A DNA stretch of 54,359 nucleotides from Anaerolineae bacterium. Its GTDB lineage: Bacteria > Chloroflexota > Anaerolineae > UBA4142 > SHND01. The notes under the pieces were generated by a model, which did not search any database, was not told the DNA's origin, and was given only the letters and a program-made list of their open reading frames with translations. Shown here piece after piece: positions 1 through 54,359 of the stretch. The position numbers and the translations under genes are program-made. The stretch spans positions 1-54,359 of the forward strand of contig JAJVIA010000031.1 of assembly GCA_022072245.1 (NCBI GenBank), read 5' to 3'. Every line of letters starts with the position of its first letter. Position 1 is the first letter of the stretch.

Positions 1-97
1 CTGAAAGGTCTCGCACCATCCAAGAGAAATTTTTGAAAAATTGAACGGCACGAAAATCGAGGTGAATACGAAAATTGGATTCAGCGCGGAATGAGGG

Positions 98-209
98 TAG
101 GCACGGAATGGGGTAGGCGCGGAATGGGGTAGGCGCGGAATGGGGTAGGCACGGAATGGGGTAGGCGCGGAATGGGGTAGGCACGGAATGGGGTAGGCGC
201 GGAATGGGG
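98..209. repeat. 16-bp tandem repeat, seven copies
   Basis: Seven uninterrupted copies of TAGGCRCGGAATGGGG, differing only at the sixth base (A or G). An eighth, altered copy at 211 leads into a palindrome. The array is not coding in any convincing frame and lies upstream of the gene at 299. Confidence 0.9.
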
Positions 210-242
210 GTAGGCACGGAACCCGGTTCCGTGCCTACCCCC
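206..242. repeat. Palindrome closing the tandem array
   Basis: Two perfectly complementary 18-base arms (206-223 and 225-242) flank a single central base. The left arm is the last, altered copy of the 16-bp repeat, so the right arm is an inverted copy of it. No T-tract follows, so a simple intrinsic terminator is not supported. Confidence 0.85.
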
Positions 243-260
243 ACCCCCACCTCGATTTCG

Positions 261-289
261 TTGACAGTGTTTTCGATTCACGTTATCAT
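261..289 (+). promoter_or_regulatory. Sigma-70-type promoter for the gene at 299
   Basis: TTGACA at 261-266, a 17-base spacer and TATCAT at 284-289. The expected transcription start is near 296, only a few bases before the ATG at 299, so the mRNA would have almost no leader. Confidence 0.6.
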
Positions 290-298
290 CGGCGGCGT

Positions 299-703
299 AT
301 GAATTTATTGGCTCGTTCACCGCTGGCGGCGCTCGTCGCCGCGCTCGGCGTTTTCAGTCTCACGCTCTTTATGCTGATTACGTCGGGCGCCGCTTTGGCG
401 TCGCCCATCAATCTCGTCCTGCTGTTGGCGTTGGCGGCAGGCGTTCTTTTTTTGTTCTTGGCGCAAAATCCCAATAACGAAAACGCCGCGTTGATGTTGT
501 GGTACAACGCGGGCGCATGGGGCGCCGCGGCGTATTTGAATTTTCAAATGCTCGGTTTGTTCGCGCTCGGCGTCGCGCTCCTTTCCGCCCTCGCCGCTTT
601 TTGGGTGGAACGCGAGAGCCGCGCGTTTTCTTTTATGGGTCCCGCGCTTTGTATCGGCGTCGCGTTGTCGCTGGCGATTCTTGCCCAGATGCTGACGCGC
701 TGA
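299..703 (+). CDS. Small four-helix membrane protein, unknown function
   Basis: A 134-residue protein made almost entirely of four hydrophobic segments, roughly residues 8-30, 36-55, 62-100 (one or two passes) and 110-132, with short charged loops. No family is recognised. The ATG is chosen because it is the first in frame and sits ten bases after a good -10 box. No Shine-Dalgarno precedes it, consistent with leaderless initiation. The stop lies seven bases before surE, and the Nudix gene overlaps surE, so the three probably form one transcript. An inner-membrane location is inferred. Confidence 0.7.
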   Translation: MNLLARSPLAALVAALGVFSLTLFMLITSGAALASPINLVLLLALAAGVLFLFLAQNPNNENAALMLWYNAGAWGAAAYLNFQMLGLFALGVALLSALAAFWVERESRAFSFMGPALCIGVALSLAILAQMLTR

Positions 704-710
704 ATATGAC

Positions 711-1508
711 ATGACCAAACCTCTTATTTTGATAACCAATGACGACGGCGTGGAATCGCCCGGCTTGGACGCGGCGGTGCGCGCGCTGCGCGGCTTGGGC
801 GAATTAATGATTGTGGCGCCGCGCCAACAACAATCTTCCAAAGGGCGCGCGTTTGCGTGGAATCAACAGCCCGCCCTCTATGCCACGCGCCGCGTCGGCA
901 ATACGCGCGTGCGAACCATCGCGGTGGACGCGTCGCCCGCCGTGTGCGTGCGCTATGCTTTGATGCTCGAAGCGCCGCGTCCGCCCGCGCTGCTCGTCAG
1001 CGGCATCAACTATGGCGAAAATTTGGGCAGCGGCTTGACGATTAGCGGAACGGTGGGCGCGGCGTTGGAAGCGGCGGCGGATGGCGTGCCCGCGCTTGCC
1101 GTGTCGCTCGAAACCGATACGTCGTATCATTTATCGCACAGCCCCGACATTGATTTTCAAAGCGCCGCCATGTGGACGCGGCGCCTGGCGCAAGAAATGT
1201 TGACGCGCAACTTGGGCAAACTCGCGCCGGTGGTGAATGTGAATGTGCCATGCGACGCCACCGCGCAAACAAAATGGCGCGTCACGCGCGCCTCGCATCA
1301 AGCGTATTTCCGTTCCACCGTCGAGAACGGACGTCTGGTCGGTTACGATGTGGACGTCAACCGCGACACGTTGGAGCGCGATTCCGACATTTACGCCATC
1401 ATGGTGGATCGCATCGTTTCCGTGACGCCCTTGACGTATGATTTGACGGCTCATGCCGCGCTGCGTCAATTCAAAACCGAATTAAAGGCGCTGGCGCATG
1501 GGGCTTGA
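711..1508 (+). CDS. surE: 5'/3'-nucleotidase SurE
   Basis: 265 residues, normal for SurE. The N-terminal ILITNDDG motif supplies the acidic metal ligands, followed by the family's ESPG segment and, near residue 100, SGINYGENLG, which contributes to the active site. SurE proteins are metal-dependent phosphatases that hydrolyse nucleoside 5'- and 3'-monophosphates and can act on short polyphosphate in the cytoplasm. Residue variation is ordinary and the C-terminal domain is present. The gene starts seven bases after the preceding membrane-protein gene and overlaps the Nudix gene by 11 bases, pointing to translational coupling. Pairing with a Nudix hydrolase fits a nucleotide-housekeeping operon. 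Confidence 0.95.
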   Translation: MTKPLILITNDDGVESPGLDAAVRALRGLGELMIVAPRQQQSSKGRAFAWNQQPALYATRRVGNTRVRTIAVDASPAVCVRYALMLEAPRPPALLVSGINYGENLGSGLTISGTVGAALEAAADGVPALAVSLETDTSYHLSHSPDIDFQSAAMWTRRLAQEMLTRNLGKLAPVVNVNVPCDATAQTKWRVTRASHQAYFRSTVENGRLVGYDVDVNRDTLERDSDIYAIMVDRIVSVTPLTYDLTAHAALRQFKTELKALAHGA

Positions 1509-2058
1509 GCGCGAAATCAAAACCCTGACGCCGTTGTACGGCGCGCCCGCGCGCGCGGTCTTTGAATTTAAAAATTTGTCCGACAATTTTGGCGCATGGG
1601 TGACGCGCTTGACGCGGCGGCGCGGCGAAGTAATCTTGGTCGTGCCGCGCGCCCGCGCGCGCGTGTTATTGCACACCAAACCGCATTATCCCGAAAATGT
1701 ATATCGTCTGCCGACGGGCGGAATTCGTCGCCGCGAAGCCGCCGACGCCGCCGCGCGGCGCGAGGCGTACGAAGAAATCGGTTTTCAGCCCGCGACCTTG
1801 CGCCTGTTGGGCGTATTGGAAAATATATTTTGGGTGCGCGGCAAAAAAATAAAATATCCCTCGTTTGTTTTTCGAACCGAAACTTGGCGCGGCGCGCCGA
1901 CGCCCACCGACCCGGACGAACCGATTTCGGGATTCACGGACGCGGACGCGCTCGAATTGCAAGCGACGGCGCTGTATCTGACGAGTTTGCCCGGCCCATG
2001 GCGCGAGTGGGGCGCGTTTCGCGCGGCGTCGCATCTCTGGCTCGCCGCGCATTTATAA
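1498..2058 (+). CDS. Nudix hydrolase
   Basis: 186 residues. A complete Nudix box GX5EX7REXXEEXGF lies near residues 76-98 (it begins GGIRRRE and ends REAYEEIGF), so the metal-binding and catalytic glutamates are intact. The family cleaves nucleoside diphosphates linked to another moiety; the actual substrate cannot be read from the sequence. The ATG lies inside the end of surE, giving an 11-base overlap. The region before the box is unusually long, about 75 residues, and may form an N-terminal extension to the domain. Confidence 0.9.
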   Translation: MGLEREIKTLTPLYGAPARAVFEFKNLSDNFGAWVTRLTRRRGEVILVVPRARARVLLHTKPHYPENVYRLPTGGIRRREAADAAARREAYEEIGFQPATLRLLGVLENIFWVRGKKIKYPSFVFRTETWRGAPTPTDPDEPISGFTDADALELQATALYLTSLPGPWREWGAFRAASHLWLAAHL

Positions 2059-2129
2059 AACAAGATTTTCTCGGCGCCCCTTTTCGGACAAATAAATTTG
2101 GCGCTGCGAAATACTTTAAGGGCGTTGTC

Positions 2130-2200
2130 CATTCGTCGCTACGCGTCGCGCCCGCAGACGAATGAAAATGGGCAGCGGCACGACAAATTTGAAATTTGTC
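2130..2200. repeat. Two adjacent intergenic hairpins
   Basis: The first hairpin pairs CATTCGTC (2130-2137) with GACGAATG (2157-2164). The second is the palindrome GACAAATTTGAAATTTGTC (2182-2200), just before the Shine-Dalgarno of the next gene. A one-mismatch copy of the second lies at 49960-49978, also directly before a Shine-Dalgarno. Confidence 0.75.
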
Positions 2201-2223
2201 ATACCTTTTCAAGGGAGCAAGGC

Positions 2224-3168
2224 ATGGACATTGGACATCTCTTTACTCGCTCGCTGGAATTGATGTGGCGTTACAAATTCCTATGGCTCTTTGCGTTCGT
2301 CATGGGTTTGACCAGCGCGGGCGTGCGTATCCCGGACCTTGTTGGGCCATTCAATCGTCCGCTAAATCCCATAACCAATTTTCGCATCGAGCCATTCGTG
2401 TTGGGTCTCGCCGTCGTGTTTGGCGCGGTGATGCTCGCGGTGTGGGCGCTGCTCGTTTTCTTGTTTCGCTTTATCGCGCGCGGCGCGATGGTGGATACCG
2501 TCCGCGCCGCCGAAGCGCAAACCGAGCCGACCTTGCGCGACGCCTGGCAGAGCGGACGCAAATTTTACACGCGGCTCTTGGGCTTGGGTTTGCTCGTCAA
2601 TGCGCCGTTGGCGCTCGTGAGCGTCAGTTTGATTCTGCTCGGTCTCTTGCCGTTCATCGGCGTAATCCTCGCGCAGCGCAATGCGGACGGTTTGGGAGCG
2701 CGCGCGTTGGCGCCGTTTTGGATTTCGGGCTTTTTGGCGTTTTGCGGCGCGCTCGCGTGCTTGGCGATTTTGAGCGTCGTCATTCATCCCTTTTATGAAA
2801 TGGCGGTGCGCGCGATAGTGGTGGAAGATTTGTCCGTGCGCGCGGGCGTGCAGCGCGGCATACAGCGCGTGCGCGCCCAAGTGGGCAACGTGTTGACCGT
2901 CTATCTCGTGTTGATTGGCGCGCGCTTTGGGTACGGCATGGTCGTGGGGCTTGTGTCCATCCCGTTTGGCGCGGTCATTGCGCTGGGCGCGTTTGGCTTG
3001 TGGTACGACAATTTGAACGCGCTCTTTCTGATGGGTCTCGCGGCGGCGCCGTTCTTGTGGCTCTTTTTTGGCGCGCTCGAAGGCATTTTTCAATTGTTCG
3101 AATCGAATGTGTGGACCGAAGCGTATTTGACAATGGCGGCGCGCGATTCCGCCGCGCCGCCAGAATAA
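2224..3168 (+). CDS. Multi-pass membrane protein, unknown function
   Basis: 314 residues with about six hydrophobic segments. The N-terminus has a short cytoplasmic-looking helix (MDIGHLFTRSLELMWRYKFL) followed by the first transmembrane stretch. The ATG at 2224 is preferred over earlier in-frame non-ATG codons because AAGGGAGC lies just upstream. The layout, with paired long helices and a central soluble loop ending in EDLSVRAGVQRG, resembles the glycerophosphodiester phosphodiesterase membrane-domain type of proteins of unknown role. This resemblance is only a suggestion. A palindrome precedes the gene, so it may be transcribed separately from the surE-Nudix group. Confidence 0.75.
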   Translation: MDIGHLFTRSLELMWRYKFLWLFAFVMGLTSAGVRIPDLVGPFNRPLNPITNFRIEPFVLGLAVVFGAVMLAVWALLVFLFRFIARGAMVDTVRAAEAQTEPTLRDAWQSGRKFYTRLLGLGLLVNAPLALVSVSLILLGLLPFIGVILAQRNADGLGARALAPFWISGFLAFCGALACLAILSVVIHPFYEMAVRAIVVEDLSVRAGVQRGIQRVRAQVGNVLTVYLVLIGARFGYGMVVGLVSIPFGAVIALGAFGLWYDNLNALFLMGLAAAPFLWLFFGALEGIFQLFESNVWTEAYLTMAARDSAAPPE

Positions 3169-3184
3169 GCCGCGCGGCGTCCGA

Positions 3185-4516
3185 TTATTTTTTATCGCTC
3201 ACGCGCGCCACCAGCACCTTTTCAATTTTGGGACCCTGCATTTTCAAAATTGTAAATTTGAGATTGTCAATGCGCGCCACTTCGCCTTCTTTGGGCACGC
3301 GCCCCAGCCGCGTCAGAATGAGTCCCGCCAACGTTTCGTAATCGTCCGATTCCGGCAAATCCAATTTCATCAATTCGTTCGCATCTTCTACGCCGAGCAT
3401 CGCGTCGGCTTCAAAATGGCTCTCGTCGAGGCGGCGAATGGTCGGCGCGTTCACGGTCAATTCATCGCTGACCGGCCCGACGACTTGCTCAATCAATTCC
3501 TCAATCGTCGCCATGCCCGCCGTGCCGCCGTATTCATCCAAAATAATGGCGAGTTGAATTTTTTGGCGCTGCATTTCGCTAAACAACGCGCCGATGGGTT
3601 TGGTTTCAGGCACATACAGCGCGGGGCGAATCAATTCGCTCAAAGGATGCTGGCGCGCTCCGGGACCTTTTGCCATCGCCCGCAGCACATCCTTGACCCA
3701 CACAAAACCCACCACATTGTCGAGCGCGCCGTTATAGATGGGAAAGCGGCTGTGACTCACTTGGGCAAACAATTGCAAGAAATCTTGGACCGTCGCGGTG
3801 TCTTCGAGCGCGCGAATCTGCGTGCGCGGAATCATCACCTCGCTGACTTGGCGGTCGGCAAACTCGAACGCGCGCTCGGCAAATTGTCTTTCGACCGGTT
3901 CCAATTCGCCGCTCGCCGCGCTCGAGCTCACCAACATTTTCAATTCTTCGACCGAGTGAACCAATTGATGTCCCTGCGGCGGCGCGAGTCCAAGCAGTTT
4001 CAACAAGCCATTGCCCGCGCCATTCAAAAGCCAAATCGCCGGGCGAAAGATATTTTCAAACACCATCATGGGCCGCGCGACGATGAGCGCCGATTTTTCG
4101 GGATAACTCAACGCCACCGATTTGGGCGCCAGTTCGCCAATGACGACGTGTAAAAATGTAATGATGGAAAAGGCGATGATGGTGGAAATTAACGCGGCGG
4201 TGGTGTGCGAAAGAAAAGATTCCGGCGCCAAACCAAATAGCGGTTCGATGAGATGCGAGATGGCGGGTTCGCCAATCCAACCGAGCGCGAGCGAGGCGAT
4301 GGTGATGCCCAATTGCGTCGCCGCGATGAAACGGTCCGGGTCGTGAATCACGTGGCGGACGGTGCGCGCATTTACATTGCCTTGCGCGACCAATTCTTCG
4401 ATGCGCGTTTTGCGGACGCTCACCAGCGCAAATTCCGCCGCGACAAAAAAAGCGTTGGCGAGAATCAAGAGCGCCGCGGCGCCCAACAGCGAGAAATCTA
4501 TTAGCGTTTGGTTCAT
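3185..4516 (-). CDS. CNNM/CorC-type membrane protein with CBS pair (hemolysin family)
   Basis: 443 residues with the standard order. An N-terminal CNNM (DUF21) transmembrane domain of three to four helices covers about 1-190 and begins LILANAFFVAAEFALVSVRK. A pair of CBS domains follows (about 205-340; note SRFPIYN and the DEYGGTAGMATIEEL stretch). The C-terminal CorC/HlyC domain spans about 360-440. Relatives act in magnesium or cobalt efflux or homeostasis; despite the family name, haemolytic activity is not implied. The start is the ATG at 4514-4516; an in-frame TTG three codons earlier is less likely. The gene is divergent from mevalonate kinase and convergent with the preceding membrane-protein gene. 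Confidence 0.9.
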   Translation of the reverse strand: MNQTLIDFSLLGAAALLILANAFFVAAEFALVSVRKTRIEELVAQGNVNARTVRHVIHDPDRFIAATQLGITIASLALGWIGEPAISHLIEPLFGLAPESFLSHTTAALISTIIAFSIITFLHVVIGELAPKSVALSYPEKSALIVARPMMVFENIFRPAIWLLNGAGNGLLKLLGLAPPQGHQLVHSVEELKMLVSSSAASGELEPVERQFAERAFEFADRQVSEVMIPRTQIRALEDTATVQDFLQLFAQVSHSRFPIYNGALDNVVGFVWVKDVLRAMAKGPGARQHPLSELIRPALYVPETKPIGALFSEMQRQKIQLAIILDEYGGTAGMATIEELIEQVVGPVSDELTVNAPTIRRLDESHFEADAMLGVEDANELMKLDLPESDDYETLAGLILTRLGRVPKEGEVARIDNLKFTILKMQGPKIEKVLVARVSDKK

Positions 4517-4553
4517 GATAATCAAGTTTGGCGAATTTTTCCGAGCGTGCGAT

Positions 4554-4582
4554 TTGCCATCGCGCGTTTATTCTACTACATT
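4554..4582 (+). promoter_or_regulatory. Possible promoter of mevalonate kinase
   Basis: TTGCCA (4554-4559), a 17-base spacer and TACATT (4577-4582). The start codon at 4590 would coincide with the expected transcription start. The match to consensus is moderate. Confidence 0.35.
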
Positions 4583-4589
4583 TAGCGCG

Positions 4590-5540
4590 ATGCTTGAGCG
4601 AACGGCGTGCGGCAAAATTATTTTGTTTGGCGAACACGCGGTGGTGTACGGCCGTCCCGCGCTCGCGGCGCCGCTTTCACAAATTCGCGCCCGCGCCCGC
4701 GTCGCGGCGCGCGCGACCAAAGGCGTCCTCATTCGCGCGCTGGATTTGCAGCGCGAATTTGAAGCGGATGCCGCGACGGACGAGCCGCTCGCGGCGCTTG
4801 CGCGTTTGACGCTCGCCAAACTGAACGCGTCCGCCAATCTCGTCCTCGAAATCGAATCTGCGATTCCGCCGGCGAGCGGTTTGGGCAGCGGCGCGGCGGT
4901 GGCGACGGCAGCCGCGCGCGCGCTCGCCGCGTATTTTGGAACGGAATTTACGCCCGCCGAAACAGCCGCGCTGGTGTACGAAACGGAAAAATTGTATCAC
5001 GGCACGCCGAGCGGCATTGACAATACCGTGATTGCGTACGAGCAAGCGCTTTGTTTTACGCGCAAAACGCCGCCGCAGCCAAACATGATTGCGCCGTTTC
5101 GGCTCGCGCGCCCGTTCACGCTTATCATTGCCGACACCGGCGTCGCAAGTCCGACCAAGCTTGCGGTGGGCGCGGTGCGGCGCGGTTGGCTGGAAAATCC
5201 CGCGCGCTATGAAGCGTTATTCGACGAGATTGCCGTCCTCGTCGCGCAGGCGCAAGACGCGTTGGCGCGCGGCGAAATAGACAAAGTCGGCGCTTTGATG
5301 ACGCGCAATCAGCGCGCGTTGGAACAGTTGGACGTCTCGTCGCGCGAAATCGAAACGCTGCTGAAAGCGGGGCTGCGCGCGGGCGCGTGGGGCGGAAAGC
5401 TTTCGGGCGGCGGCCGCGGCGGCAATGTGATTTTTGCCGTTGCCCCGCGCGACGCGGCTCAAATCGAACGCGCGTTGTGGGACGCCGGCGCGCGGCGCGT
5501 GCAGACGACAGAGGTGACTCGAGACCGTCCGAATTTTTAG
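4590..5540 (+). CDS. mvk: Mevalonate kinase
   Basis: 316 residues, a GHMP-superfamily kinase that phosphorylates mevalonate to 5-phosphomevalonate with ATP in the cytoplasmic isoprenoid pathway. The N-terminus GKIILFGEHAVVYGRPALA is diagnostic. The ATP-binding loop PPASGLGSGAA lies at about 93-103, with Gly where many members have the second Ser. The HGTPSGIDN segment (about 138-146) carries the catalytic Asp region, and the C-terminal GHMP glycine motif KLSGGGRGG is present. ATG 4590 is chosen because homology starts there; the frame is open further upstream, into the divergent gene. No other mevalonate-pathway gene is adjacent. The mevalonate route in bacteria is known from some Chloroflexota. 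Confidence 0.92.
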   Translation: MLERTACGKIILFGEHAVVYGRPALAAPLSQIRARARVAARATKGVLIRALDLQREFEADAATDEPLAALARLTLAKLNASANLVLEIESAIPPASGLGSGAAVATAAARALAAYFGTEFTPAETAALVYETEKLYHGTPSGIDNTVIAYEQALCFTRKTPPQPNMIAPFRLARPFTLIIADTGVASPTKLAVGAVRRGWLENPARYEALFDEIAVLVAQAQDALARGEIDKVGALMTRNQRALEQLDVSSREIETLLKAGLRAGAWGGKLSGGGRGGNVIFAVAPRDAAQIERALWDAGARRVQTTEVTRDRPNF

Positions 5541-5580
5541 CGCGACGCCAAAAATTTGGCGGTCTGTTGCGGATAAAAAA

Positions 5581-6579
5581 ATGAATTCGATGGAACGCAT
5601 GACGCGGCGCCTGAAAGGCGAACCGGTGGATCGTGTGCCGAATTTTGACATTATGATGAATTTCGCGGCGCACTATATCAAGAAACCGCTGCGCGCCTAC
5701 TATTTGGATTATCGCGTGTTGGTGGACGCGAATATGGCGATGCTCGAAAATTTTGATTTGGATATCGTCCAAGCCATTTCGGACCCGTACCGCGAAACGC
5801 ACGACCTCGGCGGCGAAATTATTTTTGAACCCGACCACAATCCGCTGTGCGTGAACCCGCTGCTGGCGGAATATGCCGACATTGAAAAAATAAAATTCGT
5901 CGCGCCCGCCGACGGGCCGCGCATGAGCGACCGCTTGCAAGCGCTGCGCGCGTTCCGCGACCAAGTCGGCGGCGAGGTTCCAATCATGGGATGGGTCGAA
6001 GGCGCGTTCGCGCAAGGCGTGGACGTGCGCGGCATCAACGAGCTGATGGTGGACGTTTCGCTGGAACCCGCGTGGGTGACCGAACTGTTGGAGAAATTGG
6101 TCGAGGTGGAAATCGCGTTTGCGCGCGAACAAATCAAGGCGGGCGCGGACATTATCGGTTTGGGCGATGCGGCGGCTTCGATGATTAACCGCGCCATGTA
6201 TCAAAAATTCGCGCTGCCGTACGAACAGCGCATTTTCGCGGCGGTGCGCGAATTGGGCGCGCTGAGTCGTTTGCACATTTGCGGACGCACGACGCATCTT
6301 TTGGATTTGATGGCGCAGAGCGGCGCGGACATTATTGACGTGGATTGGATGGTCCCGTTCGACAAAGCGGCGGAAATTTTCCGCGACCGCGTTGCCCTCT
6401 GCGGCAATTTTGACCCCATCGTCGTGATGCTGCAAGGGACGCCCGACGACGTGCGGCGCGCGACTCGCTATTGCATTGACGTTGGCGGGCCGCGCATGTT
6501 TAGCGCGGGCGGCTGCGAAATTCCCGACGGCACGCCCCACGAAAATTTATACGCGCAGAATGAGGTGTTGGCGAGGTGA
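5581..6579 (+). CDS. URO-D superfamily protein with corrinoid-methyltransferase zinc motif
   Basis: 332 residues, close to the usual length of URO-D superfamily proteins. The TIM-barrel family includes uroporphyrinogen decarboxylase and the zinc methyltransferases MtaA, MtbA and CmuA. Here LHICGR places His232 and Cys234, and SAGGCEIPDGTP places Cys312. This His-Cys-Cys set is the zinc site of methylcobalamin-dependent methyltransferases. True haem-pathway decarboxylases lack this pattern, so a methyl-transfer role is inferred. The partner and substrate are unknown: no corrinoid protein or MtaB-type gene is adjacent. The ATG at 5581 has only a poor ribosome site; ATG 5590 is an alternative. 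Confidence 0.8.
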   Translation: MNSMERMTRRLKGEPVDRVPNFDIMMNFAAHYIKKPLRAYYLDYRVLVDANMAMLENFDLDIVQAISDPYRETHDLGGEIIFEPDHNPLCVNPLLAEYADIEKIKFVAPADGPRMSDRLQALRAFRDQVGGEVPIMGWVEGAFAQGVDVRGINELMVDVSLEPAWVTELLEKLVEVEIAFAREQIKAGADIIGLGDAAASMINRAMYQKFALPYEQRIFAAVRELGALSRLHICGRTTHLLDLMAQSGADIIDVDWMVPFDKAAEIFRDRVALCGNFDPIVVMLQGTPDDVRRATRYCIDVGGPRMFSAGGCEIPDGTPHENLYAQNEVLAR

Positions 6580-6587
6580 GATATAGA

Positions 6588-6628
6588 TTTCAAACTTTCA
6601 AAATTTTTGAAGCGTCGAAAGTTTGAAA
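6588..6628. repeat. AT-rich inverted repeat
   Basis: Perfect 12-base arms, TTTCAAACTTTC (6588-6599) and GAAAGTTTGAAA (6617-6628), enclose a 17-base loop. It lies between the convergent ends of the methyltransferase-like gene and the R-M locus. It may act as a transcript end for either side, but no clean T-tract adjoins it. Confidence 0.7.
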
Positions 6629-6667
6629 GGCCTTGGCTTTTGCGCGGTTTCTCCTGCTCGAATTTGG

Positions 6668-7564
6668 TTAAAAGAGTTTAGTCTGATTCGTGAGCGTCTT
6701 GTTTTTGCGCCGCGCACGCAAAGAATTTTTTGCATTGTCGCCCGCAGGATTGGGGCGCTCTGTTCGTTCTACAATGGGCGTAATATCATACGCGCCATTC
6801 TTGATGCGGTGAATTCGGCGCAGAATCATATCATGGTAAGTGGGATTGATTTCAAAGGCGACATAATGGCGCTGGTTGAGCTGACACGCCGCCACGGTTG
6901 TCCCAGAACCCGCGAACGGATCAAGGACGATGCCGTTTGCGGGGCAACTTGCTTTCACCATGCGCTCGATTATTTCAAGTGGTTTTTGCGTGGGATGGTC
7001 TTCCCGTTCTGAATGGATGCGATGCAATCTTGAAACCGTCCAAACGTCTTTGGGGTTATAACCGACTTCGAGCCACTTTTTCCCGACAAAGATTGATCTG
7101 GTTCGCGCTTTTTTTGTGGCTTGGTCATAAGGAATACGGACAGAATCTATGTCAAAATAATAATCCTTCGAGTTCACGAACAAGCCAATCGTGTCGTGGA
7201 CAGAGCTGAATCGGCGCGTGCTGCCTCCCATGCTGGGCACTCTTCTATCCCAGATGATTTCGTTGAGCATCGTCATCCGCGTCTTGAGAAAAACAAAAAT
7301 TTCAGGACTATGGCGCCATGTGGCAAAAAGATAGAGACTCCCGGTTTGTTTGAGTTTCGGGAGCGTCAAGGTGAGCCATTGTTCCGTCCATTGCAAGAAC
7401 GCGGCGCGTTCTTTTTTATCGGAATCATTGCCGTAATCTTTACCCAAGCCATAGGGTGGGTCGGCGATAATTAAATCAATGCTATGGTCGGGAATATCTT
7501 TGATCCCCTCCAGAACATCCAGATTGAAAACTTGATCCACCCACTCTTTGTTCATATTCATCAT
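6668..7564 (-). CDS. DNA adenine methyltransferase, beta class (type II R-M)
   Basis: 298 residues. The catalytic motif IV is DPPY at about residues 35-38, and the AdoMet-binding motif I (DPFAGSGTT, about 215-223) follows it. This order defines beta-class amino methyltransferases. DPPY, rather than SPPY, favours N6-adenine as the product. HPTQKPLEI before motif I is also typical of the class. The recognition sequence cannot be deduced. The gene overlaps the upstream endonuclease candidate by four bases (ATGA), so the two are translationally coupled. GC content is clearly lower and GCG codons rarer than in neighbouring genes, a sign of horizontal acquisition. The C-terminal 40 residues are basic. 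Confidence 0.92.
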   Translation of the reverse strand: MMNMNKEWVDQVFNLDVLEGIKDIPDHSIDLIIADPPYGLGKDYGNDSDKKERAAFLQWTEQWLTLTLPKLKQTGSLYLFATWRHSPEIFVFLKTRMTMLNEIIWDRRVPSMGGSTRRFSSVHDTIGLFVNSKDYYFDIDSVRIPYDQATKKARTRSIFVGKKWLEVGYNPKDVWTVSRLHRIHSEREDHPTQKPLEIIERMVKASCPANGIVLDPFAGSGTTVAACQLNQRHYVAFEINPTYHDMILRRIHRIKNGAYDITPIVERTERPNPAGDNAKNSLRARRKNKTLTNQTKLF

Positions 7565-8166
7565 CCCAGCGCTATGCTTTTCGAGTTGTCACGCAATTGT
7601 TGGAGAAAAGTTTTTCTCGTGCGTTGAACCGGTTCGTGATGGTAGAATGCCTGTATTTTATCATTGCGTGGATTCACGTAGATAGGTAGGAATTGCGGCG
7701 AGAAAACGTGAACATCGTCTTTGACAAAACTAATTGTGAGATTTTGAAACCTCACTCCGAATGCCGCGTACATCAGACGATAATTTGGGTTGGCGCTGTA
7801 CTGCATATAAAGTTTCTCAACGGCGGCGATATCGTTTTTATTTTCTCGACCATCGGCGTTATGTATTTTTACATTCACAAAGAATTTCTCGTTGTCCGTG
7901 TGCAGGATACAGTCGTGCAGACTGGTATCGGGCATATCAAACTCGACAGCTCGCAAACCAAGTTGTTTTGCATGTAACTTGGTTTGTTGTGTGATGACCT
8001 GCTCAACGATCCAACTGATTGAGCGCGTATGCGCTTTCAAGCCGTATGGTAAAACTTTCGAGTCGGTAATGTCAAAGGACGGTAGGATGTCAACAACTTG
8101 TAAAAAGATTTCTTTGACCATTGACAATTCTGACGCAATCAATGCGACTTCTTCTCTCAGACTCAT
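7561..8166 (-). CDS. Putative type II restriction endonuclease
   Basis: 201 residues, upstream of and overlapping the methyltransferase gene, the classic arrangement of a type II R-M pair. No named endonuclease family is recognised with certainty. A PD-(D/E)XK-like core is visible: Asp in SLHDCIL, then a strand with VNVKIH, in which Asn would replace the usual Asp/Glu before the catalytic Lys. KNDIAAVEKLY follows, and a conserved-looking C-terminal segment PIYVNPRNDKIQAFYHH is present. Low GC matches the methyltransferase. The start has a weak GGATAGGAA ribosome site. Function is inferred mainly from context. An alternative is a regulatory or accessory protein of the methyltransferase. Confidence 0.65.
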   Translation of the reverse strand: MSLREEVALIASELSMVKEIFLQVVDILPSFDITDSKVLPYGLKAHTRSISWIVEQVITQQTKLHAKQLGLRAVEFDMPDTSLHDCILHTDNEKFFVNVKIHNADGRENKNDIAAVEKLYMQYSANPNYRLMYAAFGVRFQNLTISFVKDDVHVFSPQFLPIYVNPRNDKIQAFYHHEPVQRTRKTFLQQLRDNSKSIALG

Positions 8167-8219
8167 TGGCGATTCCTATCCCATTTGTTCCGCACACCGC
8201 AAAAGGGGGGATTGCATTT

Positions 8220-8247
8220 TGAATACAAAGCGTTTTCCATTTGACAA
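8220..8247 (-). promoter_or_regulatory. Possible R-M operon promoter
   Basis: Reading the minus strand: TTGTCA (8242-8247), 16 bases, TATTCA (8220-8225). It lies 54 bases upstream of the endonuclease start. The match is moderate. Confidence 0.35.
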
Positions 8248-8332
8248 TCTATGCTAGGTTATACCATCTTTTTGTCCGGAGCATAACTCAGTCATAATAT
8301 GGCCGATGTCGGACGAACGAAACCCTGCCTTT

Positions 8333-10084
8333 CTAACCCCCGCGCTTGGCGTTCGCCACTTCTGCCAACAATTCTGTTACGCTCGCGCGATTGGTGTTTG
8401 TCACCGCGCCCAACATGCCCGCGAGTTCGTCAATGCGTTTGTTGTCTTGGAGCGCCTCGGCTTGCGTCACGGTGCGGTCATCCACGACCGCTTTGCGAAT
8501 GTGAAAATGCGCGTCGCCGTACGCCGCAATTTGCGGCAGATGCGTGATGCAAAGGACTTGATGCGTAGGCGTTGCCGCGCCGTTTGGCGCGGCGGTGAGC
8601 CCCCATAATTTTTTACCGACGACCGTGCCGATGCGTCCGCCGATGCCTTGGTCAATTTCGTCAAAGATGAGCGTGGGCGTGCGGTCTGCCGCGCCGAGCA
8701 CCGCTTTGAGCGCCAACATCAGGCGCGAGGTTTCGCCGCCCGACGCGATTTTTGCCAATGGCTTGAGCGGTTCGCCCGGATTGGGCGAAACCATGAATTC
8801 CACTTTGTCAATGCCATTCGTTTCAAACGCATAACGCTTGGCGCCGACGACCAAGCCGTTCGCCTCTTCGACGCGATGGAGCGCGACGCCGAATTTCGCG
8901 TTTGCCATGCCCAAATCTTGCAATTCATTTTCGATGCCGCGCGCCAGCGTTTCGGCGGCGGCGTGACGCGCCTGCGAAAGTTTTTCCGCGAGCGCGCCCG
9001 CGGCGTGAACGAGTTTTGTTTCTTGTTCGCGCAATTCATTGATGCGTTCTTCGACATTCGTCACCGCGTCGAGTTCTTGGCGGGCGGTTTTGCCAAATTC
9101 CAAAACTTGCGCGACGGTATCGCCGTATTTGCGCTTGAGACGGAAAATTAAATCGAGACGCTCTTCGATTTGTTCGAGACGCTTTGGATTGAATTCGATG
9201 CTGTCGCGATAGCCGCGCAGCGTGCGCGCGAGGTCGTCCAGCAGCGCGCCCGCGCTTTCGGCTTGGTCCAGGACGCTCTTGATTTCGGGGTCGTATTTTT
9301 CCATCCCGCGCACGGCTTGACGCGCTTGATTCAATAAATCGAGCGCGCCTTTTTCGTCGTCCCCGCCGCCGTACAACGCGTGATACGCTTCGTCCGCGAG
9401 CGTGGCGCGCGTTTCCGCGTGCGCGAGCAAAGCGCGCTCGCTTTTCAAATCCGCTTCTTCGTCCGCCTTTAATTTTGCGTCGTCAATTTCTTGCAGGATG
9501 AACGTGAGGCGGTCAATTTTGCGCGCGGTTTCGCGCGCGTCCTTTTGCAGCTCGCGCAGTTCTTGGCGCACTTTGCGTAGTTGCCGCGTGTGTTTTACCA
9601 CTTCGGCGCGCTGTTCCCACAAGTTGCCGTAACGGTCGAGCAGATCAATATGTTCTTTGGGGCGCAGCAGCGAAAGGTGTTCGCTCTGACCGTGAATGTC
9701 CACCAGCTTGTCGCCGATTTGTTGGAGCGCCGCGCCCGTGACCGCGCGGCCGTTGATGCGCCCCGTCGCGCGGCCGCCGCGATGCAATTCGCGCGCGAGA
9801 ATCAACGTCTCGTCTTCCAGCGTGATGCCGTTCTCTTCTAAATCGTGTTCGAGCAAGGCGCGCGCCTGCGGCGGCAAAAGAAAAATTCCTTCGACGCGCG
9901 TTTCTTCCGCGCCCGCGCGCATCAATTCGCTCTGCGCGCGGCCGCCGAGCAAAAGCCCGAGCGCGTCGAGAATGATGGATTTGCCCGCGCCGGTTTCGCC
10001 CGTCAACACGTTAAAGCCCGGCGCGAATTTCAAATGCAGGCGGTCAATGATGGCGAGATTGGCGATGGTGATTTCGGCTAACAT
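8333..10084 (-). CDS. recN: DNA repair protein RecN
   Basis: 583 residues, full length. RecN is an SMC-like ATPase acting early in double-strand-break repair by recombination. The Walker A motif GETGAGKS sits at residues 29-36 next to the typical N-terminus MLAEITIANLAIIDRLHL. The middle third is charged and heptad-like, consistent with the family's coiled-coil arms. The C-terminal half has the ABC signature region SGGETSRLMLAL and a Walker B segment LIFDEIDQGIGG. The stop codon lies about 165 bases from the R-M locus. It is followed in transcription order by AT-rich sequence with no obvious terminator. Confidence 0.96.
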   Translation of the reverse strand: MLAEITIANLAIIDRLHLKFAPGFNVLTGETGAGKSIILDALGLLLGGRAQSELMRAGAEETRVEGIFLLPPQARALLEHDLEENGITLEDETLILARELHRGGRATGRINGRAVTGAALQQIGDKLVDIHGQSEHLSLLRPKEHIDLLDRYGNLWEQRAEVVKHTRQLRKVRQELRELQKDARETARKIDRLTFILQEIDDAKLKADEEADLKSERALLAHAETRATLADEAYHALYGGGDDEKGALDLLNQARQAVRGMEKYDPEIKSVLDQAESAGALLDDLARTLRGYRDSIEFNPKRLEQIEERLDLIFRLKRKYGDTVAQVLEFGKTARQELDAVTNVEERINELREQETKLVHAAGALAEKLSQARHAAAETLARGIENELQDLGMANAKFGVALHRVEEANGLVVGAKRYAFETNGIDKVEFMVSPNPGEPLKPLAKIASGGETSRLMLALKAVLGAADRTPTLIFDEIDQGIGGRIGTVVGKKLWGLTAAPNGAATPTHQVLCITHLPQIAAYGDAHFHIRKAVVDDRTVTQAEALQDNKRIDELAGMLGAVTNTNRASVTELLAEVANAKRGG

Positions 10085-10160
10085 TTTTGTTGATGGCTTG
10101 CGCGTTATGCTTTGGGCGCGTGACTGAAAAGCATGAGCGCGAATTCAAAATCAGACCCTC

Positions 10161-10709
10161 TCACGCGCGCAGGCGCGCGAACGTCGTGCTGATGGTGAGC
10201 GCTATAAAAATCCAAAAACCCCAATTCAAGACCGCGCTCATGGCGCGCGCATTGCCGCTGAATAAAAAGGGCAGGACGGGCAGCAGGAACAGGATGAACG
10301 CAGCCAGCGCAATGGCAATGGCGGCGGTCAAGGCGATATATCGTCCGCGACGTTTGGCGGTGACGCGGCGAATGACTTCGGAAATGATTCCGCCGGCAAA
10401 GGGGCCCGCAAAGATAGCAATGATGATGGAAAACAAACCCAGATTGATAAAATTCATGAGCAAGACGGCGATGCCGCCCAAGACCAAGGCGAGAATCCCC
10501 GTGAGCGCATAATCCAACGGCGTCGCGGTGTAATAGCCCGCGCGCTGTTCGCCCAAACATTCTTTGCAGCGATAACCGACCGGCGTGCGCTGAACGCATT
10601 TGAGGCACATCGGACGGCCGCATTTGTTGCAGCGCAAAAGCGTTTCGGTTTGAGGATGATTCGTGCAATACAATTTGGTTTCGGTTGTCGGTTCAGTTGC
10701 CAGAGACAT
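10161..10709 (-). CDS. B-box zinc-finger membrane protein
   Basis: 182 residues. The N-terminal 50 residues form a B-box-like zinc finger: CTNHPQTETLLRCNKCGRP, then CLKC and CKEC, giving Cys/His pairs able to bind two zinc ions. The rest is membrane: helices at about 70-110 and 120-180, with a basic loop RRVTAKRRGRY between them. Proteins of this design occur in Chloroflexota and actinobacteria; their role is unknown. The zinc finger probably faces the cytoplasm and mediates protein contact. It follows the prepilin peptidase locus on the opposite side but shares no overlap with it. Confidence 0.78.
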   Translation of the reverse strand: MSLATEPTTETKLYCTNHPQTETLLRCNKCGRPMCLKCVQRTPVGYRCKECLGEQRAGYYTATPLDYALTGILALVLGGIAVLLMNFINLGLFSIIIAIFAGPFAGGIISEVIRRVTAKRRGRYIALTAAIAIALAAFILFLLPVLPFLFSGNARAMSAVLNWGFWIFIALTISTTFARLRA

Positions 10710-10774
10710 AAGTTACTTTCCATGAAACGGACGGAGCGTTAGAACATTTGTTTGATTTTACCACACTTTGGCGT

Positions 10775-11608
10775 TCAGGCGCCCAACGCGCGCGCGAGCA
10801 ATTCAGGTCCAAAATACAAAAACGCCGCGCCCGCGAGAATCAGATACGGACCGTACGGAATGGCTGTGAACGCCGAATAGGGGCGGCGCGTCGCCGCGCG
10901 AAATGCGATAAACAAAATCGCGCCGACGCCGCCCAACAGAATCGCATACACCAAGACATATACAATCGCGGGGAATCCGACGAGCGCGCCGAGCAGCCCC
11001 GCGAGTTTTACGTCGCCCATGCCAAAGGCGACCGTGTTGATTTTTTTGGCGCGTCCGCGATTGACGATTCGCAAAAACAGTACGCCCAAATAATAAATGC
11101 CGAGCGTCACAAGATAGCCCGTGACGATGCCGAGAAACGCAAGCCAATACGGTTTGAGCGCCAAGGATTCGATGGTCGTTCCGGGCCCGCCGAGCAAAAT
11201 GGGACTCGTCAAAAACGCGAGCGCGGTCATGGGCAGAGAAACGACGTTCAAAATTAACTTGTGTTCGAGGTCAATGACGGCAATGAGAATCAAGACCGCG
11301 CTGAAAAAACAGACGACGCCCAAATAGACGCCGATGGGATAACGCAGCGCCAACCAGGCGAATAGCGCCGCCGTGCCGATTTCGACGATGGGCGCGCGCA
11401 GCGATAACGGCGCGCTGCATTGCGCGCAGCGGTCGCGGCGCAAGATAAAACTCAAACTGCCGCTGTTTTGCAGTTTGGCGCGCGGCGTTCCGCAATGCGC
11501 GCAGCACGGCGCCGCCAACAGCGAACGTTCATACGGCAAATTGTCCGCCGCGCGATTGACGAGTATGCCCGCCGCCAAACCGATTAGAAATAAAAGAACG
11601 CTAAGCAT
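10775..11608 (-). CDS. Prepilin peptidase (type IV leader peptidase)
   Basis: 277 residues. The N-terminal domain has two CxxC pairs (CAHCGTPR and CAQCSAPL), as in methylating prepilin peptidases. Eight or so transmembrane helices follow. The two catalytic aspartates are visible: one in VIDLEHKLI, the other in FGMGDVKLAG (the GxGD motif). The enzyme cuts the leader of type IV prepilins or pseudopilins at the inner membrane and may N-methylate the new terminus. The ATG at 11606-11608 is chosen because the hydrophobic N-terminus begins there; a longer frame exists upstream. No pilin gene is in this window. Confidence 0.92.
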   Translation of the reverse strand: MLSVLLFLIGLAAGILVNRAADNLPYERSLLAAPCCAHCGTPRAKLQNSGSLSFILRRDRCAQCSAPLSLRAPIVEIGTAALFAWLALRYPIGVYLGVVCFFSAVLILIAVIDLEHKLILNVVSLPMTALAFLTSPILLGGPGTTIESLALKPYWLAFLGIVTGYLVTLGIYYLGVLFLRIVNRGRAKKINTVAFGMGDVKLAGLLGALVGFPAIVYVLVYAILLGGVGAILFIAFRAATRRPYSAFTAIPYGPYLILAGAAFLYFGPELLARALGA

Positions 11609-11734
11609 CTGTGTTGGAAAGGGAAAAAATTTTACGTGCGCGTCGAGAGTGAGCATTGCTCGACGCGCCGATTGCCAGAGCGCGCGCGGCGCGTTGCTTG
11701 GACGCTTTCATGTTGTCCAAGACTAGCGCCGTTT

Positions 11735-11763
11735 TTCGACTTTGCTCTCTTTTCATGTATTAT
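11735..11763 (+). promoter_or_regulatory. Possible promoter close to start codon
   Basis: TTCGAC (11735-11740), 17 bases, TATTAT (11758-11763). The ATG at 11770 would be at the transcription start. The -35 match is poor. Confidence 0.3.
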
Positions 11764-11769
11764 CGGGTC

Positions 11770-12612
11770 ATGCTTTCAAGCGAAAATCGGTACAGTTCGC
11801 ATATTCCATTCGAGCAGCTCAGCATTTTGGCGGGCATGAATGTTTTGGGGCTAACGCTGTCGCTGCTCCTCGTCTTGCCCTCGCGCACCATCGAGTTTGC
11901 GGTTTTGGGTTCGCAAGCGAGTTTGGTTTTTTCCGGCGCGTGGTTGTTCGCCTTGTTGTTGAGCGTCATGACGGCTGCCGGCGTGGAATCCATTATGCGT
12001 TCGCATCCGCGCGTGCATCTGTCCGCGACGCAATACACAGTTATCTTGTGGATTCTACCTTGCATTCTCGTCGCCGGCGCCGCGCTCACGCTGCCATTGC
12101 TGCGCGATGCCGCGCCCTTGGCTTTTTTGACCATTGCGGGCGCGGGCATTTTTTTGGTCCTCGTCGTGTTGGGCGAATATCTCTCGATTGATTTGCAAGA
12201 CCGCGCCTATGCGTTCGCGCGGCTCGGTTTGAATCTCGCCGTGTACCTCGCCGCGTTCGCGCTGTTCCAAGCCATTTACGCGTTCAAGCTGCGCAGCATT
12301 TTGTCCGCGCCCTTGATTGGGTTGGTCGCCGCGCTATTGGCTTTGGAATTGCTGCGTTCGAGCGAGCAAGATGTGCGCCGCACCTGGTTGTACGCGGCGA
12401 CAATCGGTTTGGCGATGGGCGAAGCGCTGTGGGCAATCAATTATTGGAATGTCAGCGCCGCAGTCGGCGGTCTCACGCTCTTGATTGGATTTTATCTCTT
12501 GACGGGATTCGCGCAGCAATATCTTTTACGAAAATTGAACTGGCGCACAGTTTTGGAATTTATCTTGGTGACTGCGTTGGTTATCTTTATTATCGTCCGC
12601 CGAATGGTTTGA
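11770..12612 (+). CDS. DUF5656-like multi-pass membrane protein
   Basis: 280 residues from the chosen ATG, with seven to nine hydrophobic helices and a C-terminus ending VIFIIVRRMV. It resembles a family of unknown function found mostly in Chloroflexota. The frame extends upstream to 11656, and ATG 11755 is also possible. ATG 11770 is chosen because a TATTAT -10 box overlaps the upstream candidates and the charged N-terminus LSSENRYSSHIPFEQL looks like a normal cytoplasmic start. It is divergent from prepilin peptidase and convergent with the EamA gene, from which it is separated by only 13 bases. Confidence 0.72.
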   Translation: MLSSENRYSSHIPFEQLSILAGMNVLGLTLSLLLVLPSRTIEFAVLGSQASLVFSGAWLFALLLSVMTAAGVESIMRSHPRVHLSATQYTVILWILPCILVAGAALTLPLLRDAAPLAFLTIAGAGIFLVLVVLGEYLSIDLQDRAYAFARLGLNLAVYLAAFALFQAIYAFKLRSILSAPLIGLVAALLALELLRSSEQDVRRTWLYAATIGLAMGEALWAINYWNVSAAVGGLTLLIGFYLLTGFAQQYLLRKLNWRTVLEFILVTALVIFIIVRRMV

Positions 12613-12625
12613 GCGCGCAATTTTC

Positions 12626-13555
12626 CTAGCCGTCAAGGCGCGCCGCCGTTTCCTCTTTTGCCGCGCCGTGTCCCACCGTCAGCGCGAGCGCGGCAGCCAC
12701 AATCAACGCGCCGCCGACGAGTTGTAAAAATTCGAGCGTTTGCTGATAGATCACATACCCCGCAATGACCGCCACAATCGGTTCAATCGTCGCAATCACG
12801 CTCGCGACGCTCGCCGAAACGGTACGCAGCCCTGCGTTGTATAACGCATACGACCCCAACGTTGGACCGAGACACAAACCCAATAACGCCGCCCATGCCA
12901 ACGGTTCCGTCCACAACGCTTGATAGTTCACCGGTTCGATGCCGGGCAAATCCACAAATTGCAGCGGCAGCAGAAACAGCGTGCCAAAGAGCAGCGAATA
13001 CAAAACGGTGGTCCACGGCGAAGCGCGCGTGGACATGTATTTGCTAAAGAGCGTGAACATGCCGTACGTAAAACCGGCGGCGGCGCCGACCAACACGCCC
13101 CACAAATTGAGTTGCAGCGTATCGGGGTCATAGACGCGCGCCACGAGCGCGCAGCCAATAAAGGATACGATGACCGCCGCAATTTTGCGCGCGGTCAATG
13201 GTTCGCGCCACAAACGCCATGCGACGAGCGTGACGAACGCGGGCGCGGTGTACAACAAAACCGAAGCGGTTGCGACATTGGTGAGAAAGACGGCTTCGGT
13301 ATTCAAGACATAAAACGCCGCGATTCCGATGAGTCCGAACAAAAGCAAGGGGACTAGTTGCGCGCGCGGCAGACGCAGCGCGTCGCGCTTCCACAATAGC
13401 AATCCAATCGCCAAGAGTAACGCCGCCAGGCCCGCGCGTAAAATGCCGATGGCGAGCGCGGACATGCCAAAGTTAAAATGGAGGACGCTAAAGAAAATGC
13501 CAATCGTCCCCCACATGCACGCCGCGCCGACAATCAGCGGATAACCGCGTTTCAT
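12626..13555 (-). CDS. EamA/DMT-family transporter
   Basis: 309 residues with ten predicted transmembrane helices in two EamA repeats (about 5-140 and 155-290). The first begins ACMWGTIGIFF and the second GAAAGFTYGMFTLF. The family exports amino acids or other small metabolites across the inner membrane; the substrate is not readable. Its ATG overlaps the stop of the ornithine cyclodeaminase family gene (ATGA), so the two are translated together. An exporter coupled to an amino-acid-converting enzyme may export its product, which is an inference. Confidence 0.88.
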   Translation of the reverse strand: MKRGYPLIVGAACMWGTIGIFFSVLHFNFGMSALAIGILRAGLAALLLAIGLLLWKRDALRLPRAQLVPLLLFGLIGIAAFYVLNTEAVFLTNVATASVLLYTAPAFVTLVAWRLWREPLTARKIAAVIVSFIGCALVARVYDPDTLQLNLWGVLVGAAAGFTYGMFTLFSKYMSTRASPWTTVLYSLLFGTLFLLPLQFVDLPGIEPVNYQALWTEPLAWAALLGLCLGPTLGSYALYNAGLRTVSASVASVIATIEPIVAVIAGYVIYQQTLEFLQLVGGALIVAAALALTVGHGAAKEETAARLDG

Positions 13556-14538
13556 AATTCGACGTTGACGCCCAAGCCCAACGCTTCGGCGCGCTGCAAG
13601 AGCGCTTGCGCGAGGGCGGCATCTTGCACCGCATTGCCCACCGATTTAAAAAAGGTAATTTCGTCCGCGCTGACGCGTCCCATTTTTTTGCCGGATGTGA
13701 TTTCGCCCAATTCGGCGTACAAATCCGACTCGTCCAGAATGCCCTGTTCCATTGGTTGAATCAAATCGCCCGCCTCTGCCAACGCGCCGCTATAGGCGTC
13801 CACCACAATTTTGTTGCAGCGTTTGATAAAAGCGTCGTCCGTCTCGCGCGCTTCGGGCGTGAACGAACCAATCGCGTTGACGTGCGCGCCGGGTTGTACG
13901 TCATTGCCGTCAAACAACGGTTGTTTAGAAGTGGTCGCGCACGAAATAATATCCGCCGCGCGCACCGCGCTCGCCACATCATCGGCGACGCGCAAATCCG
14001 CCGGCAGTTCGGGCCGCGCGCGCAGTTCGGCGAGCATGGCTTGCGCTTTGGCGGGCGCGGGATCATACACATACACGCGTTCCAATTGCCGCGCCGCGCA
14101 CAACGCGCGCAATTGAGTGCGCGCCTGGACGCCCGCGCCAAAAACGAGTCCGACGCGCGCGTCGGAACGCGCCAAGGCAATGGTCGCTGCGCCGCAGCCC
14201 GCGCCGGTGCGTAACGCCGTGAGCGCGCCGCCTTCAATCAACGCCAGCGCGCGCCCCGTCTGCGCTTCCAACACCACGACGACGGCGTGAATCAACGGGA
14301 GACCGCGTTGGGCATTATCGCCAAATACATTGACGATTTTGATTGCCAGCGCGTCCGTGCCTTGAATGTACGCGGGCATAAACAGGGCGACGCCATTGTA
14401 TTGCGGCACCGGCAATTGAGAACGGAGGGGGACGGTCGCTTGATGATTGGCAAGACGCGCGAACGCGTCTTGCATGACCTCGATCGCTTGCGGCATCGTA
14501 ACCGCCTGTTCGACGTCACGGTGAGAAAGAATTCGCAT
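13552..14538 (-). CDS. Ornithine cyclodeaminase / mu-crystallin family protein
   Basis: 328 residues with an NAD(P)-binding fold. Features: an N-terminal substrate domain with PLRSQLP and GVALFMPAY, then the GGALTALRTGAG segment that carries catalytic residues. The Rossmann glycine motif VFGAGVQARTQ follows, and the nicotinamide-contact segment GAHVNAIGSFTPEARE. Members include ornithine cyclodeaminase, alanine dehydrogenase and pyrroline-2-carboxylate reductases, so the reaction is uncertain. The ATG at 14536-14538 is preferred to an upstream in-frame codon because homology begins with MRILSHRDV. It is the first gene of a two-gene unit with the EamA transporter. Confidence 0.88.
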   Translation of the reverse strand: MRILSHRDVEQAVTMPQAIEVMQDAFARLANHQATVPLRSQLPVPQYNGVALFMPAYIQGTDALAIKIVNVFGDNAQRGLPLIHAVVVVLEAQTGRALALIEGGALTALRTGAGCGAATIALARSDARVGLVFGAGVQARTQLRALCAARQLERVYVYDPAPAKAQAMLAELRARPELPADLRVADDVASAVRAADIISCATTSKQPLFDGNDVQPGAHVNAIGSFTPEARETDDAFIKRCNKIVVDAYSGALAEAGDLIQPMEQGILDESDLYAELGEITSGKKMGRVSADEITFFKSVGNAVQDAALAQALLQRAEALGLGVNVEL

Positions 14539-14628
14539 GAGGATTCGGCAAAAAATATTTTGGGATGCTTGAGCGTGCGCCCAATTGTACACACTTTGCG
14601 CGGGTTTGGGTAGTTGGACGGACGCGCC

Positions 14629-14666
14629 AAAAAAAACGGGACACTCTCGGATGAGAATGTCCCGTT
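14629..14666 (-). terminator. Intrinsic terminator of the secreted-protein gene
   Basis: A 14-base hairpin with one mismatch (arms 14635-14648 and 14653-14666) is followed on the minus strand by eight T residues (14629-14636 read as A on plus). It lies 19 bases after the stop of the secreted protein. Confidence 0.9.
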
Positions 14667-14684
14667 ATCAACATCGAGTTTGAC

Positions 14685-15989
14685 CTACGGGTCAACAAAA
14701 CCGCCGGTCAAGGTATAGTGCGTTATTGCGGTACTGCCCGTCGAATCGCCGCGGCACGACATGGCATATTCACCCAACGCGCCTTCGCTTTGAATCGGGT
14801 CAAGGAATGTACCTTGTGCCGATTGCGACACGCCGCCCACTACCAGCGTTATTTTTGACTTTTCATAGTAGCTGCCGGTTACCAGCGAGAAATTGATTTC
14901 GCCATTGGCATTGGACATGATGGCGCGGTCCCGCATGTATTGGCCGGGGAACGAATAAGTCAACCAGTATTCTTCGGGATAACCGATGGTGCGTCCCTGC
15001 GGCGATGTAATCCAACAGGTGACATGTTCGTTCGCGCCAAAGCCCGAGCCGTTAAAGTTCACGACGCCGTACATGGCGCTGGCGCTGGTCGGGTCTGCGG
15101 TCAGCCAGGCATCGGTTGCAACTGTGTTGCCAACGACCGTGACCCAAGTTTCTGCGCCATAGCCGCTCGTGTTGCCGCGCGCGACAAAACGCCAGGGTCC
15201 TTCACAGGCATAAACATAGAAAGCGACTTGCGCCGAGACATTGCCCCCGGCATCGGCTTTGATGTCGCCAAACGCTTGAGACCCTACCCCGTCATAAATG
15301 GGTTCATTTACATCGGCGTTGATGAATAACGCCGCCACAGAGGGGACAATTGTCCCTGCCGTAATGCTATTGTGCCGGGTCATGCTGGGGCATCCGCCGC
15401 CTGCCGGCTCTACCCAAAAACTCACCACTTCACCGGGCATAAAGCCCGAACCGGAAAGAACCGAAGTTTCGCCCGGCTCGGTGGTCAAAAGGTTGAGTCC
15501 GATAAATTCGAGATGGCTGTATGCTTTTTCGGGCTTGTGCACTGTCGAAGGGCTGGCGGTCAAAACTGCGCCGCCGACGCCTTCGGTCCCGCCGGTGATG
15601 GTGAACCACGTTTCACCGCGATGCAACACTGTTTTTGCCAAACCCAATTCTTCGGCGACAAAACCCCACGTGCCAACTTGCAGGGCAAAGTCATTGCCGT
15701 ATTTGGTCATTTGCGAATAGGTGATAGAACCATTTTCGTCAACCTTGATGGCGCCTGAAGGAGCGTCCCATAACGAGGTGGCGACGCCGGTCGGTTCGAC
15801 CAGATACGCATACACATAGCTATTGGGCGTATAGCCCCAACAGGTGATGACGAACGTTGTACCGACCGGTCCCGAAGACGGGTCGGAGGAGCAAGTAGCG
15901 TCTGCCGCTGCATATACGTTTGTTTGCGGAACGACTGCCAGCCCCAACAGGAAAAGAATTGCGCCGAGCACGAGCAAAATGCGTTTCAT
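14685..15989 (-). CDS. Secreted protein with three repeated Ig-like domains
   Basis: 434 residues. A Sec signal peptide is clear: MKR, a hydrophobic core ILLVLGAILFLLGLAVV, and a likely cut near VYAAADA. Three diverged repeats of about 130 residues follow. Each carries an element of the type GxxxGxxFVxxCWGYTPNxxV, seen as PVGTTFVITCWGYTPN, SGSGFMPGEVVSFWVEP and NGSGFGANEHVTCWITSP, and each closes with a strand such as ETWFTITGG or ETWVTVVGN. Cysteines recur in the repeats. The fold is probably a beta-sandwich; function is unknown and no enzymatic motif is seen. A strong AAGGAGGCAG ribosome site, a consensus promoter and a terminator suggest a highly expressed single gene. Confidence 0.8.
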   Translation of the reverse strand: MKRILLVLGAILFLLGLAVVPQTNVYAAADATCSSDPSSGPVGTTFVITCWGYTPNSYVYAYLVEPTGVATSLWDAPSGAIKVDENGSITYSQMTKYGNDFALQVGTWGFVAEELGLAKTVLHRGETWFTITGGTEGVGGAVLTASPSTVHKPEKAYSHLEFIGLNLLTTEPGETSVLSGSGFMPGEVVSFWVEPAGGGCPSMTRHNSITAGTIVPSVAALFINADVNEPIYDGVGSQAFGDIKADAGGNVSAQVAFYVYACEGPWRFVARGNTSGYGAETWVTVVGNTVATDAWLTADPTSASAMYGVVNFNGSGFGANEHVTCWITSPQGRTIGYPEEYWLTYSFPGQYMRDRAIMSNANGEINFSLVTGSYYEKSKITLVVGGVSQSAQGTFLDPIQSEGALGEYAMSCRGDSTGSTAITHYTLTGGFVDP

Positions 15990-16076
15990 AGACTGCCTCC
16001 TTGAATGATGCGTGCCGAAAATTAGATTTTGAATTTGTGGAAAGGACACCTCCTTGCGCTGTAAGATACCTGTATG

Positions 16077-16105
16077 AATTTATCATTAAAAAATTTGGAT
16101 GTCAA
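16077..16105 (-). promoter_or_regulatory. Sigma-70-type promoter of the secreted protein
   Basis: Minus strand: TTGACA (16100-16105), exactly 17 bases, TAAATT (16077-16082). The predicted start is near 16070, giving a leader of about 80 bases before the ATG at 15989. Confidence 0.7.
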
Positions 16106-16134
16106 GGTTAAATTTTTGGCGCTTGCCCATAGCT

Positions 16135-16190
16135 CAAGCCGCCAAGCGTTTGGCGATGGGAATACATCGCAGAAAACACTTGGCGGCTTG
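16135..16190. repeat. Nested hairpin element
   Basis: An outer stem of 12 perfect pairs, CAAGCCGCCAAG (16135-16146) with CTTGGCGGCTTG (16179-16190), encloses an inner stem GCGATG/CATCGC (16153-16158 and 16165-16170). It lies between the end of the amidohydrolase gene and the next promoter. It could end that transcript or stabilise its 3' end. No T-tract follows. Confidence 0.8.
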
Positions 16191-16205
16191 AAACTGCTGT
16201 GATTT

Positions 16206-17555
16206 TCAAATTGTACGTGAATCGGCGCGGGGGTCTTTGGGGTTTGTAGAATCCAGCGCCGCGAGCGCGCCGAGCAAAACGCGCGCGCCGCGCGTAATTT
16301 CTGTGGGCGTAGAAAATTCGCGCGGGTCGTGGCTGATGCCGCCGCGGCTGGGGATAAAAATCATGCCCGCCGGCGCGACGCGCGCGACGTGCGCGGCATC
16401 GTGTCCCGCGCCGCTCGGCATTTTCAGGGCGTCAAGATTCTGCGCCGCGCATACGCGCTCGATACTTTGGATGACGGCATCGGAAAAAGCGATGGGCGTT
16501 TCGTCGGTCAAAGTTTCGAGCTCCATGCCGATGCCGCGTTTGGACGCAATCCATTCCAGCGCGCGCGTGATGCTTTGCACGCAAGCGCGTTTCGCGTCCG
16601 CGTCCGCGCTGCGAATATCCACGCGCAGTTCGACGCGGCCCGGAATGGAATTCATCACATTCGGTTCCGCTTGAATCATGCCTACGGTGCCGACGACGCG
16701 CTGCGCCGCAAATTCATTCGCCAGCCGTTCGACCGCCAGAATCATTTCCGCGGCGGCGGCGAGCGCGTCATGGCGCAGCGGCATCGGCGTCGTGCCGGAA
16801 TGATTTTGCTCGCCGTTCAAAATAATTTGCAAACGCGTGGGCGCGGCGACGGCTGTCACGATGCCCAGCGGTTTGCCCGCGCGTTCCAAAACGGGCCCCT
16901 GCTCGATATGCAATTCCAAAAACGCGCGCACGCGCGTCCAATCGTAACGCGACGCGTCAATATCTTTATGCGCCGCCGCCAGCGCGGTGCGTTCCGTCGC
17001 AATTTTCGCGCCCGTCTCCCAGCCCTTTAATTCTTGGAGCGCGCGCGCCAGCAAGACTTTGCTGCGGTCGCGCGCAAACAATTCTTGTTTGGAAATTTCC
17101 GCGCCGGTCATGACGCGGCTGCCAAAGCCATAGCCCGCGCCAAAGCGCGCCGATTCTTCCATCGCAAAATTGATGACGTGCAGCGGCGCGTTCAGTCCGC
17201 CGTTCGCCTGAATCACGCGCGCACATTCCACCGCGCACAGCATGCCCACGATGCCGTCGTATTTGCCCGCGTTGACGACGGTATCAATATGCGAGCCGCA
17301 CGCGAGAATGGGCGCGTCCGGATTTTTGCCGCGCAAGACGCCGATGAGATTGCCCACCGCGTCGCGCTGAACTTGGAGCCCTGCCGCGCTCATCCATTCG
17401 CGCAGCCGCGCGCGGCCCGCCGCATCTTCGCGCGTGAACGCCAAACGCGTTACGCCGCCCTGCGGGGTGCGTCCGATTTCAGAGAGTTGTTCAATCTGAT
17501 GCGCGATGCGCGCGCCGTCAATTTGTTTCGTCCAATGCGCGTAATGGTCAGTCAT
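16206..17555 (-). CDS. M20-family amidohydrolase (allantoate amidohydrolase / N-carbamoyl-amino-acid hydrolase)
   Basis: 449 residues. Metal-site segments are in order: SHIDTVVNAGKYDG (His and bridging Asp), FAMEESARFG (Glu pair), LELHIEQGPVLE (His), and a C-terminal SGAGHDAAHVA (His). The dimerisation domain includes GEQNHSGTTPMPLRHDA, which identifies the hydantoinase/carbamoylase branch. Members hydrolyse allantoate, ureidoglycolate or N-carbamoyl amino acids, releasing ammonia and CO2. It lies just after the hydantoinase/allantoinase-type gene on the same strand, so the two probably act in sequence. The ATG at 17553-17555 is chosen; a TTG touching the upstream stop is an alternative. No clear Shine-Dalgarno precedes either. 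Confidence 0.9.
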   Translation of the reverse strand: MTDHYAHWTKQIDGARIAHQIEQLSEIGRTPQGGVTRLAFTREDAAGRARLREWMSAAGLQVQRDAVGNLIGVLRGKNPDAPILACGSHIDTVVNAGKYDGIVGMLCAVECARVIQANGGLNAPLHVINFAMEESARFGAGYGFGSRVMTGAEISKQELFARDRSKVLLARALQELKGWETGAKIATERTALAAAHKDIDASRYDWTRVRAFLELHIEQGPVLERAGKPLGIVTAVAAPTRLQIILNGEQNHSGTTPMPLRHDALAAAAEMILAVERLANEFAAQRVVGTVGMIQAEPNVMNSIPGRVELRVDIRSADADAKRACVQSITRALEWIASKRGIGMELETLTDETPIAFSDAVIQSIERVCAAQNLDALKMPSGAGHDAAHVARVAPAGMIFIPSRGGISHDPREFSTPTEITRGARVLLGALAALDSTNPKDPRADSRTI

Positions 17556-17585
17556 CGTAGAATCCGCGCCGCGTTGCGGTTTCAA

Positions 17586-18932
17586 TCATTTGTAGAAATG
17601 CGACGTATCCGTTTTCAAAAATTGCGCGCCGCCGCGCGCGCCGCGCAGTTCGCCGTTTTCAACCAAGATGCAGCCGCGCTGCATCGTCAATTCCACCGCG
17701 CCCGTAACCGTTTTATCGGCATAGAGCGTAAAGCCCGCTTTGGAATGTTGATTCGCTTGGGAGATGGTCCACGTTTTGGTCGGGTCAAAAATTACGAGGT
17801 CGGCGTCCGAATCCACTTGCAGCGCGCCCTTGCGCGGATAAAGTCCAAATGTTTTCGCGGGCGTTTCGCTCATTGCCGCAATCAAAGTCGGCAAGGTGAG
17901 ATTGCCTTGATTCACGCCGACGTGATAACACATGGGCAGCATCGTTTCGATTTGCGGCGCGCCGTACGCGGCGTCAAAAAAATTGTCGTCGGACTTTTTG
18001 ACTTTGGGCGCGTGGTCGCTGCCAATCGTCGTCAGGATGCCTTCGCGCAAACCTTGCCACATGGCGGCGTTATCGTGCGCGTAACGCAGCGGCGGGCCAA
18101 TTTTGGCGGGCGCGCCGAGCGCCTGCGTCACCTCATCGGTGAGCGTAAGATATTGCGGACAGGTTTCGCCGACGACGCGCCAGCCGTTTTGTTTGGCGCG
18201 GCGCAGCGGTTCGAGATTTTCCGCCGCGCTATTGTGGACGATATACACCGCGCAGCCCATGACTTGGGCGATGCTGATGGCGCGATGCGTCGCTTCGGCT
18301 TCGAGCCGCGCGGGTCGCATTGCCGTGAACATTTTTTTGGAATCGAGTCCGGCGCGATTGTATTTGTCCTCTAAATAATCGGTGACGACGCCGTTCTCGC
18401 AATGCACGTTTACCAAACCGCGCTGCTGCGCGACGACATCCATCAGCGCCGCCATCCAATAATCGTCCGTCATCCATTTTAATTTCGCGTAGGTCATGAA
18501 TACTTTGAACGAGGCGATGCCGAGCGCGAACGCGGCTGGCACGTCGCCGATTTGATTGGCGACGTCGAACAAACCCGCGTGGATGCCAAAATCGAGCATG
18601 GAATTTTGCAGACCGTCGTCGCGGAAGGATTCGCATGTCGGAATAATTTTTTCGCCGGGCTTGACGTAGGCGTAATGAATGAGCGTGGTCACGCCGCCGA
18701 ACGCCGCGCCGATTGAGGTGTCGTATTTATCGTCGCTGTAAATCGGATGGACGTGCGCGTCAATGAGGCCCGGGAAAATATATTTGCCGTCCGCGTCAAT
18801 GACGCGCGCCGCGTCGAGCGTCAAGCGCGGCGCGCGGGCGACGATTTTTTCGCCGCGAATGCCAAGGTCGGCGCGCGTGATTTTGCCTTCGGCGACGACT
18901 AAACCGTTTGTGATGAGAAGGTCAACGGACAT
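17586..18932 (-). CDS. Dihydropyrimidinase / hydantoinase / allantoinase-type amidohydrolase
   Basis: 448 residues, a cyclic amidohydrolase with a two-metal site. Visible ligands: His60 and His62 in DAHVHP, Lys143 in SFKVFMTY (the lysine carbamylated in this family), His177 in NVHCENG, His233 in YIVHNS, and Asp306 in IGSDHAP. Members open cyclic amide rings: dihydropyrimidines, hydantoins or allantoin. SFKVFMTY and HCEN are closest to the dihydropyrimidinase/hydantoinase branch, but allantoin is attractive as substrate because the next gene resembles allantoate amidohydrolase and xanthine-dehydrogenase-like genes lie nearby. The gap to that next gene is only 30 bases. Substrate assignment is inference. 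Confidence 0.9.
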   Translation of the reverse strand: MSVDLLITNGLVVAEGKITRADLGIRGEKIVARAPRLTLDAARVIDADGKYIFPGLIDAHVHPIYSDDKYDTSIGAAFGGVTTLIHYAYVKPGEKIIPTCESFRDDGLQNSMLDFGIHAGLFDVANQIGDVPAAFALGIASFKVFMTYAKLKWMTDDYWMAALMDVVAQQRGLVNVHCENGVVTDYLEDKYNRAGLDSKKMFTAMRPARLEAEATHRAISIAQVMGCAVYIVHNSAAENLEPLRRAKQNGWRVVGETCPQYLTLTDEVTQALGAPAKIGPPLRYAHDNAAMWQGLREGILTTIGSDHAPKVKKSDDNFFDAAYGAPQIETMLPMCYHVGVNQGNLTLPTLIAAMSETPAKTFGLYPRKGALQVDSDADLVIFDPTKTWTISQANQHSKAGFTLYADKTVTGAVELTMQRGCILVENGELRGARGGAQFLKTDTSHFYK

Positions 18933-19029
18933 TTTTGTTTTCTCCCAATCTTAACGTCGTGATTTGATTGTGGTAATATGGATACAGCTGGATTCGTATC
19001 TATGGAAAATTTCAAGGAGCGAATGAACT

Positions 19030-19440
19030 ATGGCTTATACAGTGCGCGATTACATGAACAAACCGGTGATTGTGGTGGACCCGGAAACGCCTGTCGCTTC
19101 CGCGCTTTCGATTATGAAACGGCGCGGCATTCACAGTCTGGTCGTTGATTTGACCGAAGGCGCGAAAATTGCGTATGGCATTATCACCACAACCGACATT
19201 CGTGACAAGATTGCGATGGCGAAACGCGACCCCGCCGCGACGAATGTCGGCGAAATTATGACGACGCCCGTTCACGCCGCCAGTCCGCGCTGGACGCTTC
19301 AACAGTGCGCCGAAGAGATGTACACGCTGGGGATTCATCACATGCCTGTATTGGACGACGACGGTTTGGCGGTGGGGATGATTTCGGCGACGGACATTTT
19401 TTCGGCGGTGGAGGAAGCGGGGTGGGAGTCGTTGGGCTAG
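19030..19440 (+). CDS. CBS-domain pair protein
   Basis: 136 residues forming one Bateman module: CBS1 about 1-65 (VRDYMNKPVIVVDPETPV and GIITTTDIRDK) and CBS2 about 72-130 (VGEIMTTPVHAASPRWTL and GMISATDIFSAVEE). There is no attached effector domain. Such proteins bind adenine nucleotides and act as energy-state sensors. A good AAGGAGCG ribosome site precedes the ATG. A weak promoter (TTAACG at 18951, TAATAT at 18974) may drive it. It is transcribed alone, divergent from the hydantoinase-type gene, and closed by a strong terminator. Confidence 0.9.
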   Translation: MAYTVRDYMNKPVIVVDPETPVASALSIMKRRGIHSLVVDLTEGAKIAYGIITTTDIRDKIAMAKRDPAATNVGEIMTTPVHAASPRWTLQQCAEEMYTLGIHHMPVLDDDGLAVGMISATDIFSAVEEAGWESLG

Positions 19441-19465
19441 AAAATTTTGGGAAATGAAAATGGGC

Positions 19466-19492
19466 AAGCCCGCGCGCGCGCGGGCTTTTTTT
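19466..19492 (+). terminator. Intrinsic terminator after CBS gene
   Basis: A self-complementary stem (19466-19487, AAGCCCGCGCG paired with its complement) is followed by seven T residues (19486-19492). It lies 25 bases after the stop codon. Confidence 0.9.
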
Positions 19493-19516
19493 GTATTGCT
19501 TGATTTCCAATGTTTG

Positions 19517-21853
19517 TTAGGCGCTGCCGTGTTGGCGCTCAATCGCCTCCAACACGCGTTCGGGCGTCAAGGGCAATTGCGTCACGCGCGCGCCGATGGC
19601 GTTGGTCACGGCGTTCGCAATCGCGGGCGCCATTGGCGTTAACGCGGGTTCGCCGACGCCTTTGGCGCCAAAGGGTCCCAGTCCGGTGCCCGATTCCAAG
19701 ATAATGGTTTTTACTTCGGGAACGTCGCACGCGGTCGGCAAAAGATATTCCGCAAACGACGGCGTGAGCGTGACGCCGTTGACGATTTGAACGTCTTCGA
19801 GCAAGGCATAACCGAGGCCTTGCGCCGCGCCGCCTTCGATTTGTCCGACCACCGCCGCAGGATTCAACGCGCGTCCGACGTCGTGACACGCCGCGCTTTT
19901 TAGCACGCGCACCTCGCCGGTTTCCATGTCCACCGCGACTTCGACCGCCTGCGCGCCGAATGTGTAATCGGGCCAAATGTCGCCTTGCGCGTTGTCGGGG
20001 TCCAGTTTTTCGGTGAACGGCGCTTTGAACAAAGACAGATTCGCGCGCGGCAGCCCTTCCGCCGCGCATAGGGCAATCAATTGCGTCAGCGGCATCTTTT
20101 GCGTCGCGTCGTTTTTGTTAAAGACCGTACTATCGGCGAAATCAATTTCGGCGGGTTCACATTCAAAATGCTGTGACGCGCGTTCGGCGAGCGTTTTGCG
20201 TACCGCCATCGCCGCTTGATACGTCGCGTTGCCGGACATGTACATTTGCCGCGTGGCGGTCGTCGTTCCCGCGAGTGGCGTCAAGGCGGAATCGGTGCTG
20301 TACACCGTGATGCGTTCCATTGGCACGCCCAACACCTCGGCGCTAATTTGCGCGAGCGTATTGACTTGGCCGCCGCCAATGTCGGGGACGCCGCAGCGAA
20401 TCACGATGCTGCCGTCCATTTCCAAACCGACCCACGCTTGCGAGGTATCGTGAAACCAAGTGATGCGGCCGTAACTTTGCATGTAGGACGCGAGCCCGCG
20501 TCCGATTTTGACGTGCGGCGTTGGCGGCGGCGTGGGTTCGCCCAACGCGTCCCATGCGCGGTTGGCGCACTCTTCGAGCCAGACCGCGCCGCGAAACGCT
20601 TGACCGTTCGGCGTCGTGTCGCCCGCCTGGACGTAATTGAGCCGCCGTATTTCGCGCGGCGACATATTCAACGCGCGCGCGATTTCGTCCATGTGTTGTT
20701 CGTATGCCACGCACGCTTGCGCCGCGCCGAAACCGCGAAACGCCGACGTAAAAGTGTTGTTTGTCGCGACGGCGTACGCGTTGATGGTTACATGATTGAT
20801 TTTGTACGGACCCACCGCCGACGATGCCGCGTACAACAAAACATACGGCGAAAGATAAACGTACGCGCCCGAATCGGCGACGAGATTCACTTGCGACGCG
20901 AGGATGCGGCCGCTGCGCGTGACGCCCGTTTTGTGCGTGATGGTAAAGGGATGCCGTTTGCAGTGCGCGAGAATGGATTCTTCGCGCGTGTACACCAGCT
21001 TGACCGGACGGCGCGTTTTTAGGGCGGCGAGTCCGATAAATAATTCGACCGTAATATCTTCTTTGCCGCCAAAGCCGCCGCCGACGAGCGTGCCCATGAT
21101 ATGCACTTTGTTCTGCGGCAATTGCAGCGCCGCGGCGATGCTGCGAAAATGTTCGACGACCTGCGTGCTGACGCGAATCGTCAACACGTCATGCTCGTCC
21201 ACCCACGCAATGCCCGCTTCCGGTTCCAGATACGCGTGGTCAATGAATTGCGTTTTGTACGTGCCTTCTACAATCAAATCCGCGTCGCGCATTGCCGCGT
21301 CGGCGTCGCCTTTGAGGATGCGCCAGCGCGCGACAATGTTATCGGGTTCGGTGACAATGGGCGCGCCGGGCTGCATCGCCTCTTCGGGCGTATAGACGGC
21401 GGGATACGGTTCATAGACGACCTCAATCAAGTCCAGCGCTTGTTCCGCGAGCGCCAATTCTTCCGCCGCCACAACCGCGAGCGCTTCGCCCATAAAGCGT
21501 ACGCGGTCGTGCGCCAGAATCGGCGCGTCGGTGCCGGCGCGTTTGCTCGTGCCGGTGACGCCGGGAATATCGGTGGCGACGCGGTCGCCGGGCAAATCTT
21601 CCGCCGTTAGGACGCACACCACGCCCGGCAGCGCGCGCGCTTTGGAAACGTCTATCCGCACAATTTTTGCCGACGCATGTTGGGCGCGCAATACTTTGGC
21701 GTGCAGCATGTTAGGCATGACGTAATCGGCGGCGTACTGTGTCGCGCCGGTCACTTTGCCCATCGCGTCAATGCGCCGTAACGGTTTGCCGATTTGACGC
21801 AGTTCGGGCAGGTTGGCGATATTGGGTTGTTCGAGGTGATTCATGTTCGTCAT
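19517..21853 (-). CDS. Xanthine-dehydrogenase-family molybdopterin subunit (set B)
   Basis: 778 residues, the catalytic subunit of a three-subunit molybdenum hydroxylase. The N-terminal domain starts GKPLRRIDAMGKVTGATQYAADY. Active-site segments are all present: VGGGFGGKED (glycine loop, with the Lys-Glu pair found in xanthine dehydrogenase), AFRGFGAAQ (with the substrate-binding Arg), DIGGGQVNTLAQI, and GPFGAKGVGEPALTP, whose Glu is the catalytic base. The FRGFG form, and the absence of the AYxCSFR motif of CO dehydrogenases, favour a purine or similar heterocycle as substrate. It is the last gene of the six-gene minus-strand cluster and follows its FeS partner after 50 bases. Confidence 0.92.
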   Translation of the reverse strand: MTNMNHLEQPNIANLPELRQIGKPLRRIDAMGKVTGATQYAADYVMPNMLHAKVLRAQHASAKIVRIDVSKARALPGVVCVLTAEDLPGDRVATDIPGVTGTSKRAGTDAPILAHDRVRFMGEALAVVAAEELALAEQALDLIEVVYEPYPAVYTPEEAMQPGAPIVTEPDNIVARWRILKGDADAAMRDADLIVEGTYKTQFIDHAYLEPEAGIAWVDEHDVLTIRVSTQVVEHFRSIAAALQLPQNKVHIMGTLVGGGFGGKEDITVELFIGLAALKTRRPVKLVYTREESILAHCKRHPFTITHKTGVTRSGRILASQVNLVADSGAYVYLSPYVLLYAASSAVGPYKINHVTINAYAVATNNTFTSAFRGFGAAQACVAYEQHMDEIARALNMSPREIRRLNYVQAGDTTPNGQAFRGAVWLEECANRAWDALGEPTPPPTPHVKIGRGLASYMQSYGRITWFHDTSQAWVGLEMDGSIVIRCGVPDIGGGQVNTLAQISAEVLGVPMERITVYSTDSALTPLAGTTTATRQMYMSGNATYQAAMAVRKTLAERASQHFECEPAEIDFADSTVFNKNDATQKMPLTQLIALCAAEGLPRANLSLFKAPFTEKLDPDNAQGDIWPDYTFGAQAVEVAVDMETGEVRVLKSAACHDVGRALNPAAVVGQIEGGAAQGLGYALLEDVQIVNGVTLTPSFAEYLLPTACDVPEVKTIILESGTGLGPFGAKGVGEPALTPMAPAIANAVTNAIGARVTQLPLTPERVLEAIERQHGSA

Positions 21854-21903
21854 CTTTATGGGAATGAGTAAAGAATTTGCGCGCGCGAATTGAGGCGTTG
21901 CGT

Positions 21904-22386
21904 TTAGCCGCGCGAATCCACATTCAATTGCTTTGCCGCGTGTTCGATGGCTTCAAAGATGCGCGCATAGCCGGTGCAGCGACACAGGTTGCCGGAGAGC
22001 GCTTTACGCATTTCCGCTTCGGTCGGCTGGGGGCGTTCGTCGAGCAGCGCTTTGGCGGACATGATCATGCCGGGCGTGCAAAAGCCGCACTGCGCCGCGC
22101 CAAAATCGGCGAACGCGGTTTGCAGCGGATGCGGCTGGTCGGAGCTGCCTAAACCCGCAACGGTGAGAATATCCTGTCCTTCGGCGAGCCACGCGAGTTG
22201 GAGGCACGCATTGACGGCGATGCCATTGACCAAAACGGTGCAGGCGCCGCAATCGCCTTTTTCGCAGCCGCTTTTGACGTCGGTGTAACCGAGGTCGCGT
22301 AGGGCGCTCAATAAAGTTGTGTTGGGATTCAGCGCGACGTGATGCGTGCGATGATTGACCGAGAGGGTGACGAGTTTCGGATTCAT
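21904..22386 (-). CDS. [2Fe-2S] subunit of molybdenum hydroxylase (set B)
   Basis: 160 residues with both iron-sulfur sites. The plant-ferredoxin-like cluster is CEKGDCGAC plus a later Cys in NACLQL. The C-terminal four-helix cluster motif is CGFC and CRC (GAAQCGFCTPGM and LCRCTGYA). The subunit carries electrons from the molybdenum centre to the FAD subunit. It sits between the FAD gene and the large-subunit gene of the same set. The ATG has no strong ribosome site in the AT-rich repeat upstream. Confidence 0.95.
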   Translation of the reverse strand: MNPKLVTLSVNHRTHHVALNPNTTLLSALRDLGYTDVKSGCEKGDCGACTVLVNGIAVNACLQLAWLAEGQDILTVAGLGSSDQPHPLQTAFADFGAAQCGFCTPGMIMSAKALLDERPQPTEAEMRKALSGNLCRCTGYARIFEAIEHAAKQLNVDSRG

Positions 22387-22458
22387 TTTCGATTTTCGAT
22401 TTTCAATTTTCGATTTTCGATGGCTAAAGAATCTAGCGCGTCAATCGAAAATCTAAAA
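22387..22458. repeat. AT-rich GATTTTC-type repeat with inverted arms
   Basis: Degenerate tandem GATTTTC/AATTTTC units on one side and AATCGAAAATCTAAAATC on the other. Perfect 10-base arms, GATTTTCGAT (22412-22421) and ATCGAAAATC (22444-22453), can fold into a hairpin between the FAD and FeS genes. Related AAATC-rich spacers occur at 37256, 52442 and 53518. Confidence 0.75.
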
Positions 22459-23319
22459 TCACAAATTCTGCCACGCTTGTTCCAACATGCGCCGCGTATA
22501 GACATTTACCATGCGTCTGCGATATTTGGCGCTCGCGCGCAAATCGTCAATGGGCGAACATTCTGCGGCGGCGATGCGCGCGGCTTCTTTAAGGTTCGTT
22601 TCGCTGAAAATTTGTCCGCGCAAAATTTCTTCGGCGCGTTTGGCGCGCAGGGGGCGCGGAGCGACGGCGCCCAACGCGATACGCACATCGCGAATTTTTT
22701 CGCCTTCGCGCGCGAGCCACACCGCGACGCTGACGAGCGAAATCGCATCGGCTTGGCGCAGACCTAGTTTATAAAAACAGCTGCGCGTCGCGGACGAATT
22801 TTCTTTCGCCGGCAATTGAATGGCGTAAATGAGTTCATTTGCATTGCGCGCGGTTTTGCGCGGTCCGAGAAAAAAATCATCGAGCGCCAGCGTGCGCGTC
22901 CCGCTTGCGCTGACGAGTTCAATTTGCGCGTCGAGCGCGAGCAGCGGCGGTAACGTGTCGCCGGCGGGCGAAGCGCTGCCGATGTTGCCGCCGATGGTTC
23001 CGGCGTTGCGAATCATCGGATTGGCGAAAACGGACGCGGCTTGATGCAGCGCGCGGTATGGCGTCAACAACGGATGTTTCAAAAATTCCGCGATGGGAGT
23101 GGAGGCGCCGACGCGGACGTGTCCGTTTACGCGCGCGACGCCGCGCAATTCATTCACCTTTTGTAGGGCGATCAAGACATCGGGCTGGACGCGTTTGGCG
23201 CGCAAGTCCACGAGCAGGTCCGTGCCGCCGCCAAGCGGACGCCGCGCGGCGTCGTTTTGCGCCAGCGCGTCGAGCGCGTCGGGCAAAGTTTTGGGTTGAA
23301 GCAATTCAAATTCGCGCAT
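22459..23319 (-). CDS. FAD subunit of molybdenum hydroxylase (set B)
   Basis: 286 residues, the CoxM/XdhB-type flavoprotein. The FAD-binding N-terminal motif is RPLGGGTDLLVDLRA, and the TIGGNIGSASPAGDT segment contacts the flavin. The CO_deh_flav_C domain fills the last third (LGAVAPRPLRAKRAEEIL). It passes electrons to NAD+ or another acceptor. The ATG at 23317-23319, with GAAAGG upstream, is chosen because homology begins with MREFELLQPKTL. A longer open frame overlaps the preceding FeS gene and is spurious. Confidence 0.93.
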   Translation of the reverse strand: MREFELLQPKTLPDALDALAQNDAARRPLGGGTDLLVDLRAKRVQPDVLIALQKVNELRGVARVNGHVRVGASTPIAEFLKHPLLTPYRALHQAASVFANPMIRNAGTIGGNIGSASPAGDTLPPLLALDAQIELVSASGTRTLALDDFFLGPRKTARNANELIYAIQLPAKENSSATRSCFYKLGLRQADAISLVSVAVWLAREGEKIRDVRIALGAVAPRPLRAKRAEEILRGQIFSETNLKEAARIAAAECSPIDDLRASAKYRRRMVNVYTRRMLEQAWQNL

Positions 23320-23329
23320 GGTGAACCTT

Positions 23330-23812
23330 TCAGGCGGTTTCTTGGCGTTCCATTTCGGCGGCGTCCAGCGCCGCGCGCACGATGCTCGCATAGCCGGTGC
23401 AGCGGCACAGATTGCCGCGCAAGTAATCGCGCACTTGGGTTTCGGTTGGCTGCGGATTTTCATTCAACAGGGCGCGCGTCATCATGATCATGTCGGACGT
23501 GCAAAAGCCGCATTGGAACGCGCTCTGGCCCAAAAACGCTTCTTGAACGGCGTCGAGTTTGCCGTCGCGCGCGAGACCCTCAATCGTTAGAATGTCCGCG
23601 CCTTCGCACGCGAGCGCGAGCGTGAGACAGGCGAGGCGGGGCGCGCCGTTGACGTGAACGGTGCAAGCGCCGCACTCGCCGATGCCGCAGCCGTATTTTG
23701 TGCCGGTCAAAAATTCTTGCTCGCGCAGCGTGTTGAGCAAGAGTTCGTTGGGATACACGCGCCACTCGCGCGCTTCGCCGTTCAGAGTCAGGTGAATGGT
23801 TTTCTTGTCCAT
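23330..23812 (-). CDS. [2Fe-2S] subunit of molybdenum hydroxylase (set A)
   Basis: 160 residues with two [2Fe-2S] sites: CGIGECGACTVHVNG with ACLTL, and CGFC with CRC (AFQCGFCTSDM, LCRCTGYAS). It is a paralogue of the set B FeS subunit, identical in length but clearly diverged. It belongs with the FAD and large-subunit genes upstream of it. Only ten bases separate it from the set B FAD gene, so the two sets are almost certainly on one transcript. Confidence 0.95.
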   Translation of the reverse strand: MDKKTIHLTLNGEAREWRVYPNELLLNTLREQEFLTGTKYGCGIGECGACTVHVNGAPRLACLTLALACEGADILTIEGLARDGKLDAVQEAFLGQSAFQCGFCTSDMIMMTRALLNENPQPTETQVRDYLRGNLCRCTGYASIVRAALDAAEMERQETA

Positions 23813-23887
23813 GTGTGAAATCCGTAAATTCCAAGCGCGGCGCGCCGGTCAAGCGGCGCGCGCGTTAGGCGTTGGATGCTTTGCCGT

Positions 23888-24760
23888 TCACTGCGCGCGT
23901 TCCCACGCGCGCAACAGCGCGTCGCGCACAATCACCGCCGCGACTTGTTGGCGATATTCGCGCGTCGCGCGCACGTCGCTGATGGGCGAAATTTCTTGCG
24001 CGGCTTGTTTACCGATTTTTTCCGCGAGCGCGGGCGAAAAAGTTTCGCCGATGAGGTCGCGTTCGGCGCCGGCGGCGCGCACGGGCGTCGGCGCGACGGA
24101 ACCGAGCGCGATGCGCGCGTCGCGAATCGTATTGCCTTCGCGCGTGAGACGCGCCGCCGCGCAGACTTGGGAAATATCGGCGACGACGCGCGAGATTTTG
24201 ATGAACGCGCTGCCGCTGTGGGGCAGCGGCGCGGGAATGGAAATTTGCGCCAGCAATTCATCGGGCTGCATTGCGGTTTTGCCGGGACCCAGGAAAAAAC
24301 GTTCGAGCGGCAGAACGCGCTCTGCCGTTTTGGATTTGAGCGTGACGCGCGCGTCGTACGTCAATAGCGGCGGCGCGGAATCGGACGCGGGTGACGCGTT
24401 GCACAGATTGCCGCCGAGGGTCGCCATGTACATAATTTGGATGGAGCTGAATCCGTTGCACGCTTCGGCGAGGGCGTAGAGTTGCGGCAAGCGCCGATGA
24501 ATTTCTTGAATCGAGGTCGTCGCGCCAATGTCCAGACTGCCGTTTTGAGAAATGCCCTGCAGCGCGTTCACGTGCATTAGCGAAATCACCTGCGACGGTT
24601 GGCGGCGTTCCATTTTCATTTGCACGAGTAAATCGGTGCCGCCAGCCATGACGCGCGCGGAATCGCCGTATTGCGCGAGCAGTTCTGTGACCTCATAGAG
24701 CGTCGTCGGCGCGTGATAGTCGAATTCGGGATAGAGGATGTGCGTGTTAGTGGGTAACAT
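23888..24760 (-). CDS. FAD subunit of molybdenum hydroxylase (set A)
   Basis: 290 residues. FAD-binding segments: ARVMAGGTDLLVQMKM near residue 40 and TLGGNLCNASPASDS near 115. A C-terminal flavoprotein domain follows (SVAPTPVRAAGAERDL). The start at 24760, MLPTNTHILYPEFDYH, gives the family's usual N-terminus. It lies 39 bases after the set A large-subunit gene and 75 bases before its FeS partner. Confidence 0.93.
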   Translation of the reverse strand: MLPTNTHILYPEFDYHAPTTLYEVTELLAQYGDSARVMAGGTDLLVQMKMERRQPSQVISLMHVNALQGISQNGSLDIGATTSIQEIHRRLPQLYALAEACNGFSSIQIMYMATLGGNLCNASPASDSAPPLLTYDARVTLKSKTAERVLPLERFFLGPGKTAMQPDELLAQISIPAPLPHSGSAFIKISRVVADISQVCAAARLTREGNTIRDARIALGSVAPTPVRAAGAERDLIGETFSPALAEKIGKQAAQEISPISDVRATREYRQQVAAVIVRDALLRAWERAQ

Positions 24761-24799
24761 GAAACAATTCTCGATTTCTGATTTTGGAGCCGGTCTTGG

Positions 24800-27199
24800 C
24801 TACTCTGCCGCCTGCATCACCGCCACTACTTTATTCTCCAAGTAATCACTTGCGCGGCTTGCGCGTTCGTCTTGCGCGGCGAGCGCGCTCAAAATCTTTT
24901 CCGCCGTAATCGGCAGCTCGGTGAAACGAATGTCCAACGCGTTGTATAACGCGTTCGCATAAGCCGCCGCGCACGGATTCGTCGCCGCTTCGCCGATGCC
25001 TTTGGCGCCAAAGGGGCCGCTCGGTTCATATGTGTTGGCGAAATGCGTGATGATATTTTCGACGAATGGCGCTTCGCTGATGGCGGGCGTTTTGCCGTCA
25101 ATCCAAAAACCTTTCGAGGTGAGTTGACCCGTCTGCGCGTCCCACTGATTATCTTCGACGAGCGCGTAGCCCATTCCTTTCGAGAGACCGCCTTCGAGTT
25201 GTCCAATTGCCATCGCGGGATTTACGACCGTGCCGCAGTCGCTGCCAATCGCCGCGCGGTTCGTCGTGACCTGTCCCGTTTCCGTATCCACCGTGAGGTC
25301 AATAAAGTACGTCACATACGCGGGCGGGCAATTCACCTGACGCAAACTTTCGACAGCCGCCAGCGTCCCCCACGAATTGACTTGCAATTGTTTTGCCAGC
25401 GCGCCGAGCGTGATGCGGCGTTCGGGAAAATTCGGGCAATAGATGACGCCCTGCATCAATTCGTAATCGGGTTCAATCATCAACGAATCGGCTTGCAAAC
25501 CGAGTATGCGCGACGCGTAATCAAAAATTTGTTGTTTCACTTTGACGGCGGCTTTGTGCGCCGCGCCGCCGCCCGCGTACACGCCGCGCGTCGCGTGCGT
25601 GACGACATCGTACACCGTCGTCAAGGTATCGGCGGGCGAGATGCCGACGCGTTCAATCGGCACGCCCAATTCTTCCGCGACGATTTTGGCGATGGCTTCG
25701 AGCGTGCCGCCGCCGTGATCCATCATGGCGTGAACAATGTCCACCGAACCGTCTTCGTTGATTTTGATAAACGCGCCGGAATAATCAATCACTTCGCCGG
25801 GCTTGGGCGCGCCCGCGCCGCTGGTGTGGAAACCGCGCGCCATGCCAATGCCGTGCCGATAGCGTCCCGTTTGCGTTCCCGGTTTGGGACGCGCGCGCCA
25901 ACCGATTTTTTGCGCGCCGTCGTGGAGCAATTGCGGCACGCCGTCGCTGCGGACAATGGATTGCACCGAGGGACCCTGCCCCCAAAAGGTGCCGCCGAGT
26001 CCGACGTAATTTTTCAATTTGAATTCAATGGGATCCCAGTCGAGTTCTGTGGCGATTTCGTCCATCAACGATTCGGCGGCAAAGGTGGCTTGCGGATTGC
26101 CGAAACCTTGCAGCGCGCACGAAGGCGTCTTGTTGGTATAGACCGCTTTGCCTTCAAATTTCAGATTGGGATAATTGTAAAGCGAAGCCGTCCAGCCTGC
26201 GAGCACCGAGAGCAGCGCATACGCTTGAATGTTGTGCCCGCCGATGTCCGCGAGCGCTTGCATGTGGCCCGCCGTAATTTTTCCCTCGCGCGTCACGCCG
26301 ATTTTTAATTTCAATTTGGTTTGATACCGCACGTGGTCGTACATGTCTTCTTCGCGCGTGGAAACCAATTTCACCGGTCGTTTGGCTTTTAACGCCAGCG
26401 CGACGCAAATCGGAATAATCGAATTCATCTGAATCGAAGAGCCGAATGTGCCGCCGATGGCGACGCGTTTGACATTGACTTTGTGCAGGGGGATGGAAAA
26501 AATTTCGCCGAGCAGTTGACGCACGTTGTGGATACTTTGCGTCGTCGGATACACCGTGATACTGCCGTCGGGCGCGGGGTCGCAGACGCAACTTTTTGTT
26601 TCCATCTGCGCGTGATAAATGCGGCTCGTTACAAATTCGCGTTCAAAAATGTGGTCGGCTTGCGCGAAACCTTCTTCGATGTCTCCGACTTGGACCACCC
26701 GCGTCACCGCGACATTATTTTCGACGGGGATTTCTTGGCCGTTCAAAATATACGAATCGTGAATCGGTTCGGCGTCGGCGCGCTGCGCCGCGAGCGGGTC
26801 GGTATAATGCGGCAAAATTTCCCATTCGACTTGTAACGCGCGCAGCGCCTTTTCCGCGAGTTGTTCGGTCGGCGCGGCGACGGCGGCGACGGCTTCGCCG
26901 ACATGCCGCGCTTTGTCAGCTAGCACGGTGCGGTCGCGGTACAGATGGGGTGGGATGCTGACGATGCGCTCGTTGTATTTGAGATGCGGCACGTCGGCGT
27001 AGGTCAACACCACCGCGCCGAGTTCTTGCGCGGCGCGCGCGTCAATGCTTTTGATGCGCGCGTGCGCGTGAGGCGAACGCAAGACGCGGGCGTGCCACAT
27101 GCGCGGCAAAGTGACGTCCGAGGCATAGACTTCGCGGCCGGTGACCTTGCCGATTCCGTCTTTGCGAAAATAGTCGTTGCCGAGAATTTGGTAGCTCAT
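24800..27199 (-). CDS. Molybdenum hydroxylase large subunit, divergent active site (set A)
   Basis: 799 residues with both aldehyde-oxidase/xanthine-dehydrogenase domains. The N-terminus reads FRKDGIGKVTGREVYASDVTLP. The catalytic glutamate is present in FGAKGIGEAATNP. Two substrate-site segments differ from xanthine dehydrogenase: the glycine loop reads IGGTFGSSIQ instead of GGGFGGKE, and the FRGFG arginine position reads ALQGFGNPQ, with Gln. The enzyme therefore probably hydroxylates a different heterocycle or aldehyde than set B. It is the first structural gene of the cluster, directly after the GntR gene, with an operator-like palindrome in the 52-base gap. Confidence 0.9.
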   Translation of the reverse strand: MSYQILGNDYFRKDGIGKVTGREVYASDVTLPRMWHARVLRSPHAHARIKSIDARAAQELGAVVLTYADVPHLKYNERIVSIPPHLYRDRTVLADKARHVGEAVAAVAAPTEQLAEKALRALQVEWEILPHYTDPLAAQRADAEPIHDSYILNGQEIPVENNVAVTRVVQVGDIEEGFAQADHIFEREFVTSRIYHAQMETKSCVCDPAPDGSITVYPTTQSIHNVRQLLGEIFSIPLHKVNVKRVAIGGTFGSSIQMNSIIPICVALALKAKRPVKLVSTREEDMYDHVRYQTKLKLKIGVTREGKITAGHMQALADIGGHNIQAYALLSVLAGWTASLYNYPNLKFEGKAVYTNKTPSCALQGFGNPQATFAAESLMDEIATELDWDPIEFKLKNYVGLGGTFWGQGPSVQSIVRSDGVPQLLHDGAQKIGWRARPKPGTQTGRYRHGIGMARGFHTSGAGAPKPGEVIDYSGAFIKINEDGSVDIVHAMMDHGGGTLEAIAKIVAEELGVPIERVGISPADTLTTVYDVVTHATRGVYAGGGAAHKAAVKVKQQIFDYASRILGLQADSLMIEPDYELMQGVIYCPNFPERRITLGALAKQLQVNSWGTLAAVESLRQVNCPPAYVTYFIDLTVDTETGQVTTNRAAIGSDCGTVVNPAMAIGQLEGGLSKGMGYALVEDNQWDAQTGQLTSKGFWIDGKTPAISEAPFVENIITHFANTYEPSGPFGAKGIGEAATNPCAAAYANALYNALDIRFTELPITAEKILSALAAQDERASRASDYLENKVVAVMQAAE

Positions 27200-27228
27200 C
27201 CGAAACTCCTTCTCTGTCGCAGAACCGG

Positions 27229-27252
27229 AAATTGTATGCTTGTATACAATTT
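27229..27252. promoter_or_regulatory. Operator-like palindrome for the GntR regulator
   Basis: Perfect 9-base arms AAATTGTAT (27229-27237) and ATACAATTT (27244-27252) are separated by six bases. The internal TTGTATACAA (27240-27249) is itself a palindrome of the type bound by FCD-subfamily GntR regulators. It covers the expected transcription start of the hydroxylase cluster. Confidence 0.75.
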
Positions 27253-27998
27253 CAGATTATACCTGAAAAAACGGGAATGTCAAGCGGTTGACCGTCCGCG
27301 CCGCCGAGCTGGCGCATGGCTTGGAGAATCATTTTTTGCGCGTCCGCCAGATGCGCGCGCATCAATTTTTCCGCGCGGGCGCCTTGCCGCTGCGCGAGCG
27401 CAGCCAAAATCTGCGCGTGGTCGTAGTGCGACGCGCGGCTCTTGGCTTCGTCGTAATAATAATAGATGCCGTACAGCGCGTTGCTTTCCAACAAACTTTT
27501 TGCCGTGCGAATCAAATGCCGATTGCGACTTGCCTGCACAATGCACGCGTGAAATTCATTGTTGAGTTCGATGAGGCGTTGAATCTGCTGTCCGCGCGCG
27601 TCGGGGTGGTCGAGCAGGTCGAGCAAGGCGTCGTTATTTGCTTGCAGCGCGGCGAGTTCGGGCGGGGCGATGTGTTTGGCGGCGCGCCGCGCGGCGTATC
27701 CTTCCAACAAACGCCGCAGTTCGTACAACTCGCTTAGTTCATTGATTGAAACCGAACGGACGCGCGCGCCTTTTTGCGCTTCAAATTCGACCAATCCTTC
27801 CGCTTCGAGGCGGCGCAGCGCTTCGCGAATCGGCGTGCGGCTTACGCCCAACTCTTGCGCGAGCGTTTCTTCGACGAGGCGTTGATTGGGCGTGATGGCG
27901 CCTTGTACAATCGCCGCGCGCAAATAATCCGATAATTGTTGACTGACCGATTGCGCGGCAAAACGCGGCAAGGCGGCGGATGAATGTTTTTTAACCAT
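27252..27998 (-). CDS. GntR-family regulator, FCD (FadR) subfamily
   Basis: 248 residues. The N-terminal winged helix-turn-helix (about 15-80) has the family signature LAQELGVSRTPIREALRRLEAEGLV. The all-helical FCD ligand domain (about 90-220) shows NNEFHACIV, DHAQILAAL and a later His, which fit the metal- and ligand-binding pocket of the subfamily. It probably represses the molybdenum hydroxylase cluster that follows on the same strand and releases DNA when a pathway metabolite binds. This is inferred from the adjacent TTGTATACAA operator. ATG at 27996-27998 is chosen; an in-frame TTG at 28019 is possible. Confidence 0.92.
   Translation of the reverse strand: MVKKHSSAALPRFAAQSVSQQLSDYLRAAIVQGAITPNQRLVEETLAQELGVSRTPIREALRRLEAEGLVEFEAQKGARVRSVSINELSELYELRRLLEGYAARRAAKHIAPPELAALQANNDALLDLLDHPDARGQQIQRLIELNNEFHACIVQASRNRHLIRTAKSLLESNALYGIYYYYDEAKSRASHYDHAQILAALAQRQGARAEKLMRAHLADAQKMILQAMRQLGGADGQPLDIPVFSGII
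27256..27283 (-). promoter_or_regulatory. Sigma-70-type promoter of the molybdenum hydroxylase cluster
   Basis: Minus strand: TTGACA (27278-27283), 16 bases, TATAAT (27256-27261). Both hexamers match consensus. The promoter lies inside the last codons of the GntR gene, and the operator begins immediately downstream of the -10 box. Confidence 0.8.
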
Positions 27999-28307
27999 AG
28001 GGCAATTTGCTTTGGGCAAAGGATTTAAAAAATACGCGCGTTCATTATATCGCTTGTCGGTACGCGGTCAATAGCCATTTTCTGGCGCTAGTTTCAAGAC
28101 CAGGCGTTTTCCAAGTGATTTGACTTTGGGATGATTTTTCGGTTTTTTACGGCGTTTGAGCGCCAAGACATTTGTCCTTTGGCGCGCATGATACTTGACC
28201 CGTGTATGGGCTTGACGCTTGGAAGATACTGAGAGACAGGCAAGGTTCGCGGCGTTGCGTTTTTTGTTCGCGTCTGCGGCTGTAACGTTCGATAAAGGAA
28301 ATGAATT
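27999..28307. other. Intergenic region between gntR and the copper genes
   Basis: It holds the divergent promoter of the GntR gene and the ribosome site AAAGGA of the SCO gene. An open minus-strand frame (28068-28319) would encode a short, very basic peptide. It has no ribosome site or recognisable homology and is not called. No well-spaced plus-strand promoter was found. Confidence 0.55.
28044..28071 (-). promoter_or_regulatory. Promoter of the GntR gene
   Basis: Minus strand: TTGACC (28066-28071), 16 bases, TATAAT (28044-28049). The predicted start is near 28037, about 40 bases before the chosen ATG. Confidence 0.65.
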
Positions 28308-28925
28308 ATGGCATGGCATTCGGTTGGCGCGATGGTTTTGTGGTTTGTGTGCGCGGCGGCGTTAGGCGGCTGCGGCGCGGGCGGCGGCGGAGCGCCCGCG
28401 TTGCACGGCGGACGCCTGGACCCACCCAAAGCGGCGGCGGATTTTACGCTGACGGATCATCACGGCAATCCTTTTACCTTGAGCGGCACGCGCGGCAAAA
28501 TAGTTCTGTTGTATTTTGGGTACACCGCTTGCCCGGACGTTTGTCCGCTCACCATGTCGGATATGGCGGGCGCGCGCGCGGATTTGGGCGCAGACGCGCA
28601 AGACGTACAAATCATTTTTGTTACGCTAGACCCGGAACGCGATACCCAAGCGGTTTTGGAGAAATACGTGCCGGCGTTCGATGCGACCAATATCGGACTG
28701 CGCGGCACGCCGCAAGAAATTCAAACCGCCGCGGCGGCGTTCGGAGTGAAATATCAAAAAAAGGCGCTCCAATCTTCGGCGTTGGGGTATGCGCTGGACC
28801 ATTCGGCTTTTATTTATGTGATTGACCGCCGGGGCCAGCTGCGCGAACTCTTGCCGTTTGGAACCCCGCGCCAAGCGATTGCGGACGACCTAAAGATTCT
28901 CATTAACGAGGGAACCGCATCATGA
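28308..28925 (+). CDS. SCO1/SenC-family lipoprotein
   Basis: 205 residues. An N-terminal lipoprotein signal ends in the lipobox LGGC, so the protein is probably anchored on the outer face of the membrane. The thioredoxin-like domain has the copper-binding CxxxC motif in GYTACPDVCPLTMSDM and the conserved distal His in LDHSAFIYVID. SCO proteins insert copper into the CuA site of cytochrome c oxidase or act as thiol reductants for it. The stop overlaps the PCuAC gene start (ATGA), and a cupredoxin-like gene follows. Such pairs cooperate in copper delivery. No oxidase subunit gene lies in this window. Confidence 0.93.
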   Translation: MAWHSVGAMVLWFVCAAALGGCGAGGGGAPALHGGRLDPPKAAADFTLTDHHGNPFTLSGTRGKIVLLYFGYTACPDVCPLTMSDMAGARADLGADAQDVQIIFVTLDPERDTQAVLEKYVPAFDATNIGLRGTPQEIQTAAAAFGVKYQKKALQSSALGYALDHSAFIYVIDRRGQLRELLPFGTPRQAIADDLKILINEGTAS

Positions 28926-29395
28926 AACGGAAACTGATCCTATTCGGCGTATTGGGCATTTTGATTGCGACAAGCTTGAGCGCGTGCGGAGGAACGCCCG
29001 CGCCGACCGGCTTGCGTATTACGGATGTGTGGGCGCGCGCTTCCGCCATGTCAACCGACGCGATGGAGATGGGCGGCAAGAACAGCGCGGTCTATATGAA
29101 AATCAATAACGACGGCGCGGCGGACAAACTAGTCCAAGCGACCAGTACGGTCGCGGCGAGTACCGAGCTCCACACGGTTGAAATGAAAGATGGCGTGATG
29201 CAGATGCGTCCAGTGGAGGGCGGCATTGATGTGCCGGCGCGGGGCGCGGTGGAATTGAAACCGGGCGGCTTGCATGTCATGCTCATCGGTTTGCATCAAG
29301 ACCTCAAACCGGGCGACACCTTTAATCTCAAATTGACGTTTGAAAAAGCGGGCGTCATGGAAATTCCCGTTCCCGTGCGCGCGCTGGTACAATAA
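28922..29395 (+). CDS. PCu(A)C copper chaperone
   Basis: 157 residues with a lipoprotein signal ending LSAC. The mature domain has the PCuAC copper(I) motif: HTVEMKDGVMQMR, then HVM about 40 residues later, so the Met and His ligands are all present. It carries copper in the periplasm-like space and hands it to the CuA centre together with SCO. ATG lies within the end of the SCO gene. Confidence 0.93.
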   Translation: MKRKLILFGVLGILIATSLSACGGTPAPTGLRITDVWARASAMSTDAMEMGGKNSAVYMKINNDGAADKLVQATSTVAASTELHTVEMKDGVMQMRPVEGGIDVPARGAVELKPGGLHVMLIGLHQDLKPGDTFNLKLTFEKAGVMEIPVPVRALVQ

Positions 29396-29455
29396 TCAAG
29401 ACGCGGCGCACGCTGCGGCGCTGGGCGGTACGTGCGCCGCGGGAAAGGCAAGACG

Positions 29456-29848
29456 ATGTGGAACTGGATTCGGTGGGCTCTCATCGCGCTGGGCGTGGTT
29501 TTCATTGTCGGCATCGGCGTCATGAACTTGGCGGGATGGCAGCAAACTTGGCGCGCCACGCGTCAAGCGACGCGTCAATTGGTGTATGTGGTTCCGGAAG
29601 GGACGACGGCGCAATTGGGCGCGGAGCAAGCGGTGAATGTTTTGCCGGGAACGGTGGAGCTCGAAATCGGCGCCCAAGATACTTTGGTTATTCGCAATGA
29701 GGACGCGCTGCCCATTGAGATTGGCGGTATGCGTATCGAGCCGGGCCAAGCGTACATTCAACAATTCACCGCGCCGGGCGTTTTTGATTTGGTATGCAGC
29801 GTACATTCCGCCGACCGGATTCGCGTTATCGTGAACCCCCCAAAATAA
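29456..29848 (+). CDS. Membrane-anchored cupredoxin-like protein
   Basis: 130 residues: one N-terminal transmembrane helix (about 4-27), then a small beta-sandwich domain with DTLVIRNEDALPIEIGG and APGVFDLVCSVHSADRIRV. The CxxH near the C-terminus resembles part of a cupredoxin copper site. The usual N-terminal His after NED is absent, so a complete type 1 copper centre is doubtful. ATG 29456 is chosen because GGGAAAGG precedes it. It follows the PCuAC gene after 60 bases and probably belongs to the same transcript. Confidence 0.75.
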   Translation: MWNWIRWALIALGVVFIVGIGVMNLAGWQQTWRATRQATRQLVYVVPEGTTAQLGAEQAVNVLPGTVELEIGAQDTLVIRNEDALPIEIGGMRIEPGQAYIQQFTAPGVFDLVCSVHSADRIRVIVNPPK

Positions 29849-29878
29849 AAAAAACGCCGCCGAATTTCGGCGGCGTTT
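29847..29878. terminator. Bidirectional terminator between convergent genes
   Basis: An 11-base stem AAACGCCGCCG (29852-29862) with its complement (29868-29878) and a five-base loop. Eight A residues on the left give a T-run for the minus-strand phospholipase D gene; TTTGATTTT on the right serves the copper operon. Confidence 0.85.
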
Positions 29879-29892
29879 GATTTTAGCGGACG

Positions 29893-31152
29893 CTACTGTT
29901 CCGTTTCGCCCAGGTCCAATGTTTTGGTATCGCCGCATTGAGGCGCTTGGGCTTGGGCGTACAGACGTTTGAATTCGTCGCGATACGCTTTTGCTATTTG
30001 CGGGTCGTCTATGATCAAGACGTTTTCGTCGTTTGATTTTTCCGCGCTGGCGGTAAAGTTGTACGAACCCATCACCACATAACGGTCATCAATCACCATC
30101 GTTTTGCTGTGCAACGTATAGCAGTTGCCGTCCGGCAAAATATCCAGCCCCGCGCTTTTCAGGTTGTCATATTCCGCGCCGACCGCGCCATTGTTGCGCG
30201 TTTCAAAAACGCCTTGAACGGTAATGTTCGCTTTGGCTTGCGCCTTGAGGACGTTCGCCATCGCGGTATCCGTAAAGGTGAACGCCGTTACGCGAATACT
30301 TTTTTTCGCCGCTTTGAGTTTGGCGAGAATGGCGCGCTGTACGCCGCCGGTCGGGGAAAAATAATTTTCAATTGTGACGCCGTCGGTCAAGGTGATTTTG
30401 GGATTGGGAACTTGTTTGCCGGGCGCGTTCTCGGCGCGATTTTGAAACAGGCGCTCAAAGCGCGCGTTATAGTTGGCGACCAGTTCGGGCAGGGCGAGCC
30501 GCAGCATATTGTTGTTGTTGCGATACACGTCGTTGGGCGTGAAATTCATCGAGCCGGTCCACAACACTTGATTGTCAATGACGGCGAATTTATTGTGCAT
30601 CAACGCGCTGCGGTGGTCGCGCATGACTTGGACGCCCGCTTTTTCTAGCCGGTCAATCGCGTCGGTGTACTCGGCAGAGATTTTGTTGGCGGAATAATCG
30701 GTGACGAGACGCACGCGGACGCCGCGCTGCGCCGCGCGCGCGAACGCATCCACAAGCGAGGGCAAACGAAAATCAAAGACCGCCGCGTCAATGGTATTTT
30801 GCGCGCGGTCAATGTCCGCGACGATGGCGACATCCACGCCGCCATTGCGGTCGGCGGCTTTTTCGGGATAGGTGGGCTTGGTAAAGTACAAGGTGTACCA
30901 GTCGCCGGATACGACATTGGCGCGCGGCAGTTGGGTGATTGGCGCGGCGCCGTCGGGCGCCGCCGTGAGCGGCGCGTCGGTGATGACGGCTGGCGGCGTC
31001 ACCGGATTGCCGTTGGAAGGCGGCGCGGTTGCGCCGCGTCCGAACAGGAAATAACCGCCGACCAGGGCGAATGTAATCAAGACCCCGGCGAGTAATATAA
31101 AGGGGCTGATGCCGCGCGCGCTGGATTTGGCGGAACGCGAATTTTTGCTCAT
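29893..31152 (-). CDS. Phospholipase D-like protein, membrane-anchored
   Basis: 419 residues with two HKD catalytic motifs: HNKFAVIDNQVLWTGSMNFT at about 186-205 and HSKTMVIDDRYVVMGSYNFT at about 348-367. Both His, Lys and Asp are intact. One transmembrane anchor (about 16-36) and a Pro/Ala-rich linker (about 42-75) place the catalytic part outside the cell membrane. Members cleave phosphodiester bonds in phospholipids or nucleic acids. The separated double motif with GSMNFT and GSYNFT resembles cardiolipin-synthase-like and Nuc-like hydrolases. Substrate is not determinable. A terminator precedes it, so it has its own promoter or depends on readthrough. Confidence 0.92.
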   Translation of the reverse strand: MSKNSRSAKSSARGISPFILLAGVLITFALVGGYFLFGRGATAPPSNGNPVTPPAVITDAPLTAAPDGAAPITQLPRANVVSGDWYTLYFTKPTYPEKAADRNGGVDVAIVADIDRAQNTIDAAVFDFRLPSLVDAFARAAQRGVRVRLVTDYSANKISAEYTDAIDRLEKAGVQVMRDHRSALMHNKFAVIDNQVLWTGSMNFTPNDVYRNNNNMLRLALPELVANYNARFERLFQNRAENAPGKQVPNPKITLTDGVTIENYFSPTGGVQRAILAKLKAAKKSIRVTAFTFTDTAMANVLKAQAKANITVQGVFETRNNGAVGAEYDNLKSAGLDILPDGNCYTLHSKTMVIDDRYVVMGSYNFTASAEKSNDENVLIIDDPQIAKAYRDEFKRLYAQAQAPQCGDTKTLDLGETEQ

Positions 31153-31165
31153 GGGGGCTAGTCAA

Positions 31166-31222
31166 TAAAAACCCGATTTTTCCCGAGCGCAAGCTGTGAC
31201 AATGAACGCGGGAGAAATCGGG
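31166..31222 (-). terminator. Terminator upstream of the phospholipase D gene
   Basis: Long stem with arms 31172-31185 and 31209-31222 (one G-T pair) and a 23-base loop. On the minus strand it is followed by TTTTTATT. It would end the transcript that includes the hypothetical gene at 31249-31797. Confidence 0.7.
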
Positions 31223-31248
31223 CGCTTGACGTTAGAACAGAGACGACG

Positions 31249-31797
31249 TTATTTTTTCTTGGAGCGCTTGGCGCGGCGCTTTTGGGGCGCGGACGGATTT
31301 TTTGCGGGCGCCAGCGCCGCTTGCGCTTGGGCGCGCGGCGCGTCCGCCATGCCGCTTGCGCCGTTGACGCCAAACGTTGATGGTGTGGAGGCGGCGGATT
31401 CGTTCGGCGTTATATTTTCGTTTGGCGCAATCTGCGCGCTTGATGCTTGCGGCGTTACGCTTTTGTCGGGCGCGCCCGGCGCGCTTGATACGACATTGTT
31501 TTGCGCGATGGAATCCGCGTTCGCATCCCGTTGGCTTGGGTCGTGCGCGGCTTGGGCGCGCGCGTGCAACGCTTGCGTTAAAAAAGAGCTCGCTTGCGTT
31601 ACAAGCGCTTGGGCGCCTGCGACGCCGCTTTGATTGGCGTTGCCGAGCGCCGCCGTGACCAGCTCGCCGTCCGCGTCATTTTGAATTTGTTCCGCCGCCC
31701 ATTTCAGCAGCGCTTGCGCGTCCGTATCGGTCAAGTTGTCGGTGAGCGATTCATTTTCGTACAGACGCTCGATAAGAGCTTGTTGTTCGAGAGTCAT
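31249..31797 (-). CDS. Hypothetical protein with basic C-terminal tail
   Basis: 182 residues, not recognised. Residues 1-80 are predicted helical and acidic (LIERLYENESLTDNLTDTDAQALLKWAAEQI). Residues 90-165 are low-complexity, rich in Ala, Pro, Ser and Asn. The last 12 residues are strongly basic (KRRAKRSKKK). No signal peptide or transmembrane segment is present, so a cytoplasmic, possibly nucleic-acid- or membrane-associated protein is plausible. It starts 31 bases after LivM2 and may be the last gene of that transcript. Confidence 0.65.
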   Translation of the reverse strand: MTLEQQALIERLYENESLTDNLTDTDAQALLKWAAEQIQNDADGELVTAALGNANQSGVAGAQALVTQASSFLTQALHARAQAAHDPSQRDANADSIAQNNVVSSAPGAPDKSVTPQASSAQIAPNENITPNESAASTPSTFGVNGASGMADAPRAQAQAALAPAKNPSAPQKRRAKRSKKK

Positions 31798-31827
31798 ACC
31801 GACGCTCCAGCTGCCGCGCGCGTTGTT

Positions 31828-33051
31828 TTAACCCGCTTCGCTCTCGCGCGCGATTTCATCTTCGGCGGCGATAATGCCCGAAGCGGCTTCTTGCTCTTCG
31901 CCTTCGTGCAGTTCGCGCGCGCGTACGGCGCTGGGCAAGAGACCTTCCGGCCGAAAGAGCATCATTAGCACCAACGCCAAGCCAAACAAGCCGTACCGCC
32001 ATGAAGACGGCGCGAGAATGGTGCCGAGATTTTGCGGACCGAAAAGACCGGTGAGGGCGGGCAAAACCACGCGGTCCACCCCCACCAGGACGAGTCCGCC
32101 GAGCAGCGCGCCGTATGGATTGCCGATGCCGCCGACGATTACGGCGCACAAGATGAGGACGGACACGGTGAAATCAAAGTTGCTGGGAAATACCGCTTGG
32201 ATATAGCTGGCATAATAGGCGCCGGCAAAGCCGGAAAACATTGCGCCCATCATGAATGCCATCAGCTTGGTGCGAACGACGTCAATGCCCATAGCGGCTG
32301 CCGCGTCCTCGTCTTCGCGCATTGCCATCCACGCGCGCCCGAGCCGCGAGATTTCAAGCCGTTGATTGACAAAGACGAGAAAGATGACGAGCAGAATCGC
32401 GAGCCAGTACCAGGGCCCGAGAAAGATTTTGGAAAAGACGAAATCGGTGAACGGGATGACCGGCAGCGCGATAGGATTCACGCCGCGTTCGCCGGCGGTC
32501 AGGTCAATGCAGCCCGAAGTGAGCAGCGGAATCGAGACGCAGGTGAGATTGCGAAAGACCACCGGGATAATTTCGCCAAAGCCCAATGTGACGATGGCGA
32601 GATAATCGCCGCGCAGCGGAATCGTCGGCGCGCCGAGAACCAGCCCGGCGAACAGGGCGATGGCGGCGGAAATGAGAATCGCAACCCAAAAGTAATTGAA
32701 CGGAAAAGGAATGACCGGATTTTGCCAGGGCGGAGTCGGCGTCGTAAGCAGCGCCATCGCGTAGGCGCCGATAGCAAAAAACGCGGCGTAACCGAGGTCA
32801 AGCAAGCCGGCATAGCCCACGACGATGTTGAGGCCGAGCGCCAAGATGGAGAACATGAGCACGGTCACAAAACTGCCGGTATAGCCGCCAAAGCGATATG
32901 CGGAAATTTGTTGGAGCCCGGTGTCAATTAGCGGATAGGCAAACGCGAGCGCGAGCAAAAGAAAGAGGGGCCATCTTTTGCGTACATATTCGCCAATGCC
33001 GCCCTTTTTCGCTTGGGGCTTGGGAGTGGATGTGGAATTGCTCATACGCAT
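31828..33051 (-). CDS. livM: Branched-chain amino acid ABC permease LivM (second copy)
   Basis: 407 residues with about ten transmembrane helices. Diagnostic segments: GLNIVVGYAGLLDLGYAAFFAIGAY, RGDYLAIVTLGFGEI, and the cytoplasmic coupling stretch RLGRAWMAMREDEDAAAAMG, which docks to the LivG/LivF ATPases. Together with LivH it forms the HAAT-family transmembrane channel. The C-terminal tail (about 385-407) is acidic and extends past the last helix. The ATG directly follows the LivH stop codon with AAAAGG upstream. Confidence 0.94.
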   Translation of the reverse strand: MRMSNSTSTPKPQAKKGGIGEYVRKRWPLFLLLALAFAYPLIDTGLQQISAYRFGGYTGSFVTVLMFSILALGLNIVVGYAGLLDLGYAAFFAIGAYAMALLTTPTPPWQNPVIPFPFNYFWVAILISAAIALFAGLVLGAPTIPLRGDYLAIVTLGFGEIIPVVFRNLTCVSIPLLTSGCIDLTAGERGVNPIALPVIPFTDFVFSKIFLGPWYWLAILLVIFLVFVNQRLEISRLGRAWMAMREDEDAAAAMGIDVVRTKLMAFMMGAMFSGFAGAYYASYIQAVFPSNFDFTVSVLILCAVIVGGIGNPYGALLGGLVLVGVDRVVLPALTGLFGPQNLGTILAPSSWRYGLFGLALVLMMLFRPEGLLPSAVRARELHEGEEQEAASGIIAAEDEIARESEAG

Positions 33052-34101
33052 CTATGCCTTTTGGGTTACAGTGGTGCCAAGGAAACCGGAAGGGCGAAAA
33101 ACGAGAACGAGGACGAGAACGGCAAACACTACTGCGCGCGTCCATTGACCGGCGAGATACTGGTCGCTCAAAGCGGAAATGAGGCCGATGAAAAAGCCGC
33201 CCATCACCGCGCCGGTGATATTCCCAATGCCGCCCAACACAGCCGCCGTGAACGCTTTCAAGCCCATATCAAAGCCCATATTCCACACGACCCCTTCGTA
33301 ATACAATCCGCCCGCGACGCCGCCCACGCCCGCGAGCGCGCCGCCGATAAGAAAGGTCATGGAAATAATGCGGTCAATATCAATCCCCATCAGGCGCGCG
33401 GCGTCTCGATTTTGCGCCGTCGCGCGCATCGCTTTGCCTGTGCGCGTGCGGCGCACAAAGACGGTTAATGCAATCATCAAGGGGATGGCGAGCGCCAGCG
33501 CAAAAAGATGCTTGGGCGTCAAGTTAATCGCGAGTCCGGTGTCAGCCAGGATATTTGCTTTCGAGACGAGGGCGGGAAATCCTTTGGACACGGAACCGCT
33601 GCCGCCGAAATAGATAAAAGGGTTCGAAGGCAGCGTCGCCCAAAATAAACCGACCTGTTCGAGAATGAACGAGACGCCGATGGCGGTAATCAAGGCGGCG
33701 AGGCGTGAGGAATTACGCAGCGGCCGATAAGCAAAACGCTCAATCGTGACGTTCAAGAGGGCGCAGACGACGGGCGCGGTCAAAAACATGAGCAGCACCG
33801 CCATCAAATTATACAGGGGGCCGCTTTCTTCACTGGCGCGCAGCAGCGAGGCGATGGTCAAAGAGAGCATCGCGCCAATCATGTACACGTCGCCATGCGC
33901 GAAATTCACCAATTCGATGATGCCATAAACCATCGTGTATCCGATTGCGACGAGCGCGAAAATGGCGCCTTGCGACAAGCCATTTATCACCTGCGTGATA
34001 AATAGCTCGGGGTCTCGCAAAAACCAAGAGATGAGCAGAGCGACCAAGCCCAAGATAAGGAGTGCGAGTATAACATTGCGGACGCTGAACTTGAATTTCA
34101 T
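33052..34101 (-). CDS. livH: Branched-chain amino acid ABC permease LivH (second copy)
   Basis: 349 residues. Family landmarks: GLSQGAIFALVAIGYTMVYGIIELVNFAHGDVYMIGA, RPLRNSSRLAALITAIGVSFILEQ, the coupling stretch GKAMRATAQNRDAARLMGID, and AAVLGGIGNITGAVMGG. An insertion around residues 170-200 (FIYFGGSGSVSKGFPALV) makes it longer than the typical 300 residues. It is translated just before LivM2. Confidence 0.94.
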   Translation of the reverse strand: MKFKFSVRNVILALLILGLVALLISWFLRDPELFITQVINGLSQGAIFALVAIGYTMVYGIIELVNFAHGDVYMIGAMLSLTIASLLRASEESGPLYNLMAVLLMFLTAPVVCALLNVTIERFAYRPLRNSSRLAALITAIGVSFILEQVGLFWATLPSNPFIYFGGSGSVSKGFPALVSKANILADTGLAINLTPKHLFALALAIPLMIALTVFVRRTRTGKAMRATAQNRDAARLMGIDIDRIISMTFLIGGALAGVGGVAGGLYYEGVVWNMGFDMGLKAFTAAVLGGIGNITGAVMGGFFIGLISALSDQYLAGQWTRAVVFAVLVLVLVFRPSGFLGTTVTQKA

Positions 34102-34160
34102 GCGAGAGCCCTCATGTGCCGATGGCGTGAATCGGATAATTACGCGCCATGCGGTAGATG

Positions 34161-34193
34161 GCGGGACAAGCTGCTGCCAACAGCTTGTCCCGC
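34161..34193 (-). repeat. Perfect intercistronic hairpin
   Basis: A 13-base stem GCGGGACAAGCTG (34161-34173) pairs with its complement (34181-34193) across a seven-base loop, with no T-tract. It lies between the LivK-type binding-protein gene and LivH2, where such structures often protect the upstream message and lower permease expression. Confidence 0.85.
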
Positions 34194-34250
34194 AGTCGAG
34201 AGTTTTGAACTATGCCAACAGGATGGGAAATCCTATTGCGGCGCTTGCTG

Positions 34251-35492
34251 TTATTGGCCGATACCGACGAACTCGAACTTGCCGTCCTTGATGACGTTGC
34301 GAGTCATCGTGGTCAGCGTGGTATCGCCGTTTGCGTCAAAGGACCACGCGGTGCCGAGAATGCCTTTGAAATCTTTGGTGGCAAAGACTTGATCGCGGAC
34401 ACAGACGCGGGTCATGGTGTTTTTGGCGGCACATTCGTCAATGGCTTTGAGAAGCACGAGCGCGGATTCATAGCCATAGATCCCATAGTTATCCGGCTCT
34501 TTGCCGAATTTCTTGACGTAATCTGCGTGCCATTGTTTGCCTTCGGGGCTGATTTTGTCAAGCTCCGAGACGGGAACGCCTGCGAAAGTGATGTAGGTGC
34601 CTTCGGCATCCGCGCCCGCTTGCTTGATAAAGTCTTCGGTCATGAGTCCGTCGGGACCCATCATCATGCCTTTGTAGCCCGCCGAGCGCAGCGCTTTCCA
34701 GACCAAGCCGGCGTTGCTCGACGTAACCCCGCCAAAGAAAAAGAGGTCGGGATTTTGGCTGACGATTTTCGCGGCGAGCGAACTATAATCGGTGGCTTTG
34801 GTGTCAATGCCTTCCTGTCCGAGAACGGTCATGCCGAGTTCTTTGGCGGTTTTGTTGAATACATCGCCAATTCCCTTGCCATAGAGTTGTTGGTCGTCAA
34901 GGATATAGACGGACTTGGCGCCGAGTTCTTTGGCCCAGCGCGCATCCACCGCGCCCTGAATATCGTCCGCCGCGACGGTGCGCGTATAGTTGCGAACTTT
35001 GCTGGGATAATATTTGTCCGGTTCGGATGGGTCGGTGACGCCCGCAACGGCTTTGGTCAGTCCGGGATAAGTGTTGCCGCCGCTAATCATTACCAGCGGG
35101 CCGGCTTGATTCAAAATCGGAATCGAAAGTTTGGCTGCGCCCGAGTTGTAGGTGCCAAGATACCCCATGATTTGGGGATCGGCGGCGGCTTTGTTTGCGT
35201 TGGAGGTTTCGACATCGGGGTCCCAGGCGCCGCGCGCGGCGCTGGCATCGTCTAACGCTTCAAAGACGATGGTATAGTTACCTGCTTTGTCCCCGTGTTT
35301 TTCGAGCGCGAGTTGCGCCGAATTGGCTAGGGCTTGGCCGGGGCCCGAATCGCCGCCGGTGAGTGGGGTGCTAGAGACAATCTTGATAGTGTTGCTTCCG
35401 GTCGCGCCTCCGCCGCCCGGCAATCCGCCGCACGCGCTGACCAGCGCCGCCGCGCCCACCATTGTCCCAATCGCCAACAATTTGAGCTTCAT
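34251..35492 (-). CDS. LivK-type ABC amino acid-binding lipoprotein
   Basis: 413 residues. The lipoprotein signal has the lipobox LVSACGG. The mature part is a type I periplasmic-binding fold (Peripla_BP_6): IVSSTPLTGGDSGPGQALAN, NQAGPLVMISGGNTYPGLTK, VYILDDQQLYGKGIGD, and FFFGGVTSSNAGLVWKALRSAGYKG. It should deliver branched-chain or related amino acids to LivHM. The ATG at 35490-35492 follows a strong AGGAGGAG site. A longer open frame upstream is an artefact. It is a different sequence from the fused receptor at 39148-42279. Confidence 0.93.
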   Translation of the reverse strand: MKLKLLAIGTMVGAAALVSACGGLPGGGGATGSNTIKIVSSTPLTGGDSGPGQALANSAQLALEKHGDKAGNYTIVFEALDDASAARGAWDPDVETSNANKAAADPQIMGYLGTYNSGAAKLSIPILNQAGPLVMISGGNTYPGLTKAVAGVTDPSEPDKYYPSKVRNYTRTVAADDIQGAVDARWAKELGAKSVYILDDQQLYGKGIGDVFNKTAKELGMTVLGQEGIDTKATDYSSLAAKIVSQNPDLFFFGGVTSSNAGLVWKALRSAGYKGMMMGPDGLMTEDFIKQAGADAEGTYITFAGVPVSELDKISPEGKQWHADYVKKFGKEPDNYGIYGYESALVLLKAIDECAAKNTMTRVCVRDQVFATKDFKGILGTAWSFDANGDTTLTTMTRNVIKDGKFEFVGIGQ

Positions 35493-35682
35493 CTTTTTTT
35501 CTCCTCCTATAGAGTTGCGGGCAATCGTATTGACCGCAGAGCCATTCGTCGGGTTGACCGCATCGCCGTCCGGCGCGAGACCGCGCGCCGTGTGTCCAGC
35601 CAGAGCGCCACTCTTGATGCGGCGAACGTGCCATATCAGATAATGAGCGTGTCGCCTCCTTTTTTTTGAAAATGCAACCGGT

Positions 35683-36396
35683 CTATTCTTCGCCCAAATA
35701 CAATTTGCGAATCTGCTCATTCGCAGCCAGCTCTTGCGCGTTGCCTTCCAACATGATGCGTCCCGTTTCCAAGACATAGCCCCGGTTTGCAACCGAAAGC
35801 GCGCGCGCGGCGTTTTGTTCCACCAACAAAATGGTGGTGCCTTCTTGATTCAGCGTCTTGATGATTTCAAAGATGGTATCCACAAGCACCGGCGCCAGAC
35901 CCATGGAAGGTTCGTCGAGCATGAGGACGCGCGGGCGCGTCATGAGCGCGCGCCCCATGGCGAGCATCTGTTGTTCGCCGCCGGAAAGAGTGCCGCCGGC
36001 TTGGGTGCGTCGTTCGGCGAGTCGCGGGAAAAGTTGGAAAACATGGTCAAGGTCTTTTTTGACGCCGTCTTTGTCCGACCGCGAATAGGCGCCCATTTCC
36101 AAATTTTCTTGGACGGTTAGGCGGGTGAAAATTTGACGGCCTTCTGGCGATTGACCGATGCCTTTGGTGACGATTTGGTGCGCCGGCATCCCGTTGATTT
36201 GTTCGTCGTTTAGCAAGACGACGCCGCTGCGCGGGTGCAGCAAGCCCGAAATGGTGCGGATGGTCGTCGTTTTGCCCGCGCCGTTCGCGCCAATCAGCGT
36301 GACGATTTCGCCCTGTTCGACGGTGAGAGAAATGCCTTTGAGCGCGTGAATGTGGCCGTAATAGGTGTGAATGTCGTTGACCTGAAGAAGTGACAT
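35683..36396 (-). CDS. livF: Branched-chain amino acid ABC ATPase LivF
   Basis: 237 residues. Walker A GANGAGKTT, Q-loop region near TKGIGQSPEGRQIF, signature LSGGEQQMLAMGRAL, Walker B VLMLDEPSMGLAP and H-loop segment. The MPAHQIVTKGI and RLTVQENLEMG segments are typical of LivF. It pairs with LivG just upstream to energise the permeases. The start ATG at 36394-36396 fits the family N-terminus MSLLQVNDIHTYYG. Confidence 0.96.
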   Translation of the reverse strand: MSLLQVNDIHTYYGHIHALKGISLTVEQGEIVTLIGANGAGKTTTIRTISGLLHPRSGVVLLNDEQINGMPAHQIVTKGIGQSPEGRQIFTRLTVQENLEMGAYSRSDKDGVKKDLDHVFQLFPRLAERRTQAGGTLSGGEQQMLAMGRALMTRPRVLMLDEPSMGLAPVLVDTIFEIIKTLNQEGTTILLVEQNAARALSVANRGYVLETGRIMLEGNAQELAANEQIRKLYLGEE

Positions 36397-36473
36397 AATC
36401 AAAAAGATGGGATGAGGTATGTGGACCAAAGGTTGGCAACGCATCCTTTAGCGCCCATACCGCAGGCCTATCG

Positions 36474-37250
36474 TTAAATGTGCATTTCCGATGAGCCGAG
36501 ATATGCTTCGCGCACGCGCGGATTTTGTTGAACTTCGGCGGGCGAACCTTCGGCGATTTTGACGCCGAAATCTAAAACGGTTACGCGTTCCGAAATAGTC
36601 ATGACGACGCGCATGTGGTGTTCGATGAGCAAAATCGTGACATTCATTTCCTGACGCAGTTTGCGGATAAAGTCCACCATCAGGAGCGATTCTTGCGGAT
36701 TCATGCCGGCGGTGGGTTCGTCGAGCAGCAAGAGTTTGGGATTGGTGCCGAGCGCGCGCGCAATTTCTAGCCGCCGTTGGTCGCCGTACGCGAGATTTTT
36801 GGCGAGGATGTTGCCTTTGCCGCGCAAGCCGACAAAGCGCAAGAGTTCGGCTGCGCGGTTTTGCACGTGCGCTTCTTCTTCGCGCGTTCCGCGATTGAGC
36901 AAGAGCGCGCCAAGGACGCCGGCTTTCATGCGCGGATGTTGACCCACCATCACGTTTTCGAGCGCGGTCATGTTGCTAAACAGCCGGATATTTTGAAACG
37001 TGCGCGCGATGCCCAGCTTGGTGATTTGGTGCATCTTGAGGCCGACGGTGGGCGTATCGCCGAATTGAATCGCGCCTTCTTCGGGCGTGTAATAGCCCGT
37101 GATGCAATTAAAAAAGGTCGTTTTGCCTGCGCCGTTCGGACCAATGAGACTGACGATTGAACCCTCTTCAATCGTAAAGTCCACATTATCCACTGCGGTC
37201 AGCCCGCCGAATCGTTTGGTAACGCCTTGCGTTTGAAGGATGGTCGCCAT
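36474..37250 (-). CDS. livG: Branched-chain amino acid ABC ATPase LivG
   Basis: 258 residues. Walker A GPNGAGKTT, GIARTFQNIRLF at the Q-loop, the signature region LAYGDQRRLEIARAL (LivG has YG in place of SGG), Walker B LLLLDEPTAGMNP, and the switch His in IEHHMRVVM. The C-terminal VREAYLGSSE is typical. Only one LivG/LivF pair serves two LivHM pairs in this window. Confidence 0.96.
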   Translation of the reverse strand: MATILQTQGVTKRFGGLTAVDNVDFTIEEGSIVSLIGPNGAGKTTFFNCITGYYTPEEGAIQFGDTPTVGLKMHQITKLGIARTFQNIRLFSNMTALENVMVGQHPRMKAGVLGALLLNRGTREEEAHVQNRAAELLRFVGLRGKGNILAKNLAYGDQRRLEIARALGTNPKLLLLDEPTAGMNPQESLLMVDFIRKLRQEMNVTILLIEHHMRVVMTISERVTVLDFGVKIAEGSPAEVQQNPRVREAYLGSSEMHI

Positions 37251-37255
37251 GGAAT

Positions 37256-37327
37256 TTTTGATTTTTCATTTATGACGGGCGCTTTTCGCTGAACGGAAAA
37301 GGCGACGCTCATAAATCTCAAATCACA
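37256..37327. repeat. AAATC-type intercistronic element
   Basis: GATTTTTCATTTATGA on the left and TCATAAATCTCAAATCACAAATC on the right, with arms TTTATGA (37269-37275) and TCATAAA (37309-37315) around an inner stem. It lies between the PAAT ATPase and LivG. Its architecture matches the element at 22387-22458. Confidence 0.65.
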
Positions 37328-37329
37328 AA

Positions 37330-38073
37330 TCAGTGCAAGATTTTGCTCAAAAACTGTTTCATGCGATCGTTTGTTGGATTGTCAAACATTTCTTGAGGCG
37401 TGCCTTCGGCGACGATGGCGCCGGCATCCATGAAAATAACGCGCGAGGCGGCGTTGCGCGCAAAGCCCATTTCGTGCGACACCACCAACATGGTCATGCC
37501 TTCTGCGGCGAGGTCGAGCATCACATCCAGCACCTCATTAATCATTTCGGGGTCCAGCGCGCTGGTCGGTTCGTCAAACAACATGACTTTGGGATTCATG
37601 GCGAGCGCGCGCGCGATGGCGACGCGCTGCTGCTGTCCGCCCGAGAGCTGCCCCGGATACATATTTATTTTCTCCGGGATGCGTACTTTACGCAAGAGGT
37701 CATGCGCGATGTCAATGCTCTCTGGTTTGGCGCGTTTGCGAACTTGGATTTGCGCGAGCGTCAAATTTTCCAAAACCGTCAGATGCGGAAATAAATTGAA
37801 CTGTTGAAAGACCATGCCGACTTCGGCGCGCACGGCGTTGATATTTTGATGTTTGGCGTCAATGGTATTGTTATCCACGATGATGCGTCCGCTGTCAATC
37901 GTTTCCAAACCGTTAATCGAACGGAGCAAGGTGGATTTGCCGCAGCCGCTTGGTCCGATGACGACCAGCACCTGACCTTTGTTGACATGCGTCGAAACGC
38001 CGCGCAAGGCGTGAACGTTGCCGAAATGTTTGTGTACGTCTTGAATTTGGATAATCGCGTTAGGTTGCGTCAT
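37330..38073 (-). CDS. Polar amino acid ABC ATPase (GlnQ type)
   Basis: 247 residues, ATPase of the PAAT family. Walker [29 protein letters not shown] (the family's Q-loop signature), [17 protein letters not shown], Walker [15 protein letters not shown], switch His in [13 protein letters not shown]. It should energise the permease encoded just upstream. It is followed in the same direction by LivG and LivF, ATPases of a different ABC family. Confidence 0.95.
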
Positions 38074-38200
38074 TGCAAGGAATTGGGCGCTCGGATGCGC
38101 GCATAAAAGCGTTCAGGCGGTCCACTTTTTTTTAGTGTATCACAGTTTTGTGCGTTCGCGCGATACGCGCGGAGACGAATGGGCGCGCCGTCGCGAAAGA

Positions 38201-39076
38201 TTAGAGCTGTTTCCAACGCGTTTCAATCCAGCGCGTCAACAGCGATAAAGTCAAAGTCAAGGTGAGGTAGATAAAGGCGAGCGAGTTGTACGCTTCAACA
38301 TAACGAAAGGTGGTGGAGGCGTAGAGCCGCGCTTCTTGCGTAATGTCGCGCACGCCCAGCACCGAAGCCAGCGAAGAATCTTTGAGCATAGAAATTAAAT
38401 CGTTGCCCAGCGGCGGCAGCACGCGGCGAATCGCTTGCGGCAGGACCACAAAACGCATCGCCTGAAAATATGTCATGCCCAATGAACGCGCCGCTTCCAC
38501 CTGCCCCTTGCCGATGGATTCGATGCCGGCGCGAAAGGTTTCCGCTTCATAGCCGCCATACGCAAACGCGAGCGCAATGACGACGACCCAATACAAGTTA
38601 ATATCGGACGGCTTGATTTTTGCCAAGATGTTATCGGCGCCGAGGGCGGGCGCCAACATGTCGCCGAACACATTCAAAAGGCCGATCAAGCCCGGAAAGA
38701 TTACAAAGCCCCAATAAAAAATTTGCACCAACATCGGGATGCCGCGCACGACTTGGACGTACAGCGTCGAGAGATTAAAGAGGACCACATTTTTCGAGAC
38801 GCGGCCCAGCCCGGCTAGCAAACCCAAAACGAGCGCGCAAGAATAACCCAGCGCCGTAATCGAAAGCGTTACAAGAATACCTGAGAGGATGCGGCGAAAA
38901 ATCTGTTGGTAGGTCTCGTTCGAGGCAAATTGGAACGCGAGAATCGCGCCGCCCAAAAGTAGCAGAATAAGCCACCACGGCAGACCTGACAAGCGGTCAA
39001 CGACCTTGACTTGAAAGGTCCCCGGCGTTTCAGGACGGGTTGAAGCCATGCCAGAGGGTTCAGGGTTAGAGTTCAT
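38201..39076 (-). CDS. Polar amino acid ABC permease (GlnP/HisM type)
   Basis: 291 residues with five or six transmembrane helices. A ~30-residue polar N-terminus precedes the first helix. The PAAT landmarks are GILVTLSITALGYSCALVLG, VQVVRGIPMLVQIFYWG and the coupling loop EAARSLGMTYFQAMRFVVLPQAIRRVLPP. The insert between helices (GDMLAPALGADNILAKIKPSDIN) is longer than usual. It follows the three-domain receptor gene after 71 bases. Its receptor is presumably the GlnH-type domain at that protein's C-terminus. Confidence 0.93.
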   Translation of the reverse strand: MNSNPEPSGMASTRPETPGTFQVKVVDRLSGLPWWLILLLLGGAILAFQFASNETYQQIFRRILSGILVTLSITALGYSCALVLGLLAGLGRVSKNVVLFNLSTLYVQVVRGIPMLVQIFYWGFVIFPGLIGLLNVFGDMLAPALGADNILAKIKPSDINLYWVVVIALAFAYGGYEAETFRAGIESIGKGQVEAARSLGMTYFQAMRFVVLPQAIRRVLPPLGNDLISMLKDSSLASVLGVRDITQEARLYASTTFRYVEAYNSLAFIYLTLTLTLSLLTRWIETRWKQL

Positions 39077-39147
39077 TTTGAAAGAGAGGCCCAAGTCCTC
39101 GTCCCGGCAACTTGGACCTCTATCCTAAAGCGTTGTCTAGTCCGCGC

Positions 39148-42100
39148 CTATTGATTCTCGAACCACTTTTTCTCGAGCGCGGCGATAGTGCCGTCGTCCG
39201 TCATGGCTTGAATAGCGGCGTTCACGGGGGCGACGAGGGAAGAACCCTTGGGAAAGACAAACCCAAGATATTGCGTGAGCAATGGCTCTTCCATAATCTT
39301 GATCTTGTCGGCGTTTTCGGTCAGATACTGTTTGGCGAACGAGTTGTCCGCGACCACAATATCCACTTGCTGCGTAATCAAGGCATTGACGGCTTCGGGG
39401 AACTGGTCGAAACCGATTACGTTCGCTTCGCCCCAGGCCTTGACGGCTTCGTCATAGTTGGTGGTGCCTTTTTGCGTGCCGACCTTGAGGTCTTTCATGG
39501 CTTTGGCTTCAGCCAAAGTCTTGAACCGCGTTTCGTCGGCGCGCGTCATGACCACTTGACTAACGGTTTGATAGGGGATGGAGAAATCAACGGTCTTGGC
39601 GCGTTCATCCGTAATCGTTACGCCGTCGGCTGCCATGTCAAATTGATTTTGAGAGATGGCGGCGAGCATACCGTCCCACGCGATTTCCTTGAACACGGGT
39701 TTGCAGTTGATGCGTTTGCAAATTTCGGCGAGCGCGTCATAGTCCCAGCCCACGCCCTTGCCCGTCGCCGTGTCAATGGCGTTGAACGGCGGATAGGCGT
39801 TTTCTACGGCAACGGTAATTTCTTTGCCGCCGAGGTCAGGCATTGCGCCGCTTGCTGTTTTGGGCGGGAACACTTGGACCCATTCGTCGCCCTGAACTTG
39901 GTTGATGATGACGTTGGTGGATTCCGGCGGGCGGTCGCCATTGGCGTCGAACGCAATACCGCCGGTGACGCCTTCCAATTTGACTTGGCGAACGGCATCC
40001 GCCAATGCCTTGCGGCCAATGGTGAGATTGCCATCGGCGTCGGGCTTGGCGACAGCTTTCAATGCCAGAGCGAGGACGTTGACGGCATCATAGGTTTGCG
40101 GCGAAAAGACAATGTTTTCCTTTTTGCCGCCCTTGGCTTCGTATTCTTTGACGAATTCGGAATAGCCGGCGCCTTGCTGCGAAGAACCGAACGAAGCATA
40201 GGTGCCTTGGCTGGCTTCGGGGATGGCTTTGATGAGGTCGGCGCTAAACGTGCCGTCGGCGCTCATGAACTTGACATCCTTCATGCCGACTTCGGCTTTT
40301 TGGGTAATCAAGACGGCGGCTTCGGGCCAGAACCCGCCGAAAAAGATAATCTCGGGTTGATTGGCGGCGATTTTGGTGAGGGTGGCGCGGAAATCTTTTT
40401 CGCCGACGGTGACGGCTTCCATGTCGCCGACGACTTCACCGCCGCCGGCTTTGAAGGCTTCGGCGAACGCTTCGGCGAGACCTTGACCGTAGGGCGAACC
40501 GTCGTGCATGGTGGCGGCTTTTTTCAAGCCGAGTTCTTTGAGCACAAAGTTGGCGTCGGCGGGACCCTGAATCTTGTCGTTAAAGGCGGTGCGGTTAACG
40601 GTGGGCAAACCGCGCGAAGTGACGGTGACGGCGGTGGCGGAAGGCGAGATGGAAACAATGTGCGCCTTGTCGAGAATTTCGCTGCCGGGAATCATGCCGC
40701 TCGAGCACATGAAACCGATGTGGCCGACGATGGCGGGGTCGGCGACAATTTTATTGGCGATGGTGGTGCCGCCGGGGCCAGAGCAGAGGTCGTCTTCGGT
40801 CACGATTTCGAGTTTGAAACCGTCAATGTCGGAACCGAATTTGGCGGCAGCCATTTGTGCGCCGAGCTGCATGTCTTGACCAAACAGCGCGAGGTCGCCG
40901 GTCATGGCGGCGCTAAACGATGCCTTGATGGTATCGCCTTTTTTAACTGTGACGGTGCCCCATTCATCGGGTCCTGTCGCAGCCGTGGTCTTGGGCGGGA
41001 ACACTTGGACCCATTCGTCGCCCTGAACTTGGTTGATGATGACGTTGGTGGATTCCGGCGGGCGGTCGCCATTGGCGTCGAACGCAATACCGCCGGTGAC
41101 GCCTTCCAATTTGACTTGGCGAACGGCATCCGCCAATGCCTTGCGGCCAATGGTGAGATTGCCATCGGCGTCGGGCTTGGCGACAGCTTTCAATGCCAGA
41201 GCGAGGACGTTGACGGCATCATAGGTTTGCGGCGAAAAGACAATGTTTTCCTTTTTGCCGCCCTTGGCTTCGTATTCTTTGACGAATTCGGAATAGCCGG
41301 CGCCTTGCTGCGAAGAACCGAACGAAGCATAGGTGCCTTGGCTGGCTTCGGGGATGGCTTTGATGAGGTCGGCGCTAAACGTGCCGTCGGCGCTCATGAA
41401 CTTGACATCCTTCATGCCGACTTCGGCTTTTTGGGTAATCAAGACGGCGGCTTCGGGCCAGAACCCGCCGAAAAAGATAATCTCGGGTTGATTGGCGGCG
41501 ATTTTGGTGAGGGTGGCGCGGAAATCTTTTTCGCCGACGGTGACGGCTTCCATGTCGCCGACGACTTCACCGCCGCCGGCTTTGAAGGCTTCGGCGAACG
41601 CTTCGGCGAGACCTTGACCGTAGGGCGAACCGTCGTGCATGGTGGCGGCTTTTTTCAAGCCGAGTTCTTTGAGCACAAAGTTGGCGTCGGCGGGACCCTG
41701 AATCTTGTCGTTAAAGGCGGTGCGGTTAACGGTGGGCAAACCGCGCGAAGTGACGGTGACGGCGGTGGCGGAAGGCGAGATGGAAACAATGTGCGCCTTG
41801 TCGAGAATTTCGCTGCCGGGAATCATGCCGCTCGAGCACATGAAACCGATGTGGCCGACGATGGCGGGGTCGGCGACAATTTTATTGGCGATGGTGGTGC
41901 CGCCGGGGCCAGAGCAGAGGTCGTCTTCGGTCACGATTTCGAGTTTGAAACCGTCAATGTCGGAACCGAATTTGGCGGCAGCCATTTGTGCGCCGAGCTG
42001 CATGTCTTGACCAAACAGCGCGAGGTCGCCGGTCATGGCGGCGCTAAACGATGCCTTGATGGTATCGCCTTTTTTAACTGTGACGGTGCCCCATTCGTCG

Positions 42101-42279
42101 GGTCCCGCCGCAGGCGCTTGGGTGGGTTGCACGGGCGCAGCCGTCGGTTGCGCGGGGGCTTGGGTGGGCTGCGCGGGGGCTTGAGTCGGCGCGGGCGCGG
42201 GCGTTACCGGCGCGGCGCAGGCGCTAATCACAAGAATTAACGCCAATAGAGTCAAGCCAAAAATAAACGTACGTTTCAT
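39148..42279 (-). CDS. Three-domain ABC receptor lipoprotein: two LivJ-type domains fused to a GlnH-type domain
   Basis: 1043 residues, far longer than a normal receptor (about 350-420). Order: lipoprotein signal with lipobox ISAC (Cys21). A Pro/Ala/Gln/Thr-rich linker covers about 22-58. The first type I binding domain (59 to about 435) starts GPDEWGTVTVKKGD, with GIPTVNRT-like and FFGGFWPEAAVLI segments. The second copy (436 to about 808) appears identical in sequence. A type II binding domain of the PAAT class (about 816-1043) includes ITVAVENAYPPFNAID, FDMAADGVTITDERAKTVDFS and VGTQKGTTNY. The two families normally use separate receptors. Neighbouring genes encode permeases of both families (LivHM upstream, PAAT downstream), so this protein may feed both. 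A strong GGAGGAG site precedes the ATG. An assembly error or a recent duplication must be considered for the repeat. Confidence 0.9.
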   Translation of the reverse strand: MKRTFIFGLTLLALILVISACAAPVTPAPAPTQAPAQPTQAPAQPTAAPVQPTQAPAAGPDEWGTVTVKKGDTIKASFSAAMTGDLALFGQDMQLGAQMAAAKFGSDIDGFKLEIVTEDDLCSGPGGTTIANKIVADPAIVGHIGFMCSSGMIPGSEILDKAHIVSISPSATAVTVTSRGLPTVNRTAFNDKIQGPADANFVLKELGLKKAATMHDGSPYGQGLAEAFAEAFKAGGGEVVGDMEAVTVGEKDFRATLTKIAANQPEIIFFGGFWPEAAVLITQKAEVGMKDVKFMSADGTFSADLIKAIPEASQGTYASFGSSQQGAGYSEFVKEYEAKGGKKENIVFSPQTYDAVNVLALALKAVAKPDADGNLTIGRKALADAVRQVKLEGVTGGIAFDANGDRPPESTNVIINQVQGDEWVQVFPPKTTAATGPDEWGTVTVKKGDTIKASFSAAMTGDLALFGQDMQLGAQMAAAKFGSDIDGFKLEIVTEDDLCSGPGGTTIANKIVADPAIVGHIGFMCSSGMIPGSEILDKAHIVSISPSATAVTVTSRGLPTVNRTAFNDKIQGPADANFVLKELGLKKAATMHDGSPYGQGLAEAFAEAFKAGGGEVVGDMEAVTVGEKDFRATLTKIAANQPEIIFFGGFWPEAAVLITQKAEVGMKDVKFMSADGTFSADLIKAIPEASQGTYASFGSSQQGAGYSEFVKEYEAKGGKKENIVFSPQTYDAVNVLALALKAVAKPDADGNLTIGRKALADAVRQVKLEGVTGGIAFDANGDRPPESTNVIINQVQGDEWVQVFPPKTASGAMPDLGGKEITVAVENAYPPFNAIDTATGKGVGWDYDALAEICKRINCKPVFKEIAWDGMLAAISQNQFDMAADGVTITDERAKTVDFSIPYQTVSQVVMTRADETRFKTLAEAKAMKDLKVGTQKGTTNYDEAVKAWGEANVIGFDQFPEAVNALITQQVDIVVADNSFAKQYLTENADKIKIMEEPLLTQYLGFVFPKGSSLVAPVNAAIQAMTDDGTIAALEKKWFENQ
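39844..42105 (-). repeat. 1131-bp tandem repeat inside the fused receptor gene
   Basis: Two in-frame units, 42105-40975 and 40974-39844 in coding order, exactly 1131 bases (377 codons) apart. From 39860/40991 the copies look identical for about 1.1 kb. The first differences seen are near the 5' end of the unit (for example A at 40966 against G at 42097, silent) and at the junction. Such identity implies a very recent duplication, gene conversion or an assembly artefact. Confidence 0.92.
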
Positions 42280-42613
42280 TCTGTTCTCCTCCTCCGAGAA
42301 CTGCGAAAAAATTTCGCAAATTCGTAACGCGGGTGCGTCACATTATGGGTTGACTGACCTACCAATCCGGGCGCGAGGTGCGAGGCATCTGTCAATGCGC
42401 TCTGCGTAACGTCTGGTTGGGCCTGCGTCCGGCAAGAGCCACGCGCGATTTGGTTCGTTCACCGCCATTGAACGAGCGACAAATCGAGTGGCGCAGCTGC
42501 AAGAGGGATTGGATTCACAGCTGCTAGAGTTATTAGCGCGCGAGTATAGCGCAGTTGAATGTGCGTGTCAAAGCGAATCTGTCGGGCGAATAAAATCGCT
42601 TGCGCCCGTCGTT
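42280..42613 (-). other. Long leader region of the fused receptor gene
   Basis: 334 bases without a gene. A consensus promoter at its upstream end would give a leader of about 255 bases. Visible structures: a two-part stem joining CGATTTG with CAAATCG and TCGTTCA with TGAACGA around the loop at about 42450-42490, and GCGAAA/TTTCGC (42303-42308, 42312-42317) next to the ribosome site. No known riboswitch is recognised. Confidence 0.6.
42543..42571 (-). promoter_or_regulatory. Consensus promoter of the fused receptor operon
   Basis: Minus strand: TTGACA (42566-42571), exactly 17 bases, TATACT (42543-42548). It lies between LivM1 and the fused receptor, so the receptor and downstream genes can be expressed independently of LivH1/LivM1. 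Confidence 0.8.
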
Positions 42614-44149
42614 TCAATTGGATTCGATGATTTCAAGTTCGGGTTCGCGTTCGTGAAATTCTAATTTGCGTCGCGCGGAAGGAATCAAACCTTCGGGCCG
42701 CACCAACATCATTACGACCAAGAGCGCGGAATAGGCGAGCAGACGATAATCCGAAACCGGGCGCAACACTTCGGGCAAGCCAATTAACACGACCGAACCG
42801 ATAATGACGCCGGGAATCGAACCCAAGCCGCCGATAATGATGAGCGCCAGCGTGTTGATTGAAATCAACAAAGTAAAATCGTCGGGGAAAATGTGCTGCT
42901 GCCGCGAGGCGTAAATGGCTCCGGCGAGACCCGCGAAAAATGCGCCCGTGCCGAACGCCAACAGTTTCGCGCGCGTCGTATTCACGCCCATCGCTTCGGA
43001 CGCGTCTTCGTCTTCGCGCATTGCCGTCCACGCGCGTCCCGTGCGCGAATCATTCAAACGCAGCGCGATGAACGCGACAATGATGCACGTGAAAAAAATC
43101 AGATACCAAAACGGCGTCGAAGAATTAAATTCAACCGTGTAACCGATAATGGGAATCGTAAAGGTGGGCGCGGCGACATTGAGCACGCCTTGCGGGCCGC
43201 CCGTGTAGGGATTGAATTTCAGAATGATGCGAATGATTTCGCCAAAGCCGAGCGTGACGATGGCTAAATAATCGCCGCGCAAACGCAGCACCGGAATGCC
43301 GAGCAGCGTCCCCGCGATGGCTGCCATAATCATTGCTACGGGCAGCGCGAGCCAAAAGGTCCAGCCGAACGGATAATTGGGCGAGGTCAATACCGCCATC
43401 GTGTAGGCGCCGATGGCAAAGAAACCGACATAGCCCAAATCGAGCAAACCCGCGAAACCGACGACGATGTTTAGACCGAGACCGAGTAAAACATACAAGC
43501 CGATGGAACCCAGCACTTGATTCCAATAGACGCCGATAAACAACGGCGCGAGAAATAGAAACAAGCCCGCCGCGATGAGCGCGCCCGTTTGCACGCGGCG
43601 CGTCGTGGTTTCCGAAGCGCGACTCGCTTCAGCCGGGCGGCGGCGTTTTTGCAAGGCGTTCCAGCCCAGCGTCAGCAGCGCGCCTATCACACCGAACGCA
43701 GCCATGAGGATTACCCAAATCGCCGCGCCGATTAACGGCGGTTGGTCAAACAACAATGCTTGCACCGTTTCCGGTTTTACTTTTTCAAAAACGAACGCGA
43801 CATTGAATCCTGCCGCATACAGCGCATCCACAATGACCAAGAACAATCCCATCATTGCGCCCGCGAGCGCTGTGGCGCCGACGGCGCGCGCGAACATGGC
43901 GCCTGCGCGCGGCGCGCGGCGCGCAGCTAAAAATCCAATGATGATGGCGGATACGGCGGTCACAATCCGCGAAAATTGCGGATTGGTCATGCTCGGAACT
44001 TGGGCGGCGATTTCGCTCGCGGTGGCGCCTTTGATGGTGAGCCACAAGCCGCTCAAGGTCAATTGTTCGAACGTGGTGTACACGCCAATCAGAACAAAGA
44101 ACAAGAGGACAAAGCCGGATACCAGTCCGGTACGAATGGCTGAACGCAT
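42614..44149 (-). CDS. livM: LivM-type permease with extra N-terminal membrane domain (first copy)
   Basis: 511 residues, about 150-200 longer than a standard LivM. Residues 1-165 form an added region with four or so hydrophobic segments (start GLVSGFVLLFFVLIGVYTTF; later GAAIWVILMAAFGVIGALL) and a basic linker (about 167-187). The LivM core follows: GLNIVVGFAGLLDLGYVGFFAIGAY, RGDYLAIVTLGFGEIIRI, and the coupling stretch TGRAWTAMREDEDASEAMG. It sits 12 bases after LivH1. The role of the extension is unknown. There is no ATPase in this pair, so LivG/LivF downstream probably serve it. Confidence 0.92.
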   Translation of the reverse strand: MRSAIRTGLVSGFVLLFFVLIGVYTTFEQLTLSGLWLTIKGATASEIAAQVPSMTNPQFSRIVTAVSAIIIGFLAARRAPRAGAMFARAVGATALAGAMMGLFLVIVDALYAAGFNVAFVFEKVKPETVQALLFDQPPLIGAAIWVILMAAFGVIGALLTLGWNALQKRRRPAEASRASETTTRRVQTGALIAAGLFLFLAPLFIGVYWNQVLGSIGLYVLLGLGLNIVVGFAGLLDLGYVGFFAIGAYTMAVLTSPNYPFGWTFWLALPVAMIMAAIAGTLLGIPVLRLRGDYLAIVTLGFGEIIRIILKFNPYTGGPQGVLNVAAPTFTIPIIGYTVEFNSSTPFWYLIFFTCIIVAFIALRLNDSRTGRAWTAMREDEDASEAMGVNTTRAKLLAFGTGAFFAGLAGAIYASRQQHIFPDDFTLLISINTLALIIIGGLGSIPGVIIGSVVLIGLPEVLRPVSDYRLLAYSALLVVMMLVRPEGLIPSARRKLEFHEREPELEIIESN

Positions 44150-44161
44150 ATGCGGAAAATG

Positions 44162-45262
44162 TTATGCCTTTTCGGCGCCGAGTTGTTCGCCCAAAATACC
44201 TTGCGGGCGGAAAATCAAAACCAGCACGAGCAGAGTGAATGCAATCACATCTTTGTATTGCGAAGGGATGCCCAACAAGCTAGGACCCAGCGCTTCGGAT
44301 AAACCTAAAATGAAACCGCCCAACATGGCGCCGGGGATATTGCCGATGCCGCCCAGCACTGCCGCCGTGAACGCTTTGATGCCCGGAAAAAAGCCCATCG
44401 TCGAATTGATTTGGCTGTTGTGAAAACCGAGCATGACGCCCGCCGCGCCCGCCAAAATCGAGCCGATGGCAAAGGTGATGACAATGATGCGGTCAACGCT
44501 AATGCCCATCAACGCGGCGGCTTCTTTGTTGGTCGCCACGGCGCGCATGGCGCGTCCGGTGCGGGTGTGTTGCACCAACCAATACAAAACGACCATCATG
44601 ATGATTGAGGCGACAATAATAAACGCGCCGGTAATCGGCACCGCCACATTGCCCGGCAGCGTGATGGCGCCTTGCAGCATCGCCGGTTTGTTATAGACGC
44701 GAATGGGCGCGCCAAAAATCAAGCGTGAAGTTTCTTGCAAAAAGACGGACGCGCCGATGGCGGTAATCAAGGGGACGAGCCGCGGCGCCGCGCGCAGCGG
44801 CCGATACGCGATGCGTTCCAAGCCGATGCCCATGAGCATGGAAACCAACATGCCCGCGCCAAAGACCAAGAGCAAAGTCGCCACTTGATTGGTTTTGGTA
44901 AAACCGGTGGCGTCGCACGCCGCCAAAACGAAAAAGCCCGCGTACGCGCCAAACATGACGATTTCGCCGTGCGCGAAATTAATCATCATGAGAATGCCGT
45001 ACACAAGCGTATAGCCGAGCGCGATGAGCGCGTACACGCCGCCGAGGACCAGACCGTTGCTGATTTGAAAAGCCCAGTACGCCGGGGGGTACGATTTGCC
45101 GGCGGCAGCCAAATCCATTTGCACTTGAATCACGCGCAAAATCAAGAGCAAAACAAAAATGGCGGCGACGACGGCAATCCAATTAACTCTGGAATACCAG
45201 GGACGCTGTTTGCGGCCGAGGATGGGAGCGTTATTGTGACTAGTTGCCGGATTTGCGGACAC
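44162..45262 (-). CDS. livH: Branched-chain amino acid ABC permease LivH (first copy)
   Basis: 366 residues. An N-terminal basic segment (about 1-25) precedes the first helix. LivH landmarks: GLVLGGVYALIALGYTLVYGILMMINFAHGEIVMFGAY, RPLRAAPRLVPLITAIGASVFLQE, GRAMRAVATNKEAAALMGI (coupling stretch), AAVLGGIGNIPGAMLGG. The start is GTG, read from the strong TTTGAGGAGAAG site directly upstream; no ATG fits as well. It lies 115 bases downstream of a tRNA-Gly gene on the same strand. Confidence 0.94.
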   Translation of the reverse strand: MSANPATSHNNAPILGRKQRPWYSRVNWIAVVAAIFVLLLILRVIQVQMDLAAAGKSYPPAYWAFQISNGLVLGGVYALIALGYTLVYGILMMINFAHGEIVMFGAYAGFFVLAACDATGFTKTNQVATLLLVFGAGMLVSMLMGIGLERIAYRPLRAAPRLVPLITAIGASVFLQETSRLIFGAPIRVYNKPAMLQGAITLPGNVAVPITGAFIIVASIIMMVVLYWLVQHTRTGRAMRAVATNKEAAALMGISVDRIIVITFAIGSILAGAAGVMLGFHNSQINSTMGFFPGIKAFTAAVLGGIGNIPGAMLGGFILGLSEALGPSLLGIPSQYKDVIAFTLLVLVLIFRPQGILGEQLGAEKA

Positions 45263-45377
45263 ACCTTCTCCTCAAAGGAAAAGATTCGCCAGAGTGCGGC
45301 GCTATGCGCATGGCCCAAGAATGGATCATGCTGAATCATCAAGCGTATTTGATTTGCAGATAAACGAAAAGAGGGAA

Positions 45378-45448
45378 GCGGGAGACGGGATTTGAACCCG
45401 CGCTCCTCTGCTTGGGAAGCAGATGCTTTACCACTAAGCTACTCCCGC
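45378..45448 (-). tRNA. tRNA-Gly (anticodon CCC)
   Basis: 71 bases plus discriminator fold into a full cloverleaf: acceptor GCGGGAG/CTCCCGC, D-arm with AGTGGTAAAGC, anticodon stem TCTGC/GCAGA with loop TTCCCAA (anticodon CCC), and T-arm with GGTTCAAATCC. CCA is not encoded. The discriminator reads T, as expected for bacterial glycine tRNAs. It has its own consensus promoter on the minus strand. Confidence 0.96.
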
Positions 45449-45458
45449 ATTTGTTCCG

Positions 45459-45486
45459 ATTATAGCGCGGGATTGACGATTGTCAA
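45459..45486 (-). promoter_or_regulatory. Promoter of tRNA-Gly
   Basis: Minus strand: TTGACA (45481-45486), 16 bases, TATAAT (45459-45464). Its -35 box overlaps the -35 box of the divergent promoter for the MBL-fold gene. Confidence 0.8.
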
Positions 45487-45509
45487 GATGAATTTGAATT
45501 TGTTATAAT
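45480..45509 (+). promoter_or_regulatory. Promoter of the MBL-fold hydrolase gene
   Basis: TTGTCA (45480-45485), 18 bases, TATAAT (45504-45509). It shares the sequence TTGTCAA with the oppositely directed tRNA promoter, so the two cannot easily be occupied at once. Confidence 0.75.
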
Positions 45510-45540
45510 GAACGCGAGTCAAACTACAAGGAGGTTAGAG

Positions 45541-46164
45541 ATGGATCCGAAAATCGAATGGCTGGGCCATGACAGCTTTCGTTTGCGCGGCGAAAAAACG
45601 GTTTATGTGGACCCGTGGAAAATTGAACACGCGCCGCACGACGCGGATATTGTTTTGATTACGCACGACCATTTCGACCATTTTGTCGTCGAAGATATTG
45701 ACCGCGTGCGCCGCGCCGATACGGTCGTGGTGGGACCCGAACAGCTGGCTGGAAAATTGGAAGGCAATTTGCAAATTGTGAAACGCGGCGATACGCTCAC
45801 CGTTCTGGGCGTGCCGCTCCAAGTTGTGCCGGCGTACAATCTGCGCGCGGACCGCCAAAATTTTCATCCGGATCATTACGGCGGCGTCGGTTATATCGTG
45901 ACGTTGAACGGCAAACGCATTTATCACACCGGCGACACAGACCCGCTGCCCGAAATGAAAAATATCCAATGCGATATTTTGCTCGTGCCGGTTAGCGGCA
46001 CGTATGTGTGTACGGCAGAGGAAGCGGTGCAAATCGCGCAGATGGTGAAACCCGCGCTGGCGATTCCGATGCATTGGGATACGATTGTGGGTTCATGGCA
46101 AGACGCCAATGATTTCAAACAACATGCGGGCGTGCCGGTGGAAATTCTCGGCAAGACCTCGTAA
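45541..46164 (+). CDS. MBL-fold metallo-hydrolase (UlaG-like)
   Basis: 207 residues. The metal-binding motif is THDHFDHF (HxHxDH). Further ligands lie in YHTGDTD and at the C-terminus in IPMHWDT. The compact form that starts IEWLGHDSFRLRG is that of the UlaG/YtnP-like branch, whose members hydrolyse lactones or other esters; several have no known substrate. ATG 45541 follows a near-perfect AAGGAGG site; an upstream frame extension is not needed. It is transcribed alone, between a consensus promoter and a terminator. Confidence 0.92.
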   Translation: MDPKIEWLGHDSFRLRGEKTVYVDPWKIEHAPHDADIVLITHDHFDHFVVEDIDRVRRADTVVVGPEQLAGKLEGNLQIVKRGDTLTVLGVPLQVVPAYNLRADRQNFHPDHYGGVGYIVTLNGKRIYHTGDTDPLPEMKNIQCDILLVPVSGTYVCTAEEAVQIAQMVKPALAIPMHWDTIVGSWQDANDFKQHAGVPVEILGKTS

Positions 46165-46166
46165 AG

Positions 46167-46200
46167 AAAAAAATCGCCGCGCGCAGCGCGGCGATTTTTT
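46167..46200. terminator. Bidirectional terminator between MBL gene and lgt
   Basis: A perfect 12-base stem AAATCGCCGCGC (46171-46182) with its complement (46186-46197) and a three-base loop. T-runs lie on both sides (46195-46200 on plus; 46167-46173 as A on plus for the minus strand). Confidence 0.9.
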
Positions 46201-46231
46201 ATTTGGAATAGCAAGGCGGGCGACGCTGCCT

Positions 46232-47128
46232 TTAGCGCGCCGGCGCGTTGCGTCGCGTGCCGGAACTGCGCGCCGCGTTTTGAGGTCCCGTGTGCCGATA
46301 CAAAAACCAGATGCCGCAGATGACAAACGAAATGACCGAAATCACTTGCGCGGTCGGAATTCCGGTATTGGCGAGAATCCACGCGTCGGGCCGCTGCATT
46401 TCGCTGAAAAAGCGCACCAGCGGATAAAAGATGCCGTACAACAAAAGCATGTCGCCGGGCTTGAGCGTCTTGGCCCAACGTCGTCCGATATACAACAGCA
46501 ACCCCGTCACGATGAACATGCCGATAGATTCATACAAAAATGTCGGATGAAAACGCGTCGTATCCGGGTACGACGCAAATTGCGGCAACCGGTGCGCCGC
46601 CGTAATCGGAATGCCCCACGGCAAATCGGTGGGATAGCCGTACAATTCTTGATTCATGAAATTGCCCCAGCGCCCAATGGCTTGCCCGAGCGCCAAACCC
46701 GGAATTGCCACATCCACAAGGGGCCAAAATTTGACCTTGGCAAAACGCGTATACAGCCAGATGCCAAATACGCCGCCCACGACCGCGCCAAAAATGCCCA
46801 ACCCGCCCTGACGCGGATTTAGCACATTGATTAGATTGGTCACGAAATCATTTGCAAAATAACCGTTCGGGTCGCCCTGCGCGACGTCGGATAGAACGTG
46901 ATACAACCGCGCGCCCAACACGCCAAAGAGCAGCGCAAACAGCAAACCGTTCCAAACGTGGTCGGGGTCAATGCCTTTGCGTTTGGCTTCGTGCGCCGCG
47001 AGAAAGGCGCCCGCAATCGCGCCCGCGACAATAATAATGCCGTACCAATAAATGGGCAGACTCGTTTGCCCGAATAAACCAAAGGGCAGGGGAATGACGA
47101 ATGCAACCGGGTCCGGTGTAAAATTCAT
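46232..47128 (-). CDS. lgt: Prolipoprotein diacylglyceryl transferase
   Basis: 298 residues, seven transmembrane helices. The family signature GRWGNFMNQELYGYPTD is complete, with the essential Arg and Asn, and the N-terminal FGLFGQTSLPIYWYG and HEAKRKGIDPDH stretches are typical. Lgt transfers diacylglycerol from phosphatidylglycerol to the lipobox Cys of prolipoproteins at the membrane. Several lipoproteins in this window (both receptor types, SCO, PCuAC) are its substrates in principle. ATG at 47126-47128 with GAGG upstream is chosen. Confidence 0.96.
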   Translation of the reverse strand: MNFTPDPVAFVIPLPFGLFGQTSLPIYWYGIIIVAGAIAGAFLAAHEAKRKGIDPDHVWNGLLFALLFGVLGARLYHVLSDVAQGDPNGYFANDFVTNLINVLNPRQGGLGIFGAVVGGVFGIWLYTRFAKVKFWPLVDVAIPGLALGQAIGRWGNFMNQELYGYPTDLPWGIPITAAHRLPQFASYPDTTRFHPTFLYESIGMFIVTGLLLYIGRRWAKTLKPGDMLLLYGIFYPLVRFFSEMQRPDAWILANTGIPTAQVISVISFVICGIWFLYRHTGPQNAARSSGTRRNAPAR

Positions 47129-47163
47129 GACATCCTCGTACAATTAGATTTAGTGCGGCAGAA

Positions 47164-47172
47164 ATTATAGCA
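47164..47172 (-). promoter_or_regulatory. Extended -10 promoter of lgt
   Basis: Minus strand TGCTATAAT, an extended -10 element with a consensus hexamer. No good -35 box lies upstream. The predicted leader is about 30 bases. Confidence 0.55.
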
Positions 47173-47229
47173 CACACAAATCAAAGCGGAAAAATTGCGC
47201 GGCGCGCGCCGCGTTCAGAGGGGCGTGCG

Positions 47230-47589
47230 CTACAAAACAACGCGTTGCGGCGTGATTTCAATGACCGCATCGTACGTGGAATCGTTCGTAATGTCCCACT
47301 GATATTTTTGCTGAAAGAGCTCGATTACTTGAGACGGCGCGCGGTTGAGAATTTTTGCTTTAGCTTGTACGACCACCGGGTCGTTGCCGTCTTCGAGCGC
47401 CAAGCTGACATGTGGATTCGCCGCGATATTGCGCGCTTTGACGGAACGGCGGCCCGTACAAATATACGCTTTTTCGTCGTGCCACACGAACCAAATTGGC
47501 GCGAGGTGCGGGGTCTGATTGGGGCGGACAGTGGCGAGCCATATATTGTTCGCTTGGAGCAAGCGCGCGCGGTCTTGAGCGGAAAACAT
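47230..47589 (-). CDS. Pyridoxamine 5'-phosphate oxidase-like protein (PPOX, possibly F420-dependent)
   Basis: 119 residues, a small split-barrel flavin- or F420-binding protein. Landmarks: NIWLATVRPNQTPHLAPIWFVWHDEKAYI and RSVKARNIAANPHVSLALE, typical of the PPOX class in actinobacteria and Chloroflexota, where many use F420. ATG 47587-47589 is chosen at the start of homology; an upstream extension would run through the HU terminator. It is downstream of the HU gene on the same strand but separated by a terminator. Confidence 0.88.
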   Translation of the reverse strand: MFSAQDRARLLQANNIWLATVRPNQTPHLAPIWFVWHDEKAYICTGRRSVKARNIAANPHVSLALEDGNDPVVVQAKAKILNRAPSQVIELFQQKYQWDITNDSTYDAVIEITPQRVVL

Positions 47590-47602
47590 TTTTGAGAATG
47601 AG

Positions 47603-47633
47603 AAAAGCGCACAGGCGATTGCTGTGCGCTTTT
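47603..47633 (-). terminator. Terminator of the HU gene
   Basis: A 12-base stem AAAAGCGCACAG (47603-47614) with its complement (47622-47633) and a seven-base loop. On the minus strand the stem ends in TTTT followed by TCTCATTC. It lies about 12 bases after the HU stop. Confidence 0.75.
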
Positions 47634-47644
47634 CGGTACCCGAT

Positions 47645-47965
47645 CTAGCCCATCTCGCCGCCGCCACCGCTGCTCTTGCCGCTGCCGGTGATGGCATCTT
47701 TGGCTGCTTTGGCGACAGTGAATTTGACTTTCTTTTTCGCCGGCACCCAATACTTTTCGCCTTTGCGCGGACCGAATGGCATGGTCGCTTCGCGCGCGGG
47801 AGATTCTTTGAGCGAGAGTTTTCCGATGCCCGGAATCACAAAGGTATTCTTGGCTTCGGCATACGCGAGCTCTGCGAGCGCTTCGAGATACGCGTCGCTC
47901 TGCTTTTTGGTAATCCCAACTTTGTCTGCGAGATGACGCGAGACTTCACTCTTGGTCATGGACAT
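47645..47965 (-). CDS. HU-family DNA-binding protein
   Basis: 106 residues. The N-terminal helices start MTKSEVSRHLADKVGITKKQ. The beta-arm region includes VIPGIGKLSLKESPAREATMPFGPRKGEK; the usual GRNP stretch at the arm tip is replaced by MPFGPR. A Gly/Ser-rich tail (last 15 residues, ending GGGGEMG) follows the domain. The protein bends and compacts DNA in the nucleoid. AAGGAGG lies ten bases before the ATG. A consensus promoter and its own terminator suggest strong, single-gene expression. Confidence 0.92.
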   Translation of the reverse strand: MSMTKSEVSRHLADKVGITKKQSDAYLEALAELAYAEAKNTFVIPGIGKLSLKESPAREATMPFGPRKGEKYWVPAKKKVKFTVAKAAKDAITGSGKSSGGGGEMG

Positions 47966-48036
47966 TTTTAAAAATCCTCCTTGGCATATCTAGTGGGTCA
48001 TTGACCAACGACCCATTGCCTTGAAACGTGTGCAAC

Positions 48037-48066
48037 ATTATAGGCAGAAAAACGCCTATATGTCAA
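48037..48066 (-). promoter_or_regulatory. Consensus promoter of the HU gene with internal palindrome
   Basis: Minus strand: TTGACA (48061-48066), 18 bases, TATAAT (48037-48042). The spacer and -10 box lie inside an inverted repeat, TATAGGC and GCCTATA, which could be a repressor site. Confidence 0.8.
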
Positions 48067-48127
48067 GCCATTTCAAATCGTCAAAAACTGACCTGGAAAG
48101 AATTTTTTAATCTTTTTCGCTTGGTGA

Positions 48128-48157
48128 TTGACATAATGTTTTTGGAAAATTTTGATA
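48128..48157 (+). promoter_or_regulatory. Possible promoter of the beta-glucosidase gene
   Basis: TTGACA (48128-48133), 18 bases, TTGATA (48152-48157), in an AT-rich stretch. The -35 box is perfect and the -10 box only fair. The predicted leader is about 130 bases. Confidence 0.4.
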
Positions 48158-48294
48158 AATTTTGAGAATTGAGAAAATCGTTAGAAATTTAGTTTCGCAT
48201 TGATATAGCTGGCGCGGCGTGAATCGTGCGGCGCGTCGCGCTGGAACGAAAAGATTGCGTGCGTAAATTTCAGTTTGCAAAAGGAGCATCTACC

Positions 48295-49611
48295 ATGAAC
48301 GTTTTTCCATCCGATTTTACGTGGGGCGCGGCAACGGCGGCGTATCAAATTGAAGGCGCGTGGAATCTTGACGGCAAGGGCGAATCCATCTGGGACCGCT
48401 TTAGCCACACGCCCGGCAAAATTGTCAATGCCGCTAACGGCGATGTCGCGTGCGACCACTATCATCGTTTTCGCGGCGATATTGAAATCATGCGCCAAAT
48501 TGGTTTGAACGCGTATCGTTTTTCGATTTCGTGGCCCCGCGTCCTGCCAAACGGCGTCGGCGCGGTGAATGAAAAAGGGATTGATTTTTATGACCGTCTC
48601 ACCGACGCGCTGTTGGAAGCAAACATCGAGCCGTATGCGACGCTCTATCATTGGGATTTGCCGCAAGCGTTACAAGACCAGGGCGGGTGGGGCAATCGAG
48701 ACTTGGTGGGACAATTTGCCGCTTACGCTGCGTTGATGGGCAAACGGCTTGGCGACCGCATCAAACATTGGGCGACCTTGAACGAGCCATGGGTGATTGC
48801 ATTTTTGGGACATCGCAGCGGCGAACACGCGCCCGGCTTGCAAGATGAGGCGCTGTCCTTGCAAGTTTCGCATCACTTGCTCGTGGCGCACGGCGCAGCC
48901 ATTGACGCGTTGCGCGCGACGGCGCCCGCGGTCCAAGCGGGCATCGTCATCAATTTGTGGCCCTCTGAAACGATGCATAATTCCGAACAAGAATTGAAAA
49001 TCGCGCATGAGCAATGGCAGCAGGATAACGCGTGGTTTCTCGACCCGCTTTTTCGCGGCAGCTATCCCGCCGACGTTTTGGAAAAATATGGCGCGCGCGC
49101 GCCGCAAATTTTGCCGGGCGATATGGCGCAAATCGCGCGCAGTCTCGATTGGTGGGGCATCAATTATTACGCGCGGCATGTGGTGGGCGTGGCGGGACCC
49201 GTGCCCGGTTCAGAATATACCGAAATGGGTTGGGAAGTCCACGCGCCCGCGCTGGAAAGAATGTTGGTGCGGCTCAATACAACTTACGCGTTGCCGCCGA
49301 CGTACATTACCGAAAACGGCGCGGCGTTCGCGGATGAGTACAACGGCGATGGACGCGTGCGCGACCCGCGCCGCACGGATTATTTGTATGCGCATCTGGA
49401 CGCGGTTGCGCGTGCGATGCAACAAGGCGTGAACATGCGCGGTTATTTTGTCTGGTCGCTCATGGACAATTTTGAATGGGCATGGGGTTACACGAAACGC
49501 TTTGGCGTGGTCTATGTGGATTATGCGACACAAACGCGCGTCTTGAAAGATAGCGCGAAATGGTACGCCCAAACGATTACAGAAAACGCGCTCGCGCCGT
49601 TGAATATATAG
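48295..49611 (+). CDS. GH1 family beta-glucosidase
   Basis: 438 residues, the normal GH1 length. The N-terminus FPSDFTWGAATAAYQIEG is the family signature. The acid/base Glu164 lies in TLNEPW, the nucleophile Glu340 in YITENGA, and the aglycone/glucose-binding Trp region in NFEWAWGYTKRFGV. There is no signal peptide, so it acts in the cytoplasm on imported beta-glucosides such as cellobiose. ATG 48295 with AAGGAGC upstream is chosen. It appears monocistronic; no sugar transporter is adjacent. Confidence 0.96.
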   Translation: MNVFPSDFTWGAATAAYQIEGAWNLDGKGESIWDRFSHTPGKIVNAANGDVACDHYHRFRGDIEIMRQIGLNAYRFSISWPRVLPNGVGAVNEKGIDFYDRLTDALLEANIEPYATLYHWDLPQALQDQGGWGNRDLVGQFAAYAALMGKRLGDRIKHWATLNEPWVIAFLGHRSGEHAPGLQDEALSLQVSHHLLVAHGAAIDALRATAPAVQAGIVINLWPSETMHNSEQELKIAHEQWQQDNAWFLDPLFRGSYPADVLEKYGARAPQILPGDMAQIARSLDWWGINYYARHVVGVAGPVPGSEYTEMGWEVHAPALERMLVRLNTTYALPPTYITENGAAFADEYNGDGRVRDPRRTDYLYAHLDAVARAMQQGVNMRGYFVWSLMDNFEWAWGYTKRFGVVYVDYATQTRVLKDSAKWYAQTITENALAPLNI

Positions 49612-49656
49612 CGCGCGTCGCTTTCAAGCGCCAGTCCTGACTGATTCTTAAAACTA

Positions 49657-49685
49657 TTGACACGCGTCCGAAATCGTGATATATT
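49657..49685 (+). promoter_or_regulatory. Consensus promoter upstream of the small gene
   Basis: TTGACA (49657-49662), exactly 17 bases, TATATT (49680-49685). The predicted start is near 49692, about 40 bases before the small ORF. Confidence 0.75.
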
Positions 49686-49733
49686 CCCCATCGTTCTGGC
49701 GACAATTTGTTTGTCAACAGGAGGCGCATTCTG

Positions 49734-49835
49734 ATGGTCTTTACAGATTCTCTTTTCACCCAAGGCATTCGCTCCGTCGTCACAGGCGGGGATGTTGTTC
49801 TGCCTTGTACCGGTGCGCCTGTTGACCATCGCTAG
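49734..49835 (+). CDS. Putative 33-residue small protein or leader peptide
   Basis: ATG at 49734, TAG at 49833. AGGAGG (49719-49724) sits nine bases before the ATG, the best ribosome site in this part of the window. The peptide starts MVFTDSLFTQGIRSVV and ends LPCTGAPVDHR. It has no transmembrane helix and one Cys. The segment DSLFT recalls the N-termini of the downstream acetyltransferases (NDSLFTGTL), which may be chance. A promoter stands before it and a terminator 22 bases after it, so it could be a small gene in its own right or a leader peptide governing the array that follows. Confidence 0.5.
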   Translation: MVFTDSLFTQGIRSVVTGGDVVLPCTGAPVDHR

Positions 49836-49856
49836 AATTCATTGCGATTGATTCCT

Positions 49857-49892
49857 AAACCACGGGCGACACTGAACGCTCGTGGTTTTTTT
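49857..49892 (+). terminator. Intrinsic terminator after the small ORF
   Basis: A 12-base stem (49857-49868 and 49877-49888, one G-T pair) with an eight-base loop and seven T residues (49886-49892). Confidence 0.85.
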
Positions 49893-49895
49893 GTT

Positions 49896-49914
49896 GGCAA
49901 ATCGAAAATTTGCC
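49896..49914. repeat. Short palindrome GGCAAAT/ATTTGCC
   Basis: Arms 49896-49902 and 49908-49914 around CGAAA. It is similar in design to the GACAAAT palindromes at 2182 and 49960. Confidence 0.6.
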
Positions 49915-49925
49915 CTGCCAATCTG

Positions 49926-49951
49926 CCACGAGCCGCGCTCGTGGTTTTTTT
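49926..49951 (+). terminator. Second intrinsic terminator
   Basis: An eight-base perfect stem CCACGAGC (49926-49933) with its complement (49937-49944), a three-base loop and seven T residues (49945-49951). Its stem resembles that of the terminator 60 bases upstream. Confidence 0.85.
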
Positions 49952-49959
49952 ATTTGTCC

Positions 49960-49978
49960 GACAAATCTGAAATTTGTC
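49960..49978. repeat. Palindrome GACAAATCTGAAATTTGTC
   Basis: Differs by one base from the palindrome at 2182-2200. In both places it lies just upstream of a Shine-Dalgarno; here AAGGAGC follows immediately. Confidence 0.75.
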
Positions 49979-49989
49979 AAGGAGCAAAA

Positions 49990-50550
49990 ATGGTTCTGCA
50001 ACTTTTCGAGGGCGAAAAAATTCGTTTCGCCGCGTTCGATGCGGAAAAGGACGCGGAGGTTTTTTCCAAATGGACGCACGACCCCGAATATCTGCGGCTC
50101 ACCGAATTTGAACCCGCGCGGCCGCTCGCGCCGTTTCACGTCAAAAAGAAAATCGAAGAGCTGGAAAAAGAAGCGGGGCGCGATTTTTATTTTTTCGTGA
50201 TTCGCATGAAAGCAGATGACCGCGCCATCGGATTCGCGCACATTCACTGGGTGGAGTGGAATCACGGCAACGCGCACTTTAACATGGGCATCGGCTCGCC
50301 CAACGACCGCCGCCAAGGTTTGGGCGGCGAAGCATTGCAGATGCTCTTGCGCTATGCGTTCGAGGAATTGAATCTTTATCGGCTCACAGGACATACGTTC
50401 GGATATAACGACGGCGCGCAAAAATTTCTAGCCAAACACGGCTTGCAACTCGAAGTGCGCCGCCGCGAAGCGATTTATCGCGACGGACGTTATTGGGACG
50501 CATTGACATACGGCATTTTGGCGGAGGAGTGGACAGCGGGGAACAAGTAG
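49990..50550 (+). CDS. GNAT-family N-acetyltransferase 1 (RimJ/RimL type)
   Basis: 186 residues. The acetyl-CoA loop is a weaker form of RxxGxG/A (NDRRQGLGGEALQMLLRYAFEEL), followed by NLYRLTGHTFGYNDGAQKFLAKHGL. This is the RimJ/RimL-like layout, whose members acetylate N-terminal or side-chain amino groups of proteins or small amines. ATG 49990 is chosen because AAGGAGC lies upstream and the homology begins LFEGEKIRFAAFD. It is the first of six GNAT genes in a row. The stop codon TAG lies in a repeat element that fills the gap to the next gene. Confidence 0.88.
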   Translation: MVLQLFEGEKIRFAAFDAEKDAEVFSKWTHDPEYLRLTEFEPARPLAPFHVKKKIEELEKEAGRDFYFFVIRMKADDRAIGFAHIHWVEWNHGNAHFNMGIGSPNDRRQGLGGEALQMLLRYAFEELNLYRLTGHTFGYNDGAQKFLAKHGLQLEVRRREAIYRDGRYWDALTYGILAEEWTAGNK

Positions 50551-50612
50551 ATAGTTACACATGTAGACAAGTAGAGAAACCTGTTTTCTTGTTTCCCTGT
50601 CTCCTTACTACA
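50541..50612. repeat. Intergenic element with ACAAGTAG units
   Basis: Starts in the last codons of acetyltransferase 1 and ends at the start of acetyltransferase 2. The left side has GAACAAGTAG and GTAGACAAGTAGAGAAAC; the right side has the roughly complementary CTTGTTTCCCTGTCTCC. It is the same type as the element at 51713-51808. Confidence 0.6.
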
Positions 50613-50613
50613 G

Positions 50614-51174
50614 ATGAAAAACCTTTTCACCGGCAAACTCACGCGGCTTGTCGCGCAAGACATTGACGCGATGGGCGCGGTCATTGCCAAGTGGTCGCGT
50701 GATTCAGAATTTTATCAATTGTTCGACAGCGACCCCACGCGCCCGCGCAATGCGAAACGCGCGCAAGAACAGATGCGCGATTACGCCGAAAAAAATCAAC
50801 CGGGCAATTTTTCGTTTGCCGTCATGCGCTTGGAAGATGATCGCATTATCGGCGAAGGCGGTTTGTTTGATGCGCTGTCGCCCCATCGCAACGCGTGGCT
50901 CGCCATCGGCATCGGCGAACGCGAATTGTGGGGCAAGGGGTATGGCACGGACGCGGTGCAGATTCTCTTGCGTTTCGGTTTTCAAGAATTGAATCTGCAT
51001 CGCATCAATCTCGGCGTCTTTGGCTATAACGCGCGCGCCATTCGCGCGTATGAAAAAATCGGTTTCGTCCACGAAGGCGCGTGGCGCGACGCGTTAAAGC
51101 GCGAGGGCAAACGCTGGGATAGTATCGGGATGGGCATTTTGAAAAGCGAATGGGAAGCGAAACAAAATGAATGA
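50614..51174 (+). CDS. GNAT-family N-acetyltransferase 2
   Basis: 186 residues. The acetyl-CoA-binding loop GERELWGKGYGTDAVQILL is intact, followed by the RimL-like QELNLHRINLGVFGYNARAIRAYEKIGF. The N-terminus MKNLFTGKLTRLVAQD is shared with acetyltransferases 3 and 4. The target amine is unknown. No Shine-Dalgarno precedes the ATG, which directly follows the repeat element. The stop overlaps acetyltransferase 3 by eight bases, so these two are translated together. Confidence 0.9.
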   Translation: MKNLFTGKLTRLVAQDIDAMGAVIAKWSRDSEFYQLFDSDPTRPRNAKRAQEQMRDYAEKNQPGNFSFAVMRLEDDRIIGEGGLFDALSPHRNAWLAIGIGERELWGKGYGTDAVQILLRFGFQELNLHRINLGVFGYNARAIRAYEKIGFVHEGAWRDALKREGKRWDSIGMGILKSEWEAKQNE

Positions 51175-51736
51175 TTCTTTATTCACCGGAACGCTCGTCC
51201 GTCTCGCCGCCCAAGACCCGGCAGCGGATGCGCAAACGATATCAAATTGGCGCCGCGACACGATTTACACGCGCTGGTTGGAAGTGGATCCCGTCTTGCC
51301 GCCCCAACTAAAACAGACGCGTGAACGCATCGAACGGCCGCACAGTGAACGCTTTTATCCGTTCGCCATTCGCGCGCTCGCCGACGACAAATTGATTGGC
51401 TTTGTCATACTCTTGCGCGTCAATTCACATCACCGCGACGCGTACGTAGGCATCGGCATTGGCGAAAGCGAGTATCGCAGCAAAGGATACGGCACGGACG
51501 CGATGAAGCTGATTTTGCAATTCGCATTTCAAGAATTGAATTTGCATCGCGTTTCGCTCGATGCCGTCGCGACCAATGCGCGCGCGATTCGTTCCTACGA
51601 AAAATGCGGTTTTGTTCACGAAGGCAAAACGCGCGGCGCCGAATTTCGCGGCGGCATCCGCGACGACATTGTTACGATGGGAGTTTTGCGAGAGGAATGG
51701 GAGCGAAATGGAACAGGTAATCAGGTAGACAGGTAG
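51167..51736 (+). CDS. GNAT-family N-acetyltransferase 3
   Basis: 189 residues. Acetyl-CoA loop YRSKGYGTDAMKLILQFA and motif B QELNLHRVSLDAVATNARAIRSYEKCGF. It is a close paralogue of genes 2 and 4. Its last codons (NGTGNQVDR) are encoded by the start of the AGGTAGAC repeat, and the TAG stop is part of that repeat. The original C-terminus may therefore have been replaced. It overlaps gene 2 by eight bases. Confidence 0.9.
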   Translation: MNDSLFTGTLVRLAAQDPAADAQTISNWRRDTIYTRWLEVDPVLPPQLKQTRERIERPHSERFYPFAIRALADDKLIGFVILLRVNSHHRDAYVGIGIGESEYRSKGYGTDAMKLILQFAFQELNLHRVSLDAVATNARAIRSYEKCGFVHEGKTRGAEFRGGIRDDIVTMGVLREEWERNGTGNQVDR

Positions 51737-51808
51737 ACAGGGGTTCAGGTAGACAGGTATCAGGTAGGCAGGTAGGCATGTTCCTTGTTTCCCTGTTTCC
51801 TTGTCTAC
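51713..51808. repeat. Intergenic element with AGGTAGAC tandem units
   Basis: About eight degenerate copies of CAGGTAGA-type units (51713-51778), then TTCCTTGTTTCCCTGTTTCC and TTGTCTAC up to 51808. GTAGACAGGTAGACAGGG (51725-51742) is complementary to 51791-51808 at 15 of 18 bases, so the transcript can fold back. It spans the whole gap between acetyltransferases 3 and 4. Confidence 0.8.
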
Positions 51809-51817
51809 ATTTAACAC

Positions 51818-52372
51818 ATGAACAATCTTTTCACAGGCAAACTCGTCAAACTCACCGCCACCAATCCAGAAACGGACGCGAAAATAATGGAGGTGTGGCA
51901 CCGCGACACGGAATTTTTTCGTCTCGGCTATGGACGCATTGCGGAAGCGTGGGGTGAGAAAAAAATCAAAGAACGCATCGAACGGTACGGCAACGATGCG
52001 AACGAACCTGTCTTTGCGGTTCGCACGCGCGCCGATGACAAACTCATCGGACAAATGGGAATGTGGATTGAGCAACCGCACGGCGACAGTTTTGTGTGGA
52101 TTTTGATTGGCGAACGCGACTATTGGGGCAAAGGGTACGGCACGGACGCGATGCGCGTCTTTATGCGTTACGCGTTTCAGGAATGGAATCTGCATCGTTT
52201 GTCGCTGCGCGTTTTTGGTTTCAACCAACGCGCGCTGCGTTCGTACGAAAAATGCGGTTTTGTGTACGAAGGCGTCAACCGTAACGCGCTCAACAAAATG
52301 GGACAGCGTTGGGATGAAGTGTGGATGGGAATTACGCGCGGTGAGTGGGAGAAAACAAAGGATGAAGGATGA
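51818..52372 (+). CDS. GNAT-family N-acetyltransferase 4
   Basis: 184 residues. Acetyl-CoA loop GERDYWGKGYGTDAMRVFM, then QEWNLHRLSLRVFGFNQRALRSYEKCGF. The N-terminus MNNLFTGKLVKLTATN matches gene 2. The region RDTEFFRLGYGRIAEAWGEKK probably forms the acceptor site and differs most among the paralogues, consistent with different substrates. No Shine-Dalgarno is seen; the ATG follows a repeat element. Confidence 0.9.
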   Translation: MNNLFTGKLVKLTATNPETDAKIMEVWHRDTEFFRLGYGRIAEAWGEKKIKERIERYGNDANEPVFAVRTRADDKLIGQMGMWIEQPHGDSFVWILIGERDYWGKGYGTDAMRVFMRYAFQEWNLHRLSLRVFGFNQRALRSYEKCGFVYEGVNRNALNKMGQRWDEVWMGITRGEWEKTKDEG

Positions 52373-52470
52373 AACGCGCGTAGAAACATGAAACGCGCGT
52401 AGGAGGCGTTCTCTAACGCCGAGAAACGTGAAACGTCAATCGAAATTCAAAATTCGAAATTCGAAATTTC
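52369..52470. repeat. Intergenic repeats before the tandem-GNAT gene
   Basis: ATGAAACGCGCGTAG occurs twice (52369-52383 and 52388-52402). A small hairpin GGCGTT/AACGCC (52405-52410, 52415-52420) follows, then degenerate GAAATTC units (52442-52470) related to the AAATC-rich spacers elsewhere. Confidence 0.7.
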
Positions 52471-52496
52471 TCCCGTTCTCCAAAGTGAGGAAAAAA

Positions 52497-53507
52497 ATGA
52501 TTGCAACTCTCGAAACGACAACAACCTTTGCGTCTGAATTGGGCATTGTGGGGTTAACCTTACGAAATTGGCGCGACGAATCGGATTACGCAAAAATGCT
52601 GCGCGTGTTGTACGCGGACCGCCATTCGCAAGGGATGGAAGAATCGGCGACGTTGGAACAGTTTCGCGCGCAGTTGGAAACGATGCCCTCGATGAATGTG
52701 GCGACGGACGCGTTTCTCTTGGAACGCGCGGGCGAGGTCATTGCGTACAAAACTGTGCGCCGCGTACCCGAAGTGGATGGCGTGATTCGGTACGCCCATC
52801 ACGGTTTTGTGTTGCCCGAATGGAAGGGGCGCGGCATTGGACGCGCAATGATTCGACACAGCGAAAATGTTTTGCGCGAAATGGCGAGCCAAGACCCTGC
52901 GGACGCGCCGAAATTTTTTCAAACTTTTGTCCAAAGCGTTCAAACCGCGCTGATACACCTTTTAGAGCAAGAGGACTACGCGCCCACGCGTTATTTTTAT
53001 GAAATGCTGCGCCCGAATTTGGAGAACATTCCCGAGTACGAATTGCCGCGCGGCATTGAGATTCGTCCCGCGCGCCCCGAACAGTATCACGCGATTTGGG
53101 ATTCCATGCTGGAAGCGTTCAAAGAACATTGGGGCGAAGAAGACCACACCGAACAAGATTACCAAAACTGGCTCAAGCGTCCGCATTTTGACCCAACTTT
53201 GTGGCATATCGCGTGGGATGGCGACCGCGTCGTGAGTATGGTTATCAATCAGATTGATGCGACGGACAACGCGCAATATAACCGCCAACGCGGTTTCACC
53301 GAAGAAATCGCCACCTTGAAAGAATATCGCGGGCGCGGCATTGCTCAAGCGTTGATTGCGCGCGGCTTGAAGCAGTTTGCCGAACGCGGCATGACCGAAG
53401 CCGCGCTCGGCGTGGACGCGGACAATGCGACGGGCGCGCTGCGCTTGTACGAAAAATTGGGTTATCAACCCATCAAAACGTTCATCGCGTACCGCAAAGA
53501 GTTTTAG
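52497..53507 (+). CDS. Tandem-domain GNAT acetyltransferase 5
   Basis: 336 residues, two GNAT domains. Domain 1 (about 15-165) has the loop LPEWKGRGIGRAMIRH. Domain 2 (about 180-336) has LKEYRGRGIAQALIARGLKQF and the closing VDADNATGALRLYEKLGYQPI. Both acetyl-CoA loops look functional. Tandem GNATs of this type include mycothiol-synthase-like and antibiotic-modifying enzymes, but no specific match is claimed. ATG 52497 with GTGAGG upstream is chosen over an upstream extension that reads through AT-rich repeats. Confidence 0.87.
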   Translation: MIATLETTTTFASELGIVGLTLRNWRDESDYAKMLRVLYADRHSQGMEESATLEQFRAQLETMPSMNVATDAFLLERAGEVIAYKTVRRVPEVDGVIRYAHHGFVLPEWKGRGIGRAMIRHSENVLREMASQDPADAPKFFQTFVQSVQTALIHLLEQEDYAPTRYFYEMLRPNLENIPEYELPRGIEIRPARPEQYHAIWDSMLEAFKEHWGEEDHTEQDYQNWLKRPHFDPTLWHIAWDGDRVVSMVINQIDATDNAQYNRQRGFTEEIATLKEYRGRGIAQALIARGLKQFAERGMTEAALGVDADNATGALRLYEKLGYQPIKTFIAYRKEF

Positions 53508-53517
53508 CAAAGCGCGT

Positions 53518-53561
53518 ATCGCAAATCAAAAATCCGAAATCCGAAATCATAAATCATAATC
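53518..53561. repeat. AAATC-rich tandem spacer
   Basis: Six or so degenerate AAATC-containing units (CAAATCA, AAATCCG, AAATCAT) between acetyltransferases 5 and 6, directly before the CGGAGG ribosome site. Confidence 0.75.
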
Positions 53562-53570
53562 GGAGGCATC

Positions 53571-54359
53571 ATGCCTTTTTCCATTGCAACCCCAACGCTT
53601 CAAGAACAAGAAAAATTTATATGGCGCGGCTACACGCGCGCGGACATCCCCGACGTTTGGAAGTTGTTTCAAACGATAAATCGCGTGGACGACAATGATT
53701 ATTACGAAACCAAAGCGGATTTGGAGAATCAATACGATGATCCACTCGGCGATCCATTGCGAGATGCGCGCGTGATTCGCAGCTTGTCCGGCAGACTCGC
53801 CGCGTTCGCGCGCATCCTTACGTTTTCCAAACCCAGCAAAGAAAATGTCGCGTATCTTGCATGTGACATTGCGCCCGAAGCGCGCGCGCAAGGTCTGGAA
53901 CAAGAATGTTTGGAATGGATGCAAGAACGCGCGACAGAACGCCTTGCAGAAATTGCGAAAGCGAATAAGGCAGAAGAAATGCCGCGCGCGCTGCGCGTTG
54001 AATTTCCAGACACGGCGGTGGAATGGCTCGCCCTATATCGCGGACGCGGTTATCGGCATATACGCTCTGCGTTTCAGATGCAGCGCGACTTGCGCGACCC
54101 GATTCCCGAAATTGCATCGCCCGCCGAGTTCATCCTGCGAACGTATGACGACGACCTCGACGAACCTTTGCGTCTCGCGCGCAACGCTGCCTTTCGGGAT
54201 CATTGGGGCTCTCAACAAATCTCTCGCGAAACGTGGCGCGCGAATTTTACTCAAGTGTCGGATTTCAACCGTGACGCGACTCTGGCAATCATGGATGGGG
54301 AACGCGTCGCCGCGTACATTATTTGTTACGACAACACGGTTGACAATGAACGGCGCGGG
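53571..54359 (+). CDS. GNAT-family acetyltransferase 6, cut by window end
   Basis: 263 codons are open from ATG 53571 to the window edge; the C-terminus is missing. CGGAGGCATC precedes the ATG. The start reads MPFSIATPTLQEQEKFIWRGYTRADIPDVW. The N-terminal half resembles a degenerate GNAT domain (VAYLACDIAPEARAQGLEQECLEWM in place of a clear RxxGxG loop). A second domain starts near residue 190 (FILRTYDDDLDEPLRLARNAAFRDHWG), as in the gene 5 product. The catalytic loop of the second domain lies beyond the window. It is probably a paralogue of gene 5. Confidence 0.8.
   Translation, partial: MPFSIATPTLQEQEKFIWRGYTRADIPDVWKLFQTINRVDDNDYYETKADLENQYDDPLGDPLRDARVIRSLSGRLAAFARILTFSKPSKENVAYLACDIAPEARAQGLEQECLEWMQERATERLAEIAKANKAEEMPRALRVEFPDTAVEWLALYRGRGYRHIRSAFQMQRDLRDPIPEIASPAEFILRTYDDDLDEPLRLARNAAFRDHWGSQQISRETWRANFTQVSDFNRDATLAIMDGERVAAYIICYDNTVDNERRG

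Follow-up and report, generated by a model that had tools for sequence, protein, structure and literature searches.

Why should one gene encode receptors of two different ABC importer families, and what would the resulting chain serve? The question arises from a gene in the window, by which we mean the whole 54,359-nt stretch analysed (contig JAJVIA010000031.1 of an Anaerolineae bacterium). A sequence-only reading had described there a lipoprotein in which one signal peptide and one Pro-rich linker precede two LivJ-type and one GlnH/HisJ-type binding domain, that is, HAAT and PAAT receptors joined in one chain. HAAT receptor domains (Peripla_BP_6) are called H hereafter, PAAT receptor domains (SBP_bac_3) P, and the genome of the window G000; it is a draft of 141 contigs, 79.75% complete. 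Genome searches covered the phylum of the window, and plasmid records were searched additionally.

The fusion gene and its tandem H copies

The gene occupies 39148..42279 on the minus strand, exactly where it had been proposed, and encodes a 1043-residue chain of the order H-H-P in a single open frame from ATG to stop. Motif and hydropathy place a lipoprotein signal peptide, with lipobox ISAC and Cys21, at 42217..42279 of the same strand, as for all features below unless stated. It is followed at residues 22–60 (42100..42216) by a linker that is rich in Pro, Thr, Ala and Gln by composition. The first H domain spans residues 61–432 (40984..42099; Pfam and PDB relatives) and the second residues 438–809 (39853..40968; Pfam and repeat comparison), the ends of both being approximate; P extends from residue 809, an approximate start, to residue 1043 (39151..39855; Pfam and PDB relatives). 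By its lipobox Cys the protein is predicted to be a bacterial lipoprotein. The hydropathy maximum lies over the signal peptide (window 5–23), and no 19-residue window starting beyond residue 30 exceeds a mean hydropathy of 1.6 anywhere in the chain, which gives no indication of a further signal peptide or of a membrane segment. Similarly, Pfam at E≤0.001 and hydropathy revealed no permease, channel, transmembrane or signalling domain in the chain.

The proposed domain content was borne out by Pfam. Peripla_BP_6 (PF13458) matched in two stretches (E 1.9e-82, 278.2 bits for a curated cut-off of 31.7), and SBP_bac_3 (PF00497) matched residues 821–1041 in one stretch (E 7e-37, 126.6 bits, cut-off 26.4). 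ANF_receptor, Peripla_BP_5 and Lig_chan-Glu_bd also exceeded their cut-offs on the same residues, the last of them inside P with 34.7 bits for a cut-off of 30. The best NCBIfam models, none of which reached its cut-off, were those for branched-chain and lysine/arginine/ornithine receptors. Among proteins of known structure, the nearest relative of H was the Leu/Ile/Val-binding protein (LIVBP) of E. coli (1z15, E 2.3e-38), with LivK also among its relatives, and those of P were ArtJ (2pvu, E 3.2e-33) and then AncQR (4zv1). These relatives, together with the Pfam matches and the linked genes described below, support the assignment to the HAAT and PAAT families.

At four positions that we take to be LIVBP contacts with the amino acid, S79 and T102 are kept in H, Y202 is replaced by F and, as read by eye, E226 by D; the contacts of H are thus predicted to be kept or conservatively changed at these four. 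Other presumed contacts are altered (Y18 to F, L77 to M, A100 to S). In P, R460 and D545 of the four-row alignment A1, presumably the Arg and Asp that clamp the amino acid, are invariant in all rows. A structure prediction for H-P from a four-row alignment was poor (pLDDT 52, pTM 0.31). A long open reading frame on the plus strand opposite the gene (39112–42240) is internally repeated because the fusion gene is, and we take it as a by-product of that gene.

The sequence-only reading did not record that both H domains are near-exact tandem copies of each other. They form a direct repeat with a spacing of 1131 bp and 99.8% identity over 1118 aligned bp, and DNA comparison showed 1106 bp to be exact (40991..42096, gene positions 184–1289, for the first copy, and 39860..40965 for the second). 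The junction between them has its own in-frame sequence, TTAAT, which differs from the TASGAM preceding P and from the Pro-rich linker.

Twelve tandem pairs of receptor domains, including one partial pair and one short alignment, were compared in DNA. Identity of the H-H pairs was 100% in G031 (exact over 1091 bp, in an 801-aa frame on a 3.6-kb contig), 99.8% in G000, 99.3% in G510, 90.8% in G548, 84.4% in G256, 82.2% in G486 and 81.5% in G005; the partial pair, from G675, had 69.4% over 477 bp, and a second pair of G031, in an 821-aa frame, aligned over just 64 bp. The P-P pairs shared 95.9% (G049), 83.3% (G035) and 78.6% (G038). For the H copies of G005, which carries P-H-H, dS was 0.75 and dN/dS 0.139; with such divergence, the tandem H is real in that genome and both copies look constrained. 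Seen against the range of identities, near-exact copies look like its young end, and the exact copies of G000 are probably a young duplication.

Some near-exact tandem copies may nevertheless be assembly errors. Applied to the window, this would mean that the fusion is real and its exact second H copy is not, the true gene being H-P as in G001 and G004. The 1106 bp lack a single mismatch, whereas H of G000 and H of G001 differ with a dS of 0.82–0.84; the assembly is a draft in many contigs; and the other exact pair, that of G031, sits on a very short contig. However, the junction has its distinct in-frame sequence, diverged tandem H copies exist in G005, G486, G548 and G256 next to the 99.3% pair of G510, and contigs end inside H in G003, in G052 and in two genomes of a family called here f38 (G610 and G429), as is expected where repeats occur. 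We consider an assembly error rather unlikely, and keep to a young duplication.

The gene cluster in the genus and its sister family

The fusion gene lies in a cluster transcribed in the order LivH1-LivM1-[fusion]-HisM-HisP-LivG-LivF-LivJ-LivH2-LivM2. All genes were identified by Pfam; most NCBIfam names are those of best models with scores below cut-offs. Upstream of the fusion are LivH-like (44162..45262) and LivM-like (42614..44149) HAAT permeases, and downstream a HisM/GlnP-like PAAT permease (38201..39094), a HisP/GlnQ-like PAAT ATPase (37330..38073) and the LivG-like (36474..37250) and LivF-like (35683..36444) ATPases. Then come a separate LivJ-like lipoprotein with one Peripla_BP_6 domain (34251..35492; Pfam and NCBIfam; its start, MKLK, was picked by eye within a longer ORF) and second LivH-like (33052..34101) and LivM-like (31828..33051) permeases. 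NCBIfam scores were below cut-off for every permease and ATPase except the HisM/GlnP-like one, which matched TIGR01726 above it. Genes expected beside a HAAT receptor (LivH, LivM, LivG, LivF) and beside a PAAT receptor (permease and ATPase) are thus both linked to the fusion.

Intergenic gaps measure 0–149 bp, apart from about 190 bp before the by-eye start of LivJ and 334 bp before the fusion gene. The latter gap contains a promoter-like site with 11 of 12 matching positions (42543..42571); the region overall has no more such sites than expected (6 found against 7.1 expected). Terminator-like sites numbered 38, for 22.2 expected, and the single Rfam match was a tRNA upstream.

To place the fusion in its order, we surveyed 20 genomes, six from the genus and 14 from its sister family. 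All six genus genomes have H and P at the corresponding position of this cluster, and five of them in one open frame: H-H-P in G000, H-P in G001 and G004, P-H in G002 and P-H-H in G005. Both Pfam domains were confirmed in each of the four other intact fusions. In the sixth genome, G003, the locus is split over two contigs inside H: the signal peptide, the linker and the first part of H end one contig, the last part of H and P start another, and the middle of H was not found. Wherever the contigs of the five other genomes extend, the cluster keeps the gene order of the window (in G003 it is on two contigs, and the contig of G004 ends in LivJ). With one frame in five genomes and a split inside H in the sixth, the co-occurrence of H and P is not due to chance. 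The sequence-only reading would have fallen with a fusion found only in this assembly; five further genomes carry it at the same locus, which rules out a one-assembly artefact. It had also proposed a search of relatives for the same architecture; there the H+P fusion recurs, with a varying order and number of H copies.

None of the 14 sister-family genomes had an H+P fusion; one of them, G016, gave no match at E≤1e-25, and 16 stretches were read from the 13 others. Ten of these 13 encode P and H individually within a single cluster, colinear as P-HisM-HisP-LivG-LivF-H-LivH-LivM. HisP was not detected in the clusters of G008, G010 and G018, and the cluster receptor of G008 is best matched by the LivJ of the window. 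In G013, P and HisM are weak matches and the stretch stops after LivH; in G012 and G014, P and H are on separate contigs; in the cluster of G019 no H was found.

Within the genus, then, the combination was kept while H came before or after P and in one or two copies. As judged by eye, the P-H linker of G002 runs on as the C-terminal tail of P does in G001 (GPGAY..TPTP), a resemblance less clear in G005, and P therefore seems to have moved together with its tail. A tree of the linked genes grouped G000 with G003 (81/76) and G004 with G002 and G005 (100/100). In the H tree the genus forms one clade (100/100), the two copies of G000 being identical and the two of G005 grouping with G002. In the P tree, the domains of G000 and G003 lie apart from those of G001, G002, G004 and G005, with 60–67% amino-acid identity between the groups. 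An exchange of the P module in these first two genomes may account for this, but a single clade of the six P domains was not rejected (AU test, p 0.186).

Fused receptors elsewhere in the class

Further H+P fusions were found in family f38, of which 15 genomes were searched with a P-H query. A single match covered the whole or nearly the whole query in five (G526, G626, G510, G566 and G541, the match of G541 stopping at its contig end), and both Pfam domains were confirmed in one frame in all five. G610 and G429 are also fused, each being cut inside H by its contig end. The forms are P-H and P-H-H; the P-H-H of G510 is adjoined by LivHMGF, HisM and HisP. The fusion is not universal in f38: P and H occupy separate frames in G055, G577 and G594, and in G577 they share a reading frame with stop codons intervening. 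G493 and G618 gave partial matches, and G554, G602 and G586 no match to the query. In a third family, G036 carries a chain of 1140 aa, H-P-SBP5, next to two Dpp/Opp-type permeases, a HisM-like and a HisP-like gene; no LivHM was present within the 14.5 kb read.

Broader searches covered plasmid records and samples of the phylum. An H-P query matched 2016 plasmid records, none with one place covering 80% or more of the query; the best match, covering 79%, consisted of two pieces under separate annotated receptor genes. The A1 query matched 159 of 400 phylum genomes at E≤1e-30, and among the matches listed, with at most three candidates scored per genome, no single hit outside G000 spanned H and P. 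Ten of 201 phylum genomes matched the P-H query at E≤1e-70, none over both domains. Weaker cases may have escaped both samples.

Chains with the peptide-receptor family SBP_bac_5 (SBP5) extend the pattern. With the G036 chain as query, one match spanned P and SBP5 in at least 30 of the 396 genomes of the class that were searched, G036 included, from 12 families; this is a lower bound, counted among the matches listed and with two candidates scored per genome. Two further genomes, G037 and G051, have P with SBP5 in the normal order. Surroundings were read for 13 P-SBP5 loci. In ten, a HisM-like gene and a pair of Dpp-type permeases lie close by (HisP was not found in G495), where Dpp-type denotes a BLAST match to the two permease genes of G036, which themselves match NCBIfam Opp/Dpp/Nik models below cut-offs. 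Two have the Dpp-type pair only: G051, at a contig end, and G561, where HisM and HisP were not found. The P-SBP5 gene of G483 adjoins LivHMGF, and neither Dpp nor His genes were found nearby. H was likewise joined to SBP5, as H-SBP5 and H-H-SBP5 in G548, as H-H-SBP5 in G675, and as H-SBP5 at a contig edge in G052.

The fusion is thus real, conserved in the genus and paralleled elsewhere in the class. Relatives with similar fusions in different orders make it look like a repeated design. AU tests rejected a single clade for all fused domains, both for H (p 3e-57) and for P (p 4.6e-5), on groups that were named after the fusions had been seen and that long branches separate. In the domain trees the fused domains fall on separate branches, and the rejection points to separate origins; alternatively, the fusion may be ancient and have been undone in the intervening lines.

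A proposed shared receptor for two importers

The genes and their history being as described, we propose, with a probability of about two in three, that the chain is one lipid-anchored receptor shared by the two ABC importers encoded around it; its ligands and docking we infer. H would capture an aliphatic or branched-chain amino acid and dock on LivH1-LivM1/LivGF, and P would capture a polar one and dock on HisM/HisP, the long linker past Cys21 letting each domain reach its own permease. Fusion would fix the stoichiometry, require a single secretion and lipidation event and raise the local receptor concentration, and duplication of H would increase the dose of HAAT receptor. That a single anchor would hold receptors for two transporters is suggested by gene order, and transport via two pumps through one receptor appears to be the likeliest use. 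Either domain order being tolerated, the chain suggests beads on a string rather than a rigid complex. The cluster further encodes an unfused LivJ, accompanied by LivH2-LivM2; LivGF may therefore work for both permeases, and H in the fusion could feed one or the other. Gene order does not equal function: around the chain of G036 no LivHM lies in the 14.5 kb read, the P-SBP5 of G483 lies by LivHMGF and no Dpp or His genes were found there, and G561 has DppBC but no HisM/HisP was found.

The nearest precedent for such a chain is the importer GlnPQ, in which tandem substrate-binding domains (SBDs) place four binding sites near one translocation pathway. In the Lactococcus protein (PMC8025302), both SBDs come from the same structural cluster and are attached to the membrane-spanning domain of a single transporter, and ligand binding at one is reported to have no effect on the other. 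By this analogy, both domains of the fusion might serve one transporter, one of them as a capture or allosteric domain. The precedent of two SBDs sharing one translocator (PMC8025302) speaks for this. It is improbable here, because H and P are not of the same SBP family and the genus cluster contains a matching permease set for each. The fusion resembles GlnPQ-type importers in carrying several SBDs on one linker-joined chain near the membrane; unlike them it combines different families, is adjoined by two permease sets and has no membrane domain by Pfam or hydropathy, hence is not an SBD-TMD chimera. A role mainly as sensor or surface scavenger is hardly credible: SBPs do also stimulate transmembrane receptors (PMC9602780) and a kinase-HAAT frame is present in G017, but the chain itself has no detected transmembrane or signalling domain and is flanked by permease genes.

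The shared receptor for two importers stays our reading. By sequence each domain is an ordinary member of its family, like LivJ/LivK for H and GlnH/HisJ/ArtJ for P; unlike the fusion, those are separate proteins, as they are in the sister family. The P-SBP5, H-SBP5 and H-H-SBP5 chains of the class share with it the joining of receptors of different ABC families, and differ by including SBP_bac_5. Extending the idea to them, we lean slightly towards a general arrangement in Anaerolineae in which a single lipid anchor came, time and again, to carry HAAT, PAAT and SBP5 receptors strung together in differing orders and numbers; one such surface protein would then feed two or three different pumps.

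No description of a HAAT-PAAT or PAAT-SBP5 fusion was found in the titles and abstract openings of open-licence PMC literature, and the words "fused", "fusion" and "tandem" are absent from the available part of PMC9602780. GlnPQ (PMC8025302) is the closest published parallel found. Fusion of receptors is known inside one transporter; here receptors of different families, with permeases likewise different, are on one anchor. Such chains offer a natural test of tethering against uptake, through local concentration, competition and stoichiometry, and the genus offers one of the effect of order, because its members differ in order and in having H once or twice.

The H-P order also recalls the exterior of ionotropic glutamate receptors and plant GLRs, a type I followed by a type II domain, and Lig_chan-Glu_bd matches the chain. 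Annotations of Peripla_BP_6 and SBP_bac_3 are given for plant GLRs in PMC9739336, and bacterial iGluRs are said to be without an amino-terminal domain in PMC3483616. Unlike ionotropic glutamate receptors, in which a channel is inserted in the ligand-binding domain, the fusion has no channel domain by Pfam, its P is continuous, and the order is reversed in some relatives. We take the likeness as probable convergence. The fusion shows that bacteria, too, can pair a type I with a type II domain as the receptor exterior does, with no channel attached.

Permuted SBP_bac_5 domains

In the 1140-aa fusion of genome G036, part 64-365 of the SBP_bac_5 profile lies ahead of part 1-55 (Pfam; L034:4122-5633). 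The same order was found by Pfam in a 605-aa frame of G018, a genome of the sister family (L129:1283-3097), in which no receptor domain was found besides SBP_bac_5. The order of the parts in both proteins is that of a circular permutation. BLAST placed the SBP_bac_5 parts of a 587-aa frame of G029 in this permuted order as well.

A likely receptor kinase and possible extended permeases in other genomes

A single 863-aa frame of G017 (L111:2524-5112), in which Peripla_BP_6 comes after a protein kinase domain, is likely a receptor kinase. In three frames, the HisM-like match starts only at residue 287 (L117:12585-13967), 266 (L145:2155-3717) or 553 (L139:1769-4045), so that these are possibly extended permeases.

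Other features of the window

At 45377-45486, ahead of the permease gene livH1, lies a tRNA gene that has a promoter-like site (12/12) immediately upstream. At 51034-52273, a 45-nt stretch occurs in three spaced copies, 80-100% alike. These resemble the acetyltransferase motif RAIRSYEKCGF (translation judged by eye), and the segment may therefore perhaps hold tandem GNAT genes. Close to the window start, tandem repeats with 16 bp spacing were observed (79-225).
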